Shown here: piece after piece, positions 1 to 64,000 of the stretch
Numbering within the stretch: the first letter of the stretch is position 1
How the letters are laid out: the number at the start of each line of letters is the position of its first letter
Assembly (NCBI GenBank): GCA_016185125.1
Contig: JACPOC010000041.1
Span: 1 to 64,000 of the forward strand
From: Bacteroidota bacterium
GTDB taxonomy: Bacteria > Bacteroidota > Bacteroidia > B-17B0 > Aurantibacillaceae
Direction of reading: 5' to 3'
DNA: 64,000 nt
The notes under the pieces: model-generated
Seen by the model: the letters and a program-made list of their open reading frames with translations, nothing else
Databases searched by the model: none
What the model was told of the DNA's origin: nothing
Position numbers and translations under genes: made by a program

Positions 1-1
1 A

Positions 2-130
2 ACAATAACTTTTTGCACTTACAAAAAAAATAGCTTGGGGCACGGACGAAGTTATAAAATGTACTCTTTAATTAAATCAAATAAGCTGTTAAATAAACCT
101 ATTACAATTATAAGAAAAAATGAATATTAA
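2..130 (+). CDS. Possible 3' end of a gene entering from upstream
   Basis: Frame 2 is the only frame open at the left edge of the window. It reads 42 codons and stops with TAA at 128-130. The translated tail is basic (it ends ITIIRKNEY) and could be the C-terminus of a protein that begins outside the window. The stop overlaps the ATG of the next small ORF by 11 bases, an arrangement common in operons. The fragment is too short to name, and an open frame of this length could occur by chance in AT-rich DNA. Confidence 0.3.
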   Translation, partial: TITFCTYKKNSLGHGRSYKMYSLIKSNKLLNKPITIIRKNEY

Positions 131-209
131 AATTTTTGTTGTATTTGTTTTGGCTGCTAAAATAGCAACAGCTCAACTTGCTTTATCTTTTAATATTAAT
201 GTGTTTTGA
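120..209 (+). CDS. Tiny ORF with signal-peptide-like sequence, probably a gene remnant
   Basis: ATG at 120 opens a 29-residue ORF too short for the track. The peptide starts MNIKIFVVFVLAAKIATAQ, which looks like an intact Sec signal peptide: basic N-terminus, hydrophobic core and an A-x-A cleavage site followed by Gln, as in many secreted Bacteroidota proteins. Only ten residues follow before TGA. It may be a truncated secreted protein or the start of a gene lost by deletion. The next gene starts 10 bases after its stop. Confidence 0.35.
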   Translation: MNIKIFVVFVLAAKIATAQLALSFNINVF

Positions 210-219
210 AATTTTAAAA

Positions 220-693
220 ATGAAGAATAGTTTAAAGATAATTATAATACTATGTGTTTTTCTGCTTTCTGGCTGCGAAAGGCAACAGAATTGCAGAGGG
301 GTAAGAGGTGGTGTTAAATTTAACGAAAATATTATTGAAAGAATAAATGCCACCTATTGCATTTCCTCAGCTGCTATCAATACTCCGGTACTCATTCTCG
401 ATAGTATTGAATTGAAAAAATATTTCGCAACCGATACAAATTATTGTAAACAAAGAATAATTGAGTATGATTTTTCAAAATATTCATTATTAATTTTCGC
501 AACTCAAGGGAAACGCTGTGGTAATGGGGGTATAAGATTTGACTTAAAAGGGGATGGTAAAGATAATTACACTTTAAACATTTATAAATGCGGAAGACAA
601 CATTGCGCTATTGGACCACTTTCAAATGCTGACTATATTTTTAAAACTAAAAAACTCAGTAATAATAATTTAAAATTTAGAGTTTATGATTAA
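220..693 (+). CDS. Small putative lipoprotein, unknown function
   Basis: The track begins this ORF at a TTG (178), but the ATG at 220 gives a textbook lipoprotein signal, MKNSLKIIIILCVFLLSGC, with lipobox LSGC, so I choose 220 (157 residues). The mature part has several cysteines (ERQQNC, ATYC, NYCKQ, GKRCGN, YKCGRQHC), which may form disulfides in the periplasm or outside the cell. I recognise no family. It sits first in a run of three same-strand genes for exported proteins and probably shares their transcript. Function unknown; existence as a gene is likely. Confidence 0.6.
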   Translation: MKNSLKIIIILCVFLLSGCERQQNCRGVRGGVKFNENIIERINATYCISSAAINTPVLILDSIELKKYFATDTNYCKQRIIEYDFSKYSLLIFATQGKRCGNGGIRFDLKGDGKDNYTLNIYKCGRQHCAIGPLSNADYIFKTKKLSNNNLKFRVYD

Positions 694-725
694 GATATTT
701 ATCCTTTTACATTTAACTAAAGTGT

Positions 726-1199
726 ATGAAATATATAACTAAAATATTACTCATTTTATTAATAATAAATGCATGTCTTTTCCTGTCGTGTCGCAAAAAA
801 TGTTTTAAAAATTTTTATAATTATAATGCCCCATTAATACAAGAGATTGAGGTTGTTCTATCGAGTGCAAATAATCAAATTAGTTCTGGGGATAATTTTG
901 TTGAAATATATGTTGATTCAGTAAGTTATTATTCTAAGTATTCTGAACCAAAAGTAAATTTCAAACTAAATTCAGTTTTGATTTTTCAGCAATCTATTGA
1001 AAAAAACCGTAGACGCTATATTAACGGTTTTGAGTTTAACTTAACAGAAGATGCTCAAGATTATATATTCATAATAAATGTTTGTTCATATAAAGTACTG
1101 CGCAATAAAAAAAGCAGAGTGCCATTTGAAAGGAAATATATATTAACAAATAAGTTACGAAATAAACCAATAAAAACTACTGTAAATTATGATTATTAA
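726..1199 (+). CDS. Small putative lipoprotein, unknown function
   Basis: A 157-residue protein starting MKYITKILLILLIINACLFLSC. The hydrophobic stretch followed by LFLSC reads as a lipoprotein signal with Cys22 as the lipidated residue; an earlier Cys at 17 is a weaker alternative. The rest is polar and contains no motif I know. It starts 32 bases after the preceding lipoprotein gene, and its last bases overlap the start of the protease pseudogene by 11 bases, which suggests translational coupling and a common operon. Function unknown. Confidence 0.6.
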   Translation: MKYITKILLILLIINACLFLSCRKKCFKNFYNYNAPLIQEIEVVLSSANNQISSGDNFVEIYVDSVSYYSKYSEPKVNFKLNSVLIFQQSIEKNRRRYINGFEFNLTEDAQDYIFIINVCSYKVLRNKKSRVPFERKYILTNKLRNKPIKTTVNYDY

Positions 1200-2092
1200 A
1201 AAAATATTTATTTTAATTCATGGCTGTTTAATTCTCAATCATGTTTATCCACAACAATGTCCATCTTCATGTATTCAGCCGAATCTTTCATTAAGTTGTA
1301 ATAATAATATTTTTTGCGATCCTGCAACCTTGCCGCAGGACGTGTATGATAATAACTCCAGATCAGTCGTAAAAATTCTAAATTCTGATAACGAAGTAGG
1401 TACCGGAACACTATTACGCCAAGCGTTTTCTAATGGGGATGATAATCAACAACAAAATATAATAATTCCAGCAAGGCATGTTATTCATAGTGGCTCTTTA
1501 GGTTTGGAGCCATTAACAGATTTAAATCAAATGAAGTTCTATTTTAATTATTCAAATCCAGATTGTAATAATCCAAGAAAATGTATCGTACAAAAGTTGT
1601 AGATATGTATTAACAGGCGCAATTCTTATCGAGGAAAACTTACTTCATGATATAGCCATTTTAAAACTTAAACAACCTATTCCGCCGCATTTTAAGCCGT
1701 TTTATAGCGGTTGGACTGCTGTTCCACCGCTGTTTAGTGCAAATTCCTTCAATATCCACCATCCCGCTGGTGATATAAAAAAAATAAATAATACTTTTTC
1801 ACCTTTTATTCAAGAATTAATAATTCCTATACCACGTTATACTGTGCAATGGGTTAACGGCCTAACCCAACAAGGTTCATCAGGATCAGGATTGTATAAT
1901 ACAAATAAAAGATTATTTATATGGCATAGTGGCGCGCATCGCCAAGCAATTTTTTTCCTGAAACCATCTTTTTGCTTGCGTAAGATGCCTCCTTCTTCGG
2001 CATCACAATCTGAATATAAAATCATTAAGATTGCTACAAACCTTTGGTTGTTTGCAAGGAGGCTTTTTGCTGCCAAAATTTATAATATCTGA
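1189..2092 (+). pseudogene. Trypsin-like (S1) serine protease, frameshifted and truncated
   Basis: The gene starts with an export signal (MIIKKIFILIHGCLILNHVYPQQ). Frame 1 carries SVVKIL and IIPARHVIHSG, which supplies the catalytic His, then stops at 1602. Frame 2 continues without a break from about 1592: YVLTGAILIEENLLHDIAILKL supplies the catalytic Asp, NIHHPAGDIKK resembles lysyl-endopeptidase-like members, and QGSSGSGLYN supplies the Ser. One extra A in the run at 1592-1595 would join the frames. After about residue 250 the sequence stops looking like a protease: the C-terminal strands expected after the Ser are replaced by unrelated sequence reaching to the aroF stop. ORFs 1189-1602 and 1844-2092 of the track are pieces of this gene. 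A sequencing error could explain the frameshift but not the altered 3' end. Confidence 0.75.
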
Positions 2093-3081
2093 AGAACCGT
2101 ATTAATTTTTTTAATTAGTTCTTCCGATTCTAAAAAATTTAGAGTTTGTTGTCCGTCAGAAAAAGATTCTTCGGGCTTTTCGTGCACTTCGTAAATAACG
2201 CCGTCGCAACCGCTCATTAAGGAAGAAAGAGTGAGCTTAGGTACATAACTTCTAACTCCTACACCGTGCGAAGGATCTGCAATAACAGGCAAATGCGTTT
2301 TATCTTTTAAAACCTGCAAGGCGTTAATATCAAATGTGTTTCTGTAAGCGGTTTCAAAAGTACGAATGCCTCTTTCGCAAAGTAACAAACGTTCGTTTCC
2401 TTTACTGAAAATGTATTCGGCAGAAAATAAAAGTTCTTCAATAGTTCCGCTTAATCCGCGTTTAATCATTACCGGTTTATCTACTTCTCCCAAAGCATCG
2501 AGCAAATTAAAATTTTGCGAATTACGTGCGCCTACCTGAAATATATCTACGTAAGGAAGCATTTCTTTTATCTGAGATTCCTGCATTACTTCGGTAATTA
2601 TTTTAATGCCATAAGGTTTACAAATAGAGTACATCATTTTTAAACCCTCTATACCCGTGCCTCGAAAAGCATAAGGAGAGCTGCGCGGTTTATATACGCC
2701 GCCGCGCATTATCTTAATATTATTTTTATGAAGATGTTGGGCAACTTTTACAACCTGCTCTTCGCTTTCAATAGAGCAGGGGCCGGCCATTACTACGGGT
2801 GTCTTTCCGCCAATAATAATGCCATCGCCCAAATGAATTTTTGTGTATTCTGTTTTCCATTTACGGCTTACTAATTGATAGTTGTCAGAAACTATATGCA
2901 CATCTTTTACTCCGGCTAAATGGCCTAAGCTTCTGATATCAATTTCTTTTTTACCTATGCAAACCAGGTAACGGTCAAATTGTGTTTTTACTTCTGTTAC
3001 AGAAAATTTATTCTCTGCTAAAACTTTTTCTACTTTGGCATAATCTGCCTTGGTAATAGTATTATTTAATTGAATGATCAT
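2080..3081 (-). CDS. aroF: 3-deoxy-7-phosphoheptulonate (DAHP) synthase, type I-beta
   Basis: This enzyme condenses phosphoenolpyruvate and erythrose 4-phosphate to DAHP, the first shikimate step. Residues 1-75 form the ferredoxin-like regulatory domain seen in many type I-beta enzymes; the barrel follows with PVVMAGPCSIESEEQ at about 95, KPRSSPYAFRG near 133 and ADPSHGVG near 270. The length (333) fits this class. The start overlaps the end of trpA by 20 bases, and the gene is the last of the trp operon, so it would be expressed under tryptophan attenuation. In known enzymes the N-terminal domain mediates feedback by Phe or Tyr; the effector here cannot be read from the sequence. The C-terminus abuts the decayed protease on the other strand. 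Confidence 0.95.
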   Translation of the reverse strand: MIIQLNNTITKADYAKVEKVLAENKFSVTEVKTQFDRYLVCIGKKEIDIRSLGHLAGVKDVHIVSDNYQLVSRKWKTEYTKIHLGDGIIIGGKTPVVMAGPCSIESEEQVVKVAQHLHKNNIKIMRGGVYKPRSSPYAFRGTGIEGLKMMYSICKPYGIKIITEVMQESQIKEMLPYVDIFQVGARNSQNFNLLDALGEVDKPVMIKRGLSGTIEELLFSAEYIFSKGNERLLLCERGIRTFETAYRNTFDINALQVLKDKTHLPVIADPSHGVGVRSYVPKLTLSSLMSGCDGVIYEVHEKPEESFSDGQQTLNFLESEELIKKINTVLQIL

Positions 3082-3862
3082 AAATGCCGGTTTTAATTTC
3101 TTTAATAAATTCTATTGTTGTTTTTTCAATGTTTGTAGAGTTGCTGATTCTTCTGATGTACTCGGAGCCTATGATGGCACCGTTGGCCAAGGAACAGGCC
3201 TGATTAAATGTTTTTGCATTGTTTATTCCAAAGCCAATGAGTATTTTATTTTTCAATTTCAGTTTCGTAATCTCTTTAATGCTTTGCTCCGTAGCCTTCA
3301 TTGGATCTTGTGTTTTACCTGTGGTTGAATTGGAGGAAACCAGATACACAAAACCTTTACTGAGTTTATCTATTTGTACTATTCTTTTTTTATCGGTAAG
3401 CGGACTAATTAAAAATACAGCGTGAATATTGTATTTATCTGTAAACTGTTTATGGCTTTTTTCAAATTCGCCGAGTGGGAGGTCGGGCAATATAATACCG
3501 TCAATGCCGCAAACGTTACATTGTTTATAAAACTCTTCTATACCATATTGCAACACAGAATTTAAATATCCCATTAATATAACGGGCTTTTCGCTTATTT
3601 CTCTAAGATTTTTTAATTGTTCAAATAAGAGTTTTAATGTCATGCCGTTTTCTAAAGCAATGGTGCTGCTTTTTTGAATGGTTTCACCGTCGGCCAATGG
3701 GTCGGAGAAAGGAATGCCGACTTCTATCAAATCAACTTCCGCTTTATCTAAAGCCTTAATAACACTGAGTGTATCATTCAATTTAGGAAATCCGGCGGTG
3801 GTGTAAATGGAAACAATATTGCTTGCTTTAGTCTTAAAAAGTTTATCAATTCTGTTATGCAT
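3062..3862 (-). CDS. trpA: Tryptophan synthase alpha subunit
   Basis: Cleaves indole-3-glycerol phosphate to indole and glyceraldehyde 3-phosphate; indole is channelled to TrpB in the alpha2-beta2 complex. The 266-residue length is normal. [15 protein letters not shown] at about 44-58 contains the catalytic Glu and Asp, and the phosphate-binding end of the barrel is seen in GFGINNAKT and [12 protein letters not shown]. The start overlaps the trpB stop region by 8 bases and its own end overlaps the aroF start by 20, so translation of the three genes is probably coupled. Part of the trpEGDCFBA-aroF operon. Confidence 0.97.
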
Positions 3863-5060
3863 TTTCTTTTTTATTTAAATAATTAATAAAAGTATCAAGG
3901 TCTTTATCGCCACGGCCGGAAAGATTTACTACTACCACATCATTGGATTTAAATTTTATTTTTTCCAACGCTGCTAAAGCATGCGCACTTTCTAAAGCAG
4001 GAATGATGCCTTCTTTTTTAGTGAGGTTCATACCTGCAATAAGAGCTTCTTCGTCTGTAGCGCTTAAATAACTTGCTTTTTTTGTTTCATGCAAAAACGA
4101 ATGCAAAGGACCAATGCCCGGATAATCAAGGCCTGCGGAAATACTGTGAGGCTCGGTGATTTGACCGTCGTTATTCTGTATCAAAAATGTTTTACTTCCA
4201 TGAATAATTCCCGGAGTTCCTATGTTTAATGTTGCAGCGGTGTAACCGGTGTCAATGCCTTTTCCTGCGGCTTCAACGCCTATTAATTTTGTTTTATCAC
4301 TATCAATAAAATGATAAAATGCCCCTGCGGCATTGCTTCCTCCTCCTACACAAGCTATCACGTAATCCGGAGAAGGTTCGCCGGTTATTGATTTAAGCTG
4401 CTGTTGTATTTCGGCACTGATAACGGATTGAAATTTGGTAACCAGATCGGGGTAGGGGTGAGGGCCAACAACAGATCCAATTAAGTAATAAGTATTTTCG
4501 GTATTGTTCATCCAGTCGCGTATGGCTTCATTGGTAGCGTCCTTTAAAGTTTGACTGCCCGATAAAACAGGAATTACGGTGGCGCCGAGCATTTTCATTC
4601 TACTAACGTTTGGCGCTTGTCGCTCCACATCTTTTTTGCCCATGTACACAAAACATTCTAACCCCATTAAGGCGCAAACAGTTGCTGTGGCCACACCATG
4701 CTGTCCCGCGCCGGTTTCGGCTATTATTCTTTTTTTGCCAAGATGTTTGGCTAATAACACCTGGCCTATTGCATTGTTTATTTTATGAGAACCCGTATGA
4801 TTAAGATCTTCACGTTTTAAAAATATCTGTGCTTTAAATTGCTCTGATAAATTAGCGGCGAAGTATAAAGGCGTTGGCCTTCCTACATAATTTTTTAAAA
4901 GCGATTCAAATTCTTTTCTGAAAGCTTTGCCGGCAATAATGGAATTATATTTTTTATTTAATTCATTAACATTATTATATAAAATTTCGGGAATATAGGA
5001 GCCCCCATAATTACCGTAATAGCCATCTTTATCTATATGATTATTTAACTTCTTTTTCAT
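3855..5060 (-). CDS. trpB: Tryptophan synthase beta subunit
   Basis: PLP enzyme that joins indole and serine to make tryptophan. I place the start at the internal Met ([16 protein letters not shown]) rather than the track start at 5090, because TrpB proteins begin close to the DGYYGNYGG segment. This gives 401 residues, the usual size for TrpB1. [10 protein letters not shown] contains the PLP-binding Lys, ETGAGQHG and GCVxGGSN-like VGGGSNAAG bind substrate and cofactor phosphate. With this start the gene overlaps trpF by 20 bases and trpA by 8. It pairs with the adjacent trpA product. Confidence 0.96.
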
Positions 5061-5670
5061 TCTGTAATTGATTGATAAATTGTTTAACAAGTTCTGTGTT
5101 TTTCAATCCCGGTTCACTTTCAAATCTTGAGTTAATGTCAATGCCAAAGAGGGAAGGAATGTTGAGGTTTTTAATTTCATTGGCATCCTCTAAAGAAATT
5201 CCTCCGCTTAAAAAGAAAGGCTTTTTTAGGTTGTAAGTGTTTAAAATTCGCCAATCGAATTTTTTTCCGGAGCCTCCGTGTGTTGCGGTTTTAGTGTCGA
5301 ATAAAAAGTAGTCAACGCTGTCTGAATATTTTTGAAGAAGAGAAAGGTCTAACGTGTTTAATACAGGGAATGCCTTAATAACTTGAATTTGCTTTTTTAA
5401 AGTGTTACAAAATTCAGGACTTTCATTGCCGTGTAATTGAACAAGGTTTAGCTGATACATTTTTATTTTATTTAAAATATCATCCAAAGAAGCATCTACA
5501 AACACGCCCACTTTTTTAGCTGTATTAATGTTTTTAATTTCAGGAAATAAATTATCACCGACGTATCTTGGCGAAGACTCATGGAAAATCAATCCCACGT
5601 AATCTGCACCAAGCGATATGATGCTTTGGAGGTTGTTGTAATATTTTAAACCACACACTTTAATTTTCAT
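5041..5670 (-). CDS. trpF: Phosphoribosylanthranilate isomerase
   Basis: Isomerises phosphoribosylanthranilate to CdRP, third step of the tryptophan branch. The track start at 5679 adds MFL; the Met at 5670 ([11 protein letters not shown]) gives the conserved family N-terminus, whose Cys is the usual general base, so I prefer it (209 residues). [16 protein letters not shown] and [13 protein letters not shown] are typical of the barrel; GIDINSRFE supplies the C-terminal phosphate region. It is a stand-alone protein here, not fused to TrpC as in enterobacteria. It overlaps trpC by 11 bases (20 with the upstream start) and trpB by 20. Confidence 0.94.
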
Positions 5671-6478
5671 TAAGAACAACTTTTTGCACTTGTTTTTCGA
5701 TGAGATCGTTAATAAATTGCTTGCACACTAAATGCGGTTCGGCGTGCTTCATAAAGTTAGAGCCAATTAAAAAGCCTTGATACCCAAATTGTTTTAGGTA
5801 GATAATGTGTTCAGGCGTTTGAATTCCGCTTTCTGAAATGCGTATAATGTTTTGGGGAAGTGATTCGCTTATTTTAGCGGAATGTTCAATGTTAATTTTC
5901 ATTGTATTTAAATCGCGGTTATTAACCCCAATTACATCTACTTTATCGTATATTTTTTCCAGTTCAGAGGCATCATGAATTTCAAGAATCACTTCCATTT
6001 CTAATGAATGCGCCAGGTCGGTAAATTCTTTAATGCTTTCTTTCGAAAGAACTGCTGCGATTAATAAAACAACATCCGCACCAATAGATTTCGCTTCAAT
6101 GATCTGATAAGCATCTATTGTAAAATCTTTTCGAAGAATTGGGCAGAAATTGTATTTCCTTGCTGTAGTAAGATCGGTATTGCTTCCCCCAAAAAAATCT
6201 TTATCTGTTAAAACTGATAGGGCACTAGCGCCTGCCTGCATATAGCCTATTGAAATTTTTTCAACGTTCGCATATTTGTTAATGTCGCCAATAGAAGGAG
6301 ATTTCTTTTTTATCTCTGCTATAATTCCGTTTTTATCCGTACGCAATAAGTATTTTTTTAATGAAACCGCTTTTGACTTATAGTATAAAGAACTTTCCAG
6401 GAGCTGTAACGGGTATAAACTTTTGTTTTTTTCAACCTCTGTTTTTTTGTGGTTGATAATGTCTGTTAAAGTAATCAT
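5660..6478 (-). CDS. trpC: Indole-3-glycerol phosphate synthase
   Basis: Converts CdRP to indole-3-glycerol phosphate with loss of CO2 and water. 272 residues, a typical monofunctional TrpC. IIAEIKKKSPSIG carries the catalytic Glu and Lys pair, ILRKDFTIDAYQI the second conserved Lys-Asp strand, EVILEIHD, GVNNRDLNTM and RISESGIQTPE follow in the expected order along the (beta-alpha)8 barrel. Only one base separates the trpD stop from the trpC start. Middle gene of the trp operon. Confidence 0.96.
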   Translation of the reverse strand: MITLTDIINHKKTEVEKNKSLYPLQLLESSLYYKSKAVSLKKYLLRTDKNGIIAEIKKKSPSIGDINKYANVEKISIGYMQAGASALSVLTDKDFFGGSNTDLTTARKYNFCPILRKDFTIDAYQIIEAKSIGADVVLLIAAVLSKESIKEFTDLAHSLEMEVILEIHDASELEKIYDKVDVIGVNNRDLNTMKINIEHSAKISESLPQNIIRISESGIQTPEHIIYLKQFGYQGFLIGSNFMKHAEPHLVCKQFINDLIEKQVQKVVLNEN

Positions 6479-6479
6479 A

Positions 6480-7466
6480 TTAATTGTTTATTAATTTTTT
6501 TAAAAGTTCAAAAGCTTTTTTAGATTCGATGGCCTCCTTACAATAATTTATAGCTTCCTGCAAATTAACTTCAGGTTTATGGCACAAATAGGCGAGCGCG
6601 CTGTTGATAACCACTACATTTTTTTGTTCGCGCGTGCATTCATTTTTTAAAACGGAAATAAACATATCTCCGGCCTCGGCAATTGTGTTTCCTGAGGCGA
6701 TGGATGCTCCTTTTATTGTTTTAAAGCCAAGTTCTTCGGGTTGTATTAATTGTTCTTTTTTGTTGCTGTATAATTTAAAGGGAGAAGTTAAGCTTACTTC
6801 GTCATAACCTTCGGTGGAGTGAACGATGGTGTAATTTAATTTTTCTTTCTGTAAATGATAATTATACAAACGTGCGGTTTCTAAATTAAATACACCCACA
6901 TATCTGCCTGAAATATTTGCCGGGTTAACCAATGGTCCCATAATATTAAAGAAAGTTCTTACGCCCATTTCTTTTCTAATGGCGGTAACTTTTTTTAAGG
7001 CTGGATGAAAAAGTGGGGCATGCATAAAACAAAAATTATAATTATTAAGATCAGCATTTAGTTCGGCGCTGGTAGTTTTAAATTGATAACCCAAATGTTT
7101 TAAAACATCGGAAGAGCCGGATACAGAACTTGATGCATAATTGCCGTGTTTAGCAATTGGAATTCCTGCCGCCGCAAGCACCAATGCTGAGAGGGTGGAA
7201 ATATTAAACGTATTTTTACCATCTCCTCCGGTGCCGCAAACATCAATGCCTTGTTTATCGAGTTTAACAGGAATACTAAGATCAAGCAAAGCATTTTTAA
7301 ATCCTGAAAGTTCTTCGTTGGTTATTGGCCGTGAAATATAAAAAGCCAAAGCCGCTGAAATCTGTGTGGCATTCAGTTTTTCTTCTGAAATATCTGTTAT
7401 AAGATCATAACTTTCTTTTTCGTCGAGCGAAAACCCTAATGAGAGTTTTTCTAATTTGTTTTTCAT
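6480..7466 (-). CDS. trpD: Anthranilate phosphoribosyltransferase
   Basis: Transfers phosphoribose from PRPP to anthranilate. 328 residues, the normal length for the separate enzyme (no TrpG fusion). The PRPP and Mg-binding glycine-rich loop GTGGDGKNTFNIST lies at about 79-92; AKHGNYASSSVSGSSDVL and the MHAPLFHPALKKV segment are further family signatures. The N-terminal helical bundle (residues 1-70) is intact. Ten bases separate it from trpG upstream and one base from trpC downstream. Confidence 0.96.
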   Translation of the reverse strand: MKNKLEKLSLGFSLDEKESYDLITDISEEKLNATQISAALAFYISRPITNEELSGFKNALLDLSIPVKLDKQGIDVCGTGGDGKNTFNISTLSALVLAAAGIPIAKHGNYASSSVSGSSDVLKHLGYQFKTTSAELNADLNNYNFCFMHAPLFHPALKKVTAIRKEMGVRTFFNIMGPLVNPANISGRYVGVFNLETARLYNYHLQKEKLNYTIVHSTEGYDEVSLTSPFKLYSNKKEQLIQPEELGFKTIKGASIASGNTIAEAGDMFISVLKNECTREQKNVVVINSALAYLCHKPEVNLQEAINYCKEAIESKKAFELLKKLINN

Positions 7467-7476
7467 GGTTATTATT

Positions 7477-8043
7477 CTAATTTTTTAACCAGTTTCTGAT
7501 CATCAATTCGCCGTATTCTGAAAGAATGGATTCAGGATGAAACTGCACCCCGCGAACATTTAGTGTTTCGTGCTTTAAAGCCATGATATTATTTTGCGCA
7601 TCTACAGCTGTTACAGATAAACAAGAAGGAAGGTTTTTATTATTAACGATCCACGAATGATAACGCCCCACGGTAATTTGATTTGGACAATCCTTAAAAA
7701 TATCCTGCTGCTGAATGATTTTAATGGGCGTTGCCTTTCCATGATACACTGTTTGGGGCTGCATTAAATTTCCTCCGAAAGCTTCTCCTATTGCTTGCAA
7801 TCCCAGGCAAACTCCGAAAATGGATTTTGTTTTAGAGTAAGTTTTGATCAGCTCCGGCATAATTCCCGCATCCTTTGGTACGCCCGGGCCCGGAGATAAA
7901 AGTATTTTATCGAATTGATCAACATCCGCCAAAGAGATCTTATCATTTCTATGAACTTCAATTTTAATATCGCTTACTTCTTCCACTAGCTGAACAAGGT
8001 TGTAAGTAAAACTATCGTAATTATCAAGCAGTAGCAGTTTCAT
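7477..8043 (-). CDS. trpG: Anthranilate synthase glutamine amidotransferase subunit
   Basis: Class I glutamine amidotransferase that hydrolyses glutamine and feeds ammonia to TrpE. The start MKLLLLDNYDSFTYN is the family N-terminus. LSPGPGVP, the nucleophile elbow GVCLGLQAIGEAFGG (Cys about 79) and the His-Glu pair in VQFHPESILSEYG complete the triad. 188 residues. It overlaps trpE by 20 bases, which fits stoichiometric, coupled synthesis of the two subunits. The same protein could also serve p-aminobenzoate synthase if the genome has no separate pabA; this cannot be judged here. Confidence 0.96.
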   Translation of the reverse strand: MKLLLLDNYDSFTYNLVQLVEEVSDIKIEVHRNDKISLADVDQFDKILLSPGPGVPKDAGIMPELIKTYSKTKSIFGVCLGLQAIGEAFGGNLMQPQTVYHGKATPIKIIQQQDIFKDCPNQITVGRYHSWIVNNKNLPSCLSVTAVDAQNNIMALKHETLNVRGVQFHPESILSEYGELMIRNWLKN

Positions 8044-9463
8044 GTTGCTTTAATTTTTGGTTGTTATTTATTTGTTTGGCTTGCTCAATCGCTTTTTGCA
8101 GAACACTTATTTTATGATGCACTTCATTATTCTCACTTTCTTCACTCGAAGAAATAACCACACCGGCACCGGCTTGATAATACAAAGTATAATCTTTACT
8201 TAAGAAGGTACGGATCATAATAGCGTGATTGAGTTGATCATCGTGAGAAATAAAACCAATACATCCTCCGTAAAATTCGCGCGAACAATTTTCGTAACCA
8301 TCTATTAATTGCATAGCTCTGTGTTTTGGCGCGCCCGATAAAGTTCCCGCAGGAAAGGTTCCGGTTAAAATATCAAAAGGGTGAATGCCTTTTCTCAGTT
8401 GGCCTTTTACTTTACTTACTAAATGTATAACGTGCGAGTAAAATTGTGTCTGTTTTAAAAAAGCAAGTTTCACTTGTTTACAATATTTGTTCAAATCGTT
8501 TCGCGCAAGGTCAACCAGCATCATGTGTTCGGCCTGTTCTTTTTCATCAGCTAATAATTCGTTTGCGCGCAATTCATCTTCATGATCGTTGCCTGTTCTT
8601 TTATAAGTGCCGGCAATGGGATGAATTTCGGCTACATTTTTATTTACTACTAATTGCGCTTCGGGTGAAGAACCGAAAATTTTGTAGCTCCCGAGATCAA
8701 AATAAAATAAATAGGGGGAAGGATTTATGTTTCGTAAAGTTCGATACACATTAAATTCATCGCCTTTAAAATTCTGACTGAAACGTTTAGAAAGAACCAG
8801 TTGAAAAACATCGCCATTAGCACAGTTCTTTTTTGCTTTGGCTATCAAAACTTTAAATTCATCATCAGAATAATTTACAGTAACATTTTCTTCCGCCTCA
8901 AAGGAGTGATATTGCGTTTTGCCGTATTTAATGTACTGCTTTATGTCATCAATTTGCTCTTTACTTTGTGTTTCGTTTTCGGCGTGGCTGGCGATATATA
9001 AATTACAATTGTTATGGTCGAAAATTAAAATAAGACTGTAAACGGCATAAAATAATTCAGGAATATGTAATGTTTTGTTTTTCTTAAATTCAATATCTTC
9101 AAAATGCGGAATAGCATTGTAACCTGTGTAACCGAACAAGCCTGCGTAGCTGAATTTATAATCAAAGTTTTTAAACTCAAATTGCTTTTTAAAATCCTTA
9201 AGTTCATCTAAAATATTTAATTTATTGGTGAGAATATTTTCGGAGGAGCTTTGATTGTTAATTTTTTTGGTGAGAATATTATCCTGTAAAGTTATTTCTG
9301 CAATTGGATGAAGACCTATGTACGAAAAATGTCCTTCTTTTGAATTATAATCAGAACTTTCCAATAGCAAAGGCTTCAAATATTTATCTCTGAGTTTTAG
9401 ATACAGTGAAACCGGAGTTTCTGTATCAGCCATTATTTTTTCTACCTCGGTGTATAATTTCAT
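8024..9463 (-). CDS. trpE: Anthranilate synthase component I
   Basis: Makes anthranilate from chorismate and ammonia. The N-terminal LLLESSDYN with KEGHFSYIG contains the LLES element that binds tryptophan in feedback-inhibited TrpE, which argues for TrpE rather than PabB. The chorismate-binding C-terminal half shows FGSSPEAQLV, PIAGTYKR, DLARNDLNKYC, GTLSGAPKHRAMQLI and YQAGAGVV. 479 residues, usual size. It is the first structural gene, 14 bases downstream of the attenuator T-run, so both enzyme activity and transcription appear tied to tryptophan supply. Confidence 0.96.
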   Translation of the reverse strand: MKLYTEVEKIMADTETPVSLYLKLRDKYLKPLLLESSDYNSKEGHFSYIGLHPIAEITLQDNILTKKINNQSSSENILTNKLNILDELKDFKKQFEFKNFDYKFSYAGLFGYTGYNAIPHFEDIEFKKNKTLHIPELFYAVYSLILIFDHNNCNLYIASHAENETQSKEQIDDIKQYIKYGKTQYHSFEAEENVTVNYSDDEFKVLIAKAKKNCANGDVFQLVLSKRFSQNFKGDEFNVYRTLRNINPSPYLFYFDLGSYKIFGSSPEAQLVVNKNVAEIHPIAGTYKRTGNDHEDELRANELLADEKEQAEHMMLVDLARNDLNKYCKQVKLAFLKQTQFYSHVIHLVSKVKGQLRKGIHPFDILTGTFPAGTLSGAPKHRAMQLIDGYENCSREFYGGCIGFISHDDQLNHAIMIRTFLSKDYTLYYQAGAGVVISSSEESENNEVHHKISVLQKAIEQAKQINNNQKLKQHETATA

Positions 9464-9476
9464 TTTACTGTTGTTT

Positions 9477-9510
9477 AAAAAAAAAGTCCGCTGTGTGATA
9501 CAGCGGACTT
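9477..9510 (-). terminator. trp attenuator: intrinsic terminator in the leader
   Basis: On the minus strand a perfect 10-bp stem, AAGTCCGCTG / CAGCGGACTT, with a 7-base loop is followed by seven further T. It lies between the leader peptide and trpE. Upstream leader RNA can make competing pairs with its 5' arm: GACUU (9514-9518) with AAGUC (9506-9510), and ACAGC (9540-9544) with GCUGU (9500-9504). The latter bases are also used in part by a hairpin GUUCUCA/UGUGAAC (9543-9564) next to the Trp codons, giving the mutually exclusive set expected for ribosome-controlled attenuation. I recall an Rfam motif for Bacteroidetes called Bacteroid-trp of this general kind. Confidence 0.9.
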
Positions 9511-9536
9511 ATAAAGTCTTTTAGAATATAAATAAT

Positions 9537-9599
9537 CTAGCTGTTCACAACGTTTGCTGAGAACCACCACCATGAATTATTTACAAACTGTTTTTTCAT
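9537..9599 (-). CDS. trpL: trp leader peptide with three tandem Trp codons
   Basis: ATG at 9599 (minus strand) opens a 20-residue peptide, MKKQFVNNSWWWFSANVVNS, ending in TAG. Three consecutive TGG codons are very unlikely by chance and are the hallmark of tryptophan attenuation leaders. The peptide is too short for the ORF track. Stalling at the Trp codons when charged tRNA-Trp is scarce would leave ACAGC (9540-9544) free to pair with the terminator arm; reading to the stop codon would cover it and let the terminator form. The ATG lies only a few bases from the predicted transcription start, so it may be translated from a nearly leaderless RNA. Confidence 0.93.
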   Translation of the reverse strand: MKKQFVNNSWWWFSANVVNS

Positions 9600-9608
9600 T
9601 TCCGAAAG

Positions 9609-9638
9609 CAAATTTACGCAATATAATTTAAGTTGCAA
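9609..9638 (-). promoter_or_regulatory. Bacteroidota-type promoter of the trp operon
   Basis: Read on the minus strand the sequence is TTG, then exactly 19 bases, then TAAATTTG. This matches the -33/-7 consensus of the Bacteroidota primary sigma factor (TTTG, N19-21, TAnnTTTG). The start of transcription would fall near 9601-9604, just ahead of the leader ATG at 9599. The promoter sits between the queG stop (9659) and the leader, so queG read-through could also enter the operon. Confidence 0.8.
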
Positions 9639-9658
9639 AAAAAAGATAAAAATTTTGT

Positions 9659-10582
9659 TTAGGGTTTAATGAATTTGAGATTCCTTTTTAAGCCTTTGTA
9701 TTTGGTACGTTTAACCGCTGAATGTTTAAAGATAAGATTAAACGTTTCTTCTGTCAAGTCCTGCCAATCTGATTCAGAAAAATTAAGTGCGGGTGAATTA
9801 TTAAACAAGGGCTCGTGATGCGGTTTACTAAAGCTGTTCCAAGGGCAAACATCCTGGCAAACATCGCAGCCAAAAGCCCAGCCATTCATTTTATCCTTAA
9901 ACTCCGTAGGAATTTCATCCTTTAATTCAATGGTTAAATAACTGATGCACTTACTGCCATCAACTATATAAGGTTCCACAATGGCACTGGTTGGGCATGC
10001 GTCGATGCAGCGGGTGCAGGTGCCGCAATAATCTTTTATAGGGCCGTCGTATTCTAATTCCAAATCAATAATTAATTCGGCAATAAAAAAAAAGGAGCCT
10101 AATTGTTTATTAATAAGGTTAGAATTTTTAGCCACCCATCCCAAGCCGCTTTTTGCCGCCCAAGCCTTATCCATCACAGGCGCGCTATCTACAAAAACAC
10201 GCCCGTTAATATTGCCTATTTTTTCTTTTAAAGAATATAAAAATTCGTGCAGTTTAGCTTTAATCACTTCGTGGTAATCTTGTCCGTAAGCGTATTTACT
10301 AATTTTTGGAACGTTTGCTGTTTGATGTTTTTCAGGATAATAATTATATAATAAGGAAATGACGGATTTGGCATCATCTACGAGTAAACGAGGATCAAGG
10401 CGTTTATCGAAATAGTTTTCCATGTATTTCATTTCGCCGTGATGTTTGTTTTTCAGCCATTGTTCCAGGCGAGGAGCTTCTTGAGCAAGAAATTCCGCTT
10501 TAGAAATTCCGCAAAAATCAAATCCTAAAGCCCTGGCTTCGGCTTTAATAATGTCGGAATATTTGGAATTAGCAATCTTCAA
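9659..10582 (-). CDS. queG: Epoxyqueuosine reductase
   Basis: Cobalamin-dependent reductase that converts epoxyqueuosine in tRNA to queuosine, the last step of that modification. 307 residues. The N-terminal part is the DUF1730-like cobalamin domain ([38 protein letters not shown]). Two [4Fe-4S] ligand sets follow: [12 protein letters not shown] near 186 and [11 protein letters not shown] near 240, with the last Cys of each set supporting the other cluster. It lacks the C-terminal HEAT repeats of longer homologues, as is usual in this phylum. It lies directly upstream of the trp promoter but is unrelated in function. Confidence 0.93.
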
Positions 10583-10615
10583 GACTTTAAAGGTAAGAGA
10601 ATCAATACTAAAAAT

Positions 10616-10635
10616 TTTAGATTTAAGAATCTAAA
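10616..10635. repeat. Inverted repeat upstream of queG and phaE
   Basis: A perfect 8-bp inverted repeat, TTTAGATT-TAAG-AATCTAAA, lies between the divergent genes queG and phaE. It could be an operator or a small hairpin. Its right arm plus flank, AATCTAAATCGT, matches 12 bases of the reverse complement of the 20-bp unit of the array at 26361-27040, though a match of this length may be chance. Confidence 0.4.
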
Positions 10636-10709
10636 TCGTTATATAAGGTTTTTTTAAACTTTTAACAATAATTAATCGACTAAATTCGTTTTTTTAACGA
10701 TTAAATCCG

Positions 10710-10717
10710 TATATTTG
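10710..10717 (+). promoter_or_regulatory. Putative -7 element for phaE
   Basis: TATATTTG fits the TAnnTTTG consensus and lies about 100 bases before the phaE ATG. No clear TTG is found 19-21 bases upstream, so the -33 element is weak. The resulting 5' untranslated RNA of about 90 bases includes a possible stem (TTTCAG at 10752 with CTGAAA at 10785). Confidence 0.5.
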
Positions 10718-10817
10718 CATCCAATTAAAAAATCAGTCGTATAAAACTGAGTTTCAGTAGTTTACCCCGAAACGCTGAAAAACATTAAAATTAAAAACAA
10801 AAAACAAAAAAAGAAAA

Positions 10818-12173
10818 ATGAAGACACCAAATCCAATTATTGACACCATCGTTGAAACACAAACCAATTTCGTAAACAATTGGATGGATTCAGCAAAGAA
10901 AATGCAATCAGCATTTAGCAATGGTAATGTGGCGCACGAGGGGCAAACAATTTACAAAGAGTATTTAGATAAGCAAATGAGTATCTTAAACAGCATGAAG
11001 GATTCTTCTGCTAAATTATTTAACGGATCAAGCGAAAGCAATCCGCAAGAGTTTTTTAAATCATGGTTTAATCAGCAAGCGGCTCACGCAAAACAAATGA
11101 CTGATTTTAACCAAAGTATTTATAACAGCTTCAGTAATTTTGGCAAGCCTGCTCAGGATTATATGAGCAATTTTGGGCAAATGAATACTTCATACACGAA
11201 TATTTATAATTCATGGATGAACACTTTAAACAATTCTTTTGATTCAATGTCAAAGAACATGAATGGCGGATTTAATAAAGATATTTTCAGCAATTTTATT
11301 CAGGGCAACCAAATGTATGCTAAAATGCAGGAATTTTTTGGCCCAATGGCTGATGCCATTCAAAAAGGTAAATTTAACATGGAGGCTTTTAAAAATCATT
11401 TTACTGCCGAAAGCTATGCAAACCTTACCAAGCAAATGTTTGGTAACATGTATAACGGAGGTTCTGTTAAAGAAGTTTATGATAATGGCATGAAGCAAAT
11501 TCATAATTTCTTTACAAGCCAAAATGGTTTAAGCAAAGAATATTTTGCGCAGGTTCAAACAATGGCTAAGGAATTTCCTTCCATGTTTAACGGTAATGCA
11601 ACAACTTTAAAAGATTTCTACGGACAGATTAACAATGTTTTTGGAAAAACTTTTGAGCCTTTGTTAAAATTAGCTACTCCGGGTAAAGAAAAAGAAAACG
11701 TTGAAGCTACAATAGCTTTAATGGATAAGTTAGCAGAATACAGCATCAAACAAGCAGAATTACAAGCGTTTTTACAAACTACAACTCAAAAAAGTATCGA
11801 GAAAGTAGCACAGCAATATGCAGAGAAGTTTAACACTCCTTTAGCATTAACATCTCCTCCAAAGCCGGAAGAAATGTATAGCGAGTGGATTAAAACTAAC
11901 GAGCAGGTATTTGCCGAATTATTTGCCAGCGAAGAATTTAGTAAAGTTAAAGGTGAAGCAATTAACCTTAGCATGGATGTAAAAAAGCATTTCGAAAAGC
12001 ACTTTGAGCAAATGTTTCAAAGCTACCCTGTAGTATTTAAATCGGAAGTTGAAGAATTACAAAAAACTATTTACGAATTAAAAAAACAAGTTAAAGATTT
12101 ACAGTCAAAGTCGGTGGCTACTCCGGTATTTGAAACAGCTGACGACGATAAGTCAAAAAATCGTAAAAAATAA
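10818..12173 (+). CDS. phaE: PhaE-like subunit of class III PHA synthase
   Basis: PhaE is the partner subunit that PhaC needs in class III polyhydroxyalkanoate synthases. The C-terminal half fits the family: a long helical region, SYPVVFKSEVEELQKTIYELKKQ near 400-425 (the usual RSEVDEL-type motif) and a terminal coiled coil. At 451 residues it is clearly longer than the roughly 360 of purple sulfur bacterial PhaE. The extra N-terminal part is rich in Asn, Met, Phe and Gln (NPIIDTIVETQTNFVNNW is phasin-like) and may bind the granule surface. The adjacent phaC supports the call. It is separated from phaC by its own hairpins and terminator. Confidence 0.85.
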   Translation: MKTPNPIIDTIVETQTNFVNNWMDSAKKMQSAFSNGNVAHEGQTIYKEYLDKQMSILNSMKDSSAKLFNGSSESNPQEFFKSWFNQQAAHAKQMTDFNQSIYNSFSNFGKPAQDYMSNFGQMNTSYTNIYNSWMNTLNNSFDSMSKNMNGGFNKDIFSNFIQGNQMYAKMQEFFGPMADAIQKGKFNMEAFKNHFTAESYANLTKQMFGNMYNGGSVKEVYDNGMKQIHNFFTSQNGLSKEYFAQVQTMAKEFPSMFNGNATTLKDFYGQINNVFGKTFEPLLKLATPGKEKENVEATIALMDKLAEYSIKQAELQAFLQTTTQKSIEKVAQQYAEKFNTPLALTSPPKPEEMYSEWIKTNEQVFAELFASEEFSKVKGEAINLSMDVKKHFEKHFEQMFQSYPVVFKSEVEELQKTIYELKKQVKDLQSKSVATPVFETADDDKSKNRKK

Positions 12174-12180
12174 TTCAGTC

Positions 12181-12212
12181 TCTGCATAAAGTTCTCTTAA
12201 ACTTTATGCAGA
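12181..12212 (+). repeat. Perfect hairpin after phaE
   Basis: A perfect 13-bp stem, TCTGCATAAAGTT / AACTTTATGCAGA, with a 6-base loop begins 7 bases after the phaE stop. No T-run follows, so it is not a classical terminator; it may protect the phaE 3' end from exonucleases in front of the terminator at 12236. Confidence 0.6.
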
Positions 12213-12235
12213 TTCTTATAGCTAAGAACCCTAAG

Positions 12236-12273
12236 AGGCCGTCCAATTTTGTGTTTGTGGGACGGCCTTTTTT
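12236..12273 (+). terminator. Intrinsic terminator of phaE
   Basis: A 9-bp stem, AGGCCGTCC / GGACGGCCT, is followed by T-rich sequence (TTTTTTATT). It lies about 60 bases past the phaE stop and separates phaE from phaC, implying that phaC is mostly transcribed on its own. Confidence 0.85.
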
Positions 12274-12316
12274 ATTGACTTATTTAGGGCAAATAAAATA
12301 TTTAATAAATTGCTAT

Positions 12317-12324
12317 TAAGTTTG
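12317..12324 (+). promoter_or_regulatory. Putative -7 element for phaC
   Basis: TAAGTTTG matches TAnnTTTG, 73 bases before the phaC ATG and downstream of the phaE terminator. A clear -33 TTG at the right distance is missing, so support is partial. Confidence 0.45.
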
Positions 12325-12397
12325 AGCATTAAATTATAAATTCACAGAAAGAATATCTATTTCTGATAAAAAACAAAATTTAAATAAAGAAATTATT

Positions 12398-13447
12398 ATG
12401 GAAACTAATTTGCTGCGTGAAATGACTGACATGAGTCAGAAAATTTTAAAAGGATACGATACCCTAAATGAAATTGAGGAAGTTGATATTGCCTCCACAC
12501 CTAAAACAGAGGTTTATAAAGAAGATAAGCTTACCCTTTATCGCTACAACCGCGATACAGAAGCAACATACAAAACGCCGGTTTTAATTGTTTATGCTTT
12601 GGTTAACACTTATAAAATGTTGGATCTGCAGCCCGACCGCAGTTATATTAAAAATCTTTTAAATGCCGGAATGGACGTGTATTTGATAGATTGGGGTTAC
12701 CCAACTAAAGGCGACCGTTTTTTAAGCATGGATGATTATGTAAACGGATACATTAATAATTGTGTTGATCAAATCAGAAAAAAGCACCGCATTGATTCAG
12801 TTAATATTTTAAGTATTTGCCAGGGCGGAACGCTAAGCGTTATTTACGCATCTTTATTTCCTAATAAAGTAAAAAATTTAGTAACGCATGTAACGCCCAT
12901 TGATTTTGATACGAATGATGGTTTATTATTTCGTTGGAGTAAAGATGTTGATTTTGATAAGTTGGTAGATGCTAACCATGGTTTAATTCCTGGAGGATAT
13001 TTAAATCAGAGTTTTGATATGCTTAAGCCAATGATGAAAGTTCAGAAGCAACAAGCGCTTGCTCATAGCTTGGAAGATAAAGGAAAGCTGCTCAACTTTC
13101 TTCGCATGGAGCGTTGGATAAGTGAAAGCCCGGATCAGGCGGGAGAATGTTTCCGTCAGTTTATGAAAGACCTTTATCAAAAAAATAAATTGGTAAAAGG
13201 TGAACTGGAAGTTGGCGGTAAAAAAGTTAATCTTAAAAATTTAACTTGTCCTTTATTAAATATTTTCGCTACCGAAGATCATCTTGTTCCTCCTTCGGCA
13301 ACAAAGCCTTTAAATGATCTTGTAGGAAGCAAGGATAAAGAGCTTTACAGTTTTAAAGGCGGGCATATTGGTGTGTTTGTAGGCGGAAAATCTCAAAAAG
13401 AACTAGCTCCGGCAGTGGCAGAATGGTTAAAGAAGAGGGATAAGTAA
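12398..13447 (+). CDS. phaC: Class III poly(3-hydroxyalkanoate) synthase, PhaC subunit
   Basis: Polymerises (R)-3-hydroxyacyl-CoA into storage polyester. 349 residues, the size of class III PhaC (about 355) rather than class I or II (about 560-600). The alpha/beta-hydrolase fold has the nucleophile elbow LSICQGGTLS near 150 with Cys in place of Ser, as PHA synthases require; the Asp follows in FATEDHLVPP near 300 and the His in KGGHIGVFVG near 330. DVYLIDWGYP near 105 is a further family mark. The elbow starts with Ser where most members have Gly. It depends on the PhaE product encoded upstream. No phaA, phaB or phaJ is nearby. Confidence 0.93.
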   Translation: METNLLREMTDMSQKILKGYDTLNEIEEVDIASTPKTEVYKEDKLTLYRYNRDTEATYKTPVLIVYALVNTYKMLDLQPDRSYIKNLLNAGMDVYLIDWGYPTKGDRFLSMDDYVNGYINNCVDQIRKKHRIDSVNILSICQGGTLSVIYASLFPNKVKNLVTHVTPIDFDTNDGLLFRWSKDVDFDKLVDANHGLIPGGYLNQSFDMLKPMMKVQKQQALAHSLEDKGKLLNFLRMERWISESPDQAGECFRQFMKDLYQKNKLVKGELEVGGKKVNLKNLTCPLLNIFATEDHLVPPSATKPLNDLVGSKDKELYSFKGGHIGVFVGGKSQKELAPAVAEWLKKRDK

Positions 13448-13486
13448 TTTTTTTGAGTTGTTTTTTTAACTGAGTAAATATAAAGC

Positions 13487-13516
13487 AAAAACCCGCGGTA
13501 TTTTCTGCGGGTTTTT
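13487..13516. terminator. Bidirectional terminator between phaC and ilvE
   Basis: Stem AAAACCCGC / GCGGGTTTT with a loop of ten bases, flanked by A-rich and T-rich tails, lies between the convergent genes phaC (+) and ilvE (-) and can serve both. Confidence 0.8.
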
Positions 13517-13541
13517 ATTTATTAGTATTTTAAATCTTCAT

Positions 13542-14609
13542 TCAATTAATTTTCATCATCCAGTTAAATTTATCTTCTGTTTTTCCTTTTCTAATGCTTC
13601 TTAAAACATCGTCTACTTTAGTTGAAAATTTACGTTCTTCAACAGGCGGAAGGTCATAATCTTTTCCTTCAAAACCTATTCCTATAATTTGCGCAATGGT
13701 AGCAGCAGTGCCGCATCCAAAGGCTTCCATTAAAGTGCCGTTGTGATGGGCTGTTAAAACTTCACGTATGCTTATTTTTCGTTCTTCCACTTTCATGCCC
13801 CAATCTCTGGCAAGAGTTAAAACCGAATCGCGGGTTATTCCCGATAAAATGGTATCGCTTAAAGCTGGTGTTAATAAAGTATCGCCAATCACAAACATTA
13901 AATTCATGGTTCCACTTTCTTCCACGTATTGATGTGTTTCACTGTCAGTCCAAATTACCTGCTGATAGCCTTTTTGCTGAGCCAATTTGGTAGGGTATAA
14001 ACTTCTTCCGTAATTGCCTGCCGCTTTTACAAAGCCCACACCGCCATGCACCGCTCTGAAAAAATTTGTTTCAACCAACACCTTAATAGGCTCGCTGTAA
14101 TATTTTCCGGCAGGGCAGGTAATAATAATAAATTTATAAGTTTCGCTGGCTTTTACACCAATAGCTTCATCGGTGGCAATAATAAACGGACGGATATACA
14201 AGCTTCCTGTATCGCTGGAAGGAACCCACTGTGAATCTAATTTTAAAAGTTCCATTAAGCCTCCCATAAAAATCTCTTCCGGAACTTCGGGCATAGCCAT
14301 TCGTATAGCGCTTTTATTTAGTCGCATGAAATTTTCAGTAGGCCTGAATAAGGATACTTCATTCTTATCATTTTTATAAGCCTTCATTCCCTCAAAAATA
14401 GCCTGTCCGTAATGCAAAGCGCTCATGGCATAACTTAAAGGAACATCACCATAGGGCACAATATAGGCTTTCTGCCATTTACCATCTGAATACTCAGCAA
14501 TAAACATGTGATCACTAAAACATTTACCGAAGGGAACATTGTTCACATCAAACTCCGTTACACGGCTTTTGGCAATTTTTTTTACTGAGATATCAATTGT
14601 TCCGGTCAT
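13542..14609 (-). CDS. ilvE: Branched-chain amino acid aminotransferase
   Basis: PLP enzyme (fold type IV) that transaminates Leu, Ile and Val with 2-oxoglutarate. 355 residues, the longer form also found in eukaryotes and many Bacteroidota, versus about 309 in E. coli. ALHYGQAIFEGMKAYK, SLYIRPFIIATD, VKAAGNYGRSLYPTKLA (PLP Lys in VKAAGNYG) and YVEESGTMNLMFV are all present. The start at MTGTIDISV is the only ATG near the expected N-terminus. It is convergent with phaC and shares its terminator; the genes upstream on the same strand (lpxH onward) are 89 bases away and unrelated. Confidence 0.95.
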   Translation of the reverse strand: MTGTIDISVKKIAKSRVTEFDVNNVPFGKCFSDHMFIAEYSDGKWQKAYIVPYGDVPLSYAMSALHYGQAIFEGMKAYKNDKNEVSLFRPTENFMRLNKSAIRMAMPEVPEEIFMGGLMELLKLDSQWVPSSDTGSLYIRPFIIATDEAIGVKASETYKFIIITCPAGKYYSEPIKVLVETNFFRAVHGGVGFVKAAGNYGRSLYPTKLAQQKGYQQVIWTDSETHQYVEESGTMNLMFVIGDTLLTPALSDTILSGITRDSVLTLARDWGMKVEERKISIREVLTAHHNGTLMEAFGCGTAATIAQIIGIGFEGKDYDLPPVEERKFSTKVDDVLRSIRKGKTEDKFNWMMKIN

Positions 14610-14698
14610 ACGAAAATTCTAATATTCCAAATAACTACAATTTTTTTGAAATACCAAATTATTTGGGCAAGAAAAAATAGGGTTTGGACGATTGTTGT

Positions 14699-15481
14699 TT
14701 AGTGTATGGAGGGATAAATCTGCGAAGAACCGTCTGAACCAAACTTCTGAAGTTTTAAATCCGTCCCGTCAAACACTGCGTAAGTCCGGTAATTGATCCA
14801 TTCCCCTAAATTAATGTAACGTGCTTTTTTATCTATATCCATATCTAGCGGTAAATGCCGGTGACCAAATATGAAATAATTGATAGGATTTGTTTTTAAA
14901 TATTCCTTCGAAAAAAGATACAGCCATTCGTTGTCCTTACCTAAAAATTTTTCATCACTGTCGGCTGTAATAATTCGGCTGCGCTTGCTGCTTTTACGGG
15001 CAATGGCAAATGCCAAGTTGGGATGAATACGTGAGAACAACCACTGATTGATTTTACTGGTAAAAACTTTCTTTAAAAATTTATAACCTTTATCTCCCGG
15101 CCCCAGGCCATCACCATGACCAATATAAAACTTCTTGCCGTTAAATTCTCTGGTGATAGGTTCATGAAAAACACTAACGTTAAGTTCTTTAATAAAATAA
15201 TCGTGCATCCACAGATCGTGATTGCCTGTAAAAAAGTGTATTTTAATGCCACTATCGGTGAGTTCCGCAATCTTACCCAGCAAGCGGGTATGTCCCTTTG
15301 GAATGGTATGCGTGTACTCGTACCAGAAATCAAAAATATCTCCCACTAAAAAAATTTCTTCCGCATCTTCTTTTATAGAATCGAGCCATTTGCAAATCAT
15401 CTTTTCGCGTTCAAGGCTTAACTCATGCGTTGGCACGCCCAGGTGAAAATCAGAAGCAAAATATATTTTTTTGTGATTCAA
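14699..15481 (-). CDS. lpxH: UDP-2,3-diacylglucosamine diphosphatase (LpxH-type)
   Basis: Calcineurin-like metallophosphoesterase that cleaves UDP-2,3-diacylglucosamine to lipid X and UMP in lipid A synthesis, at the inner membrane. The metal ligands appear in order: ASDFHLG near 9-15, VGDIFDFW near 41-48, TGNHDLW near 77-83, GHGDGLGPGDKG near 116 and FGHRHLP near 200. 260 residues, typical of Bacteroidota members. The start lies 2 bases after the stop of the upstream M1 peptidase gene, so the two are co-transcribed. It confirms a Gram-negative outer membrane with lipid A. Confidence 0.9.
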   Translation of the reverse strand: MNHKKIYFASDFHLGVPTHELSLEREKMICKWLDSIKEDAEEIFLVGDIFDFWYEYTHTIPKGHTRLLGKIAELTDSGIKIHFFTGNHDLWMHDYFIKELNVSVFHEPITREFNGKKFYIGHGDGLGPGDKGYKFLKKVFTSKINQWLFSRIHPNLAFAIARKSSKRSRIITADSDEKFLGKDNEWLYLFSKEYLKTNPINYFIFGHRHLPLDMDIDKKARYINLGEWINYRTYAVFDGTDLKLQKFGSDGSSQIYPSIH

Positions 15482-15483
15482 AA

Positions 15484-18400
15484 TTAAAACAGGTTTTTCT
15501 TTATCAAATCTTTAGGTGCTAATTTATGCAAATTCAATGTAAAACGAATCCTTTCCCAAAAGCCTACATTGTTTAATTCAAGTACATTTTTTATATCGTT
15601 ACTATATGCAAAGGGAATATAAATATCCAGAATATCCTTAAAAATTGCAACGTTAAGGCCTGTCGACCAAAAATATTTATCGTTAATACGATTTTTGCTG
15701 TCGGATACAGCGACATCAAAAAATAAACGTACCGGTAAAATAAATATACGTGGAGATTTAAGGTTAATAGCGGTCATCCATTGGGTTGAACTTCCTAGGC
15801 CTTTTGCGGGAATTTTAAGCGCGCCATCTGTTTCGGTAAACTGATTTGCGCCAACCCCTTCGTTTACATTACGTGCCATATAATGGTAAGCGAACAAATA
15901 ATCATACGATCCTCGGTAACCGTCTATTTTAAAGGAATACAGGCCTTTATCCGATTCGCTTCCTGTTATAAAACTTCCGCCAAATAGGCGCATATCAAAA
16001 GCATAACGTTTGCTGAGAGTGAACTTATAGTTTAACTCACCAAATACTTTTGCCATTTTATTATTATGTTGAAGAGAAGCGTTGAATGAAAAAGGATTGA
16101 TGATGCGGTTATTCACCAATGTATAATTTAATTCGTTGATGAAAGAATAAGTTTGCTTGGTCTGCGGAACTCCGGTGCTGCGAATAACCCATTGGTTTAA
16201 ACTATCTACAAATAAATTGTTATTGGTATAACGTATAGTTTGTGTTAAGGGGCTTACAGCTCTTTTCTTTTTAATTTCAAGCTCAAGATAGGGCGCTATT
16301 TTATAAAAATTAAAATTGAGGTCTTTGTAAGTTGTGCCATTAGCCTCATTCAGTAATCCTGTTTCAAACTTTTCGTACGCAAAGGTTTTTGCTTTAGTAC
16401 CCAGGGTTATTTGTTTAAATGCCTTTTTAGGATATAAATTATAATTGAACTCCGCAAAGCCCGCAGGCAGCATATTCTTAAAACCAAACATTGGGGCAAT
16501 CAGGTATTCAAACTTCTTTTGATAAATACCGTAATTATGAATAGCAATGCCAAGCATCAAACCGTTATAATAGTTGGCAGCTACAACGGGGGCATAACTT
16601 ACTTGAGTTTTTTTAGGGGTTTCAAGTTTGGTTATAAAATCAAACTGCAGTGGTTTTGTTTTTTTAAAAAAACCGTTGGTTTTTATAAAATTGTTTTTGC
16701 GATTAATGTCGGGCATTCTGTCTAAGCCGTCAATTTTAAACAGGTCAACATCCGCCACCGGAAAGCCAACCGTTTTAGTATCTTTAAAACCGGTAAACCA
16801 AACTACGCCACTTAGTTTTCCGTTTTTAAAACCGGTAACATTTACAGGGGAAGGTGTTCCGGTTTTGTTTTTTAATTTTAGGGTGTAACTGCCGTCCTCG
16901 TTTCGTTTTACTTTTTTTATTTTATAATCAATTTTTGCATCGGTCTTAATCAGATATTCGGTGAACCAGTTCAAATCCATCCCGCTAAAATAGCTCAGGG
17001 TTTGTGAAAGATCTAAAGGTGTGGGATGTTTAAATTTAAATTGCCCGTAATAAAATTGCATGGCTTTATCAAAGGTTTCCTCGCCCATGTAATCCATCAG
17101 GTAATCAAATATTATAGCAGTTTTAGCATATACAATAAAGCCGTAATTAATTTCGGTAAATTCTTTTGAAGGAGTATTAATGGGTTGATCGGTTCTTGCT
17201 TTTGCAGCAAAAAAATACACGGTTTCTTTTTCACGCCAATACGGAATTTTATTTAAGCCTAAAAATTTAAACGTGCTGTCTTTCCCAATAAATTCCACCA
17301 GTTTTTTTTCGGGATATTTTGCACGCATATAACGCAACTCGTAAAAAGAATTAATGCCTTCATCTAACCCCGGATGCTCTCTTTCGTTGCTGCCTAAAAC
17401 ACCATAAAACCAATTGTGACCAACTTCGTGGGCAATGGTGATGTCCAGATCAAAAGCGCTGTTCATATCGCCAATAACGGTTATGTTGGGATATTCCATT
17501 CCTCCGCCGGCCATAATGGTGCCATCAACCGCAGTGACATGGTTGTAGGGATAATCGCCATTAAGATAGGAGTAGAACATGGTTGATTCATTCACGTAGG
17601 TGATCGCGTCTTTCCATAATTCAAAATTTTTATTGGTAAAGTAGATCCAGGTATCTACTGTTTTTTTTGTGTTGGGCAATTGAATCTGATCGTGAAGCAC
17701 GTTAAACCGTTTATCGGCAAACCAAGCAAAATCATGCACCCTGAATTGTTTAAAGCGAACTGTTTTATATTCTTTTGAGGATTCAGGAAAATCCATATCG
17801 TCGGCTCTGTAATCGACCTTATCTAAACGCTCTAATGTTTTACCAACCTTTTCATTTAAAAAAGCTTCTTCCTCTTCTGCATCTATTCTATCGCCGGTGG
17901 CTGAGAGTAAATAATTTTTTGGGAGCGTAATGCTTACGTCGAAACTTCCAAATTCGCTGTAAAATTCCCCTTGATCTAAATACGGCATTGGGTGCCAGCC
18001 TTCCTTATCAAATACTGCCGGCTTTGGATACCATTGGGTAATGGCGTATGCCTGACCCGTATGCCCTAATCTCGAAAATTTAGAATCAGGTATCTTAACA
18101 AAAAAAGGCGTGCTGATTTTGGCAGTATCCAACGAACGCAAGGGAGCATTTAAAATTAATTTACAGATGTCGGGATTTTCTTTATCGTATTCCACTTTTA
18201 CCGATTGACCGTTTACTTTAAAATCCAAACTATCAATATAACCGCGTTCTTCGGGTTTTGAATAATAAAAGGAAGTCTTTTTAAGCTCCTGTAACTGTTT
18301 TGCCAACGCGGTGTTGTGATTTTTATAGGCGTTAGGCCATAAATGAAAATAAATAAAATCAAGGCCTTTATCAGAATTATTGATGTAAATAATTTCTTCA

Positions 18401-18564
18401 AAAGCTTTTAAGGTATGCGCTTTATCGTTAAGCGTTACATTGATCTTATAATTAACTTCCTGCTGAAAATAAGTTTGTTGGGCTTTAAGTTGGCAAGCAA
18501 TAACAAAAATCGCTGCAAGCCATTTGCAGCGATTTAAATATTTAATATCTATTAAAGCGTTCAA
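15484..18564 (-). CDS. Secreted M1-family zinc metallopeptidase
   Basis: A 1026-residue gluzincin with an N-terminal signal (KWLAAIFVIACQLKAQQ). IAHEVGHNWFYG near 378 is the HExxH zinc motif, and the third ligand Glu follows 18 residues later in PGLDEGINSF. GGMEYPNITV upstream is the equivalent of the GAMEN exopeptidase loop, here GGMEY. The large C-terminal half (from about 620) has alternating hydrophobic strands and aromatic ends that read as an outer-membrane beta-barrel-like domain. It starts 3 bases after the TlpA gene stop, so the group from the TlpA gene to lpxH forms one transcript. It probably trims peptides in the periplasm or at the outer membrane. Confidence 0.85.
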   Translation of the reverse strand: MNALIDIKYLNRCKWLAAIFVIACQLKAQQTYFQQEVNYKINVTLNDKAHTLKAFEEIIYINNSDKGLDFIYFHLWPNAYKNHNTALAKQLQELKKTSFYYSKPEERGYIDSLDFKVNGQSVKVEYDKENPDICKLILNAPLRSLDTAKISTPFFVKIPDSKFSRLGHTGQAYAITQWYPKPAVFDKEGWHPMPYLDQGEFYSEFGSFDVSITLPKNYLLSATGDRIDAEEEEAFLNEKVGKTLERLDKVDYRADDMDFPESSKEYKTVRFKQFRVHDFAWFADKRFNVLHDQIQLPNTKKTVDTWIYFTNKNFELWKDAITYVNESTMFYSYLNGDYPYNHVTAVDGTIMAGGGMEYPNITVIGDMNSAFDLDITIAHEVGHNWFYGVLGSNEREHPGLDEGINSFYELRYMRAKYPEKKLVEFIGKDSTFKFLGLNKIPYWREKETVYFFAAKARTDQPINTPSKEFTEINYGFIVYAKTAIIFDYLMDYMGEETFDKAMQFYYGQFKFKHPTPLDLSQTLSYFSGMDLNWFTEYLIKTDAKIDYKIKKVKRNEDGSYTLKLKNKTGTPSPVNVTGFKNGKLSGVVWFTGFKDTKTVGFPVADVDLFKIDGLDRMPDINRKNNFIKTNGFFKKTKPLQFDFITKLETPKKTQVSYAPVVAANYYNGLMLGIAIHNYGIYQKKFEYLIAPMFGFKNMLPAGFAEFNYNLYPKKAFKQITLGTKAKTFAYEKFETGLLNEANGTTYKDLNFNFYKIAPYLELEIKKKRAVSPLTQTIRYTNNNLFVDSLNQWVIRSTGVPQTKQTYSFINELNYTLVNNRIINPFSFNASLQHNNKMAKVFGELNYKFTLSKRYAFDMRLFGGSFITGSESDKGLYSFKIDGYRGSYDYLFAYHYMARNVNEGVGANQFTETDGALKIPAKGLGSSTQWMTAINLKSPRIFILPVRLFFDVAVSDSKNRINDKYFWSTGLNVAIFKDILDIYIPFAYSNDIKNVLELNNVGFWERIRFTLNLHKLAPKDLIKKNLF

Positions 18565-18567
18565 CTT

Positions 18568-19695
18568 TTATTTAATTGCCAACGCCGCTTCAATTGCCTT
18601 TTCCAATTCGGCTCCGCGTAATCCTTTGCCTATTATCTCACCTTTTTTGTTTAACAGAACGGTGTAAGGAATTCCCTGCACACCGTAAAGTTTTGCCGCC
18701 TCACTGTCCCAGTATTTTAAATCACTTACCTGCGGCCATGTAATGCCATCTTTTTTAATAGCTTCTACCCAACGGTCTTTATCCTGATCTAAGGATACAC
18801 CATAGATTTCGAAACCTTTATCTTTGAATTTATTGTAAGCCTTTACAACGTTAGGCATTTCCTTTCTACAAGGTCCGCACCAACTTGCCCAAAAATCTAT
18901 TAATACTACTTTTCCTCTTAAAGATGAAAGCGCAATTTCTTTTCCCTCGGGTGATGGAAGGTTAATTTCAGGTGCTGCTTGTCCGCTGGTAGTGGCCATC
19001 ATTTTTAGAACAACTTCATGAAAGGTTCTAACGGTTTTGTCATTTGGATATTTCGCGCTCAGGCCTTTATCCAATGCTTTGTAAAGATCTCCAAATTTCT
19101 CCGGATCCATTCCCTGTATAGCCATAATGGAAGCATACATATTGGTATTGCTTTTTACTTTTTCAGATACTTGTTTATTATAGGTGGCCATGATGGATTC
19201 GTAAGGCGCCTGAAATATTTTGCTTAAGGAATCCATTTTCAGCGAATCCATTTTCAGTGTTTGCATGATGCCCTGAAACGATTGGTTCAGCGAATCCATT
19301 TGTATTTGATTTTTTTTATGAAGCTCGTTGTATTCTGCGAACAATTTTGTTTCCTCAGAGCCTGTTACCTTAGCCGTGTTGCCCAAATCTTTTACGCTGC
19401 CTGTAATATTCACTTTATCCGCGCTGTCAAGCACCAGCATTACAAAGTTTTGCGGACTGGTTTTGATTCTGTAAAAGCCAATTTTTGGCACATAGTTCTT
19501 AAAATCAAAGTTTCCGTGTTCATCAAGTATTACACTATCTACCAAAATGGGTTGTGGATTGGTAAGCTTTTCTAAAAAGATCATTTCTCCCTTCGAATCA
19601 CTTAAAGTCCCTTTTAATTCAAAGCTTCCTTTTCTGTCTTCAGAACAAGCTGTAAGTAATACACAAGCCGAAATGGCAATAATTAATTTATACAT
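18568..19695 (-). CDS. TlpA-like thioredoxin-domain lipoprotein with DUF4369
   Basis: A 375-residue thiol:disulfide oxidoreductase anchored in a membrane facing the periplasm. MYKLIIAISACVLLTAC is a lipoprotein signal with lipobox LTAC. Residues 25-115 (GSFELKGTLSDSKGEMIFLEKL) match the DUF4369 beta domain common in Bacteroidota. The thioredoxin fold follows, with FWASWCGPCRKEMPN near 272 (WCGPC redox site) and the cis-Pro loop GIPYTVLLN near 345. A run of Met-Asp-Ser-Leu repeats (QMDSLNQ, KMDSLKMDSLSK) lies in the linker at about 130-160. It sits between gatB and the M1 peptidase with spacings of 2-3 bases. Confidence 0.88.
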   Translation of the reverse strand: MYKLIIAISACVLLTACSEDRKGSFELKGTLSDSKGEMIFLEKLTNPQPILVDSVILDEHGNFDFKNYVPKIGFYRIKTSPQNFVMLVLDSADKVNITGSVKDLGNTAKVTGSEETKLFAEYNELHKKNQIQMDSLNQSFQGIMQTLKMDSLKMDSLSKIFQAPYESIMATYNKQVSEKVKSNTNMYASIMAIQGMDPEKFGDLYKALDKGLSAKYPNDKTVRTFHEVVLKMMATTSGQAAPEINLPSPEGKEIALSSLRGKVVLIDFWASWCGPCRKEMPNVVKAYNKFKDKGFEIYGVSLDQDKDRWVEAIKKDGITWPQVSDLKYWDSEAAKLYGVQGIPYTVLLNKKGEIIGKGLRGAELEKAIEAALAIK

Positions 19696-19697
19696 AT

Positions 19698-21146
19698 TTA
19701 TTTTTCTAACGTTTCTTTTACTAATTGATTTAATAATTTCGGATCGGCTTTTCCTTTGCTCAGCCTCATCACTTCACCCACAAACATTCCCAGCAAAGTT
19801 ACCTTGCCGTTTTTATATTCAGTTATTTTTTCGGGATATTTTGCTAAGGCCTGATCTACGAAGCTTTGAAGCTCTCCGCTGTTGCTGTTTTGTAAAAGAT
19901 CTAATTCTTTAGCAAGCTGCTCGGCCGTTTTTTCAGGCTGTTTAACAAGCGCAGGAAATAAGGTTTGAGAAGCAGCCGTATTACTTACTTTTCCCGAATC
20001 TATCAAAGCAATAATTTCCGCTATTTTAGCAGGGCTTAAAGTAAATTGTAAGATTGTTAAAGCGCGTTCATTCAAATAAGCTTTAACCGGACCCATCACC
20101 CAATTGGCCGCACTTTTTTGATTTCCGGTATGTTTAACCAATTCATTAAAGTAAGCGGCAACTTCTTTTCTGTCTATTAATTGCAAAGCATCGTATTCAC
20201 TCAGCTTATATTCTTTGGTATAAATTTTAAATAACTCATCGGGTAAAACCGGTAAGTTCGCTTTTATTGAATTTATATATTCCTGCGTTACATATACGGG
20301 CTGAAGATCGGGCTCAGGAAAATAACGGTAATCGTTGGCGTTCTCTTTGCTGCGCATCGAAAATGTTTTATCATTTACCGCGTCAAAACTTCTGGTTTCA
20401 CCGGCAATTTCTTCTCCCGCTTCAATAAGATCGATCTGCCTTTTCACTTCAAAATCAATTGCGCGCTGAACATTTCTAAAAGAGTTCATGTTCTTTACTT
20501 CTACCTTTTTTCCAAACACTTTAGAACCTTTCAGCATCACCGAAATATTCGCGTCGCATCGCAACGATCCTTCTTCCATATTACCATCGCAAATATCCAG
20601 GTAACGTACCAACTTTCTTACTTCGGTTAAATAAGCGTAGGCTTCTTCACCGCTTTTAATATCGGGTTCGGTAACAATTTCCAGCAGGGGAGTGCCTGCG
20701 CGGTTAAGGTCAACCAGTGTTTCAAAGGGGTCAATATCGTGCTGACTTTTACCCGAATCTTCCTCCATGTGAATGCGCGTTAAATTTACACGCAACTCGC
20801 GATCTTTCATTTTGGCAAGCACATATCCACCCGTGCAAATAGGTGTTTTATCCTGCGTTATCTGATAGCCTTTGGGAAGATCGGCATAAAAATAATTCTT
20901 TCGCGCAAACTGGTTTTCTTCACGGATGTTTGCATTAACCGCAATACCTAATTTAACCGCGAATTCAACCGCGCGTTTATTAATAACAGGCAAAGTTCCG
21001 GGATGCCCAAGAGTAATAACGCTTACATTGGTATTGGGCAGGGCGCCATATTCGGCTACATCGCTGCTGTACATTTTGGTTTTTGTAAGCAATTGAATGT
21101 GGCACTCCAAACCTATTACGGTTTCGTATTTATTGTATACACTCAT
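19698..21146 (-). CDS. gatB: Aspartyl/glutamyl-tRNA amidotransferase subunit B
   Basis: Subunit of GatCAB that converts misacylated Glu-tRNA(Gln) or Asp-tRNA(Asn) to the amide. I start at 21146 (MSVYNKYETVIGLECHIQL) because the track start at 21161 falls inside the predicted -7 promoter box. 482 residues. LNRAGTPLLEIVTEPDI, GSLRCDANIS, EVKNMNSFRNVQRAI and DYRYFPEPDLQPV are the family signatures, and the C-terminal YqeY-like domain ends LLNQLVKETLEK. gatA and gatC are not in the window. It heads the gatB, TlpA-like, M1 peptidase, lpxH transcript. Confidence 0.95.
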   Translation of the reverse strand: MSVYNKYETVIGLECHIQLLTKTKMYSSDVAEYGALPNTNVSVITLGHPGTLPVINKRAVEFAVKLGIAVNANIREENQFARKNYFYADLPKGYQITQDKTPICTGGYVLAKMKDRELRVNLTRIHMEEDSGKSQHDIDPFETLVDLNRAGTPLLEIVTEPDIKSGEEAYAYLTEVRKLVRYLDICDGNMEEGSLRCDANISVMLKGSKVFGKKVEVKNMNSFRNVQRAIDFEVKRQIDLIEAGEEIAGETRSFDAVNDKTFSMRSKENANDYRYFPEPDLQPVYVTQEYINSIKANLPVLPDELFKIYTKEYKLSEYDALQLIDRKEVAAYFNELVKHTGNQKSAANWVMGPVKAYLNERALTILQFTLSPAKIAEIIALIDSGKVSNTAASQTLFPALVKQPEKTAEQLAKELDLLQNSNSGELQSFVDQALAKYPEKITEYKNGKVTLLGMFVGEVMRLSKGKADPKLLNQLVKETLEK

Positions 21147-21158
21147 ATAAAGCAGGGG

Positions 21159-21166
21159 CAAAGATA
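21159..21166 (-). promoter_or_regulatory. -7 promoter element of gatB
   Basis: TATCTTTG on the minus strand fits TAnnTTTG and lies 12 bases before the chosen gatB ATG at 21146. The -33 position has only GTTA, so the promoter is recognised mainly by its -7 box. It helps decide the gatB start. Confidence 0.55.
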
Positions 21167-21450
21167 CTATTTTTAAGTCTTTTAACCTTAAAATATAAGG
21201 GCGTGCCCTTTCGCTTATTTTTTTATCATAATACCATCACACTGTATAAAACCGTACAATAAACTTGTTCTTTTTCATTTATACTTCTTCAAAAATAGTT
21301 CCGTAGCTTTGGCTATGCAAAATTTAGGCAGGGAACTCAATATTTAAACGGCTCCGTTAAAATTTTAGATAGAAGGGATAAAGGTTTGAAAATCCTGTAT
21401 ATATTTCTCCCCTATTGGCCAAGGAGTATTTTATATTCAAGAAATAAATC
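21167..21450. other. Intergenic region between gatB and the PDH E2 gene
   Basis: About 285 bases with no convincing gene. It carries a short near-palindrome, AAGGGCGTGCCCTT (21197-21210), followed on the minus strand by an AT-rich stretch; this may be a weak terminator for the upstream pyruvate dehydrogenase genes or part of a dispersed repeat. The remainder looks unstructured. Confidence 0.4.
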
Positions 21451-23190
21451 TTAAACCAAAATTGTTACAGGGTTCTCTAAAAACACTTTTAATGTTTGCA
21501 GAAAAGCTGCTCCGGTTGCGCCGTCCACACTCCGGTGATCGCAGGCCATGCAAAGCTTCATTACATTGCCGGGAACAACAGCCCCGTTCTTAACTACAGG
21601 AATTTGACGAATGGCACCTACCGAAAGAATACACGATTCGGGTGAATTAATAATAGAAGTAAAGGATTCGATCCCAAACATGCCCAAGTTAGAAATGGTA
21701 AAGGTATTTCCTTCCCAATCTGCGGGCTGCAATTTTTTATCTTTTGCTTTTTTACTGAATTCTTTTACTTCGTTACTTATTTGCGATAAGGATTTTTGAT
21801 CGGCAAATCTTACCACAGGAACCAATAAGCCATCTTCTACAGCAATGGCCACGCCAATATGAATGTGGTGATTGATTCTTATTTTGTCTGTCATCCAACT
21901 GCTATTAACGCGCGGATGTTTTTTTAATGCTGCCGCAGCCGCTTTTATAATTAAATCATTAAAAGAAGTTTTTACATCGCTTACTTTATTTATTGCTTCG
22001 CGGCCTAACATGGCGTTATCCATATCCACTTCTATATATAAATAAAAATGTGGTGCTCCGTTTTTGCTTTCTAATAAACGGCGGGCAATGGTTTTACGCA
22101 TTTGCGATGCCGGTTCGTCGGTATAACTTTCCTGTCCTAATGAAACACTGCCACCTGACGACTGCTTATTGCCTGTTGCTGCTGTACTTTCCTTATAATT
22201 TTCAATGTCGGCTTTTGTTATTCGTCCGTTATCTGCGCTTCCTTTTACTTTACTCAGATCAATTCCTTTTTCTTTGGCTAATGCTTTTGCTAAAGGAGAA
22301 GCTTTTATTCTTCCATCCGAAGATTCGCTCTTAGATTTTTCACTATTGTTCGAAATGACAGAGATGTTTGAAGAAGCGTCTTGTTTCCTGTTGTCTTGTT
22401 GTTCTGCTTCTTGCTTGTTATTGTGTGCCTTGCGGTCCTGTTGCCCTGTTTCTTCTTTCTTATTAGCCTGACCCTTATTTCCTGAATCTGCATTTACCGC
22501 TGCCAAAACAGCCTTTACATCTTCATCGCCTTTACCAAAAATAGCAATTACGCTATCTACAGCAACGGCTTTTCCTTCTTCCACACCAATATGTAATATC
22601 ACACCATCTTGAAAAGATTCAAATTCCATGGTGGCTTTATCGGTAGCAATATCCGCGAGCAATTCGCCGCTCTTTACTTTATCGCCAACTTTTTTGTGCC
22701 ATTTTTCAAGCGTTCCCTCGGTCATAGTATCACTCAACTTTGGCATACGCACCACTTGAACGGTGGATGGCAATTGGGTTTTAGATTTGGCATTATCGTT
22801 CGAGATAACATCCTTTTTTGCATCCGTTTTGCTATCTTGGCTGTTGCTGTTTTGCTTCTTGTGGTCCTCGTTCTTGCTGTCTTGTTTATTATCGTCTTGC
22901 TTCTCGGTCTTCCCTCCCGATTCGCCGGAAAGTAATGCCGAAATATCTTCTCCTTCTTTTCCTAAGATAGCGATAACAGAATCCACCGGAACTGAACCTT
23001 TTTCCTGAACACCAATGTGCAATAACACACCATCCTGGAAAGATTCAAATTCCATGGTTGCTTTATCGGTTTCAATATCGGCAAGCAAATCGCCGCTTTT
23101 TACTTTATCGCCCACTTTTTTATGCCACTTGGCCACAACACCTTCTGTCATGGTATCGCTCAGTTTGGGCATTCTTACTATTTCAGCCAT
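21451..23190 (-). CDS. pdhC: Pyruvate dehydrogenase E2, dihydrolipoamide acetyltransferase
   Basis: Core of the pyruvate dehydrogenase complex, passing acetyl from lipoate to CoA. 579 residues: lipoyl domain 1 (about 1-80) and lipoyl domain 2 (about 147-226), nearly identical, each with the lipoylation Lys in ETDKATMEF or ATDKATMEF; a peripheral-subunit-binding domain near 295-335 (ASPLAKALAKEKGIDLSKVKG); and the catalytic domain with HRSVDGATGAAF near 552. The linkers are unusually polar, made almost only of Lys, Gln, Asn, Asp, Ser and Glu. It is downstream of the E1-alpha gene with a four-helix-bundle gene between. The E1-beta gene is not in the window. Confidence 0.93.
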   Translation of the reverse strand: MAEIVRMPKLSDTMTEGVVAKWHKKVGDKVKSGDLLADIETDKATMEFESFQDGVLLHIGVQEKGSVPVDSVIAILGKEGEDISALLSGESGGKTEKQDDNKQDSKNEDHKKQNSNSQDSKTDAKKDVISNDNAKSKTQLPSTVQVVRMPKLSDTMTEGTLEKWHKKVGDKVKSGELLADIATDKATMEFESFQDGVILHIGVEEGKAVAVDSVIAIFGKGDEDVKAVLAAVNADSGNKGQANKKEETGQQDRKAHNNKQEAEQQDNRKQDASSNISVISNNSEKSKSESSDGRIKASPLAKALAKEKGIDLSKVKGSADNGRITKADIENYKESTAATGNKQSSGGSVSLGQESYTDEPASQMRKTIARRLLESKNGAPHFYLYIEVDMDNAMLGREAINKVSDVKTSFNDLIIKAAAAALKKHPRVNSSWMTDKIRINHHIHIGVAIAVEDGLLVPVVRFADQKSLSQISNEVKEFSKKAKDKKLQPADWEGNTFTISNLGMFGIESFTSIINSPESCILSVGAIRQIPVVKNGAVVPGNVMKLCMACDHRSVDGATGAAFLQTLKVFLENPVTILV

Positions 23191-23210
23191 ATCTTTATAG
23201 TGTTTAGTTC

Positions 23211-23289
23211 TTAGTGATTAGTTTTTAGTATCACTCCGTTCAAGTTTTTAGTTTTTAGTGATTAGTTTACAGTATTACTTCGTTCTAGT
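23211..23289. repeat. Two direct copies of a 35-bp repeat next to the S23-type gene
   Basis: Copies at 23211-23245 and 23255-23289 share the form TTAGTGATTAGTTT..AGTAT.ACT.CGTTC.AGT with about six differences. Related strings TTAGTGTTTAGTTTTTAGTA (inverted, about 23732-23755) and TAGTTTTTAGTTTTTTAGTGATTAGT (24834-24860) flank the four-helix-bundle gene and pdhA. They look like dispersed short repeats rather than coding sequence. Confidence 0.6.
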
Positions 23290-23689
23290 GGTTAGGTTTT
23301 AGTTTTAATAAATTACTATTTATTTTTACTTTCAAATTTTCCTGTGATGTTTTTACTATTTTAGTTAAGATTTTCAATATGTCATTTGATGCTGTTAAGT
23401 GTAATTTTAAGTCAACATCGTACCATTTTGATTCGTTCAAAAGTTTTAACCAGTAAGATGTTTCACGGGCTTCTTTTGACGCGATTGACATTTTTGTAAT
23501 GAAATCCTTTTTTGTTTGTCCCGCGCTTCCTTCATTTACGTTAGCGCCAATAGAAGTTGCGCTTCGTAAAAGTTGCCTTAATATTGGGTTATTGTCAACT
23601 TTATAAAGTTTTCTATATAATGCAATAATCAACAAAGAAAATTTAAAAGATTTCTCCTGAATTATACTTTCCTTATACGATTCTTCCAT
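23285..23689 (-). CDS. Four-helix-bundle protein (S23/IVP family)
   Basis: 134 residues with the pattern of the family named after 23S rRNA intervening sequences: SFKFSLLIIALYRKLYK, LLRSATSIGANVNEGSAGQTKKDFITKMSIASKEARETSYWLKLL. These small pentameric bundles share a fold with the Avd accessory protein of diversity-generating retroelements; their role in ordinary genomes is not known to me. The gene separates pdhA and pdhC and is bordered by short repeats on both sides, which suggests insertion into the operon as a unit. No reverse transcriptase or template repeat is nearby. Confidence 0.88.
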   Translation of the reverse strand: MEESYKESIIQEKSFKFSLLIIALYRKLYKVDNNPILRQLLRSATSIGANVNEGSAGQTKKDFITKMSIASKEARETSYWLKLLNESKWYDVDLKLHLTASNDILKILTKIVKTSQENLKVKINSNLLKLKPNH

Positions 23690-23763
23690 ATTAAAAACTA
23701 AAGATTATAAAACCGAAACATTTAATTAAATACTAAAAACTAAACACTAATAACTCCTTTAAA

Positions 23764-24777
23764 TTACAGTTCTATAAAAGGATAATTGGGTTCCGCATAA
23801 ACATCTTTGTAAAGCTCATCGGGCTCGGGGTAAGCACTTTCTTCGGCAAATTTAATACTCTCATCAACCAGGGCTTTTACCTTTGCTTCAGCTTCTTCAA
23901 TTCCCGCATCATCTATCCATTTATTTTTTTTCATGGTATCCAGTACTTTTTCAATAGGATCCTGTTTTTGATATTCTTTAACCTCGTCTTTTGTACGATA
24001 GGTTTGAGCATCACTCATACTATGTCCTTTATAACGGTAAGTTTTCATTTCTAAAAAAGTTGGGCCATCGCCTCTGCGGGCGCGGTCTACTGCTTCTTCC
24101 ATGGCTTCGTGAACGGCTTCAACGGTTAGGCCGTCAACCGGTTTGCTTGGCATATCGTAAGCTAAACCTAATTTCCATAATTCGTGCACGTTACTGGTGC
24201 GTTCTACCGAAGTTCCCATGGCATACATATTATTTTCTACAATAAAAACTACGGGTAATTTCCAGGTCATGGCCATGTTAAAGGCTTCGTGCAAAGCTCC
24301 TTGTCTAACAGCGCCATCGCCCATTGAACAAACGCAAACATTATCAGTGCCGTTATATTTTTCAGCAAAAGCAATACCTGCCCCTAAAGGAACTTGTCCT
24401 CCAACAATTCCGTGCCCGCCAACAAAACCGTGTTCTTTACTAAAAATATGCATGCTTCCGCCTTTGCCTTTGCTGCAGCCTGTAATTTTGGCGTACATTT
24501 CGGCCATTACGTATTTCGGGTGAAGCCCTAAACCAATAGGGTGAGCATGATCGCGGTAAGCGGTAATATGTTTATCGCCTTTTTTAGTGGCGCTTACGGT
24601 TCCGGCTACAATAGCTTCCTGCCCAATGTAAAGGTGACAAAAGCCTTTTATTTTTTGCTGTACATAAACTTGTCCGGTTTTTTCTTCAAACTTACGCATC
24701 AATAGCATAGATTCGTACCAGGCCATGTATTGTTCTTTTGTGAACTTTAATTTCTTTTCTGTTAAAGTCTTTCCCAT
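23764..24777 (-). CDS. pdhA: Pyruvate dehydrogenase E1 component, alpha subunit
   Basis: Thiamine-diphosphate-dependent decarboxylase subunit. 337 residues. The ThDP/Mg motif is GDGAVRQGALHEAFNMA near 153 and ends in VFIVENNMYAMGT; GCSKGKGGSMHIF and GGHGIVGGQVPLGAGIAFA precede it; the phosphorylation-loop region reads YRYKGHSMSDAQTYRTKDEV. The separate alpha form implies a heterotetrameric E1 with a beta subunit encoded elsewhere. It is upstream of the four-helix-bundle gene and pdhC on the same strand. A -7 box (TATTTTTG) lies 18 bases before the ATG. Confidence 0.95.
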   Translation of the reverse strand: MGKTLTEKKLKFTKEQYMAWYESMLLMRKFEEKTGQVYVQQKIKGFCHLYIGQEAIVAGTVSATKKGDKHITAYRDHAHPIGLGLHPKYVMAEMYAKITGCSKGKGGSMHIFSKEHGFVGGHGIVGGQVPLGAGIAFAEKYNGTDNVCVCSMGDGAVRQGALHEAFNMAMTWKLPVVFIVENNMYAMGTSVERTSNVHELWKLGLAYDMPSKPVDGLTVEAVHEAMEEAVDRARRGDGPTFLEMKTYRYKGHSMSDAQTYRTKDEVKEYQKQDPIEKVLDTMKKNKWIDDAGIEEAEAKVKALVDESIKFAEESAYPEPDELYKDVYAEPNYPFIEL

Positions 24778-24794
24778 GAGATAATATAATGTTA

Positions 24795-24802
24795 CAAAAA
24801 TA
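24795..24802 (-). promoter_or_regulatory. -7 promoter element of pdhA
   Basis: TATTTTTG on the minus strand matches TAnnTTTG and ends 18 bases before the pdhA ATG. No good -33 TTG is visible at the usual distance. Confidence 0.5.
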
Positions 24803-24970
24803 GCAGAAAAATGGGAAAACTATCTTTTAGTTGATAGTTTTTAGTTTTTTAGTGATTAGTTGATGATGGTTAATGGCCCCTTTTACATCTTTAAGCACAG
24901 GATTGTTAATTCATTTAAAAACTATCTAACCAAAACTAACGTAATAACAGTAATTTTACACTTAACACCA

Positions 24971-25288
24971 ATGCACCAAGGCCATCTGATTAACGATATT
25001 ATTAACCATTTTGAGGAATTAAATAAGCGTAATGATGCTCAAACCAAAAGCATTATTAATACCATTGCGCGCCTTTGCGGACGAATAAAATTAGATGATA
25101 AAACAAATCAATTACAATTATCTACACTTGTAACTTATATAAAAAGCGCGGAAACAAGTGAAAGCACGTTTTATAAAATGAACAACCCCACTTCTAAAAA
25201 AACCCGGTACAGCCAAAGCTTTTACGATTCTGTAAACGTTTTAAAAAAAGATCTTTTATCTCTTTTAAATATAACGCACGATAAATAA
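24971..25288 (+). CDS. Small conserved-looking protein of unknown function
   Basis: The track start at 24860 would give an odd N-terminus that overlaps repeat-like DNA; the ATG at 24971 (MHQGHLINDIINHFEEL) gives a compact, mostly helical 105-residue protein, which I prefer. No signal peptide, membrane segment or known motif is visible. It ends 8 bases before the dipeptide epimerase gene and is probably co-transcribed with it, but this does not define its function. It is divergent from pdhA. Confidence 0.55.
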   Translation: MHQGHLINDIINHFEELNKRNDAQTKSIINTIARLCGRIKLDDKTNQLQLSTLVTYIKSAETSESTFYKMNNPTSKKTRYSQSFYDSVNVLKKDLLSLLNITHDK

Positions 25289-25296
25289 CTTATTAA

Positions 25297-26334
25297 ATGA
25301 CCCTAACTTTTAAACCCTTTCTTTTAGAATTTAAGCATCCTTTTGGTGTTTCATCAAACATACGCACGCACACACCCACTGTTTTTACACGTATTGAACA
25401 CAAAGGGCTTTTTGGCTACGGCGAGGCTTGTTTGCCCGAATATTTAGGCGATACTACCCAAAATACATTGCAGTTTTTGGAGCAAGCAAAAGCAATTATT
25501 GATGCGCTTGATTCTTCCTTTGACCCAAAAGAAGTTTTTCATCAAATTGATTGTTTATCTGAAGGAAATAATCCTGCCAAAGCCGCTATTGATATTGCCA
25601 TTAGCGATTTACGCGGAAAAATATCCGATAAACCTTTTTACGAATTAATGGGTTTTGGAAAAAGCGTTCCTGTGGCAACTTCCTGCACCATCGGTATTGA
25701 TGATATTGCTATGATCGAGCAAAAAATTGAAGAAGCCGATGAGTTTTCGATCTTAAAAATAAAAGCAGGCACAGCCGACGATAAAAAATTGATTGAAACC
25801 ATTAGAAAATATACAGATAAACCTTTGTATGTAGATGTAAATCAGGGTTGGAAGGATAAAAAAGCGGTGTTGCACATGCTGGAATGGCTTTATACTAAAA
25901 ACGTGTTGCTGGTAGAGCAACCCATGCCGGTGGAAATGGCGGAAGAAATGCAATGGGTTACTGCTAAAAGCCCTATTCCAACAATTGCAGATGAAAGTGT
26001 AAAACGATTAAAGGATATGGAAAAGGCGAAGGGAATATTTACCGGCGTAAATATTAAGCTCATGAAATCGGCCGGCTTAACGGGCGCGCGCGAAATGATA
26101 ACTTACGCCAAACAAAACGATATGGAAATTATGCTGGGCTGCATGGCCGAAAGCTCCTGCGCCACATCCGCCATGGCCCAATTTATGAAATCGGCGGATT
26201 ATATTGATTTGGATGCGCCTAATTTGATAAAAAACGACCCGTTTACAGGTGTTGTGTATAACGACGGCAAAGTTATTTTGAATGATTTGCCCGGTATTGG
26301 GGTGGAATTGAAGGACAGTAGCTTTTTTGATTAA
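25297..26334 (+). CDS. Dipeptide epimerase, enolase superfamily (Ala-Glu type)
   Basis: 345 residues with the muconate-lactonizing subgroup pattern: the acid/base Lys in FSILKIKAG near 155, metal ligands Asp in YVDVNQGW near 179, Glu in LVEQPMP near 207 and Asp in IADESV near 231, and the second acid/base Lys in VNIKLMKSAG near 253. IMLGCMAESSCATSAM is close to that of L-Ala-D/L-Glu epimerases, which recycle murein peptides. Exact dipeptide preference cannot be read with confidence. It follows the small gene by 8 bases; the long tandem array begins 26 bases after its stop with no terminator between. Confidence 0.88.
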   Translation: MTLTFKPFLLEFKHPFGVSSNIRTHTPTVFTRIEHKGLFGYGEACLPEYLGDTTQNTLQFLEQAKAIIDALDSSFDPKEVFHQIDCLSEGNNPAKAAIDIAISDLRGKISDKPFYELMGFGKSVPVATSCTIGIDDIAMIEQKIEEADEFSILKIKAGTADDKKLIETIRKYTDKPLYVDVNQGWKDKKAVLHMLEWLYTKNVLLVEQPMPVEMAEEMQWVTAKSPIPTIADESVKRLKDMEKAKGIFTGVNIKLMKSAGLTGAREMITYAKQNDMEIMLGCMAESSCATSAMAQFMKSADYIDLDAPNLIKNDPFTGVVYNDGKVILNDLPGIGVELKDSSFFD

Positions 26335-26360
26335 TTTATTAAAATCAGTTTTTAATTCTT

Positions 26361-27040
26361 CCGTCACGATTTAGATTCATCCGTCACGATTTAGATTGTT
26401 CCGTCACGGTTTAGATTGTTCCGTCACGATTTAGATTGTTCCGTCACGATTTAGATTCTTCCGTCACGATTTAGATTGTTCCGTCACGATTTAGATTGTT
26501 CCGTCAAAATTTAGATTGTTCCGTCACGGTTTAGATTGTTCCGTCACGGTTTAGATTCATCCGTCACGATTTAGATTGTTCCGTCACGATTTAGATTCAT
26601 CCGTCACGATTTAGATTCATCCGTCAAAATTTAGATTGTTCCGTCACGATTTAGATTGTTCCGTCACGATTTAGATTGATCCGTCAAAATTTAGATTCTT
26701 CCGTCAAAATTTAGATTGTTCCGTCACGATTTAGATTGATCCGTCAAAATTTAGATTGTTCCGTCACGATTTAGATTCATCCGTCACGATTTAGATTGTT
26801 CCGTCACGATTTAGATTGATCCGTCACGATTTAGATTGTTCCGTCACGATTTAGATTCATCCGTCACGATTTAGATTGTTCCGTCACGATTTAGATTGTT
26901 CCGTCACGATTTAGATTGTTCCGTCACGATTTAGATTGATCCGTCACGATTTAGATTGTTCCGTCACGATTTAGATTCTTCCGTCACGATTTAGATTGTT
27001 CCGTCACGATTTAGATTGTTCCGTCACGATTTAGATGGAT
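26361..27040. repeat. Tandem array, 34 units of 20 bp
   Basis: Thirty-four head-to-tail copies of CCGTCACGATTTAGATTGTT fill this interval without spacers, and a decayed half-unit precedes them. Variation is confined to two places: bases 7-9 (CGA in 26, AAA in 5, CGG in 3) and bases 18-19 (GT, CA, CT or GA). All other positions are essentially invariant until the last unit, which ends in GGAT. Because 20 is not divisible by three and each unit has TAG, all forward frames stop within 60 bases; the reverse strand has TAA and TGA. The array is therefore non-coding. The period is close to two helical turns. Confidence 0.98.
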
Positions 27041-27140
27041 TGGGAATTGTAGAATTTGATTGCAAACGATAAAATGGGGGCAGAATCTACTGATTTTACC
27101 GCCATATTAAGAATATTTACACAAATACGCCAAATAATTC

Positions 27141-27148
27141 TAATTTTG
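27141..27148 (+). promoter_or_regulatory. -7 promoter element of the O-acetylation genes
   Basis: TAATTTTG fits TAnnTTTG and lies 15 bases before the MBOAT ATG, about 100 bases after the tandem array ends. A -33 TTG is not evident at 19-21 bases upstream. Confidence 0.5.
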
Positions 27149-27163
27149 TGAGCCTTTTCACCT

Positions 27164-28576
27164 ATGGTATTTAGCGGAATAACGTTTTTAATTTATTTTT
27201 TGCCGGTATTTATTTTACTGTACCATTTAACGCCCCATAAATTCAAAAACGCCCTTATTTTAATTGCCAGCATTTATTTTTACAGTTGGGGCGCACCAAA
27301 ATTTATTTTTGTAATACTTGGCACCACCTTCTTGGATTTCTTTTTGGTAAAAGCCATGCACGGGCAGAAAACTAAAAGTGCCAAGAACAGGTTTTTGGTT
27401 ATTTCAATTATATTAAATGTTGGTTTACTCTTCTATTTTAAATACTGTAACTTTTTTATTGAAAATATTAACGCCATTGCCGGAACGGAGATTACTTGGT
27501 TAAAAGTGGTTCTTCCCATAGGTATTTCGTTTTATACTTTTGAGAGTTTAACCTATGTAATTGATGTTTACCGCGGTATCCACAAGCCTTTAAAAAACTT
27601 TTGGCACTATCAAACTTACATTTTAATGTTCCCTAAATTAATAGCGGGTCCAATTGTTCGTTATCATGATATTGCCGATCAAATTACTAATAGAGAAAAA
27701 AATTATACGCCGGATGTTAAGATCAGTGGCTTTCTTATTTTTTGCATTGGCTTAGCCAAAAAAACAATTATTGCCAATACTTTGGGCATGCAGGCCGATG
27801 CTGTTTTTAAATTAGCACCCGAGCAAATAGATACCCTTGCCGCTTGGATAGGCGCCTTGGCTTATACCTTTCAAATTTATTTTGATTTCAGCGGCTACAG
27901 CGATATGGCCATAGGCCTTGGAAAAATAATGGGTTTTAAATTGCCCGAAAATTTTAACAATCCTTATATCTCGGCAAGCATTACCGAATTTTGGCGCAGA
28001 TGGCACATTACGCTTGGAACTTGGATGAAACACTATTTATACATTCCTTTAGGGGGTAATAAAGTTTCTGAAGCAAAACTTTACCGCAACTTAATTATTG
28101 TTTTTTTGCTTTCCGGCTTTTGGCACGGCGCCGGCTGGAATTTTATTTTGTGGGGCGCTTATCACGGATTGTTTCTTGTGCTTGAAAGATTATTTTTAGG
28201 AAAAGTATTTAATAAACTGGGCAAGATAATTTCAGTGCCCATTACGTTTATAATTGTAGTAACAGGCTGGGTGCTTTTCAGGAACGAAGATGTTGGTTAT
28301 GCTTTTACCGTAATAAAAAAGATGTATTCATTTAATTTCTTTGCCGGCAAGTTTGCCATCAATAACGATTTTGTTTGCATGGCAATTGTTGCAGGAATAT
28401 TTTCATTCTTCGCTATCACGCAAAAAACATATTTCATCCAGCAAAAAGTGTATGGCAATATTATTACAAATTCCGGCAAGTGGCTTGCTGCATTGGGCGG
28501 CCTTATTTTATTTTATATTTCACTGAGTTATGTTTCAGCGCTTGAATTTAATCCTTTTATTTATTTCAGGTTTTAA
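27164..28576 (+). CDS. MBOAT-family O-acyltransferase (AlgI/DltB-like)
   Basis: A 470-residue polytopic inner-membrane protein with about ten hydrophobic segments. VVLPIGISFYTFESLTYVIDVYRG, FPKLIAGPIVRY, FDFSGYSDMAIGLGKIMGF, NPYISASITEFWRRWH and the catalytic His in LSGFWHGAGWNFILWG (near 320) are the signature series of AlgI-type acyltransferases, which pass acyl groups across the membrane for O-acetylation of exported glycans. The stop overlaps the ATG of the SGNH gene (TAATG), so the two act as a pair. The acceptor polysaccharide is unknown; surface polysaccharide genes lie elsewhere in the window. Confidence 0.93.
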   Translation: MVFSGITFLIYFLPVFILLYHLTPHKFKNALILIASIYFYSWGAPKFIFVILGTTFLDFFLVKAMHGQKTKSAKNRFLVISIILNVGLLFYFKYCNFFIENINAIAGTEITWLKVVLPIGISFYTFESLTYVIDVYRGIHKPLKNFWHYQTYILMFPKLIAGPIVRYHDIADQITNREKNYTPDVKISGFLIFCIGLAKKTIIANTLGMQADAVFKLAPEQIDTLAAWIGALAYTFQIYFDFSGYSDMAIGLGKIMGFKLPENFNNPYISASITEFWRRWHITLGTWMKHYLYIPLGGNKVSEAKLYRNLIIVFLLSGFWHGAGWNFILWGAYHGLFLVLERLFLGKVFNKLGKIISVPITFIIVVTGWVLFRNEDVGYAFTVIKKMYSFNFFAGKFAINNDFVCMAIVAGIFSFFAITQKTYFIQQKVYGNIITNSGKWLAALGGLILFYISLSYVSALEFNPFIYFRF

Positions 28577-29925
28577 TGGCTATTAAACAGAAAACATATA
28601 CTATCCATTGTGCAATAATTTTGCTGGTTATTTTTTGGCCAATGATGCTTACGTATTTAAAATATTCCAAACGCCAAAAAGTGGATGGGGTAGAGGATAC
28701 ATCTTACAATAAACCAAATCTGGTTGGCCTTGTTATAAGCGATGAAAAACCAAAATTTACCTGGGAAAACTGGTTTAACGGCAGCTTTCAAAGCGAAACC
28801 GAAGATTATAATAACGATCATTGGAGCATGAAAGAAAACATGGTTCGATTAAACAACCAGTTTTATTACAAAGCCTTTAACCAAATTCGTGTAAATGGTT
28901 TTGTTATTGGTAAAGAGGATTATGTTTTTAGCGAAGGATATATTTATTCCGCTTTTGGTGATGATTTAATGCCGGAAGAAAAGATAATTACTATGATGCA
29001 AAAGGCAAGAATAGTTCAGGATACTTTAAAGAAAAAAGGGATTGATTTATTATTGGTATTTGCGCCCGGTAAAGGTGAGTATTGCAAAGAGTTTGTAGAG
29101 GATAAATATGTGCACCCTATAAAAAATACCAATCACGATTTGTTCGTTGCAAACAGCAAATCTGCGGGCGTAAATTATCTTGATTTATATACTTATTTTC
29201 AGAACCTAAAGTCAACTTCAAAATATCCATTGTTCCCAAAATTTGGTCACCACTGGAGTTATTATGGCGAGTGCATTGCAGTAGATACTATTCTTAAGCA
29301 TATTGAAAAGCTTCACCATTGTAATTTACCCGATATTAGCTGGAGTAAGGTAGAAGTTGTTGATACTGCCCGCAACCGTGATGCTGATGTTTTAAAAAGC
29401 ATGAATTTGTGGAAAAACCCGGAGCAAAACATGAAGCTGGCTTATCCCGAAGTGTTATTTGAAACCGACAGTTTAAAAAATAACAAAAGAGTTTTAACCA
29501 TCAGCGACAGTTATTGGTATGGTCCGGTTTACCTGGGTGTGCCTCAAAATTGTTTTGCCGGAGGAAAATTTTGGTACTATTATAATAAGATTGTTCCCCG
29601 CCCGGATGATGGAACCGCGGAAGTTTGGCAATTGGATTTAAAACAGCAAATAGAAAGCAATGAAGTAATAATGCTTTTATATTCCGACGGAAACTTGCCC
29701 ACCTTTGGCAATAATTTTATTAACGATGCTTATGAATTATATACTTCTCCAAAAACTTATTACGCGCATAACGAGCGTAACAAACAAATACAGACCTTTG
29801 CAAAGCAAATAAGAGAAACCCCGGGATTATTAAAAAAAGCAACACAACGTAGCAAAGATTACAGCATAGCATTAGACAGTGCAATACGGTATGATGCCAT
29901 GAAATTTGCCGGAATGATTAAATAA
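28576..29925 (+). CDS. AlgJ/AlgX-like SGNH O-acetyltransferase, membrane anchored
   Basis: 449 residues with one N-terminal membrane anchor (TIHCAIILLVIFWPMMLTYL). VIGKEDYVFSEGYI near 113, GHHWSYYGECIAVDTI near 225 (the Asp/His-containing DxHW-like element, here with HHW) and LTISDSYWYGPVY near 307 (the GDS-like nucleophile block, here SDS) match AlgJ/AlgX proteins that transfer acetyl to polysaccharide in the periplasm. It is translationally coupled to the upstream MBOAT gene, the standard partner that supplies acetyl groups. The canonical Asp of DxHW is replaced by His, which is worth checking. Confidence 0.85.
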   Translation: MAIKQKTYTIHCAIILLVIFWPMMLTYLKYSKRQKVDGVEDTSYNKPNLVGLVISDEKPKFTWENWFNGSFQSETEDYNNDHWSMKENMVRLNNQFYYKAFNQIRVNGFVIGKEDYVFSEGYIYSAFGDDLMPEEKIITMMQKARIVQDTLKKKGIDLLLVFAPGKGEYCKEFVEDKYVHPIKNTNHDLFVANSKSAGVNYLDLYTYFQNLKSTSKYPLFPKFGHHWSYYGECIAVDTILKHIEKLHHCNLPDISWSKVEVVDTARNRDADVLKSMNLWKNPEQNMKLAYPEVLFETDSLKNNKRVLTISDSYWYGPVYLGVPQNCFAGGKFWYYYNKIVPRPDDGTAEVWQLDLKQQIESNEVIMLLYSDGNLPTFGNNFINDAYELYTSPKTYYAHNERNKQIQTFAKQIRETPGLLKKATQRSKDYSIALDSAIRYDAMKFAGMIK

Positions 29926-29942
29926 GAATTAAAAATTTAGAA

Positions 29943-32099
29943 TTGAAAATGAAAAGTAAAATTATAATCTTCCTAACGGTTCTCTCGTTAGCGGGAAAAG
30001 CCGATGAAGGAATGTGGATGCCGCAACTCATAGCCGCCATGAACATTAGCGATATGAAAAAGAACGGTTTTAAACTTTCTGCGGAGCAAATTTACAGCAT
30101 CAACAAGGCCAGCATGAAAGATGCCGTGGCAATTTTTGGCGGAGGCTGCACCGCCGAAGTTATTTCTGATAAAGGTTTAATACTTACCAATCATCATTGT
30201 GGTTTTTCATCCATAGCTGCTTTAAGCTCGGTTGCTAACGATTATTTGAAAAACGGATATTGGGCAATGAATGCCAAAGAAGAATTATATAGTAAAGATC
30301 TTACCGTTACTTTTATTAAGCGCATTGAAGATGTTACTTCTAAAATTCTGCAAAATGTAAAGGTTGGATTTTCGGAAATTCAACGCGATTCCGCCATTCA
30401 ATCCAACATAAAACTTTTAGAAAAAAAGACAAAAGAAGAATATAAGTACGACACCTTTATCCGCGGATTTTATTATGGGAACGAATATTATTTATTTGTA
30501 ACCGAAACATTCAGAGATGTGCGCTTAGTTGGAGCCCCGCCCGAGAGCATAGGCAAGTTTGGCGATGAAACCGATAATTGGGTGTGGCCGCGCCATAATG
30601 CGGATTTTAGTATGTTTAGAATTTATGCTAATAAAGAAAACAAGCCTGCCGAGTACAACTCTGAAAATATACCTTATAAGCCCGCTTACTCTTTTCCTAT
30701 TTCTTTAAAAGGATATGAAAAAGGAGACTTTACAATGGTGTACGGTTTTCCCGGGCGAACGCAGGAATATCTTTCCTCCAACGCCGTGGAGCTTTTGCAA
30801 AATCAACAAGATCCAATAAGAGTGGAACTTCGTGAAAAACGTTTGGCTATTATGGCAACAGACATGAAAAAGAACGATACCATTCGTTTAATGTATGCCA
30901 ATAAATATGCAGGTGTTGCTAATTATTATAAAAAATGGAACGGTGAAATGCAAGGTTTAAAAAAATCGAATGCCGTTCAAACTAAAAAAGATTTTGAAAA
31001 AAAATTCCTGTCGCAGGTGTCAAGTGAGCCTGCAAAAAAAGAAAAATTCACTAATCTCTTTAATCAGTTTACAAAAACGTATGAAGAGTACGCTCCTTTA
31101 AGCAAGCAATACGATTATTTTACCGAATGTCTTTTAGGTATTGATGCCATTCGCCTCGCTAATAGTTTTGTGCCTGTTTTCACAGAGCTTAAAAAGAAAC
31201 AGGAAGGAAAAGAAAATAAATTTGAAGCGAAATTTAAAGAAGTAAAACCTATTCTTCCGTTTAAAAATTTTAATAAAGAAACCGATCGCAAAATATGCGT
31301 GGCCATGTTGGATATGTTTTCTAAGAACATTGATAAATCGCTACGTGTTCCGTATCTCGATTCTTTACTAACTGTTTATAATGGAAACACAAAAGCTTTA
31401 ACAGATTTTTTATACAACAATTCGGGTTTTATAGATAATAAAAAAGCGGAATTAATGTTTTCGGATTTTGAAAAAAACGCCCAATTGTATGAACGCGATC
31501 CTGTTTATTTGCTGGCTACTGCTATTGTAAAGCATTATCAAAAAACCGTTATTCCACAAATAAATTATTACGAATTGCAGATAGCAGAACTTCAAAAAGA
31601 ATATATGAAAGGGCTTCGTGAGAATATAAAAGACAAGAAGTTTTATCCGGATGCCAACGGTACTTTGCGAGTGGCTTACGGTAAAGTTGCTGATTACAAA
31701 CCCAGAGATGGCGTGGATTATTTGCATTTTACAACAATCGACGGCCTAGTAGATAAAAACAAAACAGGAATAGAAGATTATTATGTAAAGCCCAGATTGC
31801 TTGAGCTGTATGAGAAAAAAGACTTTGGAAATTACGTAGATAAAAACGGTAAGCTCCGCATCGCTTTTACAGGAAGCAATCACACCACCGGAGGCAATAG
31901 CGGAAGCCCGGTTATTAACGCGAAAGGACAACTGATAGGTACAAACTTCGATAGAAATTGGGAAGGTACCATGAGCGACATTATGTATAACGGCAGTTTT
32001 TGCCGCAACATTGTTTTAGACGTTCGCTTTACCTTATGGGTAGTTGATAAATACGCGGGCGCAGGATATTTATTAAATGAAATGAAGTTAATCAAATAA
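29943..32099 (+). CDS. S46-family dipeptidyl peptidase, DPP11-like
   Basis: Exported serine exopeptidase (718 residues) that removes dipeptides from the N-terminus of oligopeptides. The signal is MKMKSKIIIFLTVLSLAGKADEG. The catalytic His lies in LILTNHHCGFSSI near 85 and the Ser in GGNSGSPVINAKG near 652. NFDRNWEG places an Arg at residue 671; in Porphyromonas gingivalis enzymes Arg at the equivalent site (673) marks DPP11 with Asp/Glu preference, while Gly marks DPP7. I infer acidic P1 specificity. It follows the O-acetylation pair by 17 bases but is functionally separate. Confidence 0.92.
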   Translation: MKMKSKIIIFLTVLSLAGKADEGMWMPQLIAAMNISDMKKNGFKLSAEQIYSINKASMKDAVAIFGGGCTAEVISDKGLILTNHHCGFSSIAALSSVANDYLKNGYWAMNAKEELYSKDLTVTFIKRIEDVTSKILQNVKVGFSEIQRDSAIQSNIKLLEKKTKEEYKYDTFIRGFYYGNEYYLFVTETFRDVRLVGAPPESIGKFGDETDNWVWPRHNADFSMFRIYANKENKPAEYNSENIPYKPAYSFPISLKGYEKGDFTMVYGFPGRTQEYLSSNAVELLQNQQDPIRVELREKRLAIMATDMKKNDTIRLMYANKYAGVANYYKKWNGEMQGLKKSNAVQTKKDFEKKFLSQVSSEPAKKEKFTNLFNQFTKTYEEYAPLSKQYDYFTECLLGIDAIRLANSFVPVFTELKKKQEGKENKFEAKFKEVKPILPFKNFNKETDRKICVAMLDMFSKNIDKSLRVPYLDSLLTVYNGNTKALTDFLYNNSGFIDNKKAELMFSDFEKNAQLYERDPVYLLATAIVKHYQKTVIPQINYYELQIAELQKEYMKGLRENIKDKKFYPDANGTLRVAYGKVADYKPRDGVDYLHFTTIDGLVDKNKTGIEDYYVKPRLLELYEKKDFGNYVDKNGKLRIAFTGSNHTTGGNSGSPVINAKGQLIGTNFDRNWEGTMSDIMYNGSFCRNIVLDVRFTLWVVDKYAGAGYLLNEMKLIK

Positions 32100-32102
32100 T
32101 AT

Positions 32103-32672
32103 ATGAAACAATTTTTAGGATATTTTTTACAGGGTTTACTTTTATTTATCCCCTTAATAATTACGTTTGCCGTACTTTTTAAACTATTCGATTTTTTTGC
32201 CGACATTTTTTCATTCATCGGAATAAGCAACAGTACGCTTTTAAACACCGGCCTTGGATTAATAGTAACGCTGGGCTTTATTGCCTTGCTTGGCGTTCTG
32301 GCATCTTCTTTTGTGTTTAAACAAATGTTTAATTACATGGAAGATAAATTGGAACACGCCCCCTTTATCCGTCACATTTATTCTCCCATCAAAGATTTTA
32401 CCAATGCATTTGTAGGAAATAAAAAACGGTTTAACAAACCCGTTTTGGTTCTTACAAATTCCGCCGCTCATATTGAAGAACTTGGTTTTATTACCAATCA
32501 AGATCTTTCGCATTTGCACGAAATGGATAAAATAGCGGTGTATATGCCAATGTCTTATTCTCTTTCGGGGAGATTAATCATTGTTCCAAAAGATAATGTA
32601 AAACCTTTAAAGGCAGATGCTTCTGAGGTAATGAAATTTATTGTAAGCGGCGGAGTTAGTGATGTGGATTAA
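32103..32672 (+). CDS. DUF502-family membrane protein
   Basis: 189 residues with two N-terminal membrane segments (FLGYFLQGLLLFIPLIITFAV and NTGLGLIVTLGFIALLGVLASSFVF) followed by the conserved HIYSPIKDFTNAFVGNKKRFNKPV block and a cytoplasmic or periplasmic tail with MSYSLSGRLIIVPKDNVKPL. This matches the DUF502 family, whose role is unknown to me. It begins 3 bases after the S46 peptidase stop, so it belongs to that transcript. Confidence 0.82.
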   Translation: MKQFLGYFLQGLLLFIPLIITFAVLFKLFDFFADIFSFIGISNSTLLNTGLGLIVTLGFIALLGVLASSFVFKQMFNYMEDKLEHAPFIRHIYSPIKDFTNAFVGNKKRFNKPVLVLTNSAAHIEELGFITNQDLSHLHEMDKIAVYMPMSYSLSGRLIIVPKDNVKPLKADASEVMKFIVSGGVSDVD

Positions 32673-32719
32673 ATTTTTTACTGAACAATTATAAATTAGT
32701 GTCATAAACAATTGTAAAA

Positions 32720-33673
32720 ATGGCTGCAATCTTACAGATAAACAATGTTACCAAACGTTACAGCACTCACACCGCATTAAATGATGTTTCTATTTCGGTT
32801 AATGAACAGGCTGTTTTTGGTTTGCTTGGGCCTAACGGTGCGGGCAAAACCTCTCTTATTCGCATCATCAATCAAATTACCGGTCCGGATAAAGGCGAAA
32901 TACTCTTCAAAAATGAAAAGCTTAATTTAAAACATATTGAGCAAATTGGTTATTTGCCCGAAGAACGCGGTTTGTATAAAAAAATGCCGGTAGGAGAACA
33001 GGCCTTGTATCTGGCGCGATTAAAAGGTTTGTCAAAAGCAGAAGCAAAAAAAAGATTGATCTACTGGTTCGAAAAGTTTGATATGCAAAACTGGTGGAAG
33101 AAACGTGTGGATGAGCTAAGTAAAGGCATGCAGCAAAAAGTTCAGTTTATTGTAACCGTTTTACATGAACCTGAATTATTAATTCTGGATGAGCCTTTCA
33201 GCGGCTTTGATCCCATTAACGCGCAATTGATAAAAAACGAAATTCTTGAACTTCGTAAAAAAGGCGCTACCGTTATTTTTTCAACGCACAATATGGGCAG
33301 CGTAGAAGAACTCTGCGATAACATAGCACTAATAAATAAATCCATTAAAATTCTGGATGGTTCTGTAAAAGATATTCGTAAAACATTCAGAACAAATACT
33401 TACAAAATTGTTTTTAAAGGAAATATTTTAGGCTTTACCAATGCCTTATGGACAGGCGCGGAAATTATCGAAAAGCAGTCGGACGAAGACATTCATACCA
33501 TAACAGTAAAACTTTTAAATGGAGTTAATTCCACGCAAATGCTTCAGGCCGTACTTCCTGTTTGCCAAATTATTTCGTTCTCCGAAATTATTCCAAGCAT
33601 GAACGATATATTTATTCGTAAAGTAAGCGAAGGCAATGAGGCATTAGGCACAAAAAGTAATTATACAGAATAA
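32720..33673 (+). CDS. ABC transporter ATP-binding protein
   Basis: 317 residues. Walker A GLLGPNGAGKTSL near 35-47, Q-loop, signature LSKGMQQKVQ near 134, Walker B LLILDEPFSGFD near 155 and the H-loop VIFSTHNMGS near 190 are intact. The C-terminal part (from about 225) fits the DUF4162-type extension common in NatA-like ATPases. The adjacent permease gene completes an ABC-2 type exporter resembling NatAB. The substrate cannot be told. A decayed element of 230 bases separates it from the permease gene. Confidence 0.92.
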   Translation: MAAILQINNVTKRYSTHTALNDVSISVNEQAVFGLLGPNGAGKTSLIRIINQITGPDKGEILFKNEKLNLKHIEQIGYLPEERGLYKKMPVGEQALYLARLKGLSKAEAKKRLIYWFEKFDMQNWWKKRVDELSKGMQQKVQFIVTVLHEPELLILDEPFSGFDPINAQLIKNEILELRKKGATVIFSTHNMGSVEELCDNIALINKSIKILDGSVKDIRKTFRTNTYKIVFKGNILGFTNALWTGAEIIEKQSDEDIHTITVKLLNGVNSTQMLQAVLPVCQIISFSEIIPSMNDIFIRKVSEGNEALGTKSNYTE

Positions 33674-33739
33674 TAAACACTAATTAACTCCATTACCTGA
33701 AAGTATAAATGAATGTAGCATTAAAAAGAGGCCGCAAAT

Positions 33740-33892
33740 TAAGACACGAATTAACACTAATTACACGAAAGTAGGACAAGATTTTTAAAGAAGTTAAAGA
33801 CAAATTACAAAAATTGAATTTAAGTAATGATGCAAAATTATACTACGGATTAAATAAAAATAAGTTTTAAGTCGTAAAAATTAGTGTCTTAA
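33740..33892. repeat. Short element bounded by inverted repeats, possible remnant
   Basis: Between the ABC ATPase and permease genes, TAAGACACGAATTAACACTAATT (from 33740) is mirrored by AATTAGTGTCTTAA ending at 33892. The enclosed DNA has a broken frame: an ATG at 33709 reads 21 codons to TAG, and the same frame then continues KIFKEVKDKLQKLNLSNDAK to a second stop at 33870. It resembles a decayed small gene cassette or a miniature element; the ACACGAATTA-rich ends are of a kind often seen beside dispersed small genes in this phylum. Confidence 0.4.
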
Positions 33893-33905
33893 AAAATATA
33901 TTAAT

Positions 33906-35246
33906 ATGTCGAAAATAGGATTAATAATTGGCAGGGAGATTAAATCAAAACTTACCAATAAAACGTTTATCATCATGACCTTTTTAACACCACTGATTTT
34001 TATCGGTGGTTTAGCTTTGATCTTTTGGACATCTATGCCTGAAAAGATTGAGCAAAAAGTAGAGGTGATAGATCAAACAGGTTTGTTCGCATCCACATTA
34101 AAAGGTAATGAATATGTATCGCTTACCTTTTCAAACGAAAGCATAGAAACAGCGCAGGACAATTTTCAAAAATCAGATTTTACAACCATCCTTTTTATTT
34201 TTAAAGGATCAGACGGAAACATCATTCCTAAGGCAAGATTGCTTTACAAAAAAAGCCCCGGCCTGGCCTTTAAAACATATATTAGAACAGAACTGGAGCG
34301 TATCTATTACGAATATAAACTCAAAGCCAATAATATTGATCCGAATATTATTATTAATGCCCGCCAAGGCTTGGTTATTGATATGGAAAAGGTAAATGAA
34401 AACGGTGAAATTAAAAACGCGGAAGGCGTTCAGCTTTTTTCTTTTGCAATGGGCCTAATTATGATGCTCTTTATATTAATGTATGGAATGATGGTTTTTA
34501 GAAGTGTGATGGAAGAAAAAACAAATCGAATTGTGGAAGTAATTGTTTCTTCGGTAAGGCCTTTTGAATTAATGATTGGTAAAATAATTGGAGTGGCTAT
34601 TGTTGGCGTTATTCAATTTACAATTACTACTATTATTACCGCGGTGTTAAGCATGGTGCTTTCAGGCATATTTTTAAAAGACATTAGCGCCATGAAAACT
34701 AAATTTGATAATCAAAACGCAGTGGTTAGCAAATTAGGAATCAACGCCGGAGCGCACTTAAGCAATACCGAAGAGTTTAAGGATAACCAAAAAATGTTTG
34801 AAACCCTTGATCAACTTCAAAAAATAAATTTTGTAGAAGTTGGAGTTTACTTTATTCTCTTCTTTATTGGAGGATATTTATTTTACAGTTCGTTGTTAGC
34901 CGCCATTGGCAGCGCGGTAGATTCAGAGGCCGATTCGCAGCAGTTTATGATGCCAATTATTTTGCCGCTGATGATTGGTTACTTTTTAGCCATTAAAATT
35001 ATGGTGAGTCCCGAATCTAACGCTGTTATCATCGGCTCCTTTATTCCCTTTACCTCGCCCATAGTTATGATGGCCCGTATTCCGCAAGGGGTTCCGGCTT
35101 GGCAGGTGTTAAGCTCGCTGGTAATTTTATACATTTCCTTTATTTTTACAACCTGGCTGGCGGGCAAAATATATCGCACCGGCATTTTAATGTATGGTAA
35201 AAAAACAAGTTGGCGCGAAATAGGCAAATGGCTTTTCTATAAATAA
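33906..35246 (+). CDS. ABC-2 type transporter permease (NatB-like)
   Basis: 446 residues. One membrane segment at the N-terminus (FIIMTFLTPLIFIGGLALIFW) is followed by a long extracytoplasmic domain (about 45-170), then five or six more segments (FAMGLIMMLFILMYGMMVF, GVAIVGVIQFTITTIITAVLSMVL, IPFTSPIVMMARIP). EEKTNRIVEVIVSSVRPFELMIGK is typical of NatB-type exporters. It works with the ATPase encoded upstream and is followed 12 bases later by a histidine kinase gene, so the regulatory pair may control or sense this exporter. Confidence 0.9.
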   Translation: MSKIGLIIGREIKSKLTNKTFIIMTFLTPLIFIGGLALIFWTSMPEKIEQKVEVIDQTGLFASTLKGNEYVSLTFSNESIETAQDNFQKSDFTTILFIFKGSDGNIIPKARLLYKKSPGLAFKTYIRTELERIYYEYKLKANNIDPNIIINARQGLVIDMEKVNENGEIKNAEGVQLFSFAMGLIMMLFILMYGMMVFRSVMEEKTNRIVEVIVSSVRPFELMIGKIIGVAIVGVIQFTITTIITAVLSMVLSGIFLKDISAMKTKFDNQNAVVSKLGINAGAHLSNTEEFKDNQKMFETLDQLQKINFVEVGVYFILFFIGGYLFYSSLLAAIGSAVDSEADSQQFMMPIILPLMIGYFLAIKIMVSPESNAVIIGSFIPFTSPIVMMARIPQGVPAWQVLSSLVILYISFIFTTWLAGKIYRTGILMYGKKTSWREIGKWLFYK

Positions 35247-35258
35247 AATAATTTTCTA

Positions 35259-36284
35259 TTGAAAAAACGATCGAATATTTACTGGATTTGTCAGTTATTG
35301 GGATGGTCGTTTTATCTGTTTATTAATCTCATCTTTTTTGGATTAAAATATCAATCCGGTTATAAATACTATGTCATACTTTTTTTTTCTTTGCCTTTAG
35401 GTATTGGCATTACTCATGTTTACAGAGAAGCCATACTTAAATACCATGTATTACGTTTTAAAATCCCTTCGCAGCTCATCTTTATTATATTTTTTAGTGT
35501 ATTAAAAGCACTTATATTTTTTACAAGTATTACCATCGTTTCTATATGGTTAGGATTTGTAGATCTTAAACTTGATGTGCTTAGTATTTCGGAATTAGTT
35601 ATTAATTATTCTGTGCCCTTTTTTTTCTGGAATATTATTTATTTTGGCTTTAAATATTTTCAAAATTACAAACGAAGCGAAATAAACTCCTTACGGCTTT
35701 ATGCGGCAAGCAGAGAGTCGGAGTTAAATAATTTAAAATCGCAACTCAATCCGCATTTTATGTTTAACAGTTTAAACAGCATTCGCGCTTTAATAGATGA
35801 AGATGCCGGAAAAGCAAAAGTGGCGGTAACCAAACTTTCTAATATTTTACGAACAACCCTTTTAATTAACAAGAGTAAATTAATTCCTTTAAGAGATGAA
35901 ATTAATTTGGTAATGGAATATTTAGATATGGAAAAGATACGCTATGAAGAAAGAATTAATTTTGAATTTAAAATAGATGAAAATGTAATGGATAAAAGCA
36001 TTCCTCCCTTTATCATTCAGGCGCAGGTAGAAAACGCGGTGAAGCATGGCATTGCTAAACTACCCGGTAATGGTAGCATTGTTATACAAGCTTTTTTATT
36101 GGGAGAAGTGCTTAAACTGAAAATTTCCAATACAGGCCGCATGGGTACAGAAATGCCGCTTACCGGTGTGGGTATAAAAAATTCCATACAACGGCTGGAA
36201 CTAATGTATGGTTCTTCCGGAAAATTATTTATCAGTCAGGTAAATAATTGGGTTGTTGTCGATATTAATATACCTTTGAAATAA
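35259..36284 (+). CDS. LytS-type sensor histidine kinase
   Basis: 341 residues with a TTG start (KKRSNIYWICQLLGWSFYLF); no ATG is available near the N-terminus. Four membrane segments in residues 1-130 are followed by the His_kinase domain: SQLNPHFMFNSLNSIRAL near 165 carries the phospho-accepting His, and IQAQVENAVKHGIAKL near 250 is the ATP-binding N box, then GVGIKNSIQRLELMYG. No periplasmic sensor domain is present, so it probably senses a membrane signal or the adjacent ABC exporter. The cognate regulator is next. Confidence 0.93.
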   Translation: MKKRSNIYWICQLLGWSFYLFINLIFFGLKYQSGYKYYVILFFSLPLGIGITHVYREAILKYHVLRFKIPSQLIFIIFFSVLKALIFFTSITIVSIWLGFVDLKLDVLSISELVINYSVPFFFWNIIYFGFKYFQNYKRSEINSLRLYAASRESELNNLKSQLNPHFMFNSLNSIRALIDEDAGKAKVAVTKLSNILRTTLLINKSKLIPLRDEINLVMEYLDMEKIRYEERINFEFKIDENVMDKSIPPFIIQAQVENAVKHGIAKLPGNGSIVIQAFLLGEVLKLKISNTGRMGTEMPLTGVGIKNSIQRLELMYGSSGKLFISQVNNWVVVDINIPLK

Positions 36285-36390
36285 TTTTTATTTTATCATT
36301 ATGAAATAGCCATGTGCCAAAACGCACAAACACAAATAAAGATACATGGCGTATTCCATATGACAATTAAAAAAATATAAATATCTACTT

Positions 36391-37104
36391 ATGAAAGCAA
36401 TAATCATTGACGATGAACGCCTGGCAAGACAGGAATTAAAAAGTTTATTAGCCCCCTACAAAGAAGTGGAAATAATTGCCGAATGCGCCGATGCAGTGGA
36501 AGCCCTTCAAAAGATCAATGGATTAAAGCCCGATGTTATTTTTTGCGATATACAAATGCCCGGCAAAACAGGCTTGCAGTTGGCCGAAGAAATTTCGGGC
36601 GCCATAGATGTTGTGTTTATTACCGCGCATGATGAGCACGCCATAAAAGCTTTTGAATTAAACGCTTTTGATTATTTACTAAAACCCATTCAGCCGCAAC
36701 GCCTCGCCGAAACTATTAAAAAGCTGAGTGTAAAAGAAACTTCAGTTAAAGCCGATAATAACGCGCCGCTTTCAAAAAAGGATATAGTGTTTATTAAGGA
36801 TGGAGAAAAATGTTGGTTTGTAAAGCTGGAAGAAGTGCGCCTTTTTGAATCGGAAGGCAATTATGTGCGCGTTTATTTTGATAATTCAAAACCTTTAATA
36901 CTTAGAAGCCTTAATAGCCTTGAAACCAGATTAAATGAAAAAGAATTTTTTAGAGCCAGCCGAAAACACATTATTAATTTAAACTACATAATTAGTGTAG
37001 AACAATGGTTTAACAATGGGTTAAATGTTAAACTAAAAGATGGCAAAGAAATTGAAATATCGCGCCGGCAGGCGGTAAGGCTTAAAGATATGATGAGTTT
37101 ATAA
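36391..37104 (+). CDS. LytTR-family response regulator
   Basis: 237 residues. The receiver has IIDDERLARQELK at the N-terminus, the phospho-acceptor Asp in VIFCDIQMPGKTG near 54, Thr in DVVFITAHDEHA and Lys in YLLKPIQP. The LytTR DNA-binding domain starts near 130 with KDGEKCWFVKLEEVRLFESEGNYVRVYF and ends SRKHIINLNYI plus RRQAVRLKDMMS. It pairs with the upstream LytS-type kinase. LytTR proteins bind direct repeats in promoters; targets cannot be assigned here. Confidence 0.95.
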   Translation: MKAIIIDDERLARQELKSLLAPYKEVEIIAECADAVEALQKINGLKPDVIFCDIQMPGKTGLQLAEEISGAIDVVFITAHDEHAIKAFELNAFDYLLKPIQPQRLAETIKKLSVKETSVKADNNAPLSKKDIVFIKDGEKCWFVKLEEVRLFESEGNYVRVYFDNSKPLILRSLNSLETRLNEKEFFRASRKHIINLNYIISVEQWFNNGLNVKLKDGKEIEISRRQAVRLKDMMSL

Positions 37105-37152
37105 ATATTTTATTTCCTCACAATAAACCCTTAACTTTAACGTTAATCTTAA

Positions 37153-38214
37153 GTGAAAAAACTTATTCTTATACTTTTAAGCCTAAACTTTACCTCGGCC
37201 CTCCTATCACAAATAGGCGGCACAAAAAGCTATCGTTTTTTAGATATACCCATGACGGCAAGAGCCGCGGCTTTGGGCGGCAATAGCATGGCCATTTGGG
37301 GCGATGATGTTAATTTGATCTACAGCAATCCATCTTTATTAAATGCTTCTATGTCAAAACAAGTGGCTTTTAATTACAGTAATTATGTTGGTGATTTAAA
37401 CTTTGGATATTTGGCCTACGCGCATCATTTGCAAAAATATGGTACCGTTGGCGGCGGGCTTCAATTTTTTAATTACGGCAAGTTTAAGGGTTATGATGAA
37501 TTTGGGCAACCCACCAATAATTTTAAAGCAAATGATTACAGTATTAATTTAAATTATGCCAAACCTTTTGAAGATTCATCTTTTCAAATAGGTGTGGCTT
37601 TAAAAACAATTATTTCTCAATATGATATTTATAAATCTTTTGGCAACGCTATTGATTTTGGAATAACCTACCACAGTAAAAAAGATTTAGTGTTCAGTAT
37701 TCAGGCAAAAAACGTGGGTTTTATTTGGAAAAGTTATTCTAACGTTATAGGGACCAAAGAAGCCTTGCCGCAAACAGTGCAATTGGGTTTAAGTTATAAA
37801 GTACCCAAAGCGCCCTTTAGGCTAACAGGGGTTTACGATCAACTATTAAAATGGAATTTAAAATATGTTAGTCCGGTTGATACGTCAGGAAAGAGCAATG
37901 CCTTCTCTTCCACCCCATCAAAAGTAGATTCCAGTAAATGGCAAAAGTTGGGCCCCAGGTTTGGTAACGGGGCCGATAATTTTTTGAGGCACATTACCGT
38001 AGGCGCAGAGATTTTGGTAACTAAAAACTTCAACCTCCGTATTGCTTATAATCACAGAAGGCAGCGCGAAATGATACTTCCTGAACGCAGAGGAGCCAAC
38101 GGCCTTAGCGTGGGCTTTGGGTTTAAAGTAAAACATTTTGGCTTTGCCTATTCCTTTACTAAAATGGCCTTCCCGGGCAACAGCAGTATTTTTAGTTTCA
38201 GCTGGACTATTTAA
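37153..38214 (+). CDS. porQ: Type IX secretion system protein PorQ
   Basis: 353 residues with a GTG start, a signal peptide (MKKLILILLSLNFTSALLSQ) and a PorV/FadL-like outer-membrane barrel: FLDIPMTARAAALGGNSMAIWGDDVNLIYSNPS at the N-terminus is characteristic, and the C-terminus ends in an aromatic strand (FSFSWTI). In Porphyromonas PorQ takes part in the T9SS attachment complex with PorU, PorV and PorZ. It is consistent with porX and the CTD cargo proteins in this window. It is convergent with a small thioredoxin-like gene. Confidence 0.85.
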   Translation: MKKLILILLSLNFTSALLSQIGGTKSYRFLDIPMTARAAALGGNSMAIWGDDVNLIYSNPSLLNASMSKQVAFNYSNYVGDLNFGYLAYAHHLQKYGTVGGGLQFFNYGKFKGYDEFGQPTNNFKANDYSINLNYAKPFEDSSFQIGVALKTIISQYDIYKSFGNAIDFGITYHSKKDLVFSIQAKNVGFIWKSYSNVIGTKEALPQTVQLGLSYKVPKAPFRLTGVYDQLLKWNLKYVSPVDTSGKSNAFSSTPSKVDSSKWQKLGPRFGNGADNFLRHITVGAEILVTKNFNLRIAYNHRRQREMILPERRGANGLSVGFGFKVKHFGFAYSFTKMAFPGNSSIFSFSWTI

Positions 38215-38230
38215 GCCTTCCTTTTTAGCC

Positions 38231-38539
38231 TTACAGGTTTTTAATAATGCTTCTAAAATCTTCGGGATTGCTTATTACGGCATCTTTATAAATAACCCCT
38301 CGTTGGTAAATACTTAAATAAGGAGCGTTTTGCTTTTCAATCACATCATCAATAATAGCATTTTCTTTAGAATCTATTTCAACAAATAAAACATCTGTTT
38401 GCGCTTCTTTGGCAATAACCTCCTCAAATTCCACAAGTAGCTTTAAGCAATTCTCGCAACGATCGGAAGTATGAATAACCACTATTTTTTCATACTCAGA
38501 AACAAGCCATCGTAATTTTTCGGAAGTTGTTTTTTTCAT
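38231..38539 (-). CDS. Small thioredoxin-fold protein
   Basis: 102 residues, no signal peptide. VVIHTSDRCENCLKLLVEFEEV has a CxxC (CENC) at about 27-30 after a first beta strand, followed by FVEIDSKEN, a strand pair with the cis-Pro-like NAPYLSIYQRG and DAVI. This is a compact cytosolic thioredoxin or glutaredoxin-like protein; members named as bacillithiol-system proteins look broadly similar, but I cannot assign that role. Convergent with porQ, 16 bases apart. Confidence 0.65.
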   Translation of the reverse strand: MKKTTSEKLRWLVSEYEKIVVIHTSDRCENCLKLLVEFEEVIAKEAQTDVLFVEIDSKENAIIDDVIEKQNAPYLSIYQRGVIYKDAVISNPEDFRSIIKNL

Positions 38540-38588
38540 TATGCGGGTTTTATTACTTTGTTTGTAATGTAAAATACATTTTTGGTTT

Positions 38589-38812
38589 ACATTTGTTTAG
38601 TAAATCTTCGGGCATGGGGGCATTGCATAGCTTAACATACCGGAATAATTTCGGGGATAAATTTAATTAATTTATTCTATGGAAACAAACACAAAGCAAA
38701 CCTTCACTAAAAATCAGAAACAACAGCTTTTTACCTAATGGAAGCAAGCGGCATGACCAAGATTGCTAAAATGAGTAAAAAATTAATTATTGAGTAAAAA
38801 CCTTTTTTAACT
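38589..38812 (+). other. Possible small transcription unit with two overlapping mini-ORFs
   Basis: TACATTTG (TAnnTTTG-like, near 38589) is followed by a mini-ORF METNTKQTFTKNQKQQLFT (38679-38738) and, overlapping its TAA, a second one MEASGMTKIAKMSKKLIIE (38738-38797). A strong terminator follows at 38814. The two pieces could be one frameshifted small gene (a one-base change would join them) or a small RNA. No family is recognised. This accounts for the 330-base gap between the thioredoxin-like gene and the next CDS. Confidence 0.35.
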
Positions 38813-38813
38813 A

Positions 38814-38853
38814 AAAATCCCGTTTAGTTTTTTACTAAGCGGGATTTTTTTTT
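38814..38853. terminator. Strong hairpin terminator, probably bidirectional
   Basis: AAATCCCGTTTAGT pairs with ACTAAGCGGGATTT (14 bp with one G-U type position) around a short T-rich loop, then nine T on the plus strand. It would end the small plus-strand unit and, in the other direction, the gene at 38872-39477, whose stop is 20 bases away. Confidence 0.8.
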
Positions 38854-38871
38854 GATCATATTTATCAGTAA

Positions 38872-39477
38872 TCAGGAAGTAACAATTCCCTTGGCTTCCG
38901 AAAGTTTATCACCAGAGGCTTGTATTAATAACACTCTAAACCAATACACGGCGTTACTTGCTAAGCCTCCTACAAATGTTGATGACACGGTAGTACGCTG
39001 AACTTCGGTAAAATTATTTGCATTATAAGTACCGGGGCACATTTGCCATGAGTAAACTGTTTTTGACTTGGGGCTGCATTTTAAACCCACTGCTCCCGGA
39101 TCGTCGGGTAAAAAAACTTGAAAGTCGTATGACTTTCTTACGGGAACTTTGCGTAATTCAAAAGTGCTTAATTCCACAATTGATATATCATTATCTGCTG
39201 TCCTTTCAACGTAATGTGCCATATCCGTTATAAGAATAATAAGCTTTTGTTCTTTTAATTGCACTTCCTTTAGGCTCTCCTTAGTTCCATTTTTCTTTTC
39301 AATAGCTTTTTCTAATTCTTCAACAGCCTTTTTTATAGCAGCAGGAGAAGGGTCGGGATGTTTAAATACCGGTTTGTGGTTAGCAATTGCATTTGCAATT
39401 TCCATAGCTCTTGTAATTTTATTGATTATTTTTAAGTTGGTAAACTTAACGGCAATTTTAACTCTACGGCTTTTCAT
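38872..39477 (-). CDS. Small protein with C-terminal fibronectin-III-like region
   Basis: 201 residues, no signal peptide. The N-terminal half is helical and charged (KITRAMEIANAIANHKPVFKHPDPSPAAIKKAVEELEKAIEKK), and the C-terminal part (about 105-200) reads like a fibronectin type III domain: KSYDFQVFLPDDPGAVGLKCSPKSKTVYSWQ and ASNAVYWFRVLLIQASG. Similar small proteins occur in several copies in Bacteroidota genomes as far as I recall. Function unknown. Its promoter region abuts the second tandem array. Confidence 0.7.
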   Translation of the reverse strand: MKSRRVKIAVKFTNLKIINKITRAMEIANAIANHKPVFKHPDPSPAAIKKAVEELEKAIEKKNGTKESLKEVQLKEQKLIILITDMAHYVERTADNDISIVELSTFELRKVPVRKSYDFQVFLPDDPGAVGLKCSPKSKTVYSWQMCPGTYNANNFTEVQRTTVSSTFVGGLASNAVYWFRVLLIQASGDKLSEAKGIVTS

Positions 39478-39633
39478 AAATTATAAGTTTAATGTTATTA
39501 TTTTAACGATCAATTTTATAAAAAGTTGCATTTTTTAGATTAATTATTTTAAAATAATTTAGTCTTTTGCATTAACTTACTGATTATAAACTAATTATAT
39601 TTTTACCTTATATCTGTTGAAGCAATTTACTTT

Positions 39634-39945
39634 GCAATTGGTGGGTTTTTATTGCAATTGGCGAGTTTTTATTGCAATTGAGGATATAAGAATTGCAATT
39701 AAAAGATTTCTATTGCAATTGGCGGGTTTTTATTGCAATTGGTGATATAAGAATTGCAATTGGTGATATAAGAATTGCAATTAAAAGATTTCTATTGCAA
39801 TTGGCGGGTTTTTATTGCAATTGATGATATAAGAATTGCAATTTAAAGATTTCTATTGCAATTGGCGGGTTTTTATTGCAATTGGTGATACAAGAATTGC
39901 AATTTAAAGATTTCTATTGCAATTGGCGGGTTTTTATTGCAATTA
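39634..39945. repeat. Array of 16 TTGCAATT sites every 20-21 bp, in 61-bp trimers
   Basis: TTGCAATT, mostly inside the palindrome AATTGCAATT, recurs 16 times at 20-21 base intervals. The intervening bases follow three forms in fixed order: GGCGGGTTTTTA, GGTGATATAAGAA and TAAAGATTTCTA, so the higher-order unit is about 61 bp (20+21+20), repeated four times with a degenerate left end (GGTGGG, GGCGAG, GAGGATATAAG). One ATATAAG form is doubled, as expected from recombination. Non-coding. It lies between the stop of the T9SS protein gene and the start of the 38872 gene, both on the minus strand. Confidence 0.95.
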
Positions 39946-39964
39946 CAGCTTCCCACATTGCGCT

Positions 39965-42694
39965 TTATTCAACTACAACCTTTTTAGTTAATTTGTCAGT
40001 ACCATTTTGTAAAGTTACAAAGTAAAGCCCTTTAGCCTCAATATTAACAAGGGTTGATTGAAGAGAATAATCAATTTTTTGAGTGCTAATTAAGCGACCT
40101 ATAACATCATGTATTACTATGCTCCAATTACCCTTAGGTAAACTACCAAAGTTAACGGTAAACGCTCCGGTGTTTGGATTGGGATAAATCGAGAGTTGGT
40201 TAATAGGATTAGAATTTTCTTTAACCAAAACAAAAGGCGCGCAGGCAGAAGTAAAAGGTTGTTTACATACTCTATCAGAAACGGATTGAATTTTTGGAAT
40301 GTTCATTACGTTTGGATAACTGAAAAGATTAGCTTGTGCAGGACCGAAATAATATTTAGTTGCCGAACCCGAATGATCTATATAATTTATGGGTGTACCT
40401 GATACCGCTCTTAAAAAAGTATTGCCACTGCTTAACGAGGCGGTACCCTGCTCTGCAAGATCTGTGGCAACACTTTTAATTGCTCTGTCGGAATAACGGA
40501 AAGTATTACAAGTGATACTTAGGGCATTGTGCATATCGTTACTAAAAGTAACATTGGTGCGAACTTCGGCAAAAATATTCTCTCTTATTTCTGATACAAA
40601 GCCTTTTTTAGTTCGTGTAGTTTTAAGCCCAACAATAAAGCCCGCAATTAAATTGCCAGATAGAGAAAACGCTTCGCTTCTATCAAAATACAAGGCTGTT
40701 TCGCCATTAACAATTACATTATCTTTAATAGTAAGCCTGCCTATTTTATCGGTTGCTACAGGATATTTAGCGTTAATAATATAGGAGTTTTCTATTACAA
40801 GACTTTCGCTGTTATTATAATTGCCATTCATTGTAATTCCACTCCATTGCTTGCTGTCTTGGCCAAAAATAACCGTACCGTTTTTAATTTCGATGCTTGT
40901 ATTTGGATTAGCTTCAATACCTACATTAGGTGCTACAATAACAGTGGCATTGCTTAAAGATAATTTAGCTTGCCCAACCAATTTTAAAGTACTGCTAATA
41001 TAAACAACAGTATTGCTGAAACTTAAATTTGAATTTATAATACCTCCTATGCCGGGCTGACCTCCTATTGCCAAATTAGGATTTAAATTAATATTACCTA
41101 TTTGAATAAGCTGCGGTGCCTGACCGGATACATTATTACTTTCGCTATAGCTTGTTTTCATTATCAATTTGCCGCTGCAATCAAACTGTAAAAGCCAGGT
41201 TGTTTTTTTAGATATAATGCTGTCGTATTGATTTGTAGTAAGAGGTAAGCCCGCTGCGGTAAAATCATATTTTAAATTCAAGTCGGGCGAAGTACCGGCT
41301 GTATTATTAAATTTCATATTAAAAGCATGATCTACAGAATCCATATTAAGTATCATAATATAAAACCCGGCTCCCGGCTCTACACTTGCAAAGGTTTTAA
41401 CGTTGTTTTTGTTTGAAGTGCCCGAATAATAATTGCCATACCAATGCGTACCCACCATTTTAAAATGATGATAGGCAGAGCGTAACTTGTTACTGTTGTT
41501 ACAATTACTTATGTAGCCAAAGCCATCAAGGCATCCGCTTGGATCAGTTCCACTTTCTTTTACCGACCATAAATTCATAAAACCCGTGTAAGGATTAGCC
41601 ATGCCAATACTCAGTTCCTGTGCTATAAATTGCCCGCCTAAAAAACTGCGGTAATCATAGCCTTTGCGAACTAAAACCGAATCATTGGCTTCGTGCAGGC
41701 CGCTACTATTTCCAATATTATATTCGGTTAAGCCTATTTTTATATTATTGGAATTTCTGCCTGTATTATTTGCCGTACTTGTTAGCATTTTAATCAGGCC
41801 GTTGCGGGGCTTTCCGTTTGAAAACGCGTTGGCGTTTAAAACACCATTAAATCCGTCGTCAATATCCTGTGGATTATCAATTGCCTGTTGTCGGGAAGCT
41901 ATGTTAGGATAATGATGTACTGTTAAATGATCCACAAAATATTTACCTGAACCCGCGCCCGTTGTAATTTTACCCATTACCGAATTGCCGTTAGTCTGTG
42001 CGTTAACTAACTTGTTCATTATTTTATTAACGCTATAATTTGCATCTGTACCGTAAGTGGCCATTTCGGGGCCTATAATTTTAATGGAAGTATCTTTGCC
42101 TTTCATTTTTGTTGCAAACAAGCGTATATATTCGGCGATGGAATCGGCATGGCTTGCCCCATCGTTATTCCATCCAAACCCTTTAAACACGGGGCTGCAT
42201 TGCACATATAAATCAGGTTCATTTGCAATAACCCATGTTTTAATGGGATTGGAAGCGTATATATTATTATTTATAACATCCACCACATTGGCAGCAATGG
42301 TAGAGGCATTTTGCAAAGACACACCGGATAGCGCACTGTTAGTGCAGGTATTGGGCGGTACATAACCCACTTCAATAATAGGTTCCATGCCGTATTTACG
42401 AATGGAGTCGATGACGTTGCGTAAGGGAATAACACTGTTGCTTGGCACTGCAAAACTGCCCGGAGTCCATTTATATAAAGGAATAAAATTCGCGTCAATA
42501 CCGCCGATTCTGACGTACGATACGCCCGACTCGGCAATTTTTTTCCAAAAGCCCGCTAAATTAGCCGCCGGATTATTGGCGTTATTAATATACCAGGCAT
42601 TTTGGCCAAACACCCTGCGGTTAACTGGGGCTTGCGAAAAAATTGAAGAGAATAGAAAGAGAAAACAAATTATAAAAAGTGAGGGCTTTTTCAT
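39965..42694 (-). CDS. T9SS-secreted glycosidase-like protein with beta-helix and sorting domain
   Basis: 909 residues. Signal MKKPSLFIICFLFLFSSIFSQA. Residues about 25-430 read like a (beta/alpha)8 glycoside hydrolase: GVSYVRIGGIDANF, YGMEPIIEVGYVP, WVIANEPDLYVQ near 165 (candidate acid/base Glu) and KIGLTEYNIG near 320 (candidate nucleophile Glu). Residues about 560-790 have the repeated short strands of a right-handed beta-helix (NATVIVAPNVGIEANPNTSIEIKNGT). The last 85 residues are a type A T9SS sorting domain, LSIYPNPNTGAFTVNF to KGLYFVTLQNGTDKLTKKVVVE. Substrate unknown. Upstream is TATATTTG at 42742-42749, a -7 box. Confidence 0.8.
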   Translation of the reverse strand: MKKPSLFIICFLFLFSSIFSQAPVNRRVFGQNAWYINNANNPAANLAGFWKKIAESGVSYVRIGGIDANFIPLYKWTPGSFAVPSNSVIPLRNVIDSIRKYGMEPIIEVGYVPPNTCTNSALSGVSLQNASTIAANVVDVINNNIYASNPIKTWVIANEPDLYVQCSPVFKGFGWNNDGASHADSIAEYIRLFATKMKGKDTSIKIIGPEMATYGTDANYSVNKIMNKLVNAQTNGNSVMGKITTGAGSGKYFVDHLTVHHYPNIASRQQAIDNPQDIDDGFNGVLNANAFSNGKPRNGLIKMLTSTANNTGRNSNNIKIGLTEYNIGNSSGLHEANDSVLVRKGYDYRSFLGGQFIAQELSIGMANPYTGFMNLWSVKESGTDPSGCLDGFGYISNCNNSNKLRSAYHHFKMVGTHWYGNYYSGTSNKNNVKTFASVEPGAGFYIMILNMDSVDHAFNMKFNNTAGTSPDLNLKYDFTAAGLPLTTNQYDSIISKKTTWLLQFDCSGKLIMKTSYSESNNVSGQAPQLIQIGNINLNPNLAIGGQPGIGGIINSNLSFSNTVVYISSTLKLVGQAKLSLSNATVIVAPNVGIEANPNTSIEIKNGTVIFGQDSKQWSGITMNGNYNNSESLVIENSYIINAKYPVATDKIGRLTIKDNVIVNGETALYFDRSEAFSLSGNLIAGFIVGLKTTRTKKGFVSEIRENIFAEVRTNVTFSNDMHNALSITCNTFRYSDRAIKSVATDLAEQGTASLSSGNTFLRAVSGTPINYIDHSGSATKYYFGPAQANLFSYPNVMNIPKIQSVSDRVCKQPFTSACAPFVLVKENSNPINQLSIYPNPNTGAFTVNFGSLPKGNWSIVIHDVIGRLISTQKIDYSLQSTLVNIEAKGLYFVTLQNGTDKLTKKVVVE

Positions 42695-42741
42695 AAGAAT
42701 ATATTTTAATTGGCTAAATGTAGAAGTATTTCCCTACCCAA

Positions 42742-42749
42742 CAAATATA
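42742..42749 (-). promoter_or_regulatory. -7 element upstream of the T9SS glycosidase-like gene
   Basis: TATATTTG on the minus strand fits TAnnTTTG and is 47 bases before the ATG at 42694. The matching -33 TTG is not in the usual place. The region is shared with the divergent T9SS gene at 42858. Confidence 0.45.
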
Positions 42750-42857
42750 TTTAACAAATTAAATTCATTTATCTGTGCTTTTTAACAAGTATGCCATTTA
42801 AATTTGTTAAATTAATGCTGGCGTATTTTTTGCATACCTTTATATCACAAGCCCTCC

Positions 42858-44354
42858 ATGAAAAAAATTAGTCTATTAATAATCTGTTTATCTGTTGCGG
42901 TAGTATGTTTTTCTCAAAAATGGGAGTTTGCAAGCCGTTACGGCAATGGTTTTCAAGATTACGGTTTTACAATCGGGCTTGATAAATATAATAACAGTTA
43001 CATTACAGCGGTTAATAGCAGTCCTTCAAGCGGTCCTAATCAAGGTTTCCGCCATCAATTACTTTATAAATTTGATGCTACGGGCAATTGGCTTTGGACA
43101 GATACACTGGATCCGGTTGTAACCAAATCTGTAACGGATAAGGAGGGTAATACTTATATAATAGGCAAAAACGCGCTCATAGCCAAGTACAATAGCACCG
43201 GCCAAAAATTATGGCAGCAATACATTGCCAATGCGCCTTTAACACTAATTGCTTTAAAGCCAACAGGCGGCATTTTAGTAGGAGGTCATAGTTACAATGG
43301 TGCGCCCATGTCCTTTGGTACTACCACTTTAACAGGCAAAGGCGGTTTTGTTGCTGATTGCGATATAAGTGGTAATTGGCAATGGGCATTTAATGATAGT
43401 GCTTTTAGTGCTTATGATATTACTATAAGTTTCAATAATAATATATATTTAGCTGGCAGTGGGTTAAATGATTTTAATGTAAGAAAATATAATAGCAACG
43501 GTATTTTTGAAGCGGAGGTAGGGCAAATGAATGTAGCGGTATCCGCTATTAGTGTAGATTTCAAAGAAAATATATATTTAATGAATGGAATTGGAGGCAC
43601 TGATAAGTTGATACTTGATGGTACAATCTATCAGACACAATATGGATTTTCTAATACTTTTATTATTAGCTATAATAAAAGTGGTGCATTACGATGGGTA
43701 AAACAATTTAAAGGCGATCATCTAGGTGGACTTGTTAAAAATGGTAGCAATAATATGCTTTATTATAGTGGTAATATTTTAAAAAACTTAGTTGTCGATA
43801 ACTATAACTTAGACAATTTATACAGCCAATTATTTATAAGCAAAATAGATACTAGCGGAAATGTATTATGGATAAAAACAAGTGTTCGTAGCGCCCAGCA
43901 AAATTTTAACGATTTTCCTTATGCACAATTAGAAGCTATGGTTTTAGATGCAGATAACAATGCTTTTATAACGGGTAGTTTTGTAAATAATATAAAATTT
44001 GATGATAAAGAAATAGGTTTTGCTCAGTTTAGCAGTTACAGCGATTTATTTATTGCCAAACTAAGTGATTCTAAAACTACATCTACCATTCCAAACCCAA
44101 CAGAATTAAATGTGTTTGGTGTTTATCCAAATCCCTCTAATGGCGAGTTTTATTTAACGGCTAATCTTTCCGATAGCACAAGCGTTGAAATAATGATGTA
44201 TGATGTATTAGGAAGAATGCTAACGCATGAAAAGTATAACAATATCAAAGGTGTATTTCAAAAACAATTTTATGTAAATGAAGCATCAGGTGTTTATATC
44301 TTAAATGTAATTACTAATAAAGGTTCCTTTATTCATAAGGTTATTAAACAGTAG
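42858..44354 (+). CDS. T9SS-secreted beta-propeller-like protein
   Basis: 498 residues with signal MKKISLLIICLSVAVVCFSQ. The body contains repeated blades of the SBBP kind: LLYKFDATGNWLWTDT, FVADCDISGNWQWAFND, FIISYNKSGALRWVKQF and LFISKIDTSGNVLWIKT, each following a glycine-rich or DxxN strand such as NNAFITGSF. The last 80 residues form a T9SS type A sorting domain: FGVYPNPSNGEFYLTA, MYDVLGRML, GVYILNVITNKGSFIHKVIKQ. Divergent from the other T9SS cargo gene. It is likely a cell-surface or released protein; binding partner unknown. Confidence 0.83.
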   Translation: MKKISLLIICLSVAVVCFSQKWEFASRYGNGFQDYGFTIGLDKYNNSYITAVNSSPSSGPNQGFRHQLLYKFDATGNWLWTDTLDPVVTKSVTDKEGNTYIIGKNALIAKYNSTGQKLWQQYIANAPLTLIALKPTGGILVGGHSYNGAPMSFGTTTLTGKGGFVADCDISGNWQWAFNDSAFSAYDITISFNNNIYLAGSGLNDFNVRKYNSNGIFEAEVGQMNVAVSAISVDFKENIYLMNGIGGTDKLILDGTIYQTQYGFSNTFIISYNKSGALRWVKQFKGDHLGGLVKNGSNNMLYYSGNILKNLVVDNYNLDNLYSQLFISKIDTSGNVLWIKTSVRSAQQNFNDFPYAQLEAMVLDADNNAFITGSFVNNIKFDDKEIGFAQFSSYSDLFIAKLSDSKTTSTIPNPTELNVFGVYPNPSNGEFYLTANLSDSTSVEIMMYDVLGRMLTHEKYNNIKGVFQKQFYVNEASGVYILNVITNKGSFIHKVIKQ

Positions 44355-44371
44355 CCGCGTTAACGATTGAA

Positions 44372-44450
44372 ATGGAAAGCCCACAGCGTAGTGATAACGT
44401 AGCGAGGACTTGCAACCCTTCGGCAAGCTCAGGATAAACTCAAGCGTGTT
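44372..44450. repeat. Possible dispersed short repeat
   Basis: The stretch GGAAAGCCCACAGCGTAGTG to CCCTTCGGCAAGCTCAGGAT is GC-richer than its surroundings. It resembles short interspersed sequences containing CCCTTCG.C..GCTCAGGAT that recur in many Bacteroidota genomes. Only one copy is in this window, so the repeat nature is inferred from memory. Confidence 0.35.
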
Positions 44451-44546
44451 AAAACGCCCAAATCGCCAAATGTATCAACAAATGAACTGAATTAATATTA
44501 AATTAGGCATTAAATTTACGGTATCCTGTTAAGGATAATTTGTTAT

Positions 44547-46577
44547 ATGTTTATTTTTAAAGATATTCCTTTCCTTAGAATTTGTTTGCCATTTGTAGCA
44601 GGAATTTTGGTTGCTGTGCCATTGGGATTAAACGCAGTTGCCTTGCCGTTGTTTTTTGTTTTAGTTTTAATTGGAGTTATTCTTACATGGCTTAAATCCA
44701 GCAGCCTGAACAAACTTCTGTTTTTTTTGTGTGCTGATGCTTTTCTTTTTTGCTTTGCAATTAATCTTTCATATAGTTGCAATATAGTTAAGAATAAGGC
44801 GTTTTACGGGTTGTATGCAAAAAAAGATTCTACCAATAAAATGATAGTGGTAATAAAAGATCTTCCAGTTCAAAAGCAAAAATTTGTAAAGTGCGAATTA
44901 AAAGTATTAAAGGTAAAAACTAAAACAGGATATAAAAATACGAAGGGCGATTTAATTGGCTACTTTAAAAATGCTCAATTGACTAATCAGCTACAGGCCG
45001 GAAACGTTTTATTGATTAACTCTAAACTTTTGGAAATTGAATCGCCGAAAAACCCTTATGAATTTGATTACAAAAGCTATATGGCTCACCGTCAAGTTTA
45101 TTATACAACTTTTATTGATAGCGGAGCATTTGCCATCACTCCACATGCAGCACCGCTTTCTTCGTTATGGTTAATAGGGTTAAAAATTAAAAAGCATTTA
45201 TTATGGAATTTAAAAAATAGTGAATTAGATAAAAATGCTTACGGCATTTGTGCGGCTTTACTAACCGGATATGATGATGATATTGATACTTCAGTAATGG
45301 AAGCTTTTTCGCATTCAGGCACCTTGCACGTGTTGTCAGTTTCCGGCTTGCACACGGGTTTAATTTATCTTGTGCTTTCTTTTTTGTTCGATCTTATTGA
45401 CAGGAAAAAGAAATACAAGATTATTAAATTTGTTTTTATTACCGGTTGTCTATGGTTGTTTGCCTTGGTTACAGGCTTCTCCGCGCCGGTACTGCGGGCA
45501 GTTATTATGTTTAATTTATTAGGCTTTGGTAAAATATTTTTTAGAAGCGATTACCGCAACCAAATTAATATTCTTTTGGTTTCAGCTTTTATGCTGTTGT
45601 GTTACAATCCTTTTCTTATATACAACATTGGGTTTTTACTTAGTTATTTTGCGCTGTTCGGCATTCTGTTCTTTCAACCCATTTTTGCAAAATTGTGGCA
45701 GCCTCATACAAAAATAACCTTGCTTATATGGCAAAGTGTTACAGCTTCTTTTGCCGCCACCCTTAGTACTTTACCCTTTACCCTTTTTTATTTTAAGCAG
45801 TTTCCACTTTGGTTTTTTATATGCAACTTAATTGTGGTGCCTGCAACGTTTGTTATTTTGTTGATGGCGATACTCGTGGTGCTAAAAGTTACTCCGGTGT
45901 GTAAAATTATCAACTTTATAATTATTTTTCTTACATCCTTTATCAACTTATTTAACCGCGAAGGCGCAGGTTATATTGATAATATTCATTTTACAGCAAT
46001 TGACGCGATTCTTCTTTCGTTGCTTCTAATTATAATTACTGTGGGCTTTTATTTTCGTTCGTATAAATACATTATCTATTCAGCAATAGTATTATTATGC
46101 TGGCAAGTAAACGGTCTCATAACTTCTTATAATGCTAAAAATAAAAATTATTTAACTGTTTATCATTTAAAAAAGCAAAACGCCTTTAGTATAAAAAATA
46201 AAAAGGAGGTTGTTATAAATAGTATTGGTATTGCCGACTTTAGCTTTCATGTAAAGCCTCATTTAATTTCGTTTAATAATCCGTCTATAAATGGTAAGGC
46301 ATTTAATCATGTTATTTCGCGCATAAAACATTTTTTAATTATTGATAAACAAAATTTGTGGCCTGTTACGGATTATAGGAACATATCGGTTTTAGTAATA
46401 TCAAATAACTGCAAAGTTAAGGCTACGGATCTGCAACAATTCAACAATTTAAAAACAATAGTGGCCGATGGTACAAATAATAGGTACACCATTAAACAAT
46501 TAGCGAAATTATGTAGTAAATTTGGTGTGGAGTTTTTTAGCACCCAAAGCAAAGGTGCTTATGTGTGTGAAATTTAA
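44547..46577 (+). CDS. comEC: ComEC/Rec2-family DNA uptake channel
   Basis: 676 residues. N-terminal membrane segments surround the OB-like DUF4131 region (about 90-190), then the Competence domain with FSHSGTLHVLSVSGLHTGLIYLVLSF near 255 and NPFLIYNIGFLLSYFALFGILFFQP near 355. The C-terminal metallo-beta-lactamase domain of longer ComEC proteins is absent: the last 150 residues are a short soluble tail without an HxHxDH motif, a form common in Bacteroidota. It would conduct single-stranded DNA into the cytoplasm during transformation. The next gene starts 5 bases after its stop. Confidence 0.9.
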   Translation: MFIFKDIPFLRICLPFVAGILVAVPLGLNAVALPLFFVLVLIGVILTWLKSSSLNKLLFFLCADAFLFCFAINLSYSCNIVKNKAFYGLYAKKDSTNKMIVVIKDLPVQKQKFVKCELKVLKVKTKTGYKNTKGDLIGYFKNAQLTNQLQAGNVLLINSKLLEIESPKNPYEFDYKSYMAHRQVYYTTFIDSGAFAITPHAAPLSSLWLIGLKIKKHLLWNLKNSELDKNAYGICAALLTGYDDDIDTSVMEAFSHSGTLHVLSVSGLHTGLIYLVLSFLFDLIDRKKKYKIIKFVFITGCLWLFALVTGFSAPVLRAVIMFNLLGFGKIFFRSDYRNQINILLVSAFMLLCYNPFLIYNIGFLLSYFALFGILFFQPIFAKLWQPHTKITLLIWQSVTASFAATLSTLPFTLFYFKQFPLWFFICNLIVVPATFVILLMAILVVLKVTPVCKIINFIIIFLTSFINLFNREGAGYIDNIHFTAIDAILLSLLLIIITVGFYFRSYKYIIYSAIVLLCWQVNGLITSYNAKNKNYLTVYHLKKQNAFSIKNKKEVVINSIGIADFSFHVKPHLISFNNPSINGKAFNHVISRIKHFLIIDKQNLWPVTDYRNISVLVISNNCKVKATDLQQFNNLKTIVADGTNNRYTIKQLAKLCSKFGVEFFSTQSKGAYVCEI

Positions 46578-46582
46578 AAACA

Positions 46583-47575
46583 ATGAAACTTAGAATTGGC
46601 GATAAAGTGCGTTTTTTAAACGAAACCGGAGAAGGCAAAGTTTCGCGTATTAAAGATAAGAATACTGTTTTTGTAGAAATGCCCGATGGTTTTGAAATTC
46701 CTTATCTTACTGCACAGTTAGTTCCTATTCACACAGAACTTATTATTGACCGTGACGCGGAAAATATAGAACTTAGTCCGGATGCGCAATTAACCGATGC
46801 TGTTTATTTTATTATTGAACCCGATCATGAATTTGCCGGATTGATTAGTGATTACAGAATTTATCTGTTTAATGCTTCATCCTTTAATCTTTTATATTCT
46901 TATTCAATAAAAGACGGCGAGTATTATCAAACCTTAAAGCATGGCGAAATTGGCGCTTATCAAAAAATATTGCTTAAAACGGTAAAAATAAATTATTTTA
47001 AAGAGTATAATTACCAAAAGGTGGATTGCATACTTTACAAGAACGGATTTTTTAAAGCGCAGTTTCCTATTGCCGAAATACTTTTTCTTAGTCCGGAAAC
47101 CTTACGCGATTCAAAAACAATCAAACATGAGGAGTTTGAGTTTCCTGTATTTGGCTTTTTATTAAAGGAAGAATTTTTAAATACGCGAGAAGTTGAACAG
47201 CGCTTAACGGATGAAGACATTAAGCGTGTAAAAAGCATCAAAGAGTTTAAATCTAAAACTACTATTTCAAAATCTAAAAAAGAATATTTACGTTCGCTTG
47301 AAAAAGAAGTGGATTTGCATATTGAAGAGCTGATGAAAAATACCAAAGGCCTTAGTAATTACGAGATGCTAAACATTCAGCTGGAAAGAGTAGAGCGGGA
47401 GCTGGATGAGGCGATGGCAAAGAATATGAAAAAGATTGTGTTTATTCATGGCGTTGGCAATGGCCGTTTAAAACAGGAAATTGTTTCCATTTTAAAATCA
47501 ACCAAAGGAGTTACTTACCAAGATGCGTCTTATAAAGATTATGGATTTGGTGCTACGCAGGTTAACATTTTGTAA
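46583..47575 (+). CDS. DUF2027 and Smr-domain protein
   Basis: 330 residues. The N-terminal domain (LRIGDKVRFLNETGEGKVSRIKDKNTVFVEMPDGFEIPYL) is KOW/SH3-like and fits DUF2027; the middle has VYFIIEPDHE; the C-terminus is a Smr domain, EVDLHIEELMKN near 250 and KKIVFIHGVGNGRLKQEIVSIL near 290. Smr domains nick nucleic acids and related MutS2 proteins act on recombination intermediates or stalled ribosomes; the role of this stand-alone architecture is not known to me. It follows comEC closely, so co-transcription is likely. Confidence 0.88.
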   Translation: MKLRIGDKVRFLNETGEGKVSRIKDKNTVFVEMPDGFEIPYLTAQLVPIHTELIIDRDAENIELSPDAQLTDAVYFIIEPDHEFAGLISDYRIYLFNASSFNLLYSYSIKDGEYYQTLKHGEIGAYQKILLKTVKINYFKEYNYQKVDCILYKNGFFKAQFPIAEILFLSPETLRDSKTIKHEEFEFPVFGFLLKEEFLNTREVEQRLTDEDIKRVKSIKEFKSKTTISKSKKEYLRSLEKEVDLHIEELMKNTKGLSNYEMLNIQLERVERELDEAMAKNMKKIVFIHGVGNGRLKQEIVSILKSTKGVTYQDASYKDYGFGATQVNIL

Positions 47576-47640
47576 TCAGGGAGTTTGAAAATTGAAAAAA
47601 AATAAATAGTAAATAGTAATAATTAAAATGTCAAGTACCT

Positions 47641-48861
47641 ATGATTCCTTTTTCACCGCCAAGAATAGATGATGTAATATGTAACGAAGTGGTAGCCGCA
47701 TTAAAAAGCGGATGGATTACCACCGGGCCAAGAACAAAAAGCTTCGAAAAAAAAATAACGGAATACTGCGGAAATAAAAATACGCTTTGTCTTAATTCAG
47801 CCACCGCAGGCCTGGAAATTATGCTGCGTTGGTTTGGAGTTGGTGAAGGTGACGAAGTGATTTTACCTGCTTACACGTATTCCGCTACTGCAAACGTAAT
47901 TATACACTGTGGCGCTACTCCGGTTTTTGTGGATGTAAATGCGCTTGATTTTAATATAGATTTTAATGAAATTGAAAAAGCAATTACTGAAAAAACAAAA
48001 GTTATTATGCCTGTGGATTTCGGCGGCATGCCTTGTAACTACGAAGCGATTAACAAAATAGTTGCAGCGCATAAAAGTAAATTTAAAGCAAGAACAGATA
48101 TTCAAAAAAAACTGGGCCGCGTTTTGGTGTTAAGTGATTCGGCTCATAGTTTCGGGGCTTCCGTTAAAGGAAAAAAAACAGGTTCCTTGTGTGATGTAAG
48201 TGTTTTTTCTTTTCATGCGGTTAAAAATTTAAGTACGGCTGAGGGCGGCGCAGTTGCACTTAATTTTGAAGAACCGTTATTCAACAACCAATTAATTTAT
48301 AACGATTTGTGTGTGAAAACTCTGCATGGTCAAAATAAAGACGCACTTGCAAAAACACAAAAAGGGAATTGGAAATATGATATTGTAGAGGCCGGTTATA
48401 AATGTAACATGACGGATATTTCTGCGGCAATAGGTTTGGTAGAATTGGCGCGTTATGACAGCGATACCCTTTTAAAACGTAAACATATTTGCGATACTTA
48501 TAATAGTTTATTAAAGGCAGATGATCGCTTTGAACTACCCGTGTTTAAAGAAGGCGAGAGAATAAGTTGCTATCATTTATATCCATTGCGGATAAAAAAT
48601 ATTTCAGAACAACAGCGCGATGCTATTATTCAGGAAATTTTTAATAGCAATGTGAGCGTGAATGTTCACTTTATTCCGGTGCCTGCCATGAGTTTTTATA
48701 AGAACATGGGCTATGATGTGATGAATTATAAAACAACGTATGATAATTTCAGCCGAGAAATAAGTCTGCCTGTTTTTTATGATCTTACGAGTGAACAAAT
48801 CAATACAGTTATAAGTGCTGTTAAAGAAGCGGTAAATACAGTATGTTTAAAAGAGGCTTAG
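47641..48861 (+). CDS. DegT/DnrJ/EryC1 sugar aminotransferase
   Basis: PLP-dependent (fold I) aminotransferase of 406 residues acting on nucleotide-sugar ketones. GWITTGPRTKSFEKKI near 28, LNSATAGLEIML near 54, GDEVILPAYTYSATANVI near 76, DSAHSFGA near 163 and the PLP Lys in FSFHAVKNLSTAEGG near 194 are the family series. It overlaps the sugar transferase gene by 19 bases, so the pair probably makes and transfers an amino sugar to undecaprenyl phosphate as the first step of a surface glycan or glycoprotein. Confidence 0.93.
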   Translation: MIPFSPPRIDDVICNEVVAALKSGWITTGPRTKSFEKKITEYCGNKNTLCLNSATAGLEIMLRWFGVGEGDEVILPAYTYSATANVIIHCGATPVFVDVNALDFNIDFNEIEKAITEKTKVIMPVDFGGMPCNYEAINKIVAAHKSKFKARTDIQKKLGRVLVLSDSAHSFGASVKGKKTGSLCDVSVFSFHAVKNLSTAEGGAVALNFEEPLFNNQLIYNDLCVKTLHGQNKDALAKTQKGNWKYDIVEAGYKCNMTDISAAIGLVELARYDSDTLLKRKHICDTYNSLLKADDRFELPVFKEGERISCYHLYPLRIKNISEQQRDAIIQEIFNSNVSVNVHFIPVPAMSFYKNMGYDVMNYKTTYDNFSREISLPVFYDLTSEQINTVISAVKEAVNTVCLKEA

Positions 48862-49433
48862 ATATTGTGTTTTCCTTAGCCGGAATTGTTTTTTTACTGC
48901 CGTTTTTTTTTATCATTGCCTTAATGATTATTATTAACAGCGGTTTTCCTGTTTTGTTTTTTCAAAAAAGAGTTGGGCAGTTCAATAAAGATTTTAATCT
49001 TATTAAATTCCGTACCATGAAAACAGACTCTGATAAAAAAGGATTATTAACAGTAGGTGGCCGCGACCCTCGTATAACAAGCATGGGTTATTATTTAAGA
49101 AAATACAAATTGGATGAGTTGCCGCAATTGTTTAATGTTTTTTTAGGCTCTATGAGTTTGGTTGGTCCAAGGCCAGAGGTAAGAAAGTATGTGAATTTTT
49201 ATAATGAAGAACAGAAGCAAGTGTTGAATGTAAAGCCGGGAATAACAGATTATGCCTCTCTGGAATATTTTAGTGAAAACGAATTATTGGCTAAATCATC
49301 AACCCCCGAACATACATACATTAATGAGATTATGCCCGCCAAATTGGAGCTGAATAAAAAATACATTTCAGAGGCTGGCGTGATAACAGACCTAAAAGTT
49401 ATTTTAAAAACAATAATTAAGATTTTTAGATAA
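48843..49433 (+). CDS. Undecaprenyl-phosphate sugar phosphotransferase (PglC/WcaJ catalytic type)
   Basis: 196 residues, a short monotopic form. A re-entrant N-terminal hydrophobic segment (FSLAGIVFLLPFFFIIALMIII) is followed by FQKRVGQFNKDFNLIKFRTMKTD, RKYKLDELPQLFNVFLGSMSLVGPRPE and KPGITDYASLEYFSENE, all signature blocks of bacterial sugar transferases. It adds a phospho-sugar to the lipid carrier. It is coupled to the overlapping aminotransferase gene, which points to an amino-sugar substrate. Its stop directly abuts the stop of the convergent zinc-ribbon gene with no base between. Confidence 0.92.
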   Translation: MFKRGLDIVFSLAGIVFLLPFFFIIALMIIINSGFPVLFFQKRVGQFNKDFNLIKFRTMKTDSDKKGLLTVGGRDPRITSMGYYLRKYKLDELPQLFNVFLGSMSLVGPRPEVRKYVNFYNEEQKQVLNVKPGITDYASLEYFSENELLAKSSTPEHTYINEIMPAKLELNKKYISEAGVITDLKVILKTIIKIFR

Positions 49434-49790
49434 TTAAGATTGCTTCTTTTTTACAATTAAAATAATATCGTTTTCTAAAGGAAGATACCCGAACTCGTAA
49501 CAGAAAATATAGGTGTTATTTGTTTTAGTGGTGCTTTGATTGGTATAATATCCGAAATTAAATCCTTTATCCGCTAATTTTTGCCTTGGCAAAGTTGTTT
49601 TATCTCCCTGTAATAATTCTTCGAGAATTCGTCGGTTCTTCCTGAGTATATTATTGATGTTTCTTACAAAATTTGTGCTGTCGCTATTTAGTTTATTGTT
49701 GAAGGAATTACGGCACATGTCACTGCAGAATTTTTTATCAATCCTGCCTTTGATTACCTCACCGCATTCTGCACATTTTTTTGTTTCCAT
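49434..49790 (-). CDS. Small zinc-ribbon protein
   Basis: 118 residues. The N-terminus METKKCAECGEVIKGRIDKKFCSDMCRNSF carries CxxC...CxxxC, a treble-clef or zinc-ribbon of the kind seen in DUF2116-like proteins. A helical stretch (VRNINNILRKNRRILEELL) follows, and the C-terminal part has aromatic strands (NTYIFCYEFGYLPL). It may bind nucleic acid. Function unknown. Convergent with the sugar transferase gene with zero spacing. Confidence 0.72.
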   Translation of the reverse strand: METKKCAECGEVIKGRIDKKFCSDMCRNSFNNKLNSDSTNFVRNINNILRKNRRILEELLQGDKTTLPRQKLADKGFNFGYYTNQSTTKTNNTYIFCYEFGYLPLENDIILIVKKKQS

Positions 49791-49856
49791 CTTTATGCCG
49801 CTGATTACTCTGATTATGCAAATTTACTTTTTTGTTATTGGTGAAATTTATGTCTT

Positions 49857-51956
49857 TTAATTAATTACAGGCAACAAGCCATAATTTTTGCCATACTCCA
49901 GCATTTGCTTCACAAAGTTTTTTGGATATTCTATTTTAACGTCAATAATATTATCCCCTTCCTTTACGGCAATAAGTTTTGGTTGTATAAATCCCTGGTA
50001 AGGAGACATTTTGAGGGAAGCATAACGTTCCATTATTTCTTTATGTAATTCTTTATCAACCTTCACTCCGTAATTTTCAATCAAGGCTTGTCCGCCTTTG
50101 TAATCTCCCTGCGATTTTACACGTTGAATTTCTCTTAAAAGATCACCGAAAAGAACGCGTAATTTATCGTAATCGTTAATTACAAAATAGGTTTTCCCAT
50201 TCTCTTTTTTCTTTTCGATGACGTTGTCTTTTTTTCCTTTTTCGTAAGCCCACGCCGATACCATTAAGCGGTTGCGCATGTGTGCTTCTTCAATATCTTT
50301 TCCGGGTTTAATGCGTGACAGTTGAATCAATAAACCCTTTGTAATGTATTCATCATAGGCGGCTTTACCATAATCAAGCGAAGGCATTACGCCCAATTCA
50401 ATTAATTTTTTATCCATTAAATAATATAAAGCCACTAAGTCAGCGCGACCTTCCTCTAATGCGTTCGCGTAATTTTTTAATGTTTCGCTTGAAGCAGCAA
50501 CACCCGGCTCGGCTTGCCCGCTTGCATGGCCAATAACTTCGTGCATATCTGTATGAAGTTTATCTGCCAACGAAGCACACTCGCTTACGCGTTTTTTTAT
50601 TTCATTGTTATAATAAAATTCATTGGTTACGCTTTCACCGGAGGCTTGCTCATAGGCTTCAACAATGTTGCCTAAATTAACCGATTTGCTTCCATGAACT
50701 TCTCTTATCCATTCGTTATTCGGCAAATTAATTCCTATGGGCGTGCTTGGCGAAGAATCACCGCTTTCTATAACAGCGTTAATTACCTTGGCTGAAATTC
50801 CTTTCACACTTTTCTTTTTATGCTGAGGTAAAATCGAGGAATTATCTTCAAACCATTGAGCCTGTGCGCCAATTGCCGCAATACGTTTGCTGGCTTCAAA
50901 ATCTTTTACCGAAACAACAGATTCAAACGAACCTTTTTTGCCTAATGGATCTTGGTAAACTTCAATAAAGCCATTCACAACATCTACCGAACTCTCTGTA
51001 TCTTTTACCCATGCAATATTATATTCGTCAAAATCTTTTAGCTCGCCGCTTTTATAAAACTTTACTAATTTTTCAAGCGCTTCTTTTTGGTTGTCATTTT
51101 CGGCAACTGTAATTGCTTTTTCAAGCCAGTAAACTATTTTTTCAATTGATTGCGTGTACATCCCGCCAACCATCCATTTTTTCTCCACTAACTTGCCATT
51201 CTCTTTTACAACTTTACTGTTAAGGCCGTAACTTGGATTTTGTTTGTTGTTCCTGTCTATTTGCGCGGCATAAAAATCACTCACTTCTTTTTGAGTTACG
51301 CCTTCGTAAAAATTAACAGCTGAGGCTTTTACAAGATCGCTCTTTGGGTCAAGACTAACTTTTTTGGAAGCAAGTGAGGGATCGAAAATTATTTTTGTTA
51401 TAAAAGAACTGAATTGTTTTTTATTTTGTGTAGTGTTTAAAGGAAGAAGCGTTGAATCTGTTTTAGCAATAAGATCTTCAAAAAATTCCGGCTTGCACTC
51501 CGGTGTAAATTTATCCATACTGTAATGATGATGAATGCCATTGCTGAACCACACGCGTTTGGCATAAACTAAAAATTTCCGATATTCATCCTCGCCCGGA
51601 TTTCCTTTATAATTGTTCACAAGCGCTTCTAAGGTTTTACGAACAGTAAGATTATACTTATAATTTTGATCATACACAATATCACGTCCGCACAGCGCGG
51701 CTTCGTGCAGATAATACAACAATGTTTTTATTTGTAAAGGCATTTTATTAAAATCCTTAACATGATAACGTAAAACTCTCAGGTCAGAAAATTGTTCTGA
51801 AACGTATTCGAAATTATCTTCGCTTAATACAGTACTGTCTGTTTTAAGGGTTTCTTGTGTGCGAACAATAGGTTTATCTGCTAATTCATTATTAGAGCTG
51901 GTGCACGAAGCCATTATTGCTCCAAGGATTAAGGTTTTGATGTACGTATTTTTCAT
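49857..51956 (-). CDS. Dipeptidyl peptidase III (M49), lipoprotein
   Basis: 699 residues. MKNTYIKTLILGAIMASC is a lipoprotein signal (lipobox MASC). The M49 zinc site is MHEVIGHASGQAEPG near 470 (HExxxH form) with the third ligand in LEEGRADLVALYYLMD about 50 residues later (EExRAD). DPP III removes dipeptides from short oligopeptides. The lipid anchor puts it in the periplasm or at the surface, unlike cytosolic eukaryotic DPP III. With the S46 and M1 enzymes it supports peptide use. It stands alone between genes of unrelated function. Confidence 0.92.
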   Translation of the reverse strand: MKNTYIKTLILGAIMASCTSSNNELADKPIVRTQETLKTDSTVLSEDNFEYVSEQFSDLRVLRYHVKDFNKMPLQIKTLLYYLHEAALCGRDIVYDQNYKYNLTVRKTLEALVNNYKGNPGEDEYRKFLVYAKRVWFSNGIHHHYSMDKFTPECKPEFFEDLIAKTDSTLLPLNTTQNKKQFSSFITKIIFDPSLASKKVSLDPKSDLVKASAVNFYEGVTQKEVSDFYAAQIDRNNKQNPSYGLNSKVVKENGKLVEKKWMVGGMYTQSIEKIVYWLEKAITVAENDNQKEALEKLVKFYKSGELKDFDEYNIAWVKDTESSVDVVNGFIEVYQDPLGKKGSFESVVSVKDFEASKRIAAIGAQAQWFEDNSSILPQHKKKSVKGISAKVINAVIESGDSSPSTPIGINLPNNEWIREVHGSKSVNLGNIVEAYEQASGESVTNEFYYNNEIKKRVSECASLADKLHTDMHEVIGHASGQAEPGVAASSETLKNYANALEEGRADLVALYYLMDKKLIELGVMPSLDYGKAAYDEYITKGLLIQLSRIKPGKDIEEAHMRNRLMVSAWAYEKGKKDNVIEKKKENGKTYFVINDYDKLRVLFGDLLREIQRVKSQGDYKGGQALIENYGVKVDKELHKEIMERYASLKMSPYQGFIQPKLIAVKEGDNIIDVKIEYPKNFVKQMLEYGKNYGLLPVIN

Positions 51957-52022
51957 ATAATTTATAAACGCAAGGTTAAGTAAAATTTAAAGTTTTTGCA
52001 ACAGTGGTAAAAAGGAGAATTA

Positions 52023-53261
52023 TTAATAACCAATAATCTCTTTAGGATAACAGATAAAATATTTTGTAACTGTTTGACTTAAACTTTGAATGTTTAATTG
52101 ATCGCTTGCCTGGGCAACATCCATCAGTTTGCCATTATTCATCTGCATATTAATATTAAAACTGTTAGCATTATACGCACTGTTGTTAACTGAATCTGTG
52201 AGTACAAAATAAGAAGCCTCTTGTTTATTTACCCCATAGTAGTTACAAGCTTTTTGAATCAATTTATTTTTATAAGATGCGGATATAGGTGCATTTTGCA
52301 ACTCTATTTTAAATAATTTTCTCTCAATTAAATTTGTGCAAAGTGTGCTTAGTATTTTATCTTGGTGGTTAGTCCACACTTTTATAGATGTCATTACATC
52401 ATTATCATCCAGTTTCGAAAAGTTTTCAATCAGGTTGTTGTCCTTTTCAAAGTCTGCTTTTGTGAAATTATTTTTCAGAAACAAATTAAAAACAGGTGTG
52501 GCAAATAGTTCAGCGCCATTTGCCGATAACTCTTTAGCTCGTTTTAAAATGTTTACCAAAAGCGTTTCGGCGCTTAGCACGGTTTTATGTAAATAAACTT
52601 GCCAATACATTAAGCGGCGGGCAATTAAAAACTTTTCAATGCTGTAAATTGCTTTTTGTTCAATTACCAATTCGTTTTTAACCACGTTAAGCATTTTAAT
52701 AATACGGTCGCTGCTAACAACGCCTTCGCTAACGCCGGTAAAAAAACTGTCGCGCTTCAGGTAATCCAAGCGGTCAACATCCAATTGCGAACTTACCAAT
52801 TGATGTAAAAAATGTTTTTTATGCTTATTGTTGAAGATTTTAAGAGCAAGGGTTAGTTTGCCGTTAAATTCCTTATTCAAGGCATTCATTAAAAAAGTAC
52901 TGATGGTTTCGTGACTGATTCCTTTAACAATACTGTGTTCCAAGGCGTGCGAAAAAGGTCCGTGGCCTATATCATGAAGTAAAATGGCAATCAATGCGCC
53001 TTGCTCTTCTTCCTCAGTTATTTTAATATCTTTTTGCTTAAGGGTTAAAATAGCTTCCTGCATAAGGTGCATTGCCCCAATGGCATGATGAAAACGGGTA
53101 TGTAATGCCCCCGGATACACCAAATTGGTCAGGCCTAATTGTTTAATCCTTCTTAATCGTTGAAAGTAGGGATGATTGATAAGGTCGTAAATGATATCGT
53201 TTGGAAGGGTAACAAAACCGTAAATAGGGTCGTTAAGTATCTTGCGTTTGTTGTAAGCCAT
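52023..53261 (-). CDS. HD-domain phosphohydrolase (dGTPase-like)
   Basis: 412 residues. HTRFHHAIGAMHLM near 56, ALLHDIGHGPFSHALEHS near 92 (HD metal pair) and SSQLDVDRLDYLKRDSFFTGV near 162 (distal Asp) match the family of deoxynucleotide triphosphohydrolase-like and SAMHD1-like proteins. The N-terminus KILNDPIYGFVTLPNDIIYDLI is typical. The substrate, a dNTP or another nucleotide, cannot be fixed from the sequence. It is divergent from porX across 72 bases. Confidence 0.88.
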   Translation of the reverse strand: MAYNKRKILNDPIYGFVTLPNDIIYDLINHPYFQRLRRIKQLGLTNLVYPGALHTRFHHAIGAMHLMQEAILTLKQKDIKITEEEEQGALIAILLHDIGHGPFSHALEHSIVKGISHETISTFLMNALNKEFNGKLTLALKIFNNKHKKHFLHQLVSSQLDVDRLDYLKRDSFFTGVSEGVVSSDRIIKMLNVVKNELVIEQKAIYSIEKFLIARRLMYWQVYLHKTVLSAETLLVNILKRAKELSANGAELFATPVFNLFLKNNFTKADFEKDNNLIENFSKLDDNDVMTSIKVWTNHQDKILSTLCTNLIERKLFKIELQNAPISASYKNKLIQKACNYYGVNKQEASYFVLTDSVNNSAYNANSFNINMQMNNGKLMDVAQASDQLNIQSLSQTVTKYFICYPKEIIGY

Positions 53262-53333
53262 TTAAAAATAAAAAATTCGTTAAATAAGATAAGAAACATA
53301 AATTTAATACGTTATTTGTAAATAAACCACATT

Positions 53334-54893
53334 ATGGACAAAATAAAAATTCTTTGGGCTGACGATGAAATTGATATGCTTAAACCACATATTTTATTTT
53401 TAAATGATAAAGGCTATGAAGTTATAACAGCGCATAGCGGCGACGAGGCCTTGGATATTATAAAGGAAGATAAAAACATAAGCGCTGTTTTATTGGATGA
53501 AAACATGCCCGGTATTACCGGATTGGAAACTTTAATAAAGATAAAGCAGGTGAATGGAGATATTCCGGTTATTATGATAACCAAAAGTGAAGAAGAAGCC
53601 ATTATGGAAGATGCCATTGGCGGTAAAATTGCCGATTATTTGATAAAGCCGGTTAATCCAAATCAAATTCTTTTATCACTTAAAAAAACATTGGATAATA
53701 AACGTTTGGTGAGTGAAAAAACAAATACAGAGTATCGTAAAGAATTTGGTAATATCGGCATGCAGATTAACGAAAAACTTTCTTGGCAAGACTGGATGGA
53801 TCTGTATAAAAAAATTGTTTATTGGGAACTTGAAATGGATAAACTTCAGGACCAAAGCATGCTGGAAGTTTTAAAGATGCAAAAGGCCGATGCCAATGCT
53901 CAGTTTTTTAAATTTATTGAAAAGAATTACGTAAGCTGGTTGGGGCCTAAAGCAGTTAATCCTCCCACGATGAGCCATACGCTTATTAAAAATAAATTTA
54001 TTAGTGAAGTTAATAAGCCGGAGCCTGTATTTTTTATTTTAATTGATAATCTTCGTTACGATCAATGGAAAATTATTCAGCCTATTTTACAGAATTATTA
54101 TAAGGTAGAGAGTGAAGAAACTTACTACGGTATTTTACCAACAGCTACGCAATACGCGCGCAACGCTATTTTTAGCGGAATGCTTCCAACAGAAATGGAA
54201 AAAATGTTTCCGGATATGTGGCTTAACGATGAGGATGAGGGCGGAAAGAATTTACACGAAGAAGCATTTATGCAAGCTCAGCTAAAACGTATTTTGCAAA
54301 AGGAAGTTAAAATGAGTTACACCAAGATTACGAACCATGCAGCCGGAAAAAAACTGGCCGATAATCTTCATCATCTGTTGCAGAATAAATTAAATGTAAT
54401 TGTTTATAATTTTGTGGATATGCTCAGCCATGCCCGAACGGAAATGGAAGTGATTCGTGAATTGGCCGAAAACGAATCGGCTTACCGGAGCATTACATTA
54501 AGCTGGTTCGAGCATTCGCCTTTACTCGATATCATCAGGCAATTAGCCGATAAAAAAATAAAAATTGTTATCACTACCGATCATGGAACCGTTCATGTAA
54601 AAGAGCCAACAAAAATTTTGGGAGATAAGAATGTAAATAGCAACCTTCGTTACAAGCAAGGCAAGGCGCTCGATTATAATGCCAAAGAAGTATTTGAAAT
54701 TAAAAATCCGGCCGATGCGTTTTTACCAAAGCTGCACCCCAGTTCGCGATTTGTGTTTGCAAGGGAAGATCGTTTTTTTGCTTACCCAAACAACTTTAAT
54801 CATTACGTAAATTATTATAAGAACACCTTTCAGCATGGGGGCGTAAGTTTAGAGGAAATCATCATTCCTTACATTACTTTAACCGCTAAATAA
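53334..54893 (+). CDS. porX: PorX: response regulator with PglZ/alkaline-phosphatase-like domain
   Basis: 519 residues. The receiver (about 1-120) has ILWADDEIDMLKPHI, the phospho-acceptor Asp in SAVLLDENMPGITG near 54, and DYLIKPVNP. The C-terminal PglZ domain follows from about 200: FFILIDNLRYDQW near 232, GILPTATQYARNAIFSGMLP, NFVDMLSHAR and ITTDHGTVHVKEP, with the metal-binding Asp and His residues of the alkaline phosphatase fold. PorX, with kinase PorY, controls T9SS gene expression and in crystal studies hydrolyses phosphate diesters. No porY is nearby. tsaE follows by 21 bases. Confidence 0.95.
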   Translation: MDKIKILWADDEIDMLKPHILFLNDKGYEVITAHSGDEALDIIKEDKNISAVLLDENMPGITGLETLIKIKQVNGDIPVIMITKSEEEAIMEDAIGGKIADYLIKPVNPNQILLSLKKTLDNKRLVSEKTNTEYRKEFGNIGMQINEKLSWQDWMDLYKKIVYWELEMDKLQDQSMLEVLKMQKADANAQFFKFIEKNYVSWLGPKAVNPPTMSHTLIKNKFISEVNKPEPVFFILIDNLRYDQWKIIQPILQNYYKVESEETYYGILPTATQYARNAIFSGMLPTEMEKMFPDMWLNDEDEGGKNLHEEAFMQAQLKRILQKEVKMSYTKITNHAAGKKLADNLHHLLQNKLNVIVYNFVDMLSHARTEMEVIRELAENESAYRSITLSWFEHSPLLDIIRQLADKKIKIVITTDHGTVHVKEPTKILGDKNVNSNLRYKQGKALDYNAKEVFEIKNPADAFLPKLHPSSRFVFAREDRFFAYPNNFNHYVNYYKNTFQHGGVSLEEIIIPYITLTAK

Positions 54894-54914
54894 GTTGTTT
54901 AGTTTTTTTAGATA

Positions 54915-55334
54915 ATGATTGAATTACTTACAAATTATAAATTTACTTTAGATACCATTGAGCAAGCAGCGGCCAAGGTTATTTCGTTAAACCAACATTT
55001 AAAAGTGTTTTTGATGGATGGGCAAATGGGCGCGGGAAAAACAACGCTCATTAAAGAAATTTGTAAAACATTAGGAAGCACCGATAACTTTAGCAGTCCT
55101 ACTTTTTCTATTATAAATGAATATAATTATCCTAACGGTAAAATTTTTCATTTTGATCTTTACCGCATAAAAAACATGGCAGAGTTAATGGATTTAGGCT
55201 TTGATGAATACGTTTATTCGGGCCAGTACTGCTTTATTGAATGGCCGGAGCTTGCGGAAGAATTTTTAAAAGAGGGATTTGTGAAGATTAAGTTGGTAAC
55301 TAAAGGAAATATTCGTTATCTTAGTGCTACATAG
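54915..55334 (+). CDS. tsaE: tRNA threonylcarbamoyladenosine biosynthesis ATPase TsaE
   Basis: 139 residues, the normal size. Walker A is LMDGQMGAGKTTLIKEI near 36-52; SSPTFSIINEYN (switch-like), FHFDLYRIKNMAELMDLGFDEY and CFIEWPEL are family signatures. TsaE works with TsaB and TsaD to attach threonylcarbamoyl to A37 of ANN-decoding tRNAs. It follows porX and is probably on the same transcript, an arrangement I recall as common in Bacteroidota. Confidence 0.95.
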   Translation: MIELLTNYKFTLDTIEQAAAKVISLNQHLKVFLMDGQMGAGKTTLIKEICKTLGSTDNFSSPTFSIINEYNYPNGKIFHFDLYRIKNMAELMDLGFDEYVYSGQYCFIEWPELAEEFLKEGFVKIKLVTKGNIRYLSAT

Positions 55335-55388
55335 TTGTAAACTCAACTTACCCTACCTAACCCCCGTATGCCAAAACCTAACCCCCTT

Positions 55389-56213
55389 ATGCCAAAATTT
55401 ATTTTGATGCTATGTTTACTCACCGGCCATGCTATGTGCTTTGCTCAAAGGCCCGACAGTTTAAAAAAGAAAAAACACAGAATGTATTTTTCTTGGGGCT
55501 ACACCCGTGCTGCATACAGTAAAAGTACTATTCGCTTTAAAGATCTTTCAGGAAATTACCACGAGGCTACAGGTCTAAGCAATTATTACGATTTTACAAT
55601 TTATGACGCCAAAGCTAAAGACCGGCCCGATTTTGATAAGCTGGGCGATGTAATTAATATTACAATACCACAGTTTGTTTTTAGAATAGGTTATGCTTTA
55701 AACAATAAGTGGGATATTGAGCTTAACTACGATCATACAAAATATGTAGTAACTGATTACCAGAAGGTGAAAATTAAAGGACAGATTAACGGTAAAACCA
55801 TTGACGGAGATACCATTTTAAATCCACAAACTTTTCTTCATCTTGAACATACCGACGGAGCAAACTTTTGGATGATTAACGCTGTTAGAAAATGCGTTAT
55901 ATATAATCCCTCTAAAAACTTTAAATTATCATACGTTTTAAAACCGGGCGCAGGTGTTGTAATTCCGCGAACCGATGTTACCTTATTTGGCGAACGTTTA
56001 AATAACAATTGGCATATTGCAGGTTGGATAGCCGGGGTAGAAAACGGACTTAGGCTTGAGTTTTATAAACACGGCTTTTTTGAATTTACAGGCAAAGGCA
56101 CCTATGCCAATTACATGCAGGTTTTAGTTTTAGGTAAAGACAATGGCAAAGCCAGTCATAGTTTTTTTACCGGGCAGTTAACCGCAACTCTTGGGTTAAA
56201 GTTTGGAGATTAA
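55389..56213 (+). CDS. Outer-membrane beta-barrel protein, unknown function
   Basis: The track start at 55368 adds MPKPNPL, part of a 21-base direct duplication (ATGCCAAAACCTAACCCCCTT repeated in part); the Met at 55389 gives a proper signal peptide, MPKFILMLCLLTGHAMCFAQ, so I choose it (274 residues). The mature part has alternating strands such as RMYFSWGYTRAAYS, FVFRIGYALNNKWDIELNYDH and the C-terminal FFTGQLTATLGLKFGD, typical of an eight- to twelve-strand barrel. No family name can be given. Confidence 0.7.
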   Translation: MPKFILMLCLLTGHAMCFAQRPDSLKKKKHRMYFSWGYTRAAYSKSTIRFKDLSGNYHEATGLSNYYDFTIYDAKAKDRPDFDKLGDVINITIPQFVFRIGYALNNKWDIELNYDHTKYVVTDYQKVKIKGQINGKTIDGDTILNPQTFLHLEHTDGANFWMINAVRKCVIYNPSKNFKLSYVLKPGAGVVIPRTDVTLFGERLNNNWHIAGWIAGVENGLRLEFYKHGFFEFTGKGTYANYMQVLVLGKDNGKASHSFFTGQLTATLGLKFGD

Positions 56214-56601
56214 GTGGTTAATGAACTATAACCCTTCGATTCAACCAAATTCAGGTAAGATTTTATAAAAAAATTACCACCTCACTTTTTTACTAAAGCC
56301 AATATTATAAATCAAGGCATTACCTCCTTTTAGGCTTCGACTCCGTTTTAGTTATCCCTTTAGCGCCTGCAAGTAGTGGTTTTTGTGCCAGCGGAAACAA
56401 CCTTAATAATTCCTTAACACTTACGTAATCTTTAGAAGTTTTATATAGAACTATATTTCGCCGAAACAAAATGCTAATATATATGCGAAATTTAGATATG
56501 CACTTAATGTTTTATTGTTCAAAACAGCATTGTTTTTTTTTCAAAAGAGCGGCATTCTACACTTCTTAAACGACAAATAAATTTTATAAATAAATCAAAG
56601 T
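56214..56601. other. Intergenic region before the TonB-receptor gene
   Basis: About 390 bases. No clear promoter matching TAnnTTTG with a -33 box was found. On the minus strand a 64-codon open frame without ATG ends at 56320 (reading ...VSVKELLRLFPLAQKPLLAGAKG...KRR), which may be the end of a lost gene or chance; a TTG at 56469 could start 49 codons. The last 60 bases are AT-rich leader. Confidence 0.35.
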
Positions 56602-59600
56602 ATGAAAAAAACCAAACAATTAATCCTTGCTACCCTATTTCTTTTTGCTCCGTTTATTAAAATTGAAGCCCAAATTACAAGTTCAGGTTTAACTGGAAAA
56701 GTAGCTGATGCTAAAGGTGAATTTTTACCCGGCGTTGTGGTGTTGGTAACTCATAATCCAACAGGAACTAAATACCCTACAATGACTGATCTAAATGGCG
56801 TTTATCACTTGGTAAATTTAATTCCGGGAGGCCCTTATACTATTAAGGCAACTTATATTGGTCAAAAAGATCAGGTTAAGGAAGGGGTTAATTTGGTATT
56901 AGGTGAAAATTTAAAGGTAAATATTATAATGCAAGAAAATACACAGGATTTGGCTGAAGTTGAAGTTGTGACGAATACAGATGACAATAAAAAAGGAACA
57001 GGATCTAAAATTACAAAAGAACAAATACAGCAATTACCAACCTTATCAAGAAGTATAACTGATTTTACAAAACTGACACCTCAAAGTTCAAACAACTCAT
57101 TTGCCGGAACAAATTTCAGGTATAATAATATTACCGTTGACGGTGCTGTTAACAACGATGCTATTGGCTTTAGTCCTTCTCTCGGTGGTGTAAGCGGAAC
57201 TTCCAATATGCCAGGTAGCAGTACGCGTACTAATCCAATTAGTTTAGATGCAATTGAAACAATGGCTGTAAGTATTGCTCCTTATGATGTTAAGCTCGGT
57301 AACTTTACTGGCGGTAGCATTAATGCGGTGACAAGAAGAGGAACTAATGATGTAAGTGCATCTGTATATTCTTTCGGTAGAGGGGCAGCGATAACAGGGA
57401 AAGATAATGCCGGTGATAAATCTGCTATGCCATCATCCTATTATGATTATCAAACAGGAATACGTGTGGGTTTACCAATTATTAAAGATAAATTGTTCTT
57501 TTTTACAAATATTGAAAAAACAGATAGAGTGGAACCTCAATTTTATGAGGCAGGGCAGAACGGCACGTTCATGACAACGGCAATTGCACAACAAATTACA
57601 GATAGTTTAAAAAGTTCTACTTTTATGCCTAAAAGTCAATATAACCCTTCGGGAACTTATGATCCCGGTGCGTATGATAAATATTCAATCTATTCTCGAA
57701 GTACTAAATTCTTTAGTAGAGTAGATTGGAATATTAACAACAAAAATCAATTAAGTATTCGGAATAATTATGTTACGTCTTCCTCTACTAACCTAGAACA
57801 AAATGCTACACAGTTTCAGTTTGGTAATTATGATTTTACACAAAACAACGTTAATAATAGTACTGTGTTGGAATTAAAAAGTCAGATCAATAATAAAATG
57901 GCCAATAGTTTCATTTTAGGTTATACGAATATTCATGATTATAGAACCCCACAGGGATCTCAAATGTTTCCTCAAATACAAATTAATAACGTAAATGGCG
58001 GCGGAGTTGTTTTGCTTGGAACAAACAGAGAGGCGGCAATTTTTAACATGAAACAAAAAACTTTTGAAATTACCAATAATTTAACTTGGTTTAAGGGTAA
58101 GCATACAATTACGGCGGGCACTCATAATGAAATCTACAGCATAGATTATGGTTTTATTAATTCATGGAACGGGCGAATGGATTATAATAATTTAAATGAT
58201 TTTTTTGCTAACAAACCTTCCAGAATAAGGGCTATATATAATCTTGGAGATAATTCACAATCCTATAACAATAATAACCCGGTAGCAAAATTTAATGTTT
58301 ATTTGTTAAGCGCATATCTTCAAGATGAGTTTGCCGCTACTGAAAATTTTAAAATTACAGCTGGGCTAAGAGTTGATTATACCGGTTTAAATAAAACGCC
58401 TAATACCACCCCTTCAATCAACTCTACAGATGCCGGAAATAATTATGGCAATAGTTTTACTTACACTAAATTTAAAGATGTAAATAACAAATTTTTAACG
58501 CAACCGGTTATTTCGCCGCGCTTAGGTTTCACTTGGGATGTTATGAAAAACAAAAAACTTATTGTGCGTGGGGGGAGTGGTGTTTTTTCTGGACGAATTC
58601 CTTTTGCTTGGTTTGGCTATGCTTACTACAACAATGGTGTTAATTTTGGCGCGTTTGATTATAAACCAGGAACTCCATCAGTAAAAAATATACCAACAGA
58701 TCCAACACAATTTGCTGCTTATAACACAAACGTACTATCTCAACCAAACCGTGTTGAAGTGGATTTGATTGATAATAACTTTAAAATGCCTAGAGTGTGG
58801 AGAAGTAATTTGGCTACTGATATTATCATACCCGGCGGTGTTAAGTTAACACTTGAAGGTATTTTTACAAAAAGCATATACGATGTTCAATTTAAGCAAA
58901 TTAACCTGAAAGATTCAACAACATATAGACCAATAGATGTAAATCAACAACAACCTGTTTATTTAAGCGGGGGGTCAACCGGTAACAGAGTCAATTCAAG
59001 TTACTCAGCAGTTTATATGATGACAAATACAAACAAAGGATATCGTTATCAATTAACAGCTCAATTATCTAAAGAATTTAAAATGGGTTTAAACATAATG
59101 GCCGCTTATACTTATGGGCAATCTTATGACATTGCTAATGGTATTCGTAATTCATACGAAAGTAACTGGCAAGTAAACCAAGCTTTAAATCCAAACAATC
59201 CGGGTTTAGCATTCTCAAACTTTGATATTAGACATAGAATTATTTCAACTCTTGGATATAAAAAGAGTTGGAATAAAATGTTAACATCCTACATCTCTTT
59301 TGTGTTTTCAGCTCAATCAGGTTCGCCATATACATGGGTTTTAAACAGCAATAACGTAACAAAAAGTGGCACTCAAGTAGATCTTGCGTATGTTCCCGCT
59401 TCACAATCAGAAGTTAACCTTGTTCAGTTTACAGATGCAGGTGGGGTTGTTCATACTCCGCAGCAACAATGGAATGAGCTTGATGCATATATTAGTAGTG
59501 ACAAATATTTGAATTCTCGTCGCGGAAAATTTACAGAAAGAAATGCAGGACGCACTCCATGGAATAATTTATTAGATATACGTTTTATGCAGGATGTAAA

Positions 59601-59871
59601 TTTTTATACTAAAAATAATAAAAAGCATACTTTGCAAATAACTTTTGATATTACTAATTTAACTAACCTTATTGATCCTGCTGCCGGTAGAGTGTATTTT
59701 GTTCCTAATACAATTAATCAATCTGCATCATTTGGTTTAACTCCTTTATCTTCACTAGGTGCCAATGGTAACCCAAATTATAATTATACAACACCTACTA
59801 CACAACCATATACTGTTGATAAATTAAACTCTCGTTGGCAAGGGCAATTAGGAGTTAGATATAGTTTTTAA
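56602..59871 (+). CDS. TonB-dependent receptor with carboxypeptidase-like N-terminal domain
   Basis: 1089 residues. Signal MKKTKQLILATLFLFAPFIKIEAQ, then a carboxypeptidase-regulatory-like domain (TGKVADAKGEFLPGVVVLVTHNPTGTKYPT) to about residue 110, a plug domain (GSKITKEQIQQLPTLSRSITDFTKLTP, NITVDGAVNNDAIG), and a large barrel ending in RWQGQLGVRYSF with terminal Phe. This Oar-like architecture lacks an obvious TonB box and SusD partner, so the ligand, possibly a peptide or protein, is open. No neighbouring gene hints at a substrate. A terminator follows. Confidence 0.9.
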   Translation: MKKTKQLILATLFLFAPFIKIEAQITSSGLTGKVADAKGEFLPGVVVLVTHNPTGTKYPTMTDLNGVYHLVNLIPGGPYTIKATYIGQKDQVKEGVNLVLGENLKVNIIMQENTQDLAEVEVVTNTDDNKKGTGSKITKEQIQQLPTLSRSITDFTKLTPQSSNNSFAGTNFRYNNITVDGAVNNDAIGFSPSLGGVSGTSNMPGSSTRTNPISLDAIETMAVSIAPYDVKLGNFTGGSINAVTRRGTNDVSASVYSFGRGAAITGKDNAGDKSAMPSSYYDYQTGIRVGLPIIKDKLFFFTNIEKTDRVEPQFYEAGQNGTFMTTAIAQQITDSLKSSTFMPKSQYNPSGTYDPGAYDKYSIYSRSTKFFSRVDWNINNKNQLSIRNNYVTSSSTNLEQNATQFQFGNYDFTQNNVNNSTVLELKSQINNKMANSFILGYTNIHDYRTPQGSQMFPQIQINNVNGGGVVLLGTNREAAIFNMKQKTFEITNNLTWFKGKHTITAGTHNEIYSIDYGFINSWNGRMDYNNLNDFFANKPSRIRAIYNLGDNSQSYNNNNPVAKFNVYLLSAYLQDEFAATENFKITAGLRVDYTGLNKTPNTTPSINSTDAGNNYGNSFTYTKFKDVNNKFLTQPVISPRLGFTWDVMKNKKLIVRGGSGVFSGRIPFAWFGYAYYNNGVNFGAFDYKPGTPSVKNIPTDPTQFAAYNTNVLSQPNRVEVDLIDNNFKMPRVWRSNLATDIIIPGGVKLTLEGIFTKSIYDVQFKQINLKDSTTYRPIDVNQQQPVYLSGGSTGNRVNSSYSAVYMMTNTNKGYRYQLTAQLSKEFKMGLNIMAAYTYGQSYDIANGIRNSYESNWQVNQALNPNNPGLAFSNFDIRHRIISTLGYKKSWNKMLTSYISFVFSAQSGSPYTWVLNSNNVTKSGTQVDLAYVPASQSEVNLVQFTDAGGVVHTPQQQWNELDAYISSDKYLNSRRGKFTERNAGRTPWNNLLDIRFMQDVNFYTKNNKKHTLQITFDITNLTNLIDPAAGRVYFVPNTINQSASFGLTPLSSLGANGNPNYNYTTPTTQPYTVDKLNSRWQGQLGVRYSF

Positions 59872-59894
59872 CTCGATTTTTGTTTGATGCCTTC

Positions 59895-59944
59895 TGCCCG
59901 TTAAGTTTTATTAAAGCAATTGATTTCTCTTAGCGGGCATTTTT
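59895..59944 (+). terminator. Intrinsic terminator of the TonB-receptor gene
   Basis: TGCCCGTTAAG pairs with CTTAGCGGGCA (11 bp with one G-U) around a 23-base loop, followed by TTTTT. It lies 24 bases after the receptor gene stop. Confidence 0.75.
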
Positions 59945-60031
59945 ACCAAATATATGTGTGTATATACTTTTAGAAGTACTTCAGCCAACAGATATAGTCT
60001 TGCTTGAGATTGGGGCGCAAACTGCGGTGTG

Positions 60032-60892
60032 TTAATAAACAAAAATATCTACACAAACAAAAGCGCTAAAAATAACACTGGCAATACCGTTAGCCCTCAT
60101 AAATGCCATGTTAACTTTACTTAAGTCGTTTGGCTTTACAATGCTGTGCTGATAATACAGTAAACCAATAAATAAACCGGCGCCTGTTAAATAAAGCCAG
60201 TTAAAATTTCCTATAAAAAAAGCGGCAATTACAAAGCCGGCAGAAAATAAATGCAAAACTTCCGAAAAACGGAGCGCGCCCTTTGTACCCAAAAGTACGG
60301 GGATTGATTTTAAGTTATTTCGTCTGTCAAATTCTTCATCCTGAAGCGCGTAAATTATATCAAAGCCGCTAACCCAAAACAAAACCACGCAACCAAACAG
60401 AACCGGCAGTAAAGCAAATTGTTCGGTTAATGCAATATAAGCGCCAACCGGAGCAAGTGCTAAACCTAAGCCTAAAATTAAATGGCACAAAGGCGTAAAC
60501 CGTTTAGTATAACTATAGCCAAGAACTACCAATAAAGCTACAGGCGATAAGTAAAAGCAGAGCGAGTTAATCATGTAAGAACAAACCATAAAACCAACAC
60601 TGCAAATAATGGTAAACATGGCGGCTGAAACTGAACTGATTTGCCCGGATGGAATTTCTCTGATGGCTGTTCTGGGATTTTTAGCGTCAAACGATCTGTC
60701 GATATAACGGTTAAAGGCCATGGCAGCGCTTCGGGCAAAAACCATACATAAAAGTACCATAGCAAATTTAAAAAAATTAAATGGGGCACAATTGGCGCGC
60801 AGGGCAAGGCAATATCCAATAACCGCAAAGGGCAATGCAAAAATAGTGTGACTGAATTTTACGAGTGATAAATATTTTTGAAGTGTATTGAT
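60032..60892 (-). CDS. UbiA-family polyprenyltransferase, apparent ATC start
   Basis: The track starts at TTG 60835, inside the first membrane helix. The homologous N-terminus continues upstream in frame as INTLQKYLSLVKFSHTIFALPFAVIG, giving 286 residues if the ATC at 60892 initiates; no ATG, GTG or TTG exists between the upstream gene's stop (60926) and 60835. SAAMAFNRYIDRSFDAKNPRTAIREIPSG contains the first NxxxD Mg-prenyl-diphosphate site, and SGFDIIYALQDEEFDRRNNLKSIP the second. The NPRTAxREIP form points to the UbiA-like group that includes MqnP of futalosine-type menaquinone synthesis rather than ubiquinone UbiA. Seven to nine membrane helices. Confidence 0.85.
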   Translation of the reverse strand: MNTLQKYLSLVKFSHTIFALPFAVIGYCLALRANCAPFNFFKFAMVLLCMVFARSAAMAFNRYIDRSFDAKNPRTAIREIPSGQISSVSAAMFTIICSVGFMVCSYMINSLCFYLSPVALLVVLGYSYTKRFTPLCHLILGLGLALAPVGAYIALTEQFALLPVLFGCVVLFWVSGFDIIYALQDEEFDRRNNLKSIPVLLGTKGALRFSEVLHLFSAGFVIAAFFIGNFNWLYLTGAGLFIGLLYYQHSIVKPNDLSKVNMAFMRANGIASVIFSAFVCVDIFVY

Positions 60893-60925
60893 ACTTTGAA
60901 GCTTTAAAGATAGGAATGATATTTT

Positions 60926-62347
60926 TTATTTCCCTCTTCCCTGCAAAACAATTAATACGGTGTGAACCAAAATTTTAAAATCCAGCAATAGGCTCATGTT
61001 TTCTACATATAAAATATCAAACTTTAAACGGTCAATCATTTCATCAACATTTTCGGCATAACCATATTTTACCTGTCCCCAACTGGTTATGCCGGGCCTT
61101 ATTTTTTGCAAATGTTTGTAATGCGGCGCTTTTTGAACAATTTTATCAATGTAATATTTCCTTTCGGGACGAGGACCCACAATACTCATATCGCCAATTA
61201 ATACATTAAAGAATTGGGGCATTTCATCGAGCCTTACTTTGCGAAGAAAACGGCCAAGCGGTGTTACCCGAGGATCGTTTTCGCTGGATAAAGCCGGGCC
61301 ATTTTTTTCGGCATCAATAAACATGGTGCGGAATTTAAGAATATAAAATGGCTTGCCATGAATGCCAATGCGTTCTTGCCTAAAAAACATAGGGCCTTTG
61401 GAACCAAGCTTTACCATAAGCCCCACCAGAAAGTATAACCAGCTTAAAAAAATGAGCACAATAGCCGACACGGAAACATCCAGAAAACGTTTTATGGATA
61501 TTTGCCATTCAGGAATAATTTTACTTTTTATTTCAATCAGCGGAGTTCCTAAAATGGTGTTCATTTTTACGTGTCCGCTTAAAATATCGTAGATGTCGGG
61601 AATGATCTTTATAATAACTCCCATATCACTCAAATCGTTTACAATATTTTTAATGTACTCGTGTTCCCATGATTCAAGGGCGATGATTACTTCTTCCACC
61701 TGATGTTGTTGAATGATGAGTCGAATATCATGATACTCGCCCAAATGCGGAAGTTCTGTTTTTAAGAGTTCAGAATAGCCGTTCTTTCCTTCAATATGAA
61801 TAAAGCCTATAAATTTATTTCCGATACCATATTTTAAAGCATTAATTTCTTTAAACATTTTTAAAGCGCGCTCGTTGCTTCCAATAATAATGGTGTTAAA
61901 GCCAAATCTTTTATCATGAATTTGCTTATTGGTATAGCTTGAAAGGATGAGCCGCGAAACCGCCGTTAAAACAAAATGAAATAAGAATAGGGTAAAATAC
62001 AGTTTATAATACAACTTGTAAGAAGCAACATAATCATCCAGCAACAGCACAAAAAACAGAACCGTAACGCCCAATACAGAGGTTATAAAAACCTGAACAA
62101 ATTCATTGATGCGTGATTTGCGCAATACGTTATTATACGAACCCGATAAGTAATAAACAAGCACCCAAATTATTGGAAGCGCAATAACGCTGATAATGAA
62201 ACTTGTATCAAATAACTGAAGGGTAAAATCGCCGGTTTTTAAGGGATCTATCTGCGTTTTACGGTATAGATTAAATAAGGTCCAGGCAATTACGGCGGCC
62301 AGATAATCAGAAAGTAAATAATATATGGTTCTTAAGCGGCGCTTCAC
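60926..62347 (-). CDS. Exopolysaccharide polyprenyl glycosylphosphotransferase (WcaJ-like)
   Basis: 473 residues. Four N-terminal membrane helices, a CoA-binding-like soluble domain ([18 protein letters not shown] near 152), a fifth hydrophobic segment ([21 protein letters not shown]) and the C-terminal catalytic block with [53 protein letters not shown] and [20 protein letters not shown]. It starts capsule or exopolysaccharide repeat units by moving a phospho-sugar onto undecaprenyl phosphate. It overlaps the upstream lipoprotein gene by 4 bases (ATGA), so the two are coupled. Confidence 0.93.
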
Positions 62348-63192
62348 AAATAAACAAGCTTAATGTTATCTAACCATACGTGAGCCGCATCGGTACCGTT
62401 GGGTTTAATTAATCTGAAATATATTTTATAGGAGTTAGATACCGGCGAATCGTTAATTCGGCCTGCAAGCTGAATATAGATCTTGTTCCAATTGGCTTGA
62501 GGCTTAACAATAACAGCGCCTTTTAGGTTAACGCCATCGGTTACTCCTACTTCAAAATCTTCGGTGCATTTATAATCCAGCTCTAAATAAACATTTGAGT
62601 TGCCTTTTGGTAAGGTATAAGATACCGCCGATTCGAGCCTGGCTTCGCGGTAAGATGTACCGGTAAGACCCAACTCTGCCGACTTTCCTTCAAAACTATC
62701 GGCCGCAGAGGCTATTTTAAAAGTAGTGTCGGAATTGTTAGCCGATTTAATAAGGCTAAAACCTATGGGATTGTCGAAATTTTCTTGCCAAACAAAGGTT
62801 ACATTAGGGTTGTATTTAAAGGTAAAGGGTCTGGAAATAGTACTTCCGCTTGTAAGCAGAGTATCAAACGTAATTTTATCGTAAAGAATCCAGGAAATGG
62901 TAAGATCTTTTATGCCATTGTTTTTAATTCCTGCAAATACATCAATGCGTGCGTTGCTGTTTTTGTTTACAATTGGCATTAGGTGGCCAACGGGGTAAGC
63001 TCCCTGAAATTTACCGTTTACGTATAAAAAAAGATCGGTTATTTTATTGCTGCCCGAACCCTGAGTAGTGGCAGTGGTTACCGCAACCTTAGAGGAGCTT
63101 ATAAAAAAAGCTTCAGGGGCAGGCTTGTACTTCTTGCAGGAAACAAATAAAATGCAGTAACCAAAAAATATAAATACTAAAAAATACCTCAT
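62344..63192 (-). CDS. Putative lipoprotein linked to polysaccharide genes
   Basis: 282 residues with lipoprotein signal MRYFLVFIFFGYCILFVSCKK (Cys19 or 20 region, lipobox FVSC). Residues about 30-120 look like an Ig-like or adhesin fold (DLFLYVNGKFQGAYPVGHLMPIVNKN), and 130-280 like a carbohydrate-binding jelly roll ([62 protein letters not shown]). No name can be given. Its stop overlaps the start of the glycosylphosphotransferase gene. Confidence 0.68.
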   Translation of the reverse strand: MRYFLVFIFFGYCILFVSCKKYKPAPEAFFISSSKVAVTTATTQGSGSNKITDLFLYVNGKFQGAYPVGHLMPIVNKNSNARIDVFAGIKNNGIKDLTISWILYDKITFDTLLTSGSTISRPFTFKYNPNVTFVWQENFDNPIGFSLIKSANNSDTTFKIASAADSFEGKSAELGLTGTSYREARLESAVSYTLPKGNSNVYLELDYKCTEDFEVGVTDGVNLKGAVIVKPQANWNKIYIQLAGRINDSPVSNSYKIYFRLIKPNGTDAAHVWLDNIKLVYL

Positions 63193-63251
63193 ACAATAAC
63201 GCGTTCTTGCCTCAAAATTATAAAATAATTGATACCCGGGGCAACAAATCT

Positions 63252-64000
63252 TTAGCTTGTAATTTTAGATTCAATTTCAAAGGCCAGTTCCATTACCTTA
63301 ATTGAATCTTCAATACTCACTTTACTGGGTTTGTTGTTGGTAATACTATAATAGAACGCATTCAGCTCTTCATTTATTGCGTTTGTTGGTAAAATAATTG
63401 GGTGTTCAAACACAATTTCTTTTTTAGGCATGCCTTTTACAGGTTCTACCAGCATATTGGTAGAGTTGGGAGAGGCATTTTTTAAACGGATAACCTCAGT
63501 AATTTTATCTAAAAGATTAATGCTGACAAAATTTTTATCGGTAAAAACCCTGAATTTTCGCGAATTTTTTAAAGCCATACGATTGGTGGTAATGTTGGCC
63601 ACACAGCCGTTATCAAACTCCACCCGGGCACTTATAATATCGGGCGATGCGCTTACCAAGGCCATTCCGCTGGCACTTATTTTTTTTACATTGCCTTTAA
63701 CAATACTCAAAACCAGATCCAGATCGTGCATCATCAAATCTAAAACCACCGAAACATCCGTGCCCCTCGCATTATATTGCGCCAAACGGTGAATTTCAAT
63801 AAACATGGGGTTGTTAAGATAGGGTAAAGCAGCTATAAAAGCGGGGTTAAAACGCTCAACATGACCCACTTGCAGGCAAATTCCGGCTTCATTTTTAAGT
63901 AATTGAAGCTGCCGGGCTTCCTTTAATAGAGAGGTAACCGGCTTCTCAATAAAAACATGCTTTCCGTGCATAATGGCCTCTTTTGCAATCTCAAAATGGG
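63252..64000 (-). CDS. Gfo/Idh/MocA-family oxidoreductase, N-terminus outside the window
   Basis: The frame stays open to the right edge (HFEIAKEAIMHGKHVFIEKP), so the ATG at 63971 used by the track is internal; about 90 N-terminal residues with the Rossmann motif lie beyond the window. KHVFIEKPVTSLLKEA has the conserved EKP; LQVGHVERFNPAF and DLMMHDLDLVLSIV carry the substrate-binding and His/Asp residues. NAD(P)-dependent sugar oxidation or reduction is expected, in keeping with the polysaccharide genes downstream on this strand. Confidence 0.9.
   Translation of the reverse strand, partial: HFEIAKEAIMHGKHVFIEKPVTSLLKEARQLQLLKNEAGICLQVGHVERFNPAFIAALPYLNNPMFIEIHRLAQYNARGTDVSVVLDLMMHDLDLVLSIVKGNVKKISASGMALVSASPDIISARVEFDNGCVANITTNRMALKNSRKFRVFTDKNFVSINLLDKITEVIRLKNASPNSTNMLVEPVKGMPKKEIVFEHPIILPTNAINEELNAFYYSITNNKPSKVSIEDSIKVMELAFEIESKITS

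Follow-up and report, generated by a model that had tools for sequence, protein, structure and literature searches.

Background

The Bacteroid-trp RNA motif (RF01692), described by Weinberg et al. in 2010, is a cis-regulatory element of Bacteroidetes (PMC2864571). It has been reported upstream of the trp operon of Flavobacterium psychrophilum (PMC6414381), and transcript maps of this species suggested attenuation by a leader peptide (PMC9723704). In the literature that we searched, no experiment was found that tests ribosome-mediated attenuation in Bacteroidota. Outside the phylum, peTrpL and rnTrpL of Sinorhizobium meliloti are of interest in that they act in trans (PMC7298713).

Here we describe an element found in 64,000 nt of a Bacteroidota bacterium genome (contig JACPOC010000041.1, positions 1 to 64,000), which is referred to as the window. 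The element very probably controls the trpEGDCFBA-aroF operon by ribosome-mediated attenuation of transcription, a reading for which the leader ORF, its Trp codons, the exclusive pairings and their conservation are drawn from sequence and comparison.

Results

Leader layout and operon

The minus strand of the window carries an operon in the order trpE-trpG-trpD-trpC-trpF-trpB-trpA-aroF, preceded by a short leader ORF containing adjacent Trp codons and by a series of potential hairpins (Table 1). The sequence-only reading of this DNA had proposed a 20-codon leader with three Trp codons, a hairpin at 9564-9543 and a terminator at 9510-9484, and all three were located there on the minus strand. 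The spacer between the leader stop codon and the terminator is 26 nt, the terminator reads AAGUCCGCUGU AUCAC ACAGCGGACUU followed by the T-run, and about 20 bases separate the terminator region from the trpE start (9463). Elsewhere in the window, class III polyhydroxyalkanoate synthase genes occupy 10818-13447, with PhaC scoring above the curated cut-off and a PhaE-like protein below the cut-off.

Table 1 Features of the predicted attenuator, its operon and second attenuators in relatives (positions are those of the window unless a contig is named)
Feature	Coordinates	Strand	Basis
Candidate -33 box TTTG, at -35 to -32 from the predicted start	9636..9639	-	Prediction from sequence; consensus PMC7366714
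Sigma-A type -7 box TAAATTTG (TAnnTTTG)	9609..9616	-	Sequence; box position PMC9723704
Leader peptide ORF, MKKQFVNNSWWWFSANVVNS and stop, 20 codons	9537..9599	-	Sequence and relatives' leaders
Extended 1:2 stem, A/U-rich base, Trp codons in 5' side	9523..9589	-	Folding; covariation
Trp codons 10-12, three consecutive (TGGTGGTGG)	9564..9572	-	Sequence and relatives' leaders
Apical hairpin of 1:2 stem, GUUC..GAAC	9564-9543	-	Folding; covariation
Antiterminator segment 2, UGUGAACAGC, ends at leader stop codon	9540..9549	-	Alignment, folds
Small inner hairpin GACUU-UAU-AAGUC, possible within antiterminator	9506..9518	-	Fold; not conserved in relatives
Antiterminator segment 3, GCUGU-A-UCACA (terminator 5' arm and loop)	9494..9504	-	Alignment, folds
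Intrinsic terminator stem-loop (3:4), 11 bp	9484..9510	-	Folding; covariation
T-run 3' of terminator	9483-9477	-	Sequence
trpE, first structural gene of the operon	8024..9463	-	Gene search
trpG, trpD, trpC, trpF, trpB, trpA, aroF (DAHP synthase), tightly packed	2080..8043	-	Gene search
Second Trp-rich attenuator ahead of trpFBA, G003	L152:8364-8497	-
Second Trp-rich attenuator ahead of trpFBA, G029	L149:1454-1583	+

Folding and competing pairings

Predicted folding energies are -17.7 kcal/mol (z -6.8) for the terminator segment and -37.4 kcal/mol (z -5.7) for the whole leader, and in neither case was as low an energy reached in 200 shuffles. The leader can form 1:2, 2:3 and 3:4 pairings, the last being the intrinsic terminator, and the antiterminator is incompatible with both the 1:2 hairpin and the terminator. 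An antiterminator had been proposed from the sequence as the 5-bp pairing ACAGC/GCUGU together with GACUU/AAGUC. The comparison supports an antiterminator, but one stronger than this: UGUGAACAGC and GCUGU-A-UCACA form about 10 bp with a single bulged A at -11.3 kcal/mol, versus -5.2 kcal/mol for the 5-bp version, and an unbulged form is present in relatives. The GACUU/AAGUC pair can form inside the antiterminator here but is not conserved in relatives. With an assumed ribosome footprint placed over the Trp codons and the terminator still incomplete, the fold was the antiterminator (-16.2 kcal/mol), and with the modelled ribosome at the stop codon the terminator alone formed. Once transcribed, the full terminator is predicted to be more stable than the antiterminator; the mechanism would therefore rely on kinetics, as is general for attenuators of the ribosome-mediated type.

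Conservation and covariation

The regions upstream of trpE were compared in related genomes and in 80 named Bacteroidota contigs. A short leader ORF with two to three adjacent Trp codons was present at a similar distance from trpE in 98 of 102 Bacteroidota regions, and an intrinsic terminator was detected by a simple scan in 88 of these 98, a few of which are weak matches. The order trpEGDCFBA is nearly universal in the examined trpE loci. A terminal aroF is shared by the window's genus with several other lineages, among them Saprospiraceae- and Cytophagales-type contigs, and is absent from the Flavobacteriaceae loci examined. Among 36 congeners searched, trpE was found in 10, all of which carry the leader element (most of these leaders also being in the training set of the clade model described below). 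The 26 congeners without trpE gave one match at threshold, in G010, which was an ordinary terminator; second matches in G010 and G012 were likewise ordinary terminators.

Covariation was assessed in 13 diverse leaders of the window's clade. Thirteen pairs of the 1:2 stem and three pairs of the terminator were changed on both sides, and for each structure this was matched by 0 of 500 shuffles. The antiterminator was paired in register in 89.7% of cells, versus 26-49% when slid, and two of its pairs were changed on both sides (e.g. AUAAACAGC/GCUGUUUAU in L018). Shuffle support for the antiterminator is modest (paired cells were reached in 108/500 shuffles and changed cells in 7/500) because segments 2 and 3, with a nearly invariant core, vary little. 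In most members, segment 2 either overlaps the leader stop codon or lies directly next to it. RNAalifold by itself recovered the terminator only, probably because MAFFT shifts the A/U-rich 1:2 stem. Conservation, covariation and folds together support the earlier proposal of a trp attenuator with three competing pairings, and the Trp codons and hairpins, whose absence from close relatives had been named as the observation that would count against it, are conserved there.

These data also bear on a simpler explanation, in which the hairpin merely terminates transcription constitutively, or marks where the queG transcript ends, and the Trp-rich ORF has arisen by coincidence. The gene queG does lie upstream of the leader on the same strand, ending at 9659, and the terminator is strong; this explanation is nevertheless very unlikely, given that the Trp leader recurs in the 98 regions above, including loci without an upstream queG. 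The conserved 1:2 and 2:3 pairings, and the -7 box just ahead of the leader start, argue further against a constitutive terminator.

Relation to Rfam families

The whole window gave no match in an Rfam scan at gathering scores. Kinship to Bacteroid-trp had been suggested in the sequence-only reading, and a covariance search with RF01692 agreed with it: the match is full-length (model positions 1-131), on the right strand, with the leader ORF and Trp codons in register, and is the best place in the genome (E 0.0062 in a local search, E 0.015 in the whole genome), at a score of 37.2 bits that lies below the cut-off of 49. This cut-off was passed by none of 60 related genomes and by 9 of the 13 Bacteroidota loci, mostly flavobacterial, that were tested. 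The Trp_leader family RF00513 gave 32.1 bits in the window, below its cut-off of 41, and 42.4 bits, above it, in a relative (L010).

A covariance model (R1) built solely from the window's clade scored 119.7 bits at the window and 36 bits at the next place in the same genome, where its two strongest other matches were ordinary terminators on inspection. R1 identified leaders ahead of trpE in 58 of the 80 named loci at E <= 0.01, one of which (L033) is in the training set, and in RF01692-positive loci it found the same sites as RF01692, which ties the element of this clade to accepted members by homology. Based upon the full-length RF01692 match and the recovery of RF01692-positive loci by R1, we conclude from these sequence comparisons that the window element shares common descent with Bacteroid-trp and represents a divergent homologue of a known class, with an antiterminator that has diverged.

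In other phyla, tryptophan operons are controlled by T-boxes or TRAP, and one could suppose that tryptophan or tRNA-Trp is sensed directly here (by a riboswitch or T-box), or that a TRAP-like protein binds the leader, leaving the ORF incidental. We consider this extremely improbable, as the Rfam scans of the window gave no T-box or riboswitch match and the parts that are conserved, namely the Trp codons, the position of the stop codon and the 1:2:3:4 pairing, suit translation.

Predicted promoter and short 5' end

To our knowledge, Bacteroidota mRNAs are without Shine-Dalgarno sequences. Of 95 leaders (counts ignore kinship), 83 have a TAnnTTTG or TAnnTTGG box whose end lies 4-20 nt ahead of the start codon, and 85 have a box within 45 nt, versus 4.7% of control windows; among other long ORFs of these loci, a distance of 21-30 nt is the most frequent. 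In F. psychrophilum the -7 box occupies -12 to -5 of mapped starts (PMC9723704). From this position, transcription in the window probably starts about 9604, with a 5' UTR of about 5 nt, and the predicted 5' UTRs of trp leaders (L009-L112; kinship ignored) fall into two groups, 0-6 nt (43 leaders) and 11-16 nt (40 leaders), and the range between them is empty. For mapped transcripts, the median 5' UTR is 24-32 nt, and about 4-6% are leaderless or nearly so (PMC9723704, PMC7366714).

Termination would be predicted to release a short RNA whose ORF is nearly leaderless, similar to that of S. meliloti, and cis attenuation might be accompanied by action in trans of the leader peptide or released leader RNA, as for peTrpL and rnTrpL. 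We regard such an addition as quite unlikely, since, apart from the Trp codons, the leader peptide differs widely in sequence from lineage to lineage, which gives no indication of a trans function.

Split operons and tandem attenuators in relatives

In the nearest relative, G003 (TrpE 91% identical), trpEGDC-aroF is separate from trpFBA, and the latter has its own leader (MNSQFSLNLFWWPKVVKNTRGQWH, then stop) and terminator. The split operon of G029 similarly has a leader (MKTHLNTNLFWWPADSYNREHWH, then stop) ahead of trpF-trpB. The second leader peptides of G003 and G029 have FWWP in common and end in WH and the stop codon, such that a third Trp codon adjoins the stop. In G003, a gene for kynureninase, an enzyme of tryptophan breakdown, follows directly after the separate trpFBA (L152:4330-5661, minus strand). 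In a Flammeovirgaceae contig (L105), trpE is preceded by two complete attenuators arranged in tandem, at 8608-8727 and 8833-8947 on the plus strand. The separately placed trpF genes of G041 and G048, taken up in the search for further Trp leaders, were rejected as split operons; trpD and trpC are directly upstream, so that the separation is a contig break.

Entry into the shikimate pathway

The presence of aroF in the operon had led to the suggestion that shikimate entry would respond to tryptophan alone. This does not follow, as a second DAHP synthase lies outside the operon on another contig (G000:C5:176134-177276; L031:1393-2535), a 380-aa fusion with chorismate mutase. No Trp leader or attenuator was seen by eye in the 300 bases upstream of the fusion gene. 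A third match in the DAHP synthase search (108 bits, 282-aa frame) is probably a KDO8P synthase. Tryptophan control would thus apply only to the aroF copy inside the trp operon.

Discussion

The ribosome-mediated attenuator proposed for the window would operate as follows, where stalling, the start site, termination and the response to tryptophan are what we infer. RNA polymerase would start about 5 nt upstream of the leader ORF, and the transcript would be loaded with a ribosome at once. When charged tRNA-Trp is scarce, the ribosome would stall on WWW and cover segment 1, allowing UGUGAACAGC of segment 2 to pair with segment 3 and transcription to run into trpE. When tRNA-Trp is charged, the ribosome would reach the stop codon and cover segment 2, the 3:4 terminator would form, and transcription would stop. 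With no translation, the 1:2 pairing would likewise free the terminator to form.

Two generalizations are put forward jointly, with about even odds that both hold: that trp leaders of Bacteroidota as a rule start at or no more than about 16 nt from the 5' end, with near-leaderless initiation built into the attenuator, and that the element is duplicated as a whole, being present twice in split operons and in tandem arrangements. The split-operon and tandem cases would serve as natural tests. The proposed scheme offers a consistent picture of possible attenuation in a phylum lacking Shine-Dalgarno initiation, and the element shows that the Bacteroid-trp class reaches, with a changed antiterminator, lineages missed by the Rfam model at its cut-off.

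Among known systems, Bacteroid-trp has the same long hairpin, leader ORF and Trp codons in register. Here segment 2 (GAACAGC) pairs with the terminator 5' arm (GCUGUUC), whereas most Flavobacteriaceae have a stop-codon segment (GUCGUGA) with complementarity to the loop and 3' arm (UCACGAC). E. coli trpL (RF00513) has the same logic and order of 1:2, 2:3 and 3:4 pairings, but contains two Trp codons versus three in the window leader, which also differs in its Bacteroidota-type promoter and a predicted 5' UTR of about 5 nt. S. meliloti rnTrpL resembles the window element in having its leader ORF at or near the transcript 5' end (PMC7298713), although the two belong to different phyla and trans action is known for rnTrpL only.
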